Positions 1 through 29,191 of a stretch of DNA of 29,191 bases are shown here, piece after piece. The translations under genes and the position numbers were made by a program. The DNA is taken from IMG/VR virus record IMGVR_UViG_3300005613_000315, positions 1 to 29,191 of that record, one strand, 5' to 3'. This DNA is from a virus. How positions within the stretch are numbered: the first letter of the stretch is position 1; each line of letters starts with the position of its first letter. A model generated the notes under the pieces. The model ran no database searches. It was not told the origin of the DNA and saw only the letters and a program-made list of their open reading frames with translations.

Positions 1-123
1 ACCATCTATCTTCATGGCCACAGCATCCTCTACAAACTCACGTGTAGCACCTAATTCTTCGCTTATTTTAGACAATTCCTCCTCTGTTTTATCCATAAGA
101 TCAAGTAAGACCTTCTTCGGATC
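1..123. repeat. Terminal direct repeat, left copy (circular-genome overlap)
   Basis: These 123 bases are identical to 29069-29191. A tail-fibre reading frame runs through the repeat without interruption when the ends are joined, so this is most simply the overlap of a circular or circularly permuted genome linearised by assembly. A true short direct terminal repeat is less likely, because it would cut an otherwise intact gene. Confidence 0.95.
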
Positions 124-177
124 ATCGTCTACTTGTAGGATTCTCTGTATGCGTTTTATTTTGTCCTCTCTTGACAT
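1..177 (-). CDS. N-terminal part of collagen-like tail fibre (continues at the window's right end)
   Basis: Fifty-nine codons from an ATG at 177-175 read leftward to base 1 and stay in frame with the gene at 27287-29191 once the circle is closed. The extra N-terminus is short, charged and probably helical (begins MSREDKIKRIQRIL). It gives a full protein of 652 residues instead of the 625 that begin at the internal ATG at 29164. No Shine-Dalgarno precedes the ATG, as for most late genes here. The N-terminus probably attaches the fibre to the virion (inference). Confidence 0.8.
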   Translation of the reverse strand, partial: MSREDKIKRIQRILQVDDDPKKVLLDLMDKTEEELSKISEELGATREFVEDAVAMKIDG

Positions 178-210
178 ATTTGGAGAATTATGGTGTAATC
201 TCTATATAAT

Positions 211-227
211 TACTAACCGTTTGTATA
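211..227. promoter_or_regulatory. Shared 17-bp element, copy 1
   Basis: TACTAACCGTTTGTATA matches 21678-21694 at 16 of 17 positions. There it overlaps the spacer and -10 of an early promoter. Here the -35 is not conserved, so this looks more like a protein-binding site than a second copy of the promoter. It lies 34 bases upstream of the start of the collagen-like fibre gene (- strand) and could regulate it. Confidence 0.45.
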
Positions 228-322
228 TGAACAACTTTCTAAGTTTTCTTTGGTGCACATTAATCGTTTTGTTTGGAATCGCAATCAACCTACTTCTTTG
301 GGGTTGGATTTTACTATTCTGA
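227..322 (+). CDS. Possible 31-residue single-TM peptide
   Basis: A tiny frame beginning MNNFLSFLWC and made almost entirely of Leu, Ile, Phe, Trp and Val: one transmembrane helix and nothing else. It lies on the + strand in the only gap between two leftward structural genes and overlaps the 3' end of the internal-protein gene by 9 bases. Its ATG sits within the end of a 17-base motif shared with the early promoter region (211-227). There is no Shine-Dalgarno. A hydrophobic frame this short can arise by chance, so the call is weak. If real it would be a holin-like or other small membrane peptide. Confidence 0.25.
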   Translation: MNNFLSFLWCTLIVLFGIAINLLLWGWILLF

Positions 323-1774
323 AACCGTTTCAGCCGTTGCACCTTCTAAAAACTTCTGGAACATAATTTTTTTCGTAGGTGATAGATTGTTAAAGTAATT
401 TCCAAGTTTAGCTAGATTTGTCAAAAACGGTGTTGAGGTCAAAAACTTCTTGGCAGCAATGGCAGCACCACCTGTACTAACTCCTTCTGCTGCTGTAGCA
501 CCAACTCCGACAAGTAAGTCGGTTAAACCAATATTACCAACAAAAGGAATGGCACCCCTTCCTTCTCCCAAAGAAGCCTGGCGATCCAGTGCTTTTTTGA
601 TTTGTAAATAGACTGCTTGCTTTTTGTTTAGGTCTTTTACCTCTGGAATAATCTTTTCAATCTCAGTCTTAAGTGCTCTGGCAACTTGCTTTTGTGCTTC
701 TGCCTTAACAGGATTCTCTAGAACCCCTTTACCATAAGATTTTTGTATTAGTTGATATATATCTCTTTTGAGAACATTAGCCTGTGCAGGAGTCAATTCC
801 TTACCTATAGCAAGTACATCCTGTCCAATTTCATCAATTGTGTTTAGTGCTCTGCTTTCACCTGGGATCTTTGCGTATGCATCTTTTAGACTATTAAGGT
901 GGTCCACCAATGCTGAAGTCTTAATTTTTCCAGACTTCGCCCTTAACAAGTCATCCATTTGTACCTCTATCTGCTGAATAACCTTTCCAGCCTTCTGTGC
1001 TAATTGCTCTTTGGAAACTGCAGTTAAACCTGTTTGTGCTGCCTTGGCAGGTAAATCAGGATCTTTTTTAACTACCGACGAGGTTCTCTTTAGAAGGCCC
1101 GCCCATGAGTTTTCTGGAATCTTGCTTAGTGGCTTAAGTACTTGCCCCGCAATAGGAAAAGCACCTGCAAATGCACCTGCTATTGCAGAATCTTGTCCAA
1201 GTTCTCCTGTTTGTAGTGCGGTCTGCCCACCAACAGTAATGACCTCAGTACCAATTCTTCCACCCAGCTTAGCTGCCTTACCAGCACGTGTGATCGCTGG
1301 AATTTTTGCAACTTTAGTTGAAGCTCCACCTGGAATCAAAAACTCTCCAATTTGCTCAAGAGTAAAGCCAATCTTTTCAGCAGTACCTTGTGGAGTAGTA
1401 AGTTGTCCTGGTGCCAGATCAAGTGCTCTTTCCACATCACCAGTTAGCTCTTGTGCAGCCGTAAGTTCTTCTTTTTCTACAAGACCTAATGCACGAGCAG
1501 GAGCAGACACAACCTTTTCGCCAAGTGTCGCTGCGCCCTTAACAGTGCTAAGAATACCCTTTCCTATACCAGAAAAGAATCCAGCAACACCTTTCCCCGC
1601 CTTCTCAATAAAACCATTATCTTCTTCCGTTCGAGATAGTCCACGACTTTTTGCCTCTTGCAATTTTTCCTCAAAAGATTTACTAGGGGCTACGGTTTTT
1701 TTGACAGACCGCCCAGCAAGAGAAGATCGGACAACGTTACGAGCAATTATTTCTTCTTGTGGTGTTAATGCCAT
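314..1774 (-). CDS. Putative internal virion / DNA-ejection protein
   Basis: 486 residues, no family recognised with certainty. The N-terminal 60 residues are basic and polar. Residues about 60-110 and 150-215 are Gly/Ala-rich amphipathic or hydrophobic stretches (for example AGFFSGIGKG and GAFAGAFPIAGQVL). Residues about 240-400 are predicted long helices with many Lys, Glu and Gln. A further hydrophobic Gly/Ala segment lies near 410-440. This mix of membrane-active segments and long helices is typical of podovirus ejection proteins that enter the host envelope. It follows the M23-domain protein by 4 bases in the same leftward operon, as ejection proteins often do. The role is inferred from composition and position. 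It is the last gene before a 136-bp gap upstream of the fibre gene. Confidence 0.5.
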   Translation of the reverse strand: MALTPQEEIIARNVVRSSLAGRSVKKTVAPSKSFEEKLQEAKSRGLSRTEEDNGFIEKAGKGVAGFFSGIGKGILSTVKGAATLGEKVVSAPARALGLVEKEELTAAQELTGDVERALDLAPGQLTTPQGTAEKIGFTLEQIGEFLIPGGASTKVAKIPAITRAGKAAKLGGRIGTEVITVGGQTALQTGELGQDSAIAGAFAGAFPIAGQVLKPLSKIPENSWAGLLKRTSSVVKKDPDLPAKAAQTGLTAVSKEQLAQKAGKVIQQIEVQMDDLLRAKSGKIKTSALVDHLNSLKDAYAKIPGESRALNTIDEIGQDVLAIGKELTPAQANVLKRDIYQLIQKSYGKGVLENPVKAEAQKQVARALKTEIEKIIPEVKDLNKKQAVYLQIKKALDRQASLGEGRGAIPFVGNIGLTDLLVGVGATAAEGVSTGGAAIAAKKFLTSTPFLTNLAKLGNYFNNLSPTKKIMFQKFLEGATAETVSE

Positions 1775-1778
1775 ATAT

Positions 1779-4025
1779 TTACGCTATAGTGTTAATTCTT
1801 GTATCACCAAGCAGTGTTGCAACCTCTCTTGGAGAGAAGTAACTTCCGTCTGGCTTCTTAATAGTAATATCTAGGTGTGTACCTCTACCAGCAGCAATCT
1901 GACTTGGAGTAAGGCCCTCGCCTGCTGATCCAAGCACTGTTCCAGTATTTCCCTGTTTTCCAAGCAATTGCCCTGGTCTTATGGTGTCACCAGGCTGAAC
2001 AGCTATTTCATCTAGATGACTGATCCACATTTCACTCCCATCTTGCAATTGCACCTTAACTTGGTTTCCAAAACCTCCATTTTGTCCTGCAAAAGTCACT
2101 TGTCCAAGAGTTGGAGATGGTACATCTACTCCCTTACCTCCCTCTAGAACAAAGTCTAACCCGTGTGGCCATGCACTTGACCCATCGATTCCAGTAACGG
2201 TCCCTGTGCCAAGCATGCTTAAGCTTGTTCTTCCATTGTCTAGTTTGTCTACCACGGACGAAATCTTCACTGGCTGAGAAAAAGACTCTTGCTCTAGGAT
2301 TCTGAGTAATTCAAACTCTTCTGCCTCTGGAAGATTTTCCTGTAATTGTAAAACCACATCTTCGTATTCTGGTCGATTATCAATCAAATCACTAAGAGAT
2401 CGATACGATTGATTTAGAGGTGAGAGCTTGACCTGCACTTCTGTAGATGCAACGTCAGCCCCTGGAGTTAGGTAAGTTCTGATAACTCGATCAGCTGGAA
2501 CACCAAAAGAAACTGCTTCATTTTCATAAAATGTAACTGCTTGAAGATAGTTTTGAAGCTTTGGCTCATAAATGTTTCGAGACTGTTTTACAAAATCCTC
2601 TCTTTGGGATTGCGTCAATCGCTCTCCAGAAGCAACTCTATTATACTGTGCTCTAATTCTTTCTGGGATGCTACCCGCGTTTTGTGCATTTGCGAACTCA
2701 CCCTCACGAACAACAGAGCCTGGATCAAGCATTTTCATGAAGCTAAAGATCAAAGACAGGTCACCTGCAGCTGAAGGTTCTGCTGCTGCAGCCTCGATTT
2801 TATCGTATGCATCACGAATATCAATGTATCCCTTAATATCTGGATCTGCAGCTGCTTCCTTTCTGAGTTTAAACAGTAGATCAGTCTGCTCCTCGTTTAA
2901 AGAACCAACTGTTCCCTCGGCGATACGTAACCCGTAAGCCTCACCCTTGGTTGTTCCAAATGGAACTCCTAGCGCCTTAGCATCGCTAATGCTGAGCAAT
3001 TTATCCATTTCAGACTTCTTTGGTTTGTCAAAAATAATATTCCCATCTTGGTCAATAATAGTCTGCCCCTCTGAAACAGAGAGAGTTTTTCTTTCTCCAG
3101 GCATTGAAGCTACAAAGTCACCAACGACTCCAGTTGCTTCTTCTAGGTTTTGTGCCCTAAACACCTGATTTGTAATTTCAGATCCTGCACCAGCTTGAGC
3201 CATTTGCAGTGCAATATCTGCTATTTGCTGTTCCCGATTTTCAGCACGCTCTATAGCACGTTTACGTTCTGCAAGCTGAAACTGCAACTCCTCCGCCTTC
3301 TTTTTATCAGCCCTGCTTAAATCTTCTTTATTAAACTCTAGTCCTAGCTGTAGCATCTGTATTTGTTGCTTGAGAGGCTCATATTTGACGTCTAAGGCCT
3401 GTTGTACCCTCTGTTGGGCTAAAGATAGGTTTCCTTGTAAAACAGACGCCTGAGCGGCTAATTGCAGACTTTGTACTGCTTTATCTCTTTGAGCACGTGT
3501 GAGCTGTCCTTGTACTATTGTTTTAGGTACTCCAGCCTCTTGTCCTGCAATTTCAATTTCTTTAGCTTGAGACTCAAGACCTAGAGCTTGGATCTGTCCT
3601 GCAATACCAGTTAGTTGCTCTGTAAGGTCTCTAACACCTTCTTGCTGTTCAAGTTGCTGTTTTGTAGCTCCCTGCTGACCTAAATCACGTACAGCCTCAA
3701 GTAGGTCACCTCTAAGAGAACCCCTTTCAGCCTCAAGCTGCTCTTGCTGTTGTGAAGGTGCGAAAAGCTCTGAAGTCCTCTGTTTAATCTCTTCTGCCAA
3801 TGCTTGTCCAGTTGGTACAGGTGTTGTTGGTTGCACTTCTGGCAACTTAACCTCTGGCTGTGGCTGAAGATCATCTGGTGTTAATTCAGATGGTGTTTGT
3901 TGATTAGCTAAACGAGCAGACACTTTCATGAAGTCACCTACGTCTGCCACGGTAGGCATACGTCCAAATTCTTCAAAGAAAGCCTGCTCCGTTGGTGTTT
4001 TAGTTGTGGTTTCTCCGTTAGCCAT
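1779..4025 (-). CDS. Virion protein with C-terminal M23-like peptidase domain
   Basis: 748 residues. About 40-290 is Gln/Glu/Leu-rich and strongly coiled-coil. About 300-560 is mixed and uncharacterised. The last ~130 residues form a LytM/M23-type beta domain: HGLDF at 621-625, ISHLDEI around H670, then a PGD...GQLLGKQGNTG core and THLDITI at 716-722. M23 enzymes cleave peptide cross-links of peptidoglycan, and a virion-bound copy would open the wall during DNA entry. Two metal sites look altered: the first motif has H-x2-D rather than H-x3-D, and the final HxH reads H717-L-D719. The starting context is AAATATGGC with no Shine-Dalgarno. It could alternatively be a tape-measure-like protein with a lysin tip. 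Confidence 0.7.
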   Translation of the reverse strand: MANGETTTKTPTEQAFFEEFGRMPTVADVGDFMKVSARLANQQTPSELTPDDLQPQPEVKLPEVQPTTPVPTGQALAEEIKQRTSELFAPSQQQEQLEAERGSLRGDLLEAVRDLGQQGATKQQLEQQEGVRDLTEQLTGIAGQIQALGLESQAKEIEIAGQEAGVPKTIVQGQLTRAQRDKAVQSLQLAAQASVLQGNLSLAQQRVQQALDVKYEPLKQQIQMLQLGLEFNKEDLSRADKKKAEELQFQLAERKRAIERAENREQQIADIALQMAQAGAGSEITNQVFRAQNLEEATGVVGDFVASMPGERKTLSVSEGQTIIDQDGNIIFDKPKKSEMDKLLSISDAKALGVPFGTTKGEAYGLRIAEGTVGSLNEEQTDLLFKLRKEAAADPDIKGYIDIRDAYDKIEAAAAEPSAAGDLSLIFSFMKMLDPGSVVREGEFANAQNAGSIPERIRAQYNRVASGERLTQSQREDFVKQSRNIYEPKLQNYLQAVTFYENEAVSFGVPADRVIRTYLTPGADVASTEVQVKLSPLNQSYRSLSDLIDNRPEYEDVVLQLQENLPEAEEFELLRILEQESFSQPVKISSVVDKLDNGRTSLSMLGTGTVTGIDGSSAWPHGLDFVLEGGKGVDVPSPTLGQVTFAGQNGGFGNQVKVQLQDGSEMWISHLDEIAVQPGDTIRPGQLLGKQGNTGTVLGSAGEGLTPSQIAAGRGTHLDITIKKPDGSYFSPREVATLLGDTRINTIA

Positions 4026-4028
4026 ATT

Positions 4029-5582
4029 TTATGCATTATGTGTTTCGTATTCTACATCTATTCGTCGAATAGCTGCTGCAGTATCTGAAAGGTTTGTATG
4101 TGTAAAAAGCAGCCCCAAATAGAAACTATCTACATTATTAATTGTTTTAGTAAAAGTTATCCTCTCAACATCACCGTAATCTGAATAAGTAAACTCAGTG
4201 TTTATTAAATCATTGTTGTTACTAGTAGCAGCCTGTGAATTGTTAAACCCCTTAACAAAATGCAAATAAAACTTTGCTCCAGTACCCCACTGAGAAAGAT
4301 AAATATGGAACTTAGTGATCGTACTGTTTGGTTCAACAGTGAAAAGTCTAGACCTCCAATAGGGATCTACACCACCAATACCATTCCAATATTTATTGAT
4401 GTCTAGTTTTAGAATTTTATCTGAACCACTAATAGTAGAACCACAATAAAGAAATCGAGATGCTAGGTTTTTTACCATTCCAACATCTGAAGCTTTTGTA
4501 GCATCAGTGGGACGCGCTCGATCATGGACAGCAACACCATCTAAACATGCAAGCTTACCTACACCGTTGGTACCTTGAGGAGCAAAATGAATCTTATCCT
4601 CAAACATTCCGACACTCCCGTATCTTGGTGGTTCTCCTAGGTGTGTTGTTTCTACTACGTTTTCAAAAACAGAACCATTAAAGATCTTTACCTTTTGCGT
4701 GGCGTCTCGTCCAATAGTCCAAGCATACAATATCCCGTTGTGCACAATAGAGGCATTTACACTACTATCTTCCAGGTCATAAACGAAATCAGGTTGAGTA
4801 GAGCTAAAATCCCACAAAATAAGTTTAGATTCACCCAAAGAAAAGTCAGAGAAAACACTGTCCTTATCGCACAAGATCGCCATTCTGTCTCCGTAATTTT
4901 CCATGGTTCTCACAGTAAACCCAGGGGTTACCTGAAATGCCTGGTAGTCTACCTCATCACTTGAATCATCCCACCGAGCTATATAATTTCCATTTGCAAT
5001 ATATACAAGCCCATCCTTACCTAGTACAAGCTTGTGTGGGACACCGTTTGTAAGTGCTGAGCCATTAGTTTGAGTAGTTACAACCGTAGAAAGCCAATCA
5101 TCATCATAGGTACCAGTGGCCTTATCCATTCTACCAACATCCCCATCAGTATCATCGTTCCAAGAATAGAGAACATATTCGTCTGTAGAGTTTTTGTACA
5201 CAAGAATATCTTCGCCTGTTAAAGATCCATGACCACCATGAGCAGCAGTAGCATTGTGTGCGTCAATCGCATCGTCCACCCCAAATTGAACAACCCTAGC
5301 ATTGTCAAGAATGGCAAACATCTCTGAATCAGATCTAATAACTCCATTTAGAGGTAACCCTGTTACCCTAGCTCCTGCGTCAGTTAGAGCAGTAAAAGCT
5401 TCACCTGGTGAAATGTGTCCACGTCTGTTTGCACGAAAAAGTGAAATAGCGTTAGAGTTTTCTGCATACTGTCCGTTCGGCATCTCATAAGAGCTAGTCA
5501 ATGTCGTATAAAAATATCGGTTTGATTTACCCCAACCCTGCAGCACACTGTCAGCGTCGATTGTAATTCGCTTTCGTGCCAT
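4029..5582 (-). CDS. Propeller-like tail protein, possible nozzle (gp12-like)
   Basis: 517 residues, rich in Tyr, Trp, Asp and Asn, with recurrent short beta units built on patterns such as GKDGLVYIANGNYIARWDD, GDRMAILCD and NGILYAWTIG, as in beta-propellers. The last 110 residues (VEPNSTITKFHIYLS onward) look like a separate beta-sandwich. There is no signal peptide. It lies in the leftward tail operon, 3 bases before the M23-domain gene. In short-tailed phages a large propeller-containing protein forms the tail nozzle next to the gp11-like adaptor, and position and fold fit that role. This is inference from pattern, not a recognised family match. It starts at TAATATGGC, where the TAA ends the preceding gene. 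Confidence 0.5.
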   Translation of the reverse strand: MARKRITIDADSVLQGWGKSNRYFYTTLTSSYEMPNGQYAENSNAISLFRANRRGHISPGEAFTALTDAGARVTGLPLNGVIRSDSEMFAILDNARVVQFGVDDAIDAHNATAAHGGHGSLTGEDILVYKNSTDEYVLYSWNDDTDGDVGRMDKATGTYDDDWLSTVVTTQTNGSALTNGVPHKLVLGKDGLVYIANGNYIARWDDSSDEVDYQAFQVTPGFTVRTMENYGDRMAILCDKDSVFSDFSLGESKLILWDFSSTQPDFVYDLEDSSVNASIVHNGILYAWTIGRDATQKVKIFNGSVFENVVETTHLGEPPRYGSVGMFEDKIHFAPQGTNGVGKLACLDGVAVHDRARPTDATKASDVGMVKNLASRFLYCGSTISGSDKILKLDINKYWNGIGGVDPYWRSRLFTVEPNSTITKFHIYLSQWGTGAKFYLHFVKGFNNSQAATSNNNDLINTEFTYSDYGDVERITFTKTINNVDSFYLGLLFTHTNLSDTAAAIRRIDVEYETHNA

Positions 5583-5583
5583 A

Positions 5584-5811
5584 TTATCCGTTTGTAATTA
5601 TTCCGTTTTTAACGGTTATTTCGTTAGTTACAGCGCCGCCTGAACTGGTGGCAACATAAAAGGTATTTGTACCCTTTAGGCCACCAGTCAGGTACCTTAG
5701 CTGTTCAGTCTCTCTCACAGAAGAGGTGTACTGCTTAAGTTGATCCATTTCTTTTCGGAGCCTTTCCACTTCCTGCTTCATTGCATCAAATTGTGACTGC
5801 TCGAACGCCAT
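5584..5811 (-). CDS. Small coiled-coil virion protein
   Basis: 75 residues starting MAFEQSQFDAMKQEVERLRK. Residues 5-35 form a clear coiled coil with heptad spacing of Met, Leu and Val. The C-terminal half is Gly/Thr-rich beta (GGLKGTNTFYVATSSGG). The reading frame is open further upstream, but the ATG at 5811 is preferred. It sits in the recurring stop-T-ATG context with the previous gene's TAA, and upstream codons would overlap that gene. A trimerising chaperone or small fibre-associated protein is plausible. The function is unknown. Confidence 0.65.
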   Translation of the reverse strand: MAFEQSQFDAMKQEVERLRKEMDQLKQYTSSVRETEQLRYLTGGLKGTNTFYVATSSGGAVTNEITVKNGIITNG

Positions 5812-5812
5812 A

Positions 5813-6853
5813 TTATATAAATATTGATTTTGGTGTAAATGTTGGGCCGCCTGCTGCATGCTCCACAACAAGTTTAGGGTCTGTGGCTGTCCCAGCCTCA
5901 TCCGCTGAAACAACGTTTGCACGGTTACGGTTACCGTTTGAACCACTAAATGGCGAGTCAATTATGTCATGTCCCTCTCGAACACCAAGTTTGGTAATCC
6001 CAGCCTTTGTAATGTTGCTAATCCCTGTTGCATTAAAAGAAAAATCATTGTACGCCACAGTACTGATAGAACCAAGGTCTATCCTGGCACCTGCATCATG
6101 CATTTCTGTTGGGTTGTCTACCGTATCACCTACCGCATCATAGTCACCAGTTGCTAGATCTGTGTTTGATGCTGGATTTGAAGTAACAATAGCCAGAAAA
6201 TCGTCTCCATCGTTGTCGTCGTTTTGTACACTATCCCCATACAAACTCATTGTAGCGGAACTTACCGTATCTCCAGCGTCAATAGCAGAAGTATCGAAAA
6301 GACAGATGCCTCGTCGAATTCGGAAGGCCCCTCCAGTATCTTTACCAGTTTCAATACGAATTAAAGCCAGTGTACTATTTGCGTCGTTACCAGAGGCATC
6401 ATGTGTTGTGTCCCAACTGGAAGAGGTGTTATCACCGACATGACCATCAACTGTAGTGGTTTCAGGGTCAGGGTCAGGATAAACGGTCGTAGTTGTTCCG
6501 TAGACACCTGCTTTAGCCACGGGCACACCCTGTAGGTGTAATGTGTACTCAAGACCAGGAGCGTAACGCATCAACTCAACAAACTCAGTCCACCTATACC
6601 GAATTACATTTGCCCATTTGGCACCTACACGAAAGTCAGTGATATACTTACCAGGCTCATACTCACTGCGCACAAAGTTTTTACCAATTTGTGTAATTAC
6701 AGGGAAGTTTTTATTAATACAAAGCAAATCTCTACCAGCGTCTGTATTGGTCATCCACAAAAGACTGTTCTGATACCTGTTAAACCACAGGTTTTCGTTC
6801 AGTCTTTTCGGTACGTATTTCCCGTAAAACTGTTGGTCGTATATCTTCGGCAT
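5813..6853 (-). CDS. Tail protein with DNRLRE-like beta-sandwich domain
   Basis: 346 residues. The first ~105 residues are aromatic-rich and likely bind the virion. From about 110 onward comes a domain resembling the DNRLRE/disaggregatase-like beta-sandwich: a TTTVYPDPDPETTTVDGHVG strand region, then RRGICLFDTSAIDAGDTVSS with ATMSLYG following, and a later VAYNDFSFNATGI. Such domains occur in secreted and viral carbohydrate-binding proteins, so a receptor-binding or decoration role is likely. The start overlaps the end of the preceding gene by 74 bases, unusually long here. The N-terminal sequence reads as genuine protein and no better internal ATG is evident. It ends with TAA directly before the next ATG (TAATATG). 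Confidence 0.6.
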   Translation of the reverse strand: MPKIYDQQFYGKYVPKRLNENLWFNRYQNSLLWMTNTDAGRDLLCINKNFPVITQIGKNFVRSEYEPGKYITDFRVGAKWANVIRYRWTEFVELMRYAPGLEYTLHLQGVPVAKAGVYGTTTTVYPDPDPETTTVDGHVGDNTSSSWDTTHDASGNDANSTLALIRIETGKDTGGAFRIRRGICLFDTSAIDAGDTVSSATMSLYGDSVQNDDNDGDDFLAIVTSNPASNTDLATGDYDAVGDTVDNPTEMHDAGARIDLGSISTVAYNDFSFNATGISNITKAGITKLGVREGHDIIDSPFSGSNGNRNRANVVSADEAGTATDPKLVVEHAAGGPTFTPKSIFI

Positions 6854-7124
6854 ACTTTTGTTTATCTATTACTTGTTCTCTGTTTTTTGTGGTCCTTTCC
6901 TCTAGTTTTTGGTTTAGAGCATTTAACACTGAATCAAACTCTTTTTCATGACACTTAAACCACTTCTCTCCCAGCTTTTTAGTTCTTCGGTAGCGTGTCA
7001 CGTCTGCGATCTCCCCATCAGCATCTAGTTCTTTTTTAGTAGTGATAGCACCCTCGTAAAAAACCACTTTCAACCTAAAGGTGTCGTCTACTTTTGTCTG
7101 CCTAGATATCTTATAGTCAATCAT
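6780..7124 (-). CDS. Hypothetical tail-region protein
   Basis: 114 residues, highly charged, not recognised. The first ~45 residues suggest beta structure (DDTFRLKVVFYEGAITTKK). Residues 55-110 are Lys/Glu-rich helices, probably coiled coil. It begins at TAATATGATT immediately after the 561-residue fibre gene and its last 74 bases overlap the next gene in another frame. A role as a small structural or fibre-assembly protein is possible from position only. Confidence 0.6.
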   Translation of the reverse strand: MIDYKISRQTKVDDTFRLKVVFYEGAITTKKELDADGEIADVTRYRRTKKLGEKWFKCHEKEFDSVLNALNQKLEERTTKNREQVIDKQKYAEDIRPTVLREIRTEKTERKPVV

Positions 7125-7125
7125 A

Positions 7126-8811
7126 TTATGGTAATTGGAATCCCATCGTAACTATTAGTCCTTTAGGGGCAGTAGAAGAAATAGCATCAACATCAATGCG
7201 TAGTAGATCATTTTCTGCAACATCGTCATTTGCTGCATCAATAACCGCTGCTGTAGCTGCGGTATCACTTCCAGTTTCTGCTGAGTCAATGGTTATTACA
7301 GTGGAAAGCATATCTGCAGCTTGAGTAAGGTTGTGGATCTGTATGTCTGTAGTTCCTGTAGTTCCTGCACTGATTACCTTAGCATGCACCTCAGTCAAAT
7401 TCATTCCGTCCATCGCGGCAGGTACGTGTGTATAAAACTTTCCATCACCAGTAGCCACATCTGTAGTGAAATCAAATACTACTGCCTGTACATATCTTAT
7501 AGCAAAATTTGAACCTGCCAGACTGTCTGGTGTTACAGCTCTTGTGGCATCAGTCCCTGTTGTAGTTTCTGCAGCAGTTGCTAACTCGACAACACCAGTC
7601 GCAGTAGTTGTAGCAGCATCAGCACCAGTAGCAATTGTAGTAGCGGTAGTAGCATCAAGCGCATCAATATTAGAAAGTGTCATTGTACCAGCACTGTCTG
7701 ATAGAATTGCAGCTCCCCCGAAAGACAAGTTCTTTGAAGCTGCGATGTTTACAGTACCAGTTCCATGAGGAGATAGTTCAATGTTTGCATTACCCGCAGT
7801 TGTCGTAATCTCTACAGTACCAGCGCCAGCATCTAAATTAAGCTTACCAGATCCATTAGGCGCAATAGTAACATCACCATTTGTTGCACTCGTAATAGTG
7901 TTTCCATTTACATCCAAATTACCACCGAGCTGTGGTGTAGTGTCTTCTACTACGTTAGAAAGACCTCCGCCTGCTCCTGGCAGATCATCATAATCAATCT
8001 TTCTCATCCCAACACCATCCTCAAAAATGAGAAGTTTGTCCCCAGAAGCAAAAGCTGTTCTATCTGACACATCTGTTGCAGCTGCCCAATCAACTTCATT
8101 TCCAATATCCAAATTAGAGATAGTATTATTATCTCCATCAATGGTCTTGTTTGTAAGTGTCTGAGCAGCAGTAAGACCAACAAGTTGTTCTGAGACTGTA
8201 GCAGGATCATATACGGTAGCTAACATGTCCCCAGAACCTGATACAGTGTTAAAGTAAAACTCGTTGTTAACAGCATCGTAAGCTAGTACTTGATCATCTG
8301 TAGTCGTTAAATTTGCTGTAGGTACGGCAATAACTGTGAGCTCCTCCGATCCATCATGGTACTTAATAAGGCCTGTGTGGTCTGTAATTGTAGTATCCAC
8401 TGCTACCTCACCTGCAGCGTTTACTGTAGGAGCTGCACCATTTGGGATTTCCAAGCTAGTTGCCCCACCAAAGTCATGAACACCTGAATAAACGTCTCCA
8501 TCTGCCATTGCAAAGTCTGAAACGTCTGCAATTTGAGCTTCTAGCTCTGCCTTAGAGTCTACCTCCGAAGTTGAACCTCCAGAAATAGCTACAAGTCCTG
8601 TATACGCCGAAACATCAGCTTCTAATCCACCTCGTTCGTGTGCCAGTGTACCAGCATCAATGTTTCCAGCATCCAAAGAACCAAGTAGATTTGCCACTGT
8701 AACTTTCTTAGTTACAGGTGAACCACTTGGATCATCCACAATTGGGAGTAAGTCCCCGCTCGCTGGAGTCGCTCCCAAGGCGTTTAATTCTGTAATTTTT
8801 TGGTCTGCCAT
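7126..8811 (-). CDS. Large beta-rich fibre protein
   Basis: 561 residues. The N-terminus (MADQKITELNALGATPASGD, then LLPIVDDPSGSPVTKKVT) is a type seen at the head of many marine and environmental phage fibre proteins. The middle contains repetitive beta motifs, including LTNKTIDGDNNTISNLDIGN and a run of short strands (GDVTIAPNGSGKLNLDAGAG) typical of trimeric beta-helix shafts. About 435-561 forms a separate beta-sandwich knob (VQAVVFDFTTDVATGDGKFY). Composition is dominated by Thr, Ala, Asp and Gly, with few Cys. It probably forms a tail or head fibre. The start ATATATGGC has no Shine-Dalgarno. Confidence 0.7.
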   Translation of the reverse strand: MADQKITELNALGATPASGDLLPIVDDPSGSPVTKKVTVANLLGSLDAGNIDAGTLAHERGGLEADVSAYTGLVAISGGSTSEVDSKAELEAQIADVSDFAMADGDVYSGVHDFGGATSLEIPNGAAPTVNAAGEVAVDTTITDHTGLIKYHDGSEELTVIAVPTANLTTTDDQVLAYDAVNNEFYFNTVSGSGDMLATVYDPATVSEQLVGLTAAQTLTNKTIDGDNNTISNLDIGNEVDWAAATDVSDRTAFASGDKLLIFEDGVGMRKIDYDDLPGAGGGLSNVVEDTTPQLGGNLDVNGNTITSATNGDVTIAPNGSGKLNLDAGAGTVEITTTAGNANIELSPHGTGTVNIAASKNLSFGGAAILSDSAGTMTLSNIDALDATTATTIATGADAATTTATGVVELATAAETTTGTDATRAVTPDSLAGSNFAIRYVQAVVFDFTTDVATGDGKFYTHVPAAMDGMNLTEVHAKVISAGTTGTTDIQIHNLTQAADMLSTVITIDSAETGSDTAATAAVIDAANDDVAENDLLRIDVDAISSTAPKGLIVTMGFQLP

Positions 8812-8819
8812 ATATTATA

Positions 8820-8966
8820 TTATGTTGGTTCTGATTCAAGTGAGTAATTTCCACCACCCTCTGCAGTAATAATCTTGTCACCTGTCTCTAACAGTAAAAA
8901 ATCTCCATCCTCTTTGAGCATGTGCTGTGTAACCGATACCTGCTCTGTCTCAAGAGAAAAAGCCAT
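8820..8966 (-). CDS. Small structural protein, 48 residues
   Basis: A short gene beginning MAFSLETEQVSVTQHMLKED and containing LLLETGDKIITAEGGG, a Gly-rich beta pattern resembling pieces of fibre shafts. Its ATG follows the preceding TAA by one base (TAATATGGC), and its own TAA ends 8 bases before the large fibre gene. Fully spanning the gap between two structural genes with the standard start context makes it credible. It may be a fibre-attachment or spacer protein. The function is unknown. Confidence 0.65.
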   Translation of the reverse strand: MAFSLETEQVSVTQHMLKEDGDFLLLETGDKIITAEGGGNYSLESEPT

Positions 8967-8967
8967 A

Positions 8968-9681
8968 TTATACGTACTGTCTTAGTGTATCTTGCACCGT
9001 TACCCTTGGTGGAAATAACTGTTGATACCGTTTTGAATAAAAATCTTTGATTCTTTTCTCATAGTCTCTCCAGTCATTTAGAAGAATACTTACCATGTCC
9101 TGTCTATTTACTTTGGCATATTCAAGTGCTGCCCCTACAGCGACAGCTTCATGAAACTCACTTGCGAATCCTGGCTCAGTATCTGTTACCGTACTAGCAA
9201 TAGTTGATATTCCACGATCAAAAGAAACACGCAGACTTGCTGCCTGTGTCCAGTTAGGTGCAGGATAAAAACGAATGGTTTGACCTATAAGACGATAGTA
9301 TAGTGGTGTACCATTTTGACTAAAGAACTCTTTTTCTGCACTAATCTGTCTTATTCTTTCTTCAGTTATAGGTGCAACAGAATGCCAAGTCCCCCCAGTG
9401 TCTTTGACCTCTACCCCACGAATAGTGATAGCTTCTGAAGGTGTAAGATAGTCTTGCTGCCCAGAAGTAAGTGTTACAGTACCAACTGGCAGGTTGCTCT
9501 TGTTATTATCATCAAACTGCCAACCACCGTAAGCCTCAAAAATCCAAGACCAAACAGTCTTGAGTGTTCTGTTACAAGCGCGTGCTTTGCGCTGTAAAGA
9601 GTATTGATTGTCATCAGTTTCAACCAAGTCATCTATATAAGTGAAGATGTCTTGACCGTCTGTGTCTCCGTTAAAAACCAT
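8968..9681 (-). CDS. Putative head-tail adaptor (gp11/gp4-like neck protein)
   Basis: 237 residues from the ATG at 9681. The frame is open 13 codons farther, but those codons run into an intrinsic terminator hairpin. The 9681 start has the phage's usual AATATATGG context. The N-terminal 55 residues are helical (TDGQDIFTYIDDLVETDD). The middle contains VTLTSGQQDYLTP and IRFYPAPNW, then a helical C-terminus with YAKVNRQDMVSILLNDWRDY. Helix-beta-helix layout with the 'xxGQQxYxxP' and 'xFxPxP' strand pattern is common in podoviral adaptor (tail tubular A-like) proteins. It would sit under the portal and start the tail. It is separated from the sugar cassette upstream by its own promoter and terminator. 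Confidence 0.6.
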   Translation of the reverse strand: MVFNGDTDGQDIFTYIDDLVETDDNQYSLQRKARACNRTLKTVWSWIFEAYGGWQFDDNNKSNLPVGTVTLTSGQQDYLTPSEAITIRGVEVKDTGGTWHSVAPITEERIRQISAEKEFFSQNGTPLYYRLIGQTIRFYPAPNWTQAASLRVSFDRGISTIASTVTDTEPGFASEFHEAVAVGAALEYAKVNRQDMVSILLNDWRDYEKRIKDFYSKRYQQLFPPRVTVQDTLRQYV

Positions 9682-9691
9682 ATATTGCAAT

Positions 9692-9718
9692 AAAAAAAGG
9701 CAAGGACCGATCCCTGCC
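9692..9718 (-). terminator. Intrinsic terminator immediately before neck gene
   Basis: On the - strand an 8-bp stem, GGCAGGGA paired with TCCTTGCC (one G-U pair), with a TCGG loop is followed directly by seven T. The T-run ends 10 bases before the neck-gene ATG. A promoter lies upstream at 9756-9783, so transcripts from it must pass this terminator to make the neck protein. Confidence 0.85.
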
Positions 9719-9755
9719 ATTGGCTATTTTTGCCTTTGTTGGCACTACTAACTTC

Positions 9756-9783
9756 AGTATAACAAATATTCACATCATGTCAA
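9756..9783 (-). promoter_or_regulatory. Late promoter before neck gene
   Basis: On the - strand TTGACA (9783-9778), a 16-base spacer ending TTTGT, then TATACT (9761-9756). It overlaps the last codons of the upstream glycosyltransferase gene. The spacer end and box sequences match the promoter at 18689-18716 closely. Confidence 0.75.
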
Positions 9784-10729
9784 CAGCTTTTTTAAACATT
9801 TTTAAATACTGCGGTGTCAATGCTTCCCAGCTTATACTTTCTGCATATTCACGTGACTGCTTACTGTGCTCTACTATATCCATCTTAGCCACCTCATCAA
9901 CCTTCTTAGCTATATCTTTTGGGTCAACGTCGTAAAGATCAATAACACAATAATCCTGCACCTGCTTGTGACCACTGGGCTCGACCAAAAACTGACAGAA
10001 TTCATTGAATGGCTGTCTGTTTGTGGTTATCACAGGCATGCCACTTGCCATAGCCTCTTGAATGGGTAGAGACGTAGCCCGAAACTTTTGTGGTAACACA
10101 AAAACATCACCTTCAGCCCAAAGTTCCCAATAATTTTCCACAATCTTATGCCTAAACTCCACATTTTTTGGGATATCTAGGTTAAGTTTCTTTTGACTGT
10201 TAACAATAAGCTTAGAATCTGATTCAACATAGTGAAACGCTTCAATCACCTCTTTTGTACAGTTTGCACCCATAAGACCTAAAGTCCCAGCATTGTGTAG
10301 AAACGTTTTTGCTTTCTTGCGCTGCTTAAACTTGATCAGGTTTGTATTGACAGGGTCAGGTATCAAGACTTTGTTATTCTCCCTAACCTTATCGAAGTTC
10401 AAAGAAGAGGAACAATGAAACAGGGTCGGGGAGTATCCAACACTCGACGGTAGAAACTCGAAATTGACCTTCAAGATTGTTGCTATGCTTTTTTTGCGAC
10501 ATAACTTAAAAGCTAATGGATAGTAAAGCTCCAATACTATAAGCAAATCTAAACCCTCAACAAACTTCTCTATATGTCTATCGGGGTCGTCTACATACAA
10601 GGCCTGTCTAAACTGCCTTCTATCACTGCGCACACACATAAGACGGTCAATGTCGAAGTGACGCATGTACTCCTCAGTCAAAACACCCAAACCTTTGTGA
10701 TTGTCTTTTCCTATCAAACCAATCTTCAT
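9770..10729 (-). CDS. Glycosyltransferase, GT-B fold (family 4-like)
   Basis: 319 residues. GT-B architecture: an N-terminal Rossmann-like half beginning MKIGLIGKDN, and a C-terminal half carrying the donor-binding signature LPIQEAMASGMPVITTN at about 221-237 with E225 and a second acid near E243. Such enzymes move a sugar from a nucleotide donor to a glycan or protein. The start overlaps the preceding TGA as ATGA. It is the last gene of the modification cassette and is followed by a promoter and terminator for the neck gene. Likely substrates are virion glycoproteins or host surface glycans, which the sequence cannot distinguish. Confidence 0.85.
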   Translation of the reverse strand: MKIGLIGKDNHKGLGVLTEEYMRHFDIDRLMCVRSDRRQFRQALYVDDPDRHIEKFVEGLDLLIVLELYYPLAFKLCRKKSIATILKVNFEFLPSSVGYSPTLFHCSSSLNFDKVRENNKVLIPDPVNTNLIKFKQRKKAKTFLHNAGTLGLMGANCTKEVIEAFHYVESDSKLIVNSQKKLNLDIPKNVEFRHKIVENYWELWAEGDVFVLPQKFRATSLPIQEAMASGMPVITTNRQPFNEFCQFLVEPSGHKQVQDYCVIDLYDVDPKDIAKKVDEVAKMDIVEHSKQSREYAESISWEALTPQYLKMFKKAVDMM

Positions 10730-11256
10730 ACCCTCTCAAAGAATGCTAGTTGTGCTTTTTTATCTATTTCTAGTGTTTTCAGTCCTGAAAGCTCTATATC
10801 TTTCTCTTTGATCTCCACACCCCAGTCATGTGTAATAATAATGTCCCCAGACTTAAGCTTATCCGACAATGCGTTAAATTCAATGATCTTATTACCATTG
10901 TCACAAAAAAGTATCGTCTTTCCCTTCTTAGAGCATTCCTGAGCAATCTCATCTAAATTAAATAGGATATCTTTTTGTCTAAAGTACTGATCAAAGTTGA
11001 GCAACTTTTTAAGATTCGACGGCTCATAATCAACAACGTCATAGGTAATAAACTCCGCATCACGTTCCATGCACCATAAAAGGAAGTAGAGACTCAAATT
11101 ACCAGTAAAGGTACCTAGCTCAATGATTCGAGCAAAGTCATACCCCGAAAGCATGTTGTCTATCGTATAGATAAACCTTGGGTGCTGGTTTACGTGATGC
11201 CCAAAAAGACATGAGTGGTTAGAAGTCCTGTAGTCATTTCTATTAAATTTTTTCAT
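10726..11256 (-). CDS. Class I SAM-dependent methyltransferase-like protein
   Basis: 176 residues using the ATG at 11256. A longer open frame exists but would overlap the upstream methyltransferase by 149 bases. The fold cue is IIELGTFTGN at about 44-53, a motif I variant (E-x-G-x3-G), followed by DAEFITYDVVD (acidic end of strand 2) and KSGDIIITHDWG late. The last motif and overall length resemble the CmcI/cephalosporin-hydroxylase-like methyltransferase group found in sugar clusters. It overlaps the gene before by 14 bases and the gene after by 4, so translation is coupled. Probably O-methylates a sugar intermediate (inference). Confidence 0.65.
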   Translation of the reverse strand: MKKFNRNDYRTSNHSCLFGHHVNQHPRFIYTIDNMLSGYDFARIIELGTFTGNLSLYFLLWCMERDAEFITYDVVDYEPSNLKKLLNFDQYFRQKDILFNLDEIAQECSKKGKTILFCDNGNKIIEFNALSDKLKSGDIIITHDWGVEIKEKDIELSGLKTLEIDKKAQLAFFERV

Positions 11257-11695
11257 ATATCGTTGTTTGCCAATGTCCAGTCTTCCCCATTTTGTAAGGA
11301 TTCCTGCGGCCATAACCCATAAAGTCATGTCTCTTAAGATGTTTTGCAGCCTCATGAGCCTCGGCGTAGCGTGGACGTTCTGAATTATCAAGAATAAGAA
11401 AGTTATTGAAGTGGCCTAGTGCATGCTTGAAGCATTCCACCCTTCTTCTACCATCAACAACAATTATGTCGTAATTCTTAGTAAGAGGATGAATATATGC
11501 TTCACTCTCTAAAAACTCAAAATTGGCTCCTGTGCGCTCTGCCCACTCTTTATCGTGTTCTATACTCTCAACCTCATAAAACCTCTTAAAAAAGCTTGTA
11601 GAGGCTCCTGCACCCCACTCAAACATCGTCTTACTACCCTTGTCGTTTGCCATCAGCCAAATTAGGGATTCATATGTTAACCACGGTATCTCCAT
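11243..11695 (-). CDS. Small class I methyltransferase-like protein
   Basis: 150 residues. Motif I reads MFEWGAGASTSFF at about 24-36 (E-x-G-x-G-x-S), followed by VESIEHDKEWAE (acidic strand 2) and DIIVVDGRRRVEC at about 74-86. FLILDNSERPRY follows. This compact pattern occurs in methyltransferase-like proteins encoded in O-antigen and capsule gene clusters. It overlaps the sulfotransferase gene by 19 bases. Substrate unknown, and a glycan or sugar-linked residue is likely from its neighbours. Confidence 0.65.
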   Translation of the reverse strand: MEIPWLTYESLIWLMANDKGSKTMFEWGAGASTSFFKRFYEVESIEHDKEWAERTGANFEFLESEAYIHPLTKNYDIIVVDGRRRVECFKHALGHFNNFLILDNSERPRYAEAHEAAKHLKRHDFMGYGRRNPYKMGKTGHWQTTIYEKI

Positions 11696-12267
11696 AGGTT
11701 TTTATCAATAAATTTATTGGTCATAGCAGGGTCATAATTAATATCTGCAAACTCACACAGTCTTTTCATCTGCTCATCAGGTTTTTTAAACCAATCCTCA
11801 AACTGTAGCCTTATAAACTGTTCACCACGTATTATTTTTTCTATAGCTGCATGCGTCCTTTCGATTCGCTGTCTTGCATCCTTATCAGTAAGAGATGAGT
11901 TGATTGCATTTTGTATTGAACGGATCTGATCCTCAATAATACGCTCGCACACAATAAACTTCACATCATCCAAGTATGGGGCAAAGTATTTGTATTGAAA
12001 AGTAAGCCAAGGCGGATTCTTCATACCCCATTTCTCTGTTTTTAACTCTTCTACTATTCTATAAGCCTCTAAGTACCGCTCATCCTCATCAAATCCATTT
12101 ATGTGATTTTGAAATGTCTTAAGAAGCTCATCTTCAAAATAACCATATGGATTTATCACATGACCACCACGAAAAGTGGAACCCATAGATATGCCGTTTT
12201 TGTGGAGTATCCTCCCAACTAGGGAAGTGCCTGATCTACTGTCTCCTAAGATGATAAATGTTTGCAT
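11677..12267 (-). CDS. Sulfotransferase-family protein
   Basis: 196 residues. The N-terminus MQTFIILGDSRSGTSLVGRI contains the 5'-phosphosulfate-binding loop (GDSRSGTSL at 8-16). Further on, VKFIVCERIIEDQIRS carries the 3'-phosphate-binding Arg and Ser (R109, S117) with the family's eight-residue spacing. Sulfotransferases move sulfate from PAPS to hydroxyls of sugars or tyrosines. The PAPS must come from the host, since no synthesis genes are present. The protein is short for the family but keeps both cofactor motifs. It overlaps its neighbours by 19 and 22 bases in a tight operon. Sulfation of a virion or cell-surface glycan is the likely outcome. Confidence 0.75.
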   Translation of the reverse strand: MQTFIILGDSRSGTSLVGRILHKNGISMGSTFRGGHVINPYGYFEDELLKTFQNHINGFDEDERYLEAYRIVEELKTEKWGMKNPPWLTFQYKYFAPYLDDVKFIVCERIIEDQIRSIQNAINSSLTDKDARQRIERTHAAIEKIIRGEQFIRLQFEDWFKKPDEQMKRLCEFADINYDPAMTNKFIDKNLWRYRG

Positions 12268-13097
12268 AGATCTTCAACTCTTCGGTCATAAGTGTAATTT
12301 CCACACTCTATGAACTGCTCAGCCCTAAGATATTCCCTCTTATTAACATTTTCCAGGTAATAATCAATAAGATTACGCAGAGCGTCAAAATCATTGTGAG
12401 GAAAGGTTGGAACTGTATCAAACTCTTCCTCAAACCCCTTAACTTCTGGATGAATAAGAAAACCTCCACGCCCTGTCACTTCATACGCCCTATTACTCCA
12501 ATAATGTGGAGAAGGGACACTATCACCTACGACCACCTTTACTTGAGCAAGTTTCTTGTTCAAATTAATACCACGAGTATTATGGATGTGCAGAAAATTG
12601 TAGTTTTGCTTTAAGAACCTAAACAGTTCTTTTCTATGTTCATAGTGCGCACTACCAACAAAAGCTACATCGTAGCCCTTAACGCATTCAAACTTTTTGT
12701 ACTCTGGTGCGTGTATACCTTGGCGCAAAGTTTCATGTGAAACACCTATTGACTCCCATTGTTTCTCGTGACCTCCATCTGTAGTAAACACATAATCTGC
12801 CTTCCACATACTCTGTTTTTCCACATTCTTGCGCCAACCCCAATACAAATCAAAAAGCCAGCATACAGACGTAGTGCCGACTTTCCTAGCAGTCTTAATT
12901 GCAAGATCAAAAGCTGGTGGCGTTTTTGTAAAAAGAAGAACATCGTATTTATTCCTTGAAAGCTCACTTGATACACCAGAAGCCCCGTAAGAATTACGTG
13001 GAAGACATTTAACTTCATGCCCTTGCTTTTTTAATGCGTGGGCTATCCAGGATTCTGTATTATGTGGGCCAAATGAGCCGTAGTAAAGGAATTTCAT
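12246..13097 (-). CDS. Glycosyltransferase, CgeB-like GT-B
   Basis: 283 residues. It starts MKFLYYGSFGPHNTESWIAH, a GT-B first strand and loop. The middle has YDVAFVGSAHYEHRKELFRF (about 142-161) and the C-terminal half has RAYEVTGRGGFLIHPEVKGF (about 203-222, E206), the pattern of CgeB/DUF3880-type glycosyltransferases that act on surface polysaccharides and spore coats. The stop of the upstream GT2 gene overlaps its ATG by 4 bases. The acceptor is unknown. Confidence 0.8.
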   Translation of the reverse strand: MKFLYYGSFGPHNTESWIAHALKKQGHEVKCLPRNSYGASGVSSELSRNKYDVLLFTKTPPAFDLAIKTARKVGTTSVCWLFDLYWGWRKNVEKQSMWKADYVFTTDGGHEKQWESIGVSHETLRQGIHAPEYKKFECVKGYDVAFVGSAHYEHRKELFRFLKQNYNFLHIHNTRGINLNKKLAQVKVVVGDSVPSPHYWSNRAYEVTGRGGFLIHPEVKGFEEEFDTVPTFPHNDFDALRNLIDYYLENVNKREYLRAEQFIECGNYTYDRRVEDLCKHLSS

Positions 13098-14095
13098 TTG
13101 TGCATTCTCGTTTTGTGAGCTTTAAGTGACGCTGGAGTCTTGTACTCTTTGCTGCACTCATCACAGACATTGCCTGAGACCTCTTGTGTTGGCTTCTGAG
13201 GGGTTTTTGGCTCCACCTTGGGTGTTACAGCCTTTTTCTTCTCAACAAGCTCAAATCCTTGCAAAAGAGTGTCTTCTAGGTGCTTCCTTGGAATGGTGAC
13301 GTTCTTACCATCCTTTAGCCTTCTAACTACTACATATTCCATAGTAATTGCTTCTCTTAAGATCGGACGTTGCCTTGTCTTATTCAAACTTTCAAGCTCC
13401 GCCGACAGTTGATTTAATAACTTTTTCCTTTTAAAAATTGTTGGTTCATGATCTACCACCAAATCATCATAATATGCTCTGCTCATGCACTTTGCATCTG
13501 GATCATACCTATCATACCTAGCTGCCTTTCTTAGTCTGTCCTCTTTGAGCATCAATCCGTAGTGTTCTAGGTAGAATGGTGCATGCCAAGCATACTGGTA
13601 ACAAATAGGTGGGGCTAAGCCACAATGCACGTTCCTTTTAAGAAACTCCAGACCATGCTCAGGCATGTACTTGTAAAACCTCACGTTCCAAAACCTCTGT
13701 ATACCCTCACCGTGATAAAAGTGATCCTCATCGTTGTACAGATTCACAACTAGGAACTGGTAGGCTATTTCATCTGTATTTGCAAGCCTCTGTGCCTCTT
13801 TTCGATCAAACTCTGGTGGAAATACCTCATCACTGTCAATCGCTATAATCCAGTCAGGGTCGTACTTACCTACATACTTAAGCAGATCTGTTTTGATGTT
13901 AGGCTGGTGCTTTCCCCACTCTCGATCATCCCTATAAAAGTCAAAGCCAAATCCTTTTATTAAATCTTCCGTCTCTTTATCTGTGTTGTTACCAACAATT
14001 ACTACATGATCACACAGTCTCCTTAGTTCCTGTAGGCTCCTCTTTAGATACCTCTCTCGGGGCCCAGTAACCATTACGCCAACTATTTTTAACAT
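13094..14095 (-). CDS. GT-A glycosyltransferase (family 2-like) with C-terminal C2H2 zinc finger
   Basis: 333 residues. A GT-A domain occupies about 1-230, from MLKIVGVMVTGPRERYLKRS to the metal-binding DxD motif in WIIAIDSDEVF (D87, D89). Residues 240-285 form a charged linker domain (VVRRLKDGKNVTIPRKHLED), then a Lys/Pro-rich tether at 285-305. The end is a classical zinc finger: C311-x2-C314-x12-H327-x4-H332 with Y318 and L324 at the usual hydrophobic positions. GT-A enzymes transfer sugars from nucleotide donors. The finger may bind nucleic acid or a protein partner. A downstream ATG at codon 8 is possible, but strand 1 begins before it. The first 86 bases overlap the preceding gene. Confidence 0.85.
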   Translation of the reverse strand: MLKIVGVMVTGPRERYLKRSLQELRRLCDHVVIVGNNTDKETEDLIKGFGFDFYRDDREWGKHQPNIKTDLLKYVGKYDPDWIIAIDSDEVFPPEFDRKEAQRLANTDEIAYQFLVVNLYNDEDHFYHGEGIQRFWNVRFYKYMPEHGLEFLKRNVHCGLAPPICYQYAWHAPFYLEHYGLMLKEDRLRKAARYDRYDPDAKCMSRAYYDDLVVDHEPTIFKRKKLLNQLSAELESLNKTRQRPILREAITMEYVVVRRLKDGKNVTIPRKHLEDTLLQGFELVEKKKAVTPKVEPKTPQKPTQEVSGNVCDECSKEYKTPASLKAHKTRMHK

Positions 14096-14291
14096 AATCT
14101 TTTAAGAGTTTCTTAGCTCCGACTAACTTAGTCTCTGCTTGTTCTACACTCATATACGCCTCACCTAGCTTTTTATCCAATTCATCCCCCTCTGGCAAAA
14201 TCATTAAGTAAAATCTTGCCGCAACCTCGAATTTTCTCTTTTCTATCCAAAACACCTTAATCAGTTTTAGTATCTGGTATAGTCGAAACAT
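14010..14291 (-). CDS. Small hypothetical protein
   Basis: 93 residues, no family recognised. The N-terminal 30 residues are basic and hydrophobic (MFRLYQILKLIKVFWIEKRK), followed by an acidic helix (EGDELDKKLGEAYMSVEQAE) and a basic helix. It overlaps the upstream gene by 35 bases and the downstream GT2 by 86. The 160 bases unique to it hold no other plausible gene, which supports it, but the long tail overlap makes its exact end functionally uncertain. It could be a head-completion or assembly protein. Confidence 0.5.
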   Translation of the reverse strand: MFRLYQILKLIKVFWIEKRKFEVAARFYLMILPEGDELDKKLGEAYMSVEQAETKLVGAKKLLKDYVKNSWRNGYWAPREVSKEEPTGTKETV

Positions 14292-14598
14292 ATTCTTTTG
14301 AATCTTTAGCAGGCAAACGCCCGTCTTTAATAGCTTTGTTAATCTGTTTTTGAACGTATTTGTCCATCTTTTGTGCCACTTCTTCGTCTAGCACCGTCTC
14401 CATACCTTCATAGTCCTTGACCCTGGCCCTGTAGTAGTTTCGCTTCCATGTAGGTAGGTTTTCATCTTCGGCTGCCTTCCTCATAACAAAGACAATTTCT
14501 TTGTTTTTCTCACGCTCAACAAACAAATCTTTGCCATACTTCTTGTTGGCCATCTTCTGAATCTTCTGTAGCTCCTTAAACATTAAATCTTTGTCCAT
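14257..14598 (-). CDS. Hypothetical head-region protein, helical and basic
   Basis: 113 residues from the ATG at 14598 (MDKDLMFKELQKIQKMANKK). The open frame extends upstream, but the ATG one base after the previous gene's TAG (TAGTATG) is preferred, because that spacing recurs across the genome. Almost wholly helical, with Lys/Glu/Met-rich segments and EEVAQKMDKYVQKQINKAI. No family recognised. Being the second gene after the capsid gene suggests a small virion or head-completion component. Confidence 0.6.
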   Translation of the reverse strand: MDKDLMFKELQKIQKMANKKYGKDLFVEREKNKEIVFVMRKAAEDENLPTWKRNYYRARVKDYEGMETVLDEEVAQKMDKYVQKQINKAIKDGRLPAKDSKEYVSTIPDTKTD

Positions 14599-14599
14599 A

Positions 14600-14986
14600 C
14601 TACAGACCTCTAAAGTAAGACCGACCGTCCCCTTGTACATCGGTGTTTGATGGCTTGATGCTTGGATCAGCACTATCGGCCTCTTTCTTGTAAAGTTCTC
14701 GCAGGTATTCTTGAGCTGCCTCAATACCTTGTGTATTCATGATTTCGTGCATCTTAGGAAGACCATCAAAGTAAGTCTTGCTGTCTGTTGCACCTAAGTA
14801 TTTGTGAATGATGCGACCCTTACGAGAATTTTGAATGCGACCCTTCATAATAGTCCAGGCCTCATTCTCTTGAGCACAGAACACTTCCCCGTTGTCTTTC
14901 GCGAACCAATAAACCATGTGTGGCCTTTCTTTGGTTTGCGGGCTTGCACCCACGTCACCCTCATAAACTGGAGCTGTGAATTGCAT
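14600..14986 (-). CDS. Hypothetical head-region protein
   Basis: 128 residues. Starts MQFTAPVYEGDVGASPQTKE and continues with mixed alpha/beta sequence (HMVYWFAKDNGEVFCAQENE), then a helical region IMNTQGIEAAQEYLRELYKK. No family recognised. It is the first gene after the capsid gene and is separated from it by a structured 73-base junction (14998-15060). A head-decoration or head-completion role is possible from position alone. Confidence 0.6.
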   Translation of the reverse strand: MQFTAPVYEGDVGASPQTKERPHMVYWFAKDNGEVFCAQENEAWTIMKGRIQNSRKGRIIHKYLGATDSKTYFDGLPKMHEIMNTQGIEAAQEYLRELYKKEADSADPSIKPSNTDVQGDGRSYFRGL

Positions 14987-14997
14987 AAAGTATTGCT

Positions 14998-15060
14998 ATC
15001 AGACCATATCGGGATGCGTGGTCTGATATACGCGCCCGATATGAACAATGAATAATTGTT
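14998..15060 (-). promoter_or_regulatory. Interleaved inverted repeats after the capsid gene (pseudoknot-capable junction)
   Basis: Two perfect 9-bp inverted repeats interlock: 14998-15006 (ATCAGACCA) pairs with 15019-15027, and 15005-15013 (CATATCGGG) pairs with 15035-15043. The order 1-2-1'-2' gives either an H-type pseudoknot or two mutually exclusive hairpins. A third short hairpin (AACAAT/ATTGTT, 15044-15060) follows the capsid stop codon. No T-run follows, so it is not an ordinary terminator. It may stabilise or separate the capsid message, or bind a regulator as DNA or RNA. Confidence 0.6.
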
Positions 15061-15998
15061 TATGACTGAATGAATGCAGAGTTAGCATTAATCAGTACCG
15101 CACCTGGCTCACGTACAACCGCGACACCGTAAAGGATATCAGCGACCATAAGCATACCGAGATTGCGGACTTCGTTTTCTGCCTGGATTCTAACCTTACC
15201 TCCGTTAGCTCCCATAGTTTGCACTGCAAAAGCGAATGCACTCTTGTGAAGAAGAAGGTTACGGTAAGTTTGAAGACCAGAAACAATGTTTGAAGTAGTG
15301 TATACAGGGATTCCGTAAAGAGTTCCGCGTAGAGCACGTACCATTGATTGGTTTCCAGGGAAGTTTCCAGTAGCTACCATTCCAGCTACGTTGTTTGGTC
15401 CAACTGATGACTGGTCGTAGTACTTAGAAATAGCGTGGATCTGGTTCCAGTAAGTGTATGGGTGGAAGAAGAATGCACACTCATCAAGTGGAGTGTTCAA
15501 AGTGTCAAGCTTTTCAACAGCCTGGCGGATTTCAGCATCTGTAAGAACAGTAGCTGTATCTCCAACAGTGTTTGTTGTGATAGATGACCAAAGAGCTGCA
15601 AGTGAGTCTTCAAGAGCGTCAGCAAGAGCTCCTCCCATTTTAGCACCCCAGATAGCTGATACGTCGTAACGTTCTGCAATCTGTTTAAGATCCTTATCAC
15701 CTACGATTACAGCAATGTAACGGTGAGTGTTGATGGTTACTGAATCATCATCCATTGCAGGCCCTTCAGTGGTAACTTCTGCACCCTGAGTTGATTGAGT
15801 CTGAACAGTGAATGTGTTAGTAAAGTAACCAGGAATGTGAACTACGTCCCCACCACCTGCTGCAAATGAACTTACGTCAGTACAGAAGTTAGCAAGAACG
15901 GTTTTAGCAAAGAATTCCTCATTAGCAAACGGTGACCACACTTCTGGAATCACTGCTGCCAAATCGGCTGCTACATATGGATCAGTTGTTACTGCCAT
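15060..15998 (-). CDS. Major capsid protein (HK97-fold, inferred)
   Basis: 312 residues, near the usual size for a HK97-type coat. Begins MAVTTDPYVAADLAAVIPEV and WSPFANEEFFAKTVLANFCT, typical of an N-arm. Then come a beta-rich E-loop-like region (GDVVHIPGYFTNTFTVQTQS), a long helix-rich segment (KDLKQIAERYDVSAIWGAKM) and a C-terminal A-domain with PVYTTSNIV and MLMVADILYGVAVV. It sits directly after the scaffold gene in the order portal, scaffold, coat. Codons look more regular and GC-balanced than in neighbouring genes, as in a highly expressed gene. The start context is AATTATATGGC without Shine-Dalgarno. Confidence 0.85.
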   Translation of the reverse strand: MAVTTDPYVAADLAAVIPEVWSPFANEEFFAKTVLANFCTDVSSFAAGGGDVVHIPGYFTNTFTVQTQSTQGAEVTTEGPAMDDDSVTINTHRYIAVIVGDKDLKQIAERYDVSAIWGAKMGGALADALEDSLAALWSSITTNTVGDTATVLTDAEIRQAVEKLDTLNTPLDECAFFFHPYTYWNQIHAISKYYDQSSVGPNNVAGMVATGNFPGNQSMVRALRGTLYGIPVYTTSNIVSGLQTYRNLLLHKSAFAFAVQTMGANGGKVRIQAENEVRNLGMLMVADILYGVAVVREPGAVLINANSAFIQS

Positions 15999-16009
15999 AT
16001 AATTTTATG

Positions 16010-16558
16010 TTAGCTAGTGCGCTTTCCAAGTCGAGCTTCCATCATCTTTTTGTAAGCAAGATTTGCCTCTTCGGGCTTCATATCTTTTAGCTTTGTGACT
16101 TCTACTCGGTTTGAACCACCAGACGATGATGGCGTTGCGCTTTGGACTCTACGCTTTGCTCTAATTGCATCGAGCCCACCTTTTACAAAGGGATCATCGA
16201 GATCTTCCTTTGAAGGATTAGGATTAATCTTAAAGACCGCATCCGTTTCCTCAGGCGAAAGCCCGTGACGATAGCCAAACTGTCTTTTTTTCTCAGCTTC
16301 TGAGAGCTGCTTAACAGTCTGATGTAAATCAAAGTCCTGCGTTTCGTCCGTTGATTTATAATTTTGAGGTTCAACCTCCTTAGGAGCTTGCTCCTCTAGT
16401 TTTTTGGCTTTAGAGCGCCAATGCTCTTTCTGCGCCTCAAGCTCTTTGAGCTTCTTTTGCAGATCTTCTTGAGGTTCTTGAGACTCCCCAATTGCCTCTT
16501 GTGCCTCTACTTGTGGTTCTTCTTGAGCGTCCACCTGCTCAGTGTGTTCATTTGTCAT
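16010..16558 (-). CDS. Scaffolding protein
   Basis: 182 residues. The first ~50 are very rich in Glu and Gln (EQVDAQEEPQVEAQEAIGES). Coiled coil spans about 30-60 (LQKKLKELEAQKEHWRSKAK), with a disordered middle, and the C-terminus is basic (KKMMEARLGKRTS). An acidic, helical, unstructured protein just upstream of the coat gene is the classic scaffold profile. The basic tail would bind the coat interior during procapsid assembly. It starts 11 bases upstream of the coat gene's leader with no Shine-Dalgarno. Confidence 0.75.
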   Translation of the reverse strand: MTNEHTEQVDAQEEPQVEAQEAIGESQEPQEDLQKKLKELEAQKEHWRSKAKKLEEQAPKEVEPQNYKSTDETQDFDLHQTVKQLSEAEKKRQFGYRHGLSPEETDAVFKINPNPSKEDLDDPFVKGGLDAIRAKRRVQSATPSSSGGSNRVEVTKLKDMKPEEANLAYKKMMEARLGKRTS

Positions 16559-16629
16559 AGAGTTTTGTCTCTGTTATTTAGTCATTTTAGGGAGTTTAGT
16601 CTCCATAGTTGATTTTAACGACTTTACTG

Positions 16630-16863
16630 TCATGACCAGTTGTCTATCCCACCAAGGGCATCTTGATCCAACTGACTTAATTTTGTTTGAAAGTAATATT
16701 GGATCACTTCACAAGTTGCTTTTCGAACATGTATTTCCAATTCTGGATCCACATTTAGAGGTGTACGCACATCTGCAATCTGATCTACCACATAATGCAC
16801 GTATTGCTCCAAAAGAGAATTGTCTTTTAGTGATTTGTATTTGTCTAAATCTGATTTAATCAT
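16630..16863 (-). CDS. Small hypothetical protein between portal and scaffold
   Basis: 77 residues, helical (NSLLEQYVHYVVDQIADVRT, then HVRKATCEVIQYYFQTKL), not recognised. Its ATG overlaps the portal TGA by 4 bases (ATGA), so it is translationally coupled to the portal. A 71-base gap with no visible feature separates it from the scaffold gene. It may assist portal or head assembly. Confidence 0.6.
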   Translation of the reverse strand: MIKSDLDKYKSLKDNSLLEQYVHYVVDQIADVRTPLNVDPELEIHVRKATCEVIQYYFQTKLSQLDQDALGGIDNWS

Positions 16864-18623
16864 ACTGCTGGTTGCGCTTCTAATGCCTGCTCAATCTGAG
16901 CGGTATTAGGGATTTGCCCACCCTGTGCCTCCTGTGCTGGAGCTGGCCCTGCAATACTTTCTACATTCTCACCAGACAATGCAAGTAGTTTCTCAAGCAC
17001 CTTTGAAGCTCTAGGATCTGCCTGCTGTGCAAGCAAATTGTATGTAGTAGTCAACGTTTCAATTCTCTTTGGAAGATTAAGGCTCTCTCCTGTTATGACC
17101 AAATCAACACTAGCCTCTACTTGATCATAAAATCTATCTGGAATCTTCATGAACAACTGCTTTTTCTCTTCAAGATCACTTGAAACCTTAGACTCAATAG
17201 CTTTCAAATCAGGAAAAATACCTGATAAAAGCTGTTCACGAGCAATCTTATTCACCTGGTTCTTAGTAACGATTTTTTTAAGAGTTGCTACACCCTCTTC
17301 GCCACTAAACAATGTGATTGTGTGCTCTTCACTGTTGTTCTTCTTGAACACAGGAAGAAGAAGTTCGTTGATCACCTCCTTAAAAAATAATCCAAAGTTC
17401 TCCCTTTTAAGTGCAAAATGGGAGTTTGAAGCGTTAGAAAGAAGCACCCCAAGACGAAACGGCGTCCCACTTGGCAAGCTTTCTCCTGTAGCAACCTCGA
17501 AAGTGAATGATTTTTGATCTGAATTACGATCCCATGAACTAGCCGCAGCTTGAAACTCTCCAAAGCTTCTTGTTGTCATATCCACCTGCGACACATTTCC
17601 ACCTGGCATGATCTGAAGCACGTCTCCATCCTTAACATCTCGCACAAGGTTCTTTGGAAGCTCGCTATCAGGTGACTGAAAGATCTTCTTTGAAGACCAC
17701 AGCAATGCTCTTCGCTCCAAGTTAGCAATAAGGTTTCGAACAAGTTGGTTCTCAAACTGGTTCTCAATCTCCCCAATACCAAGCCATCTACCATCCTGAC
17801 GTGCCCAGTGAACTTCACGGTAAGGTCTGTCCCCATCAGCGATTTTCTCAAGAAACAAAACACTTCCGTCATCTGAACTTGCCCCCTCAAGAGTTAGAAT
17901 ACTCATCGTATCAACACTCTTATACTCATCACCCTCTTCAATCTCCAAATCTTTTTGCTTCTTGTACCAATCAAGAGGTACACGACCATAACGCTCATAA
18001 ACTGTTATTGTCTCGTCAAAGTCAAGTTGGATATCAGACAAGTCCCAATGCATATTCCCCATCATGTCTAAAGTCATGTTACGGTGCTCCTCGATTACAT
18101 AACGTGAACTTTGAAGGTTCAGACAATCTTGTTGGTTACGCAAATAACGAATAGGCACTCTCTCAAGCTCATCCCCAACAACCTTTACAACTGCACTACC
18201 GTAGCGTGAATAATCTGTATTAAGCTCGTTAATAAGCTTACCGAAGTAGTTTTCTTTCGCCCATGCTTTAAATTTTCTTCCAAGAAAGTAAGCCCCCCAC
18301 ACTGAATTGTCTTTCTCAGGCACAAAAACAAAGTCCTTAACATCAAGATCAGTCTGCTTAGCAGCCACATCAGCCCTAAACTTTCCAATGTTAAGAAATA
18401 CCTTTCTTTGCCCTTCACTGTCATACTCTCCACTTTGAAACTTCGAATTGTAGTACAAATCAATCAAGTTAACGGTCTCCTTTTGACTAAATTGATACCC
18501 ACCCGCTTTTTGTTTTAGGTGTCTTGCATTACCTTGTGTACTTGCATCAGCAATATTGATCTTGTTCTGATCAAAGTCCTGCATTTCCTTGTTAAGTTGT
18601 GCTATCAAATTAAAATTCTTCAT
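16860..18623 (-). CDS. Portal protein
   Basis: 587 residues, in the range of podoviral portals. It follows TerL and precedes scaffold and coat. The N-terminus is Asn/Gln-rich (MKNFNLIAQLNKEMQDFDQN). Wing and stem features include SKFQSGEYDSEGQRKVFLN, then VVKVVGDELERVPIRYLRNQ and the helix-turn FRLGVLLSNASNSHFALKRE. The C-terminus is helical with an Ala/Gln-rich tail (APAQEAQGGQIPNT). Identification rests on size, gene order and these portal-like segments. The portal forms the dodecameric DNA channel. Translation starts directly after the T-run of a terminator hairpin (TTTTTTTATGAAG). Confidence 0.8.
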   Translation of the reverse strand: MKNFNLIAQLNKEMQDFDQNKINIADASTQGNARHLKQKAGGYQFSQKETVNLIDLYYNSKFQSGEYDSEGQRKVFLNIGKFRADVAAKQTDLDVKDFVFVPEKDNSVWGAYFLGRKFKAWAKENYFGKLINELNTDYSRYGSAVVKVVGDELERVPIRYLRNQQDCLNLQSSRYVIEEHRNMTLDMMGNMHWDLSDIQLDFDETITVYERYGRVPLDWYKKQKDLEIEEGDEYKSVDTMSILTLEGASSDDGSVLFLEKIADGDRPYREVHWARQDGRWLGIGEIENQFENQLVRNLIANLERRALLWSSKKIFQSPDSELPKNLVRDVKDGDVLQIMPGGNVSQVDMTTRSFGEFQAAASSWDRNSDQKSFTFEVATGESLPSGTPFRLGVLLSNASNSHFALKRENFGLFFKEVINELLLPVFKKNNSEEHTITLFSGEEGVATLKKIVTKNQVNKIAREQLLSGIFPDLKAIESKVSSDLEEKKQLFMKIPDRFYDQVEASVDLVITGESLNLPKRIETLTTTYNLLAQQADPRASKVLEKLLALSGENVESIAGPAPAQEAQGGQIPNTAQIEQALEAQPAV

Positions 18624-18648
18624 AAAAAAACCAGCATTATAGTGCTGG
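18624..18648 (-). terminator. Intrinsic terminator abutting the portal start codon
   Basis: On the - strand the 6-bp stem CCAGCA/TGCTGG with loop CTATAA is followed by exactly seven T and then the portal ATG. There is no room for a promoter between hairpin and gene. The promoter at 18689-18716 lies upstream, so the hairpin acts as an attenuator or releases a short leader RNA. Confidence 0.85.
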
Positions 18649-18688
18649 CATTGGCTCGCTGGCCTTTACTGCCTGTATTATCATCTAA

Positions 18689-18716
18689 ATTATAACAAAT
18701 TAACTTTGTCTGTCAA
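18689..18716 (-). promoter_or_regulatory. Strong late promoter before portal
   Basis: On the - strand TTGACA (18716-18711), a 16-base spacer ending AATTTGT, then a perfect TATAAT (18694-18689). Predicted transcription starts near 18682, giving a leader of about 55-60 bases to the portal ATG. It lies at the 3' end of a 36-codon frame. Confidence 0.8.
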
Positions 18717-18823
18717 TATTCGTACTTCTCTGTCCTCGAAACTATCCAAACTATTTTACCGTTTTGGCGTTTTATCTTAATCTCTTCGTATGTGTCCAAG
18801 CGCCTAATACGATCAAATAACAT
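18713..18823 (-). CDS. Possible 36-residue protein between TerL and portal
   Basis: Starts MLFDRIRRLDTYEEIKIKRQ and ends TEKYEY. Charged with a beta-like IKIKRQNGKIVWIVSR segment. It begins 17 bases after the TerL stop, with only a weak purine stretch (AAAAGAA) before the ATG, and its stop overlaps the -35 of the portal promoter. It fills most of the gap between TerL and portal. Sequence character is protein-like but the size leaves doubt. Confidence 0.4.
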   Translation of the reverse strand: MLFDRIRRLDTYEEIKIKRQNGKIVWIVSRTEKYEY

Positions 18824-18839
18824 TTCTTTTGGATCTTGT

Positions 18840-20048
18840 TTAGATGTAGTCAGTTTGTCTTTTGGAAGCATAAGAGGTAGGTTCTAACATCCTCGAAAGG
18901 ACAGTTTTTAGTGGCATTTTGTTTAGTTGCCTTGGAGCTATCGAACTAACAGCATATCGCATAGCATCAAGTGCATGATCTAGTCCACCGTCAGGGACGT
19001 TCAGAGGTCTCTCATTGCGATCCACAGCCCAAAGGTAGTTCCTATATTCCTTAATTAGATTAATACTTCTCTTGGTAACCGATATCTTCTGATCCTGTAT
19101 TAGCTGAATACCTTGGTGCACACTATCCTTTCCTTTTTTTGCTCCTATAACCTGATGCCCGTACATACAAAGTTCGTCTATACTCTTCGGCTCCGCGCTA
19201 TCCGCCACTGTAAGTACCTTTTCTTGATTCTCCAAAAAGTCTGCAATACGCTTATTTGATAAACCCTTTTGATACAACAGCTCATCCACAACAAGGGAAT
19301 TATTATAAACGTACAGATCAACGATAGCGGTAGGATCATTAGTATAACCAAAGTCCAAACCACGTCTTTCCAATCTTGCTTCATGTGGTATTTCATCTAT
19401 TATTGCCCAGTTAGTGTAAATTCTTCCATCAACTTCACCTAACTGTCCAAGCCCGTATACTTTCCACCATGACGCCCTGTGCTGCCTTTGCTCAATTGCG
19501 TCTATGATCTGGGGTGAAAGCGCCTCATTGTCCTTATAGGTCAAAATAATGTGCTCTACGTCCGTTCTAGTAGCCTTAACCTCCGTATAAAACCAAAACT
19601 CGTTAGTAGGGTTCCAATCCATGAATACAAGCTCTTTGGTACGCACCTCTAGTTCTTCAAAAGCATTGAATGGAATATTGTTCGCCTCGTTAAGGAATAG
19701 ACGATCACGTCTTGCTCCCCTTAGCTTATCCCCACTGTCTGCTGAAAAAAACTCAATCTTGCTTCCAGTCTCAAATGTGTATGTACTGTACGTCTTATCC
19801 CAACTATCGTCCTGCCAGTATCCTTGTGCTTTTAGTATTGCCTCAAAATCTCTCATGGCTCCACGCTTCAGATGCGGAACTGACTCAGAAACCACAGATG
19901 TAAGCGTAGATTTCTTATCCGATTGGGCCATGTGAATCAAAACAAGCAAGATAGAAATGGTCTTAGAGGCTGATGTACCTCCCTGAACAGCCCTAATCTT
20001 ACCCTTCATCGCTAGCACCTTCTTTGTTGCCGTTGTCGCCGTAAACAT
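18840..20048 (-). CDS. terL: Terminase large subunit
   Basis: 402 residues, PBSX-like (Terminase_3 type). ATPase: P-loop variant QGGTSASKT (22-30), Walker B RLFLNEANN (116-124). Nuclease: GLDFGYTNDPTAI near 230, VADSAEPKSI near 287 and GGLDHALDAMRYA near 371 supply the metal-binding Asp residues. It cuts and pumps genome DNA into the procapsid through the portal. The start overlaps the small subunit by 50 bases. The ATG at 20048 is kept because the TTATKKVLAMKGKIRAVQGG stretch is typical of the family. The P-loop lacks the usual GK(S/T), having SKT, as is common in this subgroup. Confidence 0.93.
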   Translation of the reverse strand: MFTATTATKKVLAMKGKIRAVQGGTSASKTISILLVLIHMAQSDKKSTLTSVVSESVPHLKRGAMRDFEAILKAQGYWQDDSWDKTYSTYTFETGSKIEFFSADSGDKLRGARRDRLFLNEANNIPFNAFEELEVRTKELVFMDWNPTNEFWFYTEVKATRTDVEHIILTYKDNEALSPQIIDAIEQRQHRASWWKVYGLGQLGEVDGRIYTNWAIIDEIPHEARLERRGLDFGYTNDPTAIVDLYVYNNSLVVDELLYQKGLSNKRIADFLENQEKVLTVADSAEPKSIDELCMYGHQVIGAKKGKDSVHQGIQLIQDQKISVTKRSINLIKEYRNYLWAVDRNERPLNVPDGGLDHALDAMRYAVSSIAPRQLNKMPLKTVLSRMLEPTSYASKRQTDYI

Positions 20049-20400
20049 TTGCTAGTATTGGTTGAGGCATTTCCTTGCCCATCGTTGAATGATCTACCTT
20101 ATCCCTCCATCCAAATCTGTTCTTCATGTTCATGTACCAAAGTGTTGAATTGAAGTCTTTATTCTCTAAATTTACTCTTCCTTTCGTCTGCCACCATAGC
20201 TCTGAAAGTCGTAGTCCCTTTTTTATGGTCCGTAAGAATTCTGGATGATCTCTTTCCATTCGCTGCCTAGTTTTCTCGGAAATATCTAGTAAACCATGAA
20301 TCTCAGCCAGTGATGCACCTTGAGACATGTGTGTGATAACAAGCCCTTGCCAATCTTCTGGAAGGTCTTTGAGTGTCTTTTTAGGTCTTCCTGCAGGCAT
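19999..20400 (-). CDS. terS: Terminase small subunit
   Basis: 133 residues. Begins MPAGRPKKTLKDLPEDWQGL, then a helix-turn-helix of about residues 20-60 (MSQGASLAEIHGLLDISEKT), followed by KGRVNLENKDFNSTLWYMNM and KNRFGWRDK, the typical C-terminal signature of small terminases. It recognises the packaging start on concatemeric DNA and stimulates TerL. It starts one base before a TAG-linked context in the late operon and overlaps TerL by 50 bases. Confidence 0.88.
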   Translation of the reverse strand: MPAGRPKKTLKDLPEDWQGLVITHMSQGASLAEIHGLLDISEKTRQRMERDHPEFLRTIKKGLRLSELWWQTKGRVNLENKDFNSTLWYMNMKNRFGWRDKVDHSTMGKEMPQPILANVYGDNGNKEGASDEG

Positions 20401-20401
20401 A

Positions 20402-20680
20402 CTATGTTAGATCTTTAGGAATGTTTATCGTATCACCTGGCTTAAACTTTCTTTGCCAATCCTTAATAGCCAACCATCTTCCTAACTCCCCCTTAGCTCT
20501 AGCCTCTTTTGCACTGCCATGACGATTAAGAAATGCTTTCTTTCGCTCAGGTGTGGTTGCTACTCTTACTCCAGGCTGTCCAAAGGCTCTCTTCCTTTGC
20601 TTACCTGTCTTTGGGTCCTCCCAAACTGCCTGTAATCTCTTACCCTTTTGTGTTGCTCTTTTTATGGTTGCTTTAGGCAT
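20402..20680 (-). CDS. Small basic hypothetical protein, first gene of late operon
   Basis: 92 residues, strongly basic (KATIKRATQKGKRLQAVWED, KTGKQRKRAFGQ, then ERKKAFLNRHGSAKEARAKG). The end is PGDTINIPKDLT. No family recognised. The net positive charge suggests nucleic-acid binding. It is the first gene downstream of the late promoter/operator at 20759-20792 and precedes TerS by 1 base. It may act in packaging or late regulation (inference from place). Confidence 0.6.
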   Translation of the reverse strand: MPKATIKRATQKGKRLQAVWEDPKTGKQRKRAFGQPGVRVATTPERKKAFLNRHGSAKEARAKGELGRWLAIKDWQRKFKPGDTINIPKDLT

Positions 20681-20752
20681 ATAGAGCTACCACCAACCAT
20701 GCTAGTAAATTGGTAGCAGCTTCTATTTGCCGTACTGCTTTTTATTGCAGTT
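20681..20752 (-). promoter_or_regulatory. Leader of the late operon with two hairpins
   Basis: The transcript from the promoter at 20759-20786 begins with ACTGC...GCAGT (5-bp stem), then GCTACCA...TGGTAGC (7-bp stem, 18-base loop) just before the first late gene. Neither has a following T-run, so unlike the other three leaders this one shows no terminator. Confidence 0.4.
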
Positions 20753-20758
20753 ACTGTT

Positions 20759-20786
20759 AGTATACCTTATTCCTTAACTGTGTCAA
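20759..20786 (-). promoter_or_regulatory. Late promoter for packaging operon
   Basis: On the - strand TTGACA (20786-20781), 16-base spacer, TATACT (20764-20759). It drives leftward transcription of the packaging and head genes. The -35 sits inside a perfect dyad (20773-20792). Confidence 0.8.
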
Positions 20787-20792
20787 GTTAAG
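20773..20792. promoter_or_regulatory. Candidate operator over the late promoter -35
   Basis: A perfect inverted repeat, CTTAACT-N6-AGTTAAG, covers the -35 of the late promoter and the stop codon of the initiator gene. A dimeric regulator bound here would block RNA polymerase, giving a simple way to hold late genes off. Confidence 0.6.
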
Positions 20793-21309
20793 ATGGAAGT
20801 TTGTAATAGCCTGGATCGATGGTTATGTTAGGATTACTAGCATCTACCCAAACTCCAAATCTTTTAACTGCTTGTGTTCCGTCTTCTAGGGTATACTTAT
20901 CCCCATCTTTAAAACCTTTTTTGTTTTTTTGTTCCCTAATACTATTTATATTACTATCTTCTAATACTATGTCGCGTTTAAATGCTACCCCCCTCGCGTT
21001 TAAACGCGCACCCCCTCGCGTTTTATTTCTACCCCCCCTGTATTTAAACGCTAGGGGTGTGGATATCTTTCTGTGAAATCCTTCAGCTATTTCTACCACT
21101 ATCCAGCCATCTTCTTCGAGCTCTTTTATGTACTTTGACATGATCCGATCACTTTTCCTACCAAGCTTTTTAGCTAAATATTTATTAGAGGCAGTACATA
21201 CGCCATTTTTATTACTGAGTGACATTATCAAACCGTAAAGCAATGATTTTGTTGGGTTGCCAGACTCGGCAAGCTCCGTTGGAATTATATAGAAAAAATT
21301 CTGCTGCAT
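20788..21309 (-). CDS. Replication initiator-like winged-helix protein containing an origin
   Basis: 173 residues. Residues 1-75 form a winged-helix domain of the HTH_36 kind: NPTKSLLYGLIMSLSNKNG, VCTASNKYLAKKLG, RKSDRIMSKYIKELEEDGWI. Such domains head phage replication initiators. About 88-112 is Arg/Gly-rich because the DNA below it carries four 22-bp repeats (iterons). The C-terminus (DGDKYTLEDGTQAVKRFGVW) is beta-rich. Like lambda O, it probably binds iterons in its own gene and recruits the host helicase. The ATG at 21309 follows a terminator hairpin in its leader. The protein could alternatively be mainly a transcription regulator. Confidence 0.7.
   Translation of the reverse strand: MQQNFFYIIPTELAESGNPTKSLLYGLIMSLSNKNGVCTASNKYLAKKLGRKSDRIMSKYIKELEEDGWIVVEIAEGFHRKISTPLAFKYRGGRNKTRGGARLNARGVAFKRDIVLEDSNINSIREQKNKKGFKDGDKYTLEDGTQAVKRFGVWVDASNPNITIDPGYYKLPS
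20890..20971. other. AT-rich segment next to iterons (candidate unwinding element)
   Basis: Rich in T and A with runs of T, and it contains two perfect copies of CTAATACTAT (20936-20945 and 20961-20970), 25 bases apart and separated by TTATATTACTATCTT-like sequence. An AT-rich region directly beside iterons is where lambda-like and plasmid origins melt. Confidence 0.6.
20972..21055. repeat. Four iterons with exact 22-bp spacing (candidate origin of replication)
   Basis: Units begin at 20972, 20994, 21016 and about 21038. The first two share TCGCGTTTAAA...CCCCC, the third TCGCGTTTT...CCCCCC, and the fourth keeps TTTAAACGCTA. The TTT core recurs at 20977, 20999, 21021 and 21043. Because 22 is not a multiple of three, the repeats cannot be an amino-acid repeat, so selection is on the DNA. 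The array lies inside the initiator gene. Confidence 0.8.
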
Positions 21310-21320
21310 ATGATTTAAAT

Positions 21321-21390
21321 AAAAAAGGCAACGTGTTGCGGTTCATCGAGCTTCCCAGCCCTTCCCATTTCTGGGACGCAACACACTGCC
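21321..21390 (-). terminator. Long terminator-like hairpin in initiator leader
   Basis: On the - strand a 14-bp stem (21390-21377 with 21340-21327, two G-U pairs, core GTGTTGCG/CGCAACAC) is followed by six T. A second hairpin, TCCCA-GAAA-TGGGA (21376-21363), begins exactly where the main stem's first arm ends. The T-run ends 11 bases before the ATG at 21309. Transcription from the promoter at 21431-21459 must pass it. Confidence 0.85.
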
Positions 21391-21430
21391 TTCTGTTTTC
21401 AAATTATTGGATATTCGATGAACTGTTTCT

Positions 21431-21459
21431 ATTATACCCCCTTGACCCTTACCAGTCAA
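21431..21459 (-). promoter_or_regulatory. Leftward promoter of initiator gene
   Basis: TTGACT (21459-21454), 17-base spacer, perfect TATAAT (21436-21431) on the - strand. It overlaps the rightward early promoter, with its -35 lying within that promoter's spacer. Confidence 0.85.
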
Positions 21460-21470
21460 TCGTGTATACT
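21442..21470 (+). promoter_or_regulatory. Rightward early promoter
   Basis: TTGACC (21442-21447), 17-base spacer, TATACT (21465-21470). It drives the + strand early operon starting at 21503 and overlaps the leftward promoter almost completely, so both cannot be occupied at once. Confidence 0.8.
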
Positions 21471-21486
21471 GTGGATACATACAGTA
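21467..21486. promoter_or_regulatory. Candidate operator at rightward early promoter
   Basis: Perfect inverted repeat TACTGT-N8-ACAGTA overlapping the -10 and start site of the early promoter. The reverse complement of 21470-21478 is GTATCCACA, one base from the DnaA-box consensus TTATCCACA, so host DnaA could also bind here. Confidence 0.6.
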
Positions 21487-21502
21487 AGTAATATATATTC
21501 TT

Positions 21503-21664
21503 ATGGAAGAGCAAGAACTAATACGGCAGGCAATGTCTGCTATGGGGAAAAGATCGTGGGAAAAACAAAAGAAGACTCGGGATTCTGAGTTCTTTAGGCA
21601 AATGGTACAAAAGCGCTGGGAAAAGAAGAAGAAAGATACCAACGATAAGTTATCCACAGACTAG
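21503..21664 (+). CDS. 53-residue basic protein, first early gene
   Basis: Begins MEEQELIRQAMSAMGKRSWE and ends KLSTD. Twelve Lys and four Arg, wholly helical in character (EFFRQMVQKRWEKKKK). It is the first gene after the rightward early promoter and its operator. There is no clear Shine-Dalgarno. It could be a small DNA-binding regulator, perhaps autoregulatory, or a host-takeover peptide. No family recognised. A perfect DnaA box overlaps its last codons. Confidence 0.6.
   Translation: MEEQELIRQAMSAMGKRSWEKQKKTRDSEFFRQMVQKRWEKKKKDTNDKLSTD
21650..21658 (+). promoter_or_regulatory. Perfect DnaA box
   Basis: TTATCCACA, identical to the high-affinity E. coli-type DnaA box, near the 3' end of the 53-residue gene and 10 bases before the -35 of the second early promoter. 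A near-match lies at 21470-21478 on the other strand. A role in replication or in timing early transcription is possible. Confidence 0.55.
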
Positions 21665-21667
21665 CTA

Positions 21668-21696
21668 TTGCAATATATACTAACCGTCTGTATAAT
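21668..21696 (+). promoter_or_regulatory. Second rightward early promoter with shared 17-bp element
   Basis: TTGCAA (21668-21673), 17-base spacer, perfect TATAAT (21691-21696). Positions 21678-21694 (TACTAACCGTCTGTATA) recur at 211-227 with one mismatch. It also contains TATAC-N9-GTATA as a dyad, suggesting regulator binding over the promoter. Confidence 0.75.
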
Positions 21697-21867
21697 ATAA
21701 ATATAGCTGAGAGGTACGAGGTACTTAGGCCCCAAACAAAGCCAAAGAGAAAGCCACAAAGTTCCACCGACGTCTCGGCGTTACAATTTATACCATGGGG
21801 AGTTTCCTCTAGGTCTGAGAGGCTCCCCACAGGCATTTTATAAACTAATTCATATAAGTGGAGAGAT
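21697..21867 (+). ncRNA. Structured 5' leader of early operon
   Basis: About 165 transcribed bases before the gene at 21868. Visible structure: an AGGTAC/GTACTT hairpin (loop GAG) near 21713-21727, CCGA/TCGG near 21768-21779, and a strong 11-bp hairpin at 21797-21828 (GGGGAG, bulge TTT, CCTCT / AGAGG, CTCCCC, loop AGGTCTG). No reading frame of note. It does not match a riboswitch I know. It may control translation or attenuation, or be a stable RNA. Confidence 0.4.
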
Positions 21868-22056
21868 ATGAACAACATTATTGAGACATTGCAAAAGCAA
21901 TGCGAGGAGCTAGACCAAATTCTAGCAAACAAAGATTACCTTGAGCATAAGTGTGCTTGTGGAGAGCATATTCAAGGTACTTATCAATCACGTATGTGTG
22001 ATTCATGCTGGGCTGATTTAATGGCAGAACCACCATTTGAAACACAAGTTTTATGA
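21868..22056 (+). CDS. Small zinc-ribbon-like protein
   Basis: 62 residues. An N-terminal helix (MNNIIETLQKQCEELDQILA) is followed by CACGEHIQGTYQSRMCDSCW, a C-x-C ... C-x2-C cluster fit for one zinc. The start has a Shine-Dalgarno-like GGAGAG 5 bases upstream, unusual in this genome. The function is unknown. Host-directed or transcription-related roles are common for such early proteins. Confidence 0.7.
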   Translation: MNNIIETLQKQCEELDQILANKDYLEHKCACGEHIQGTYQSRMCDSCWADLMAEPPFETQVL

Positions 22057-22256
22057 ATCTTAAATACGCGCAAGGTTGGAAACAAAACCAAAAGGTTCTG
22101 CAAGAATACATCGACTGGGGGGTTGTTGTATGTGGAACCCAAGAAAAGCTAGGAACTTTGAAGGATTACGTTTATGCCTTCATTGTTCTTGGCATGTTAT
22201 TTGCTGCAGTATTGTTCATCCCTTTAATGGTTGCGGTATTATATGCCCAAATATAG
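22053..22256 (+). CDS. Small membrane protein
   Basis: 67 residues. The N-terminal 40 residues are polar (MNLKYAQGWKQNQKVLQEYI). About 42-64 is a transmembrane helix (YAFIVLGMLFAAVLFIPLMV), followed by a short tail. Its ATG overlaps the preceding TGA (ATGA), so translation is coupled. Single-span early membrane protein of unknown role, possibly superinfection exclusion or membrane anchoring of replication. Confidence 0.65.
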   Translation: MNLKYAQGWKQNQKVLQEYIDWGVVVCGTQEKLGTLKDYVYAFIVLGMLFAAVLFIPLMVAVLYAQI

Positions 22257-22257
22257 T

Positions 22258-22434
22258 ATGACAAGAAAACTTAACCTTGGTCGTTATGGTATGCAGTTTG
22301 AGAGCATTGACCTTGGGGTATCCGATTGTGACTCCAGGGAAGAGGCAGAGCGTGAGATTAAGCACTGGGAGTACGATATGAGGAAGAACATCTGGGAGAA
22401 GATGCAAGTTAAAAAAGATAATAAACAGCCTTAA
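22258..22434 (+). CDS. Small hypothetical early protein
   Basis: 58 residues from the ATG at 22258 (MTRKLNLGRYGMQFESIDLG). An earlier in-frame ATG would overlap the membrane-protein gene by 26 bases. The start follows TAG by one base (TAGTATG). A beta N-terminus (KLNLGRYG..FESIDLGV) and helical C-terminus (SREEAEREIKHWEYDMRKNI) resemble small alpha/beta early proteins found in many phages. The function is unknown. Confidence 0.6.
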   Translation: MTRKLNLGRYGMQFESIDLGVSDCDSREEAEREIKHWEYDMRKNIWEKMQVKKDNKQP

Positions 22435-22443
22435 TTTAAGCTT

Positions 22444-22938
22444 ATGGCATTGAAATTTAATATTGGTGACACAAAACAAGTCACTATGAAGTACGATACT
22501 GGAAAGCCAGTAGATGGAAAGTTTGGCCCTCAATTCATGTTTGGGGTCACAGTAGACGGACAAGACGAGTATTGGTACGTTAGCCCGTTCGTTAATGGAT
22601 TGTTTGAAAGTAACAACGTACAAGCAGGAGATACCCTTACTGTTACTAGGTCAGGACAAAAGCAATACGTATACATGAAAGATGGTCAGGTACTTATGAC
22701 CAAGCCAGGGTATAGTCCAAAGCCACAACCAGCTGCACTTGGTGGTAATATGGACGACATAATGCGACGCCTAAAAACGCTTGAAACTGAGATGGCATTC
22801 GTAAAAGGTAAACTAGGCGCTACGACGCAAGAAAACGGCTCACAGTGGCAAATAGAGGCCAATAACGACGTGCCTGAGCCTGAATTCATAGGACCACCAC
22901 CAGGTGAAGAAGTGAAATTGGAAGATATACCGTTTTAA
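22444..22938 (+). CDS. ssb: SSB-like OB-fold protein with DIPF tail
   Basis: 164 residues. The N-terminal ~80 form a beta-rich OB-like domain (MALKFNIGDTKQVTMKYDTG, QFMFGVTVDGQDEYWYVSPF, AGDTLTVTRSGQKQYVYMKD). A helix at about 100-120 (NMDDIMRRLKTLETEMAFVK) may oligomerise the protein. The acidic end VKLEDIPF matches the conserved C-terminal tip of bacterial SSB, which recruits host replication and repair enzymes. It probably coats single-stranded phage DNA. No host-type SSB domain is obvious, so the family is divergent. Confidence 0.7.
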   Translation: MALKFNIGDTKQVTMKYDTGKPVDGKFGPQFMFGVTVDGQDEYWYVSPFVNGLFESNNVQAGDTLTVTRSGQKQYVYMKDGQVLMTKPGYSPKPQPAALGGNMDDIMRRLKTLETEMAFVKGKLGATTQENGSQWQIEANNDVPEPEFIGPPPGEEVKLEDIPF

Positions 22939-22974
22939 TTGGTCAGGGTCTCTTTCGAGAGGCCCACATATACT

Positions 22975-23040
22975 CGCTCCTCAAGGTTTTTTTCTCTCCA
23001 CAACCATCTTCATACGCACATACTATATGCTTGGGGAGCG
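22975..23040 (+). promoter_or_regulatory. Possible Shine-Dalgarno-sequestering stem
   Basis: 22975-22985 (CGCTCCTCAAG) can pair over 11 bases, one G-U, with 23030-23040 (CTTGGGGAGCG). The right arm holds the GGGGAG ribosome-binding site of the gene starting at 23046. A separate GGG-TCTC/GAGA-CCC hairpin (22946-22967) lies just upstream. Confidence 0.4.
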
Positions 23041-23045
23041 GATAT

Positions 23046-23300
23046 ATGAAAATCACAGAAGCACAAATTAGACATGTGGCTAACAGTCGTCCTGGTAGCG
23101 CTGAAGATAATACAAGCTTCCTCATTGCTTTTTATGAAGTAGTGTGCCAAAGTAGAAATATAGACACTTCTTGGGAAAACATTAAATGCATCATGCGTGA
23201 ATACAAGCCTGAAAACGTTGTGCGAAAAAGAAGAAAATACATCGAATCGAACGAACATCAGTTACACAAAGAAGAAGAATACAGACTAAATTATTCTTAA
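23046..23300 (+). CDS. Hypothetical early protein
   Basis: 84 residues from the ATG at 23046, set by GGGGAG 7 bases upstream (an ATG 5 codons earlier lacks one). Helical throughout: KITEAQIRHVANSRPGSAED, SFLIAFYEVVCQ, and the basic YKPENVVRKRRKYIES. The PENV-x-RKRR pattern with an N-terminal helical domain is seen in small phage proteins of unknown role. DNA or RNA binding is possible. Confidence 0.6.
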   Translation: MKITEAQIRHVANSRPGSAEDNTSFLIAFYEVVCQSRNIDTSWENIKCIMREYKPENVVRKRRKYIESNEHQLHKEEEYRLNYS

Positions 23301-23309
23301 CACCACCAC

Positions 23310-23435
23310 ATGAACGAATATCTGTTATGTGCTGCTTCCATCTTTTTACTCCTGGTGTTTTTTATTTACATGGAAATTAGACACGAAGCATGTATAAGTG
23401 CCCCAGAGATTTACCAAGAATACTTCCAAAATTAA
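23310..23435 (+). CDS. 41-residue single-TM protein
   Basis: MNEYLLCAASIFLLLVFFIY forms one transmembrane helix, then a polar tail (MEIRHEACISAPEIYQEYFQ). It fits exactly between two genes and its TAA is followed after one base by the next ATG. No Shine-Dalgarno. Likely an inner-membrane peptide with its tail in the cytoplasm or periplasm. Confidence 0.6.
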   Translation: MNEYLLCAASIFLLLVFFIYMEIRHEACISAPEIYQEYFQN

Positions 23436-23436
23436 T

Positions 23437-23772
23437 ATGTCAGGAAAAACATCAAGAACTAAGGGACACAACTTTGAAAGAGAAATCCGAAAGAAACTTA
23501 AAAAAATCTTTCCCAACTGTGAAACATCACGATATAGCTCAAGAGAAATGGATGATCTTTGCGTAGATCTAGTAGATACAGCACCATTCCATTTTCAATG
23601 TAAGGCTTGGAAGTCTGCACCTAACTTGCATCAAGAACTCAAAAAAATGCCAGATGACATACTCTTCAATGTTGTAATGCACAAAAGGCCTAACCAAGGA
23701 ACTGTAGTAGCCATGTCTCTGGAAGACTTTATAGAAATATTACAAATGCTTAAAAGCGAAAAAATAATATGA
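23437..23772 (+). CDS. PD-(D/E)XK nuclease, resolvase-like
   Basis: 111 residues from the ATG at 23437. The open frame reaches a GTG at 23398, but that overlaps the TM-protein gene. Pattern: KGHNFEREIRKKLKK (E14), then DDLCVDLVD (D44) and FHFQCKAWK (Q54-x-K56), the order of an Hjc-like or endonuclease-VII-unrelated PD-(D/E)XK fold. The usual Glu of ExK is Gln, which some resolvases tolerate. Likely resolves branched DNA in replication or before packaging. Confidence 0.6.
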   Translation: MSGKTSRTKGHNFEREIRKKLKKIFPNCETSRYSSREMDDLCVDLVDTAPFHFQCKAWKSAPNLHQELKKMPDDILFNVVMHKRPNQGTVVAMSLEDFIEILQMLKSEKII

Positions 23773-23963
23773 GCCACCAAAAAGGCCAGGGGGGCCGTAA
23801 AACCACCATTAAAGCACACGAGCACCAAATAAACAAAGGACATCTGATTGAATGTTCTAAGTGTAAAATTCTTCGCACCCGCATGGTAGAAGATTGTCCA
23901 GTTTGTAAGTTCAACGAATTAGGGCAAGTTACAAAAGGGGCTATGGGTAGATTTCACAGGTAA
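23769..23963 (+). CDS. Zinc-ribbon protein
   Basis: 64 residues. Basic N-terminus (MSHQKGQGGRKTTIKAHEHQ), then CSKCKILRTRMVEDCPVC, a C-x2-C ... C-x2-C ribbon, and a tail ending GRFHR. Its ATG overlaps the nuclease stop (ATGA). Basic ribbon proteins of this kind often bind DNA or RNA polymerase. The function here is unknown. Confidence 0.65.
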   Translation: MSHQKGQGGRKTTIKAHEHQINKGHLIECSKCKILRTRMVEDCPVCKFNELGQVTKGAMGRFHR

Positions 23964-23973
23964 ACTGCAAGAG

Positions 23974-23993
23974 CCCACCATACGGTGGGTTTT
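23974..23993 (+). terminator. Terminator-like hairpin before the last early genes
   Basis: CCCACC-ATAC-GGTGGG followed by TTTTGT. The stem is GC-rich but the T-run is short, so termination is probably partial. GGAGG of the next gene begins 3 bases later, so the hairpin could also affect translation. Confidence 0.55.
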
Positions 23994-24006
23994 GTGGAGG
24001 TGACCT

Positions 24007-24222
24007 TTGATTCGCATTACATGCTACTGCTCTTGTGGTGCTACTAGCTGGACCACAGAATACGACGACGGCAAAGAACGTTTCATTCACAAGGAAGGTG
24101 TGGCGGACGATTGCTCTGACTGCGACAAGCAAGTAAGTCAAGGTGACTCCTACCCTGACAACACCTTCAAGCGTGCCATGCGCAACGTAACACCACTCAA
24201 GCCCAAGAAGGGTTTCAGATGA
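24007..24222 (+). CDS. Cys-rich zinc-binding protein, TTG start
   Basis: 71 residues starting at TTG with a strong GGAGG six bases upstream. CYCSCG near the N-terminus and CSDC at about 36-39 form a likely zinc site. The C-terminus is basic (RNVTPLKPKKGFR). It is in a cassette visibly richer in GC and C-ending codons than its surroundings. The function is unknown. Confidence 0.65.
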   Translation: MIRITCYCSCGATSWTTEYDDGKERFIHKEGVADDCSDCDKQVSQGDSYPDNTFKRAMRNVTPLKPKKGFR

Positions 24223-24401
24223 GCAATAATCACACGTGTGGCGGAAGTCTCACCAACATGAAGACACATGTTGATGGCAACAAAGCAGTCATCACATTCA
24301 TCTGCCTGAAGTGTCAGCACAAGATTGAGCGTGTCTACTGGGCCAGTCCGATCTACCACAAGGAGGGGAACCAATGCACCAAGATCCTGACCATGCAATG
24401 A
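24219..24401 (+). CDS. Zinc-ribbon-like protein
   Basis: 60 residues: MSNNHTCGGSLTNMKTHVDG, then KAVITFICLKCQHKIERVYW. One Cys near the start with CLKC and a late Cys could bind zinc. The ATG overlaps the previous TGA (ATGA). Part of the four-gene cassette of tiny proteins with strong ribosome-binding sites. Confidence 0.6.
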   Translation: MSNNHTCGGSLTNMKTHVDGNKAVITFICLKCQHKIERVYWASPIYHKEGNQCTKILTMQ

Positions 24402-24457
24402 TGGTGTTTACCATTCTGGCATTCATTGCCAGCGCACTGTATCTGGTGTCGCTATGA
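24374..24457 (+). CDS. 27-residue membrane peptide
   Basis: MHQDPDHAMMVFTILAFIAS followed by ALYLVSL: a short polar start and one transmembrane helix. The start has a perfect AGGAGG 7 bases upstream and lies within the end of the preceding gene. Its TGA overlaps the next ATG. The strong signal and tight packing make it likely real despite its size. Confidence 0.6.
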   Translation: MHQDPDHAMMVFTILAFIASALYLVSL

Positions 24458-24603
24458 TTCCCAGATGCTTCAAGTGTGGTAAACCCATGAGTACCCACAG
24501 AATTGTTTCCAACGGACACGGTGAACTTCGCGTCACCTACAAGTGCCACCCATGTAAAGAGGAAACCCTCCAGGTATCCCACCACAAGGTCAAGAAGAAG
24601 TAA
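24454..24603 (+). CDS. 49-residue zinc-ribbon protein
   Basis: MIPRCFKCGKPMSTHRIVSN opens the protein, and KCHPCKEETLQVSHHKV near the end closes a C-x2-C ... C-x2-C ribbon. Ends with KVKKK. ATG overlaps the TGA of the membrane peptide. It is the last clear gene before the early-operon terminator. Confidence 0.65.
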   Translation: MIPRCFKCGKPMSTHRIVSNGHGELRVTYKCHPCKEETLQVSHHKVKKK

Positions 24604-24670
24604 ATGGCCACGAGGTTTTTATGTCCGTTTCCTCGCCAAAAAAAACGGGCACCAATTCAACAAATAAAAT

Positions 24671-24697
24671 ACCAGCGTGATTAAGACGCTGGTTTTT
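24671..24697. terminator. Bidirectional terminator between early and lysis operons
   Basis: Perfect 8-bp stem ACCAGCGT/ACGCTGGT, loop GATTAAG, followed on the + strand by TTTTT. On the - strand it is followed by ATTTTATTT, so it can end transcription from both sides. It separates the converging early (+) and lysis (-) genes. Confidence 0.85.
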
Positions 24698-24700
24698 ACA

Positions 24701-24789
24701 TTGACGGTTCCGACAACGTCAACTGGCCTAAACCTTCGCGCACACTAGTGCCACAAACGTTTTTTTGAACCACTTAGGGCCACGTGAGG
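24701..24789. other. Short intergenic region between converging operons
   Basis: Contains a TTGACG-N10-CGTCAA inverted repeat at 24701-24722 and a run of seven T on the + strand near 24760. No plausible gene. The repeat may add to termination of the lysis operon. Confidence 0.4.
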
Positions 24790-24936
24790 TTAAGCTTTAG
24801 CAATACCTGCTCGGAGTGTCATTACTGACAGTCCTTGTAGTATAAGCTCATTGTCCTGAGTCAGCAAGCCCAAAATGATCATGAGCGCACCAACTATGTA
24901 GGTTTTCTTCCCCTTAAGGAGCTCCAATAGTTTCAT
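24790..24936 (-). CDS. Small holin-like membrane protein
   Basis: 48 residues: MKLLELLKGKKTYIVGALMI followed by ILGLLTQDNELILQGLSVMT. A basic start and TM helix at about 12-26, then an amphipathic helix ending LRAGIAKA. The LLKGKKTYI pattern with one TM and a second short helix is common in small lysis-region proteins of phages. It is the last gene of the lysis operon, 5 bases after the protease gene. No Shine-Dalgarno. Confidence 0.6.
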   Translation of the reverse strand: MKLLELLKGKKTYIVGALMIILGLLTQDNELILQGLSVMTLRAGIAKA

Positions 24937-24941
24937 ACTTT

Positions 24942-25796
24942 TTATATAAATGGTAGAAACCCTGTTCTTAGGTACTCACTATATTCCCTAAGTTTAGGTA
25001 ATCTTCCATGGTTAGTTAAATACAAGTTTGCAAATGTTACTGGGTTCAATGATCTGATATCGAGGCTAAACTGCATCGCATGTCCAATGTAAAAACGTTT
25101 AGACAGCACCTTGATGGAATCATCATAGCTATCGAAAATCACCAAACTACCATCTTTGTTTACCCTAAGCAAAGTAACAGCATGATTTATGTTTTGATCT
25201 GTATAGTCATACACACCATTCTTAGGAGCCTTCCAAGCCATCACCGTTACCTGCAAAGGCCCATATATTAATGCTTCTGATAACTGCTCCCTAGATAGCC
25301 CATTCCACCCGACCCACTCATATGAAACTTCATAACTGTCACGTATAATTTTTGCTCTACCCTTTAAGGGAGTGTGTGGATATTGAATACTTCCATAATA
25401 GTCAGGAACTCGCTGATAATATTTCTCCTTAGATTTTCTGTCCCAGTAATAATCCTCCTCAAGCAAAAAACCATCATTACGAATAGAGTCAGCAACTCTC
25501 TTTAAGGTGTTTCCCTTACCTGGTATTGTGCCACTCATTTTGGCAGTGAATCTGTCAGAAAAATTAACCTCAAAGTTGTATCTCCTTTTAAAGATTATCT
25601 CCAAACAATTAAGGGCAGAAAAAGTAACACAAGCCCAAGTATCTTGATATGTACCAACTTGTTTTTCAAACTCAGGTAAAAACGGTGTCCAATCTCCATT
25701 TTTTTCTAACACTTTTTTCTCCAGCGAACCAAAATGGTAATCCTTTGGATCTGGTAGACTATCCACCAAACCATAGTTAACTTTTTTTCTGGGCAT
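24942..25796 (-). CDS. Papain-like cysteine protease (candidate lysin)
   Basis: 284 residues. Papain-fold order: oxyanion Gln and nucleophile in YQDTWACVTFSALNC (Q51, C56), a long middle, then NINHAVTLL (H205) and FDSYDDS (D222 region) as the third residue. No signal peptide. Phage lysis genes usually encode muramidases, amidases or M15/M23 peptidases, and here a protease sits between holin-like proteins. It may cut peptide cross-links, pseudopeptide or S-layer material, or a virion/host protein. The N-terminus (VNYGLVDSLPDPKDYHFGSL) resembles the start of other phage and bacterial papain-like proteins. Confidence 0.75.
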   Translation of the reverse strand: MPRKKVNYGLVDSLPDPKDYHFGSLEKKVLEKNGDWTPFLPEFEKQVGTYQDTWACVTFSALNCLEIIFKRRYNFEVNFSDRFTAKMSGTIPGKGNTLKRVADSIRNDGFLLEEDYYWDRKSKEKYYQRVPDYYGSIQYPHTPLKGRAKIIRDSYEVSYEWVGWNGLSREQLSEALIYGPLQVTVMAWKAPKNGVYDYTDQNINHAVTLLRVNKDGSLVIFDSYDDSIKVLSKRFYIGHAMQFSLDIRSLNPVTFANLYLTNHGRLPKLREYSEYLRTGFLPFI

Positions 25797-25802
25797 AAGT
25801 TA

Positions 25803-26267
25803 TTAGTTAGCTTGTTTAATTTCTACAATTTGAAAGTCTTGGGTACTTTCTTTAACTTGGTAAGTTTTAAATCTCCCCTTCACACCTATATCAAGCTCAA
25901 TGCGATATATGCCAGAAGGTAAACTTGTTGGGAGTTTCTTTGGCAGGGAGGTTACTGTGTTACAACCACTCTCTGTATATACACTAAGAGCCTCAATGAA
26001 TATGTCTGGTTGTAGATCGTATTTCTGCTTATCAACGCGGACTAGACGACTTGTAAAATCTACAGTAGTCCCATACTTTGCACAACGAGTGAATGTAAAA
26101 GTTAATTTTTCTCCAGGTACATATACTTGCTTACTCGGTTTCCATGGTGCGTCTGGATATTCAATTGGGTTTTGCTCTAAAACAAACAAGGAAAAAAGTA
26201 GTAGGCTACCTGCAAAAATGAAAGCTGTTAGTGTTTGTATGGCAAAAGCCATTCTTCTACTGCTCAT
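25803..26267 (-). CDS. Membrane-anchored protein with exposed beta domain
   Basis: 154 residues from the ATG at 26267 (TAATATG context). An N-terminal TM helix (AFIFAGSLLLFSLFVLEQ, about 14-31) is followed by a beta-rich domain (KQVYVPGEKLTFTFTRCAKY ... SGIYRIELDIGVKG) with two Cys that could form a disulfide outside the cytoplasm. Its place in the lysis operon suggests a spanin-like or holin-regulating role, though the fold is not recognised. Confidence 0.55.
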   Translation of the reverse strand: MSSRRMAFAIQTLTAFIFAGSLLLFSLFVLEQNPIEYPDAPWKPSKQVYVPGEKLTFTFTRCAKYGTTVDFTSRLVRVDKQKYDLQPDIFIEALSVYTESGCNTVTSLPKKLPTSLPSGIYRIELDIGVKGRFKTYQVKESTQDFQIVEIKQAN

Positions 26268-26268
26268 A

Positions 26269-26490
26269 TTATTTAACGACAACCGTCAATATTGCAGTTA
26301 AGAACGCTACAAGTATTGTACCAACCATTCCATAAACAATATTACGAACGGGGATGAACTGCACTAGTAAAGTGTAGAGTTTTTTAAAGTCTTGTAGATG
26401 TTTTTCAAGTTGATCTACTCTTTTAGTTAGATATTGTTTATCTCTTTTTAGCAACTCTACTTGCACATCTATACTATTTTTTTCAGACAT
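26269..26490 (-). CDS. XhlA-like coiled-coil membrane protein (holin-associated)
   Basis: 73 residues: MSEKNSIDVQVELLKRDKQY, then a coiled coil (LTKRVDQLEKHLQDFKKL) and a C-terminal TM helix (NIVYGMVGTILVAFLTAILT, about 50-70). Coiled coil plus one C-terminal TM is the XhlA/hemolysin-like layout found beside phage lysins. It likely helps time membrane opening. No Shine-Dalgarno or promoter is seen in the 18-base gap upstream. Confidence 0.65.
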   Translation of the reverse strand: MSEKNSIDVQVELLKRDKQYLTKRVDQLEKHLQDFKKLYTLLVQFIPVRNIVYGMVGTILVAFLTAILTVVVK

Positions 26491-26508
26491 AGGTCACGTG
26501 AATAAAGA

Positions 26509-27285
26509 CTAAGCATAAGGAGGAATATCATCTAAGATACCCTCTTTTGTAATACACAAATCGTAATAATCAGTTTCCGAAAGTAATGACTGATACCTTA
26601 TGCCAACCTTGCCTGCCCCAGCAGTAACAGTTGCTTTGTACACCATCGACGGCAGACCCCCAGGAACACAGGCGTACATTTCCAAAGTGGTACCGTTTCT
26701 TTTTAGAAAATAATCTTTTGTCGGGATACTTTTCCAGGCCACACTATTGTTATAGTTTATATATCCACTCTGGTATGTATCAAACCTGTTAGAACCAGAG
26801 CTACGGAAGAAATAGTACATTGTGTGATTTGTGGTTGCCTGTAGGTATGAGTTAATCCCATACCAAGAAGCAGTCGATGCGTCAGTACCATCAACAAAAA
26901 CCGCACCAAAGACCAAAACACTTGGGGCAGTGTCTCTTACTGTTCTGCGCACGCCAGCACTGGTATATCTTACAGGGTGTATACGAACCCCCCAAGAAAA
27001 GTCTCCTGCAGCTACGTCTCTAAGTATCCCCTGTGCTCTGTTGGTACCTGCAGTAATGGCGTCGCCGTTCTCATCTTTGTCTGTTTCCATTATTATGGCA
27101 TTTGATGAGGAATTGTCTGCAAAAGTCACCCCTGTTGAACACCCAACATCAAGTGCGTCCTGGAAGTCTGCCGCTGAGGGTACACCACCCCAGTCATAAC
27201 CAGTGGCCCCACCCAAATCAGGCAGAAGGCTTTCGGGCACTTTCCCTGTTGAGTCATCTAAGTAAGCGTATCCTTGTGTAGCCAT
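26509..27285 (-). CDS. Receptor-binding / fibre-tip protein
   Basis: 258 residues. N-terminus MATQGYAYLDDSTGKVPESL and LLPDLGG, a short attachment element. The body is a Gly/Tyr/Ser-rich lectin-like beta-sandwich (GVRIHPVRYTSAGVRRTVRD, NHTMYYFFRSSGSNRFDTYQ, TTLEMYACVPGGLPSMVYKA). It follows the collagen-like fibre by one base (TAATATGGC), consistent with a tip or second fibre that binds the host surface. Confidence 0.65.
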   Translation of the reverse strand: MATQGYAYLDDSTGKVPESLLPDLGGATGYDWGGVPSAADFQDALDVGCSTGVTFADNSSSNAIIMETDKDENGDAITAGTNRAQGILRDVAAGDFSWGVRIHPVRYTSAGVRRTVRDTAPSVLVFGAVFVDGTDASTASWYGINSYLQATTNHTMYYFFRSSGSNRFDTYQSGYINYNNSVAWKSIPTKDYFLKRNGTTLEMYACVPGGLPSMVYKATVTAGAGKVGIRYQSLLSETDYYDLCITKEGILDDIPPYA

Positions 27286-27286
27286 A

Positions 27287-29191
27287 TTATATTGCTGTTC
27301 TACTTATCTCTCTCCATGTACTACCATCGTACACAAGAGTGAGGGTGTCGTTTGCTGTTGCTGCAAAGTCAAGCGACGCCGCTAATAAAAGTGAAGCACC
27401 TGTACCTGCAGTATTATGCTTCACGGTCACAGAACCATCAAATTGAAGTGTTACAACTGATCCTGATTGCCAATTTGTTGCTGCTATTGTATTTATCTGA
27501 GTAGTACCCGTTATATCGAAATAATTACCATCTCCAAGTGTGATATTGTTAGCACTTGCCACATCAGAACCCTTTAGTCCTTGTATGCGTTTTTGAGCAA
27601 CGATATCTTCGGTTAGTTGGAAAAAGCGCTCATCATAAGCATATTCTTCCAGGATATCAGTACCAAACGTGATATTACCTCCAAAATCTGTGTCTGTGAG
27701 GTAGGTGGTAGAATAAGAAATACGAGCATCCTGGTCGATGTTAGTCAAAGAAAAGTTGATAGTTTGCATGTCAATTACCGCTCCAGTGTGGGCGTATACA
27801 CCATACTCAGCATTAGAAAACGTATATGACTTCCCTGAAAACGAACTCCAGTTAGAGTTAAAACTAACAATTACACAACGATTTGATGCTGTTTTAGCAC
27901 CCATATCAATGACAAGGGTTGAATTGAAAGAAGAATAACTTACCCCGTCACACAGTATTCCCCCAAATGCACCTCCAGATCGTCCATTAAGTGTGATAGT
28001 GCGTGTACTTCCAGTTCGGATAATACATCCACGTTGCAGTGCCCAACCATAAGTTCCAAAATCATTGAAGGTTAGACTCTGCTCCACATCCATGTAAGTG
28101 CCACTCGCTAAAATAATACCGAAACTACCAGCATCATCATAAGAGGTCAAAACAGAATCACCGTCATTGTTAGCTAGAAAGTTAACTACAGCATTGTTTT
28201 GAGCAGCTATACAAACATATGTCCCATCAAATAACACATACTCAAACTCTAAATGACTAGAGTCTGCGAGAACACCATATAGGGCGTTTTCAAAAGAAAT
28301 ACCTGTTACAGTCACGATTACACCTTTGGCACCATGACTTAAACCAATATTACTGAACTGACCACCAGCATCAAGAGTTACATTGCTAGGCGTTGTAGCG
28401 TTCCCCTCAATACGAAGAGAACCAAGATAACTCTCAGGAATAGTTAGCTGCTCTGTATATGTCCCGTCTGCAACATCGATTGTTACAGCACCTACAGTTA
28501 ACAGTTCTGCCGACTCGTTGATGGCCTTCTGAATGGTAGCGTATGGGCTAGAAGAGGTACCGTCACCCGTCACATCACTACCTGTAGTGGCCACATAAAT
28601 TGTTTGAGACTCTGTAAACACATTGGGAAGATAATCACCAGAAATGGCAACGTTCGTCACTCCAGAAGATTTTGTGACAGATACCCCTGAGCCAGTAAAA
28701 TTAATATTGCTCGCATCAGTGGTAATAAGTGCACCATCATCCTTAATGACAAGACTCTTACCCTTTGTGATGTTTTGAATTAGAGGTTGTGGTAGGTTCT
28801 TAATTGAACTAGCATCAAGCATTTCTTGCCCCTCAAGAGATTGGAGCTTATCTCTTACTTGCGCTGCGGTTATCTCGTCTCCATCTTTTCCATCTTTTCC
28901 TGGGCTTCCGTCCACTCCGTCTCGACCATCCATCCCAGGTTCTCCTGGATCTCCCTTATCCCCTTTAGGCCCCATAGGCCCTGCTGGACCAATGTCCCCC
29001 TTCTCTCCTTTAGGTCCTTGCGGTCCTGGCTCTCCTTGCTCACCCTGTGGACCAACTTCACCGTCAGCACCATCTATCTTCATGGCCACAGCATCCTCTA
29101 CAAACTCACGTGTAGCACCTAATTCTTCGCTTATTTTAGACAATTCCTCCTCTGTTTTATCCATAAGATCAAGTAAGACCTTCTTCGGATC
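27287..29191 (-). CDS. Collagen-like, beta-helix tail fibre (5' end at window start)
   Basis: Full protein 652 residues with the N-terminus at 177-1. After an N-terminal helix comes a collagen-like run of G-x-y triplets (about 60-120, for example [19 protein letters not shown]), then a linker and a pectate-lyase-like right-handed beta-helix that starts at [20 protein letters not shown] and [10 protein letters not shown]. The C-terminus is a small beta domain ([20 protein letters not shown]). Collagen-like runs trimerise fibre shafts, and a beta-helix at the tip binds or cleaves surface glycans. Stop TAA at 27289-27287 is followed by the next gene's ATG after one base. Confidence 0.8.
29069..29191. 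repeat. Terminal direct repeat, right copy
   Basis: Exact copy of bases 1-123. Removing one copy leaves a circle of 29,068 bp and restores a 652-residue fibre gene across the joint. Confidence 0.95.

Follow-up and report, generated by a model that had tools for sequence, protein, structure and literature searches.

Evidence is presented here for a virus-encoded replication initiator whose own gene contains the replication origin; the probability assigned to this reading is about 0.88. It is based on (i) an array of DNA repeats that exceeds chance expectation, (ii) the assignment of the encoded 173-aa protein to an initiator family, (iii) the replication genes that neighbour the genes of its relatives, (iv) an adjoining segment of unstable DNA, (v) a GC-skew minimum within the gene, and (vi) the recurrence of this layout among relatives; from these we infer origin activity.

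The window (that is, the whole stretch of 29,191 nt that was analysed) most probably represents a whole phage genome, 29,068 bp in length: its ends are identical (positions 1-123 = 29069-29191), forming an exact 123-bp direct terminal repeat, and it is therefore taken as complete, so that local signals such as instability and skew can be ranked genome-wide. The genome encodes small and large terminase subunits (recognised with Pfam and PHROGs), a major head protein, tail fibre-like proteins and an M23 peptidase domain. The initiator gene heads a leftward operon that runs into the terminase genes: the adjacent gene encodes a 92-aa protein for which no significant family match was found, and beyond it lie the terminase subunits (18840-20400, downstream on the same strand). 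Small rightward genes, divergent from this operon, start at 21503. Features of the initiator gene and its surroundings are listed in Table 1.

Table 1. Coordinates of the initiator gene, its iterons and nearby DNA signals (iterons numbered in coding-strand order)
Feature	Position	Strand	Basis, sequence or remark
Probable replication initiator gene (winged-helix, 173 aa)	20788-21309	-	ORF, PF13730, phrog_270
N-terminal winged-helix codons (~residues 1-83)	21061-21309	-	AlphaFold2 model, structure matches
Iteron 1	21038-21059	-	CACCCCTAGCGTTTAAATACAG
Iteron 2 (degenerate)	21016-21037	-	GGGGGGTAGAAATAAAACGCGA
Iteron 3 (core a perfect 12-bp palindrome)	20994-21015	-	GGGGGTGCGCGTTTAAACGCGA
Iteron 4	20972-20993	-	GGGGGGTAGCATTTAAACGCGA
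AT-rich segment, proposed DNA unwinding element	20915-20971		holds both CTAATACTAT copies
C-terminal tail codons (~residues 133-173), proposed host-helicase contact	20788-20914	-	function conjectural
Initiator-gene leader	21310-21460	-	promoter-like site (21459-21431) and strong hairpin
Exact DnaA-box consensus	21650-21658	+	TTATCCACA; outside the initiator gene

The four 22-bp repeats together span 20972-21059, inside the minus-strand initiator gene, and form a tandem array (period 22) whose score of 83 is the highest tandem score in the window. Within the array the lag-22 identity amounts to 33 of 44 positions, a level reached by none of 20,000 synonymous-codon resamplings of the gene and by none of 20,000 within-gene synonymous permutations, both of which leave the protein unchanged; hence the array is neither a chance occurrence nor a by-product of the protein sequence. 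Moreover, a 22-bp period is not divisible by three, so that neighbouring copies are read in different frames; the signal therefore resides in the DNA rather than the protein. The preliminary description had located TTT cores at 20977, 20999, 21021 and 21043, at 22-bp spacing, and had argued that this spacing could not stem from a protein repeat; the positions are correct, and the synonymous shuffles bear out the argument. Its further statement that all four sites face one side of the DNA is nearly right: since 22 bp corresponds to about 2.1 helical turns, the sites lie close to, but not exactly on, a single side. Units 1, 3 and 4 have a core close to GCGTTTAAACGC and are self-complementary at 8, 12 and 10 of 12 core positions, respectively, and the degenerate core of unit 2 at 4 of 12; G-runs stand between the cores. 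When the motif was sought elsewhere in the window as a second copy (compare oriR of SPP1), a single site with three mismatches was found.

The protein encoded around this array belongs to a family of replication initiators. Residues 19-70 match PF13730 (HTH_36) at 1.5e-10 (41.1 bits versus a curated cut-off of 25), and the match to phrog_270 ('replication initiation protein') spans residues 3-98 at 1.2e-13; 'O-like' PHROGs match weakly (1.5e-4 and 2e-4) and over the winged helix only, and RepA_N (PF06970) does not appear among the protein's Pfam matches (E up to 1). A structure predicted from the single sequence was of poor quality (pLDDT 41) and was replaced by an AlphaFold2 run with 31 sequences, the model from which is confident over roughly residues 1-85 (pLDDT block means of 76-96 over residues 1-80) and of low confidence at residues 102-133 and 158-173, as well as over most of the C-terminal tail. 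Both family match and model agree with the earlier statement that the gene opens with a winged-helix domain. Over 85 aligned residues the model matches 4pt7_B, a RepA N-domain entitled 'Structure of initiator' (Z 8.0, rmsd 3.0); a winged-helix match at Z 8.0 is common in size and indicates fold rather than function. (A sequence search of solved structures returned only apparent designed proteins, which were set aside.) That the protein closely resembles no known initiator, as had been supposed, is true of its full length, which is 20-29% identical to phage and plasmid homologues, but not of its winged helix, which falls within the known initiator family PF13730/phrog_270. No close relatives of the whole protein were found in viral contigs or bacterial genomes, and the C-terminal tail, searched alone, likewise returned no relatives.

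Beyond the array, positions 20915-20970 are 79% AT. In terms of nearest-neighbour energy, the least stable 50 bp of the whole genome are 20920-20969, and the least stable 60 bp start at 20910; at a size of 100 bp the AT-rich site ranks third in the genome. Measured within the gene, the least stable 50 bp start 1 bp past the array end. The two perfect copies of CTAATACTAT noted in the preliminary description are present (20936-20945 and 20961-20970), and the AT-rich stretch does adjoin the array; however, synonymous shuffles of the gene are equally unstable at this site in 3.3% of cases, so that the protein sequence explains part of the AT-rich segment. The detrended cumulative GC skew of the complete genome has its minimum at 21,162, inside the initiator gene, in accord with the origin position put forward earlier; because this minimum coincides with a switch of gene orientation, it supports, rather than proves, an origin. 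Third-position skew (0.195 for the left minus-strand genes, -0.003 for the plus-strand genes and 0.040 for the right minus-strand genes) gives no clean two-fork picture. The promoter-like site in the leader reads TTGACT-17-TATAAT, and the leader hairpin is a very stable three-way junction (z -4.8), accompanied by a T-run that immediately precedes the initiator ATG; it looks like a terminator or attenuator. As an Rfam family, the hairpin yielded just sub-threshold microRNA models, which were taken as chance. The DnaA-box 9-mer is unique in the genome and lies some 0.6 kb away from the iterons.

The layout was examined in 80 relatives from viral contigs, which were found by means of conserved winged-helix peptides (the repeats were not used in the choice) and which form 31 clusters at 70% identity. 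Counts of lags and of instability positions are over 30 cluster representatives plus the window gene, one truncated representative having been left out. Of these 31 genes, 17 have a best lag of 22 directly after the winged-helix codons, and 6 have one of 23; mean z values are 2.48 (lag 22) and 1.83 (lag 23), and those for the remaining lags from 13 to 40 all fall between -0.73 and 0.64. An array with p ≤ 0.05 is found in 21/31 initiator clusters versus 5/87 control ORFs of the same contigs, and one with both p ≤ 0.05 and a lag of 22 or 23 in 13/31 clusters versus 1/87 control ORFs. Since about a third of the clusters have no significant array by this test, the layout is usual, not universal. 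The least stable 50 bp start between -35 and +40 bp from the array end in 25 of the 31 genes. The repeat units vary between clusters and share a common build, in which half-sites flank an A-rich centre and G- or C-runs are frequent. The possibility raised at the outset, that homologues might keep the protein and lose the spacing, is thus not what was found: relatives usually keep the period and its position, and it is the repeat sequence that diverges. In most of the initiator-gene clusters examined, which come from uncultivated viruses, winged-helix codons are followed by 22-23-bp iterons and these by unstable DNA. Because this layout held while the repeat sequence changed, the origins of many uncultivated phages could be read from one gene; comparison of the protein-site pairs across relatives could, moreover, reveal rules of recognition.

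The genes next to those of the relatives also point to replication. All ten neighbour genes tested are of this kind--five DnaB-like helicases, three DnaC-like loaders and two of primase-helicase type--though these ten were picked for their replication-like look, so that they show the context and not its frequency; some relatives have no recognisable helicase or loader gene directly adjacent, and such a gene is regarded as a common accompaniment of the family, not as one of its defining traits. Among homologues in phage records, several are annotated as replication proteins and are followed by DnaC, DnaI or DnaB genes. In a homologue from a human-faecal phage (L089, MT835558.1), positions 3260-3400 hold three in-gene units around GGGGGTCTCCGCAAAATTG and then AT-rich DNA, and the adjacent gene looks DnaB-like by eye; this build is that of the window.

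These comparisons bear directly on what else the iterons might be. They might be operators, the winged-helix protein being a transcription regulator that represses its own gene and has no role in replication. This is improbable, despite the partly palindromic units, the strong leader hairpin (which suggests a regulated gene) and the prevalence of transcription regulators among the solved winged-helix structures that match the model: the sites lie 250-340 bp inside the gene, where they directly adjoin the least stable DNA of the genome; the same layout occurs in relatives in which the adjacent genes tested encode helicases or loaders; and the family matches are to replication initiators. Initiators may, furthermore, also repress themselves, so that the two roles are not exclusive. 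It is very improbable that the iterons constitute a packaging site (pac or cos-like) for the small terminase, as the terminase genes downstream on the same strand and the start of the small terminase gene about 0.6 kb away might suggest. In relatives the array stays within the winged-helix gene, next to replication genes wherever neighbours were tested, and the terminase relatives of this phage have no comparable winged-helix gene nearby (3 of the 48 terminase-relative records searched whole carry an HTH_36 gene elsewhere, viewed only as a translation). Least probable of all is a functionless relic or neutral duplication within a fast-evolving linker, for even though the encoded linker is of low confidence in the model, as expected for disorder, and unit 2 is degenerate, most relatives retain both the period and its place despite differing repeat sequences, and the signal is absent from the control ORFs.

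For an initiator with its origin in its own gene, the following mechanism is proposed. The N-terminal winged helix would bind the four iterons, probably as dimers, aligned on nearly one face of the DNA; the protein-iteron complex would strain and open the adjoining AT-rich segment; and the host replicative helicase would then be loaded at the opened segment. Pfam and PHROGs identified no DNA polymerase, helicase, helicase loader or primase among the genes scanned, and recruitment of the helicase is for this reason assigned, as a guess, to the roughly 40-residue C-terminal tail or to factors of the host. (A 'DNA polymerase' PHROG match on the tail-fibre gene is confined to its collagen-like part.) The array DNA also supplies the codons of a flexible linker that joins the two ends of the protein, so that initiator and origin would travel together as one portable cassette--a notion that fits the published phage-like domain in the initiator of a resistance plasmid, pPR9. 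Carried further, this leads to a tentative picture, against which the odds lean somewhat, of a minimal phage replicon: a 173-aa protein in which a winged helix is joined by a linker that is itself the origin to a tail that recruits the host helicase directly, without a phage helicase or loader, and in which the leader hairpin sets the amount of initiator.

An iteron origin within the initiator gene is an already known design, represented by lambda O, SPP1 gene 38, 80alpha gp20 and pPR9 rep. What is unusual here is the shortness of the protein, the absence of a detected helicase or loader in the genome, and the position at the head of a packaging operon. The preliminary description termed the origin lambda-like, which is apt for its architecture. 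As in ori-lambda, four in-gene inverted-repeat iterons lie downstream of the DNA-binding part, with dyad symmetry (clear in three of the four window units) and adjoining AT-rich DNA; the four iterons annotated in the lambda O record have starts 20, 24 and 23 bp apart. The two systems differ, however, in the sequence of the iterons and the length of the protein, and apart from the weak O-like PHROG matches there is no direct BLASTP match between lambda O and the window protein. No lambda P-like helicase partner was recognised in the genome with Pfam and PHROGs; an unrecognised small protein could be a helicase partner of this type.

Other known in-gene origins are those of SPP1 gene 38 and 80alpha ORF20 (PMC6316719, PMC5499656). 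The SPP1 oriL in gene 38 consists of direct repeats and an AT-rich unwinding element and is bound by gp38 (PMC6316719); the window shares with it in-gene direct repeats that adjoin such an element, whereas SPP1 encodes its own loader (gp39) and helicase (gp40). The 80alpha ORF20 product is a proposed replisome organizer whose own gene is proposed to bear the origin, and ORF20 together with ORF21 suffices for autonomous replication (PMC5499656). The putative origin is annotated in the 80alpha record from 235 bp inside gp20, the same place as the array of the window, but gp20 is 256 aa long, is followed by a DnaC-like loader and has no significant overall similarity to the window protein, and the strongest lags in its gene are 15 and 30, not 22.

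Plasmids offer related arrangements. The N-domain of the pPR9 initiator belongs to pfam13730 and has been compared to a phage replication protein; the pPR9 mini-replicon is capable of autonomous replication (PMC5703833). The window protein shares the pfam13730 N-domain with Rep proteins of this type, but has only a short tail in place of their C-terminal domain, which is almost identical to the one in pSK41 Rep, which binds the host primase. In pSK41, a RepA_N plasmid, the origin occupies the centre of rep, where it codes for a linker that is dispensable, and the N-domain is a winged helix (PMC5703833). The probable in-gene origin of the window resembles it in encoding a linker, and a winged-helix N-domain is common to both systems; the window protein differs in that it has neither a PF06970 match nor a long C-terminal domain.

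Elsewhere, no near DNA match to window positions 1-25,000 was found among phage records, and no close relatives of the capsid protein were found. Between the head and tail genes, 9770-14095 holds a cluster of genes that appear, by eye, to be of glycosyltransferase, methyltransferase and sulfotransferase type. The 164-aa protein encoded at 22444-22938 has no family match, and its end, EEVKLEDIPF, recalls the acidic tail of SSB. Finally, the gene at 23398-23772 matches a RusA-like Holliday junction resolvase (phrog_244, 9.5e-15) and also, weakly, a phage PDDEXK nuclease.
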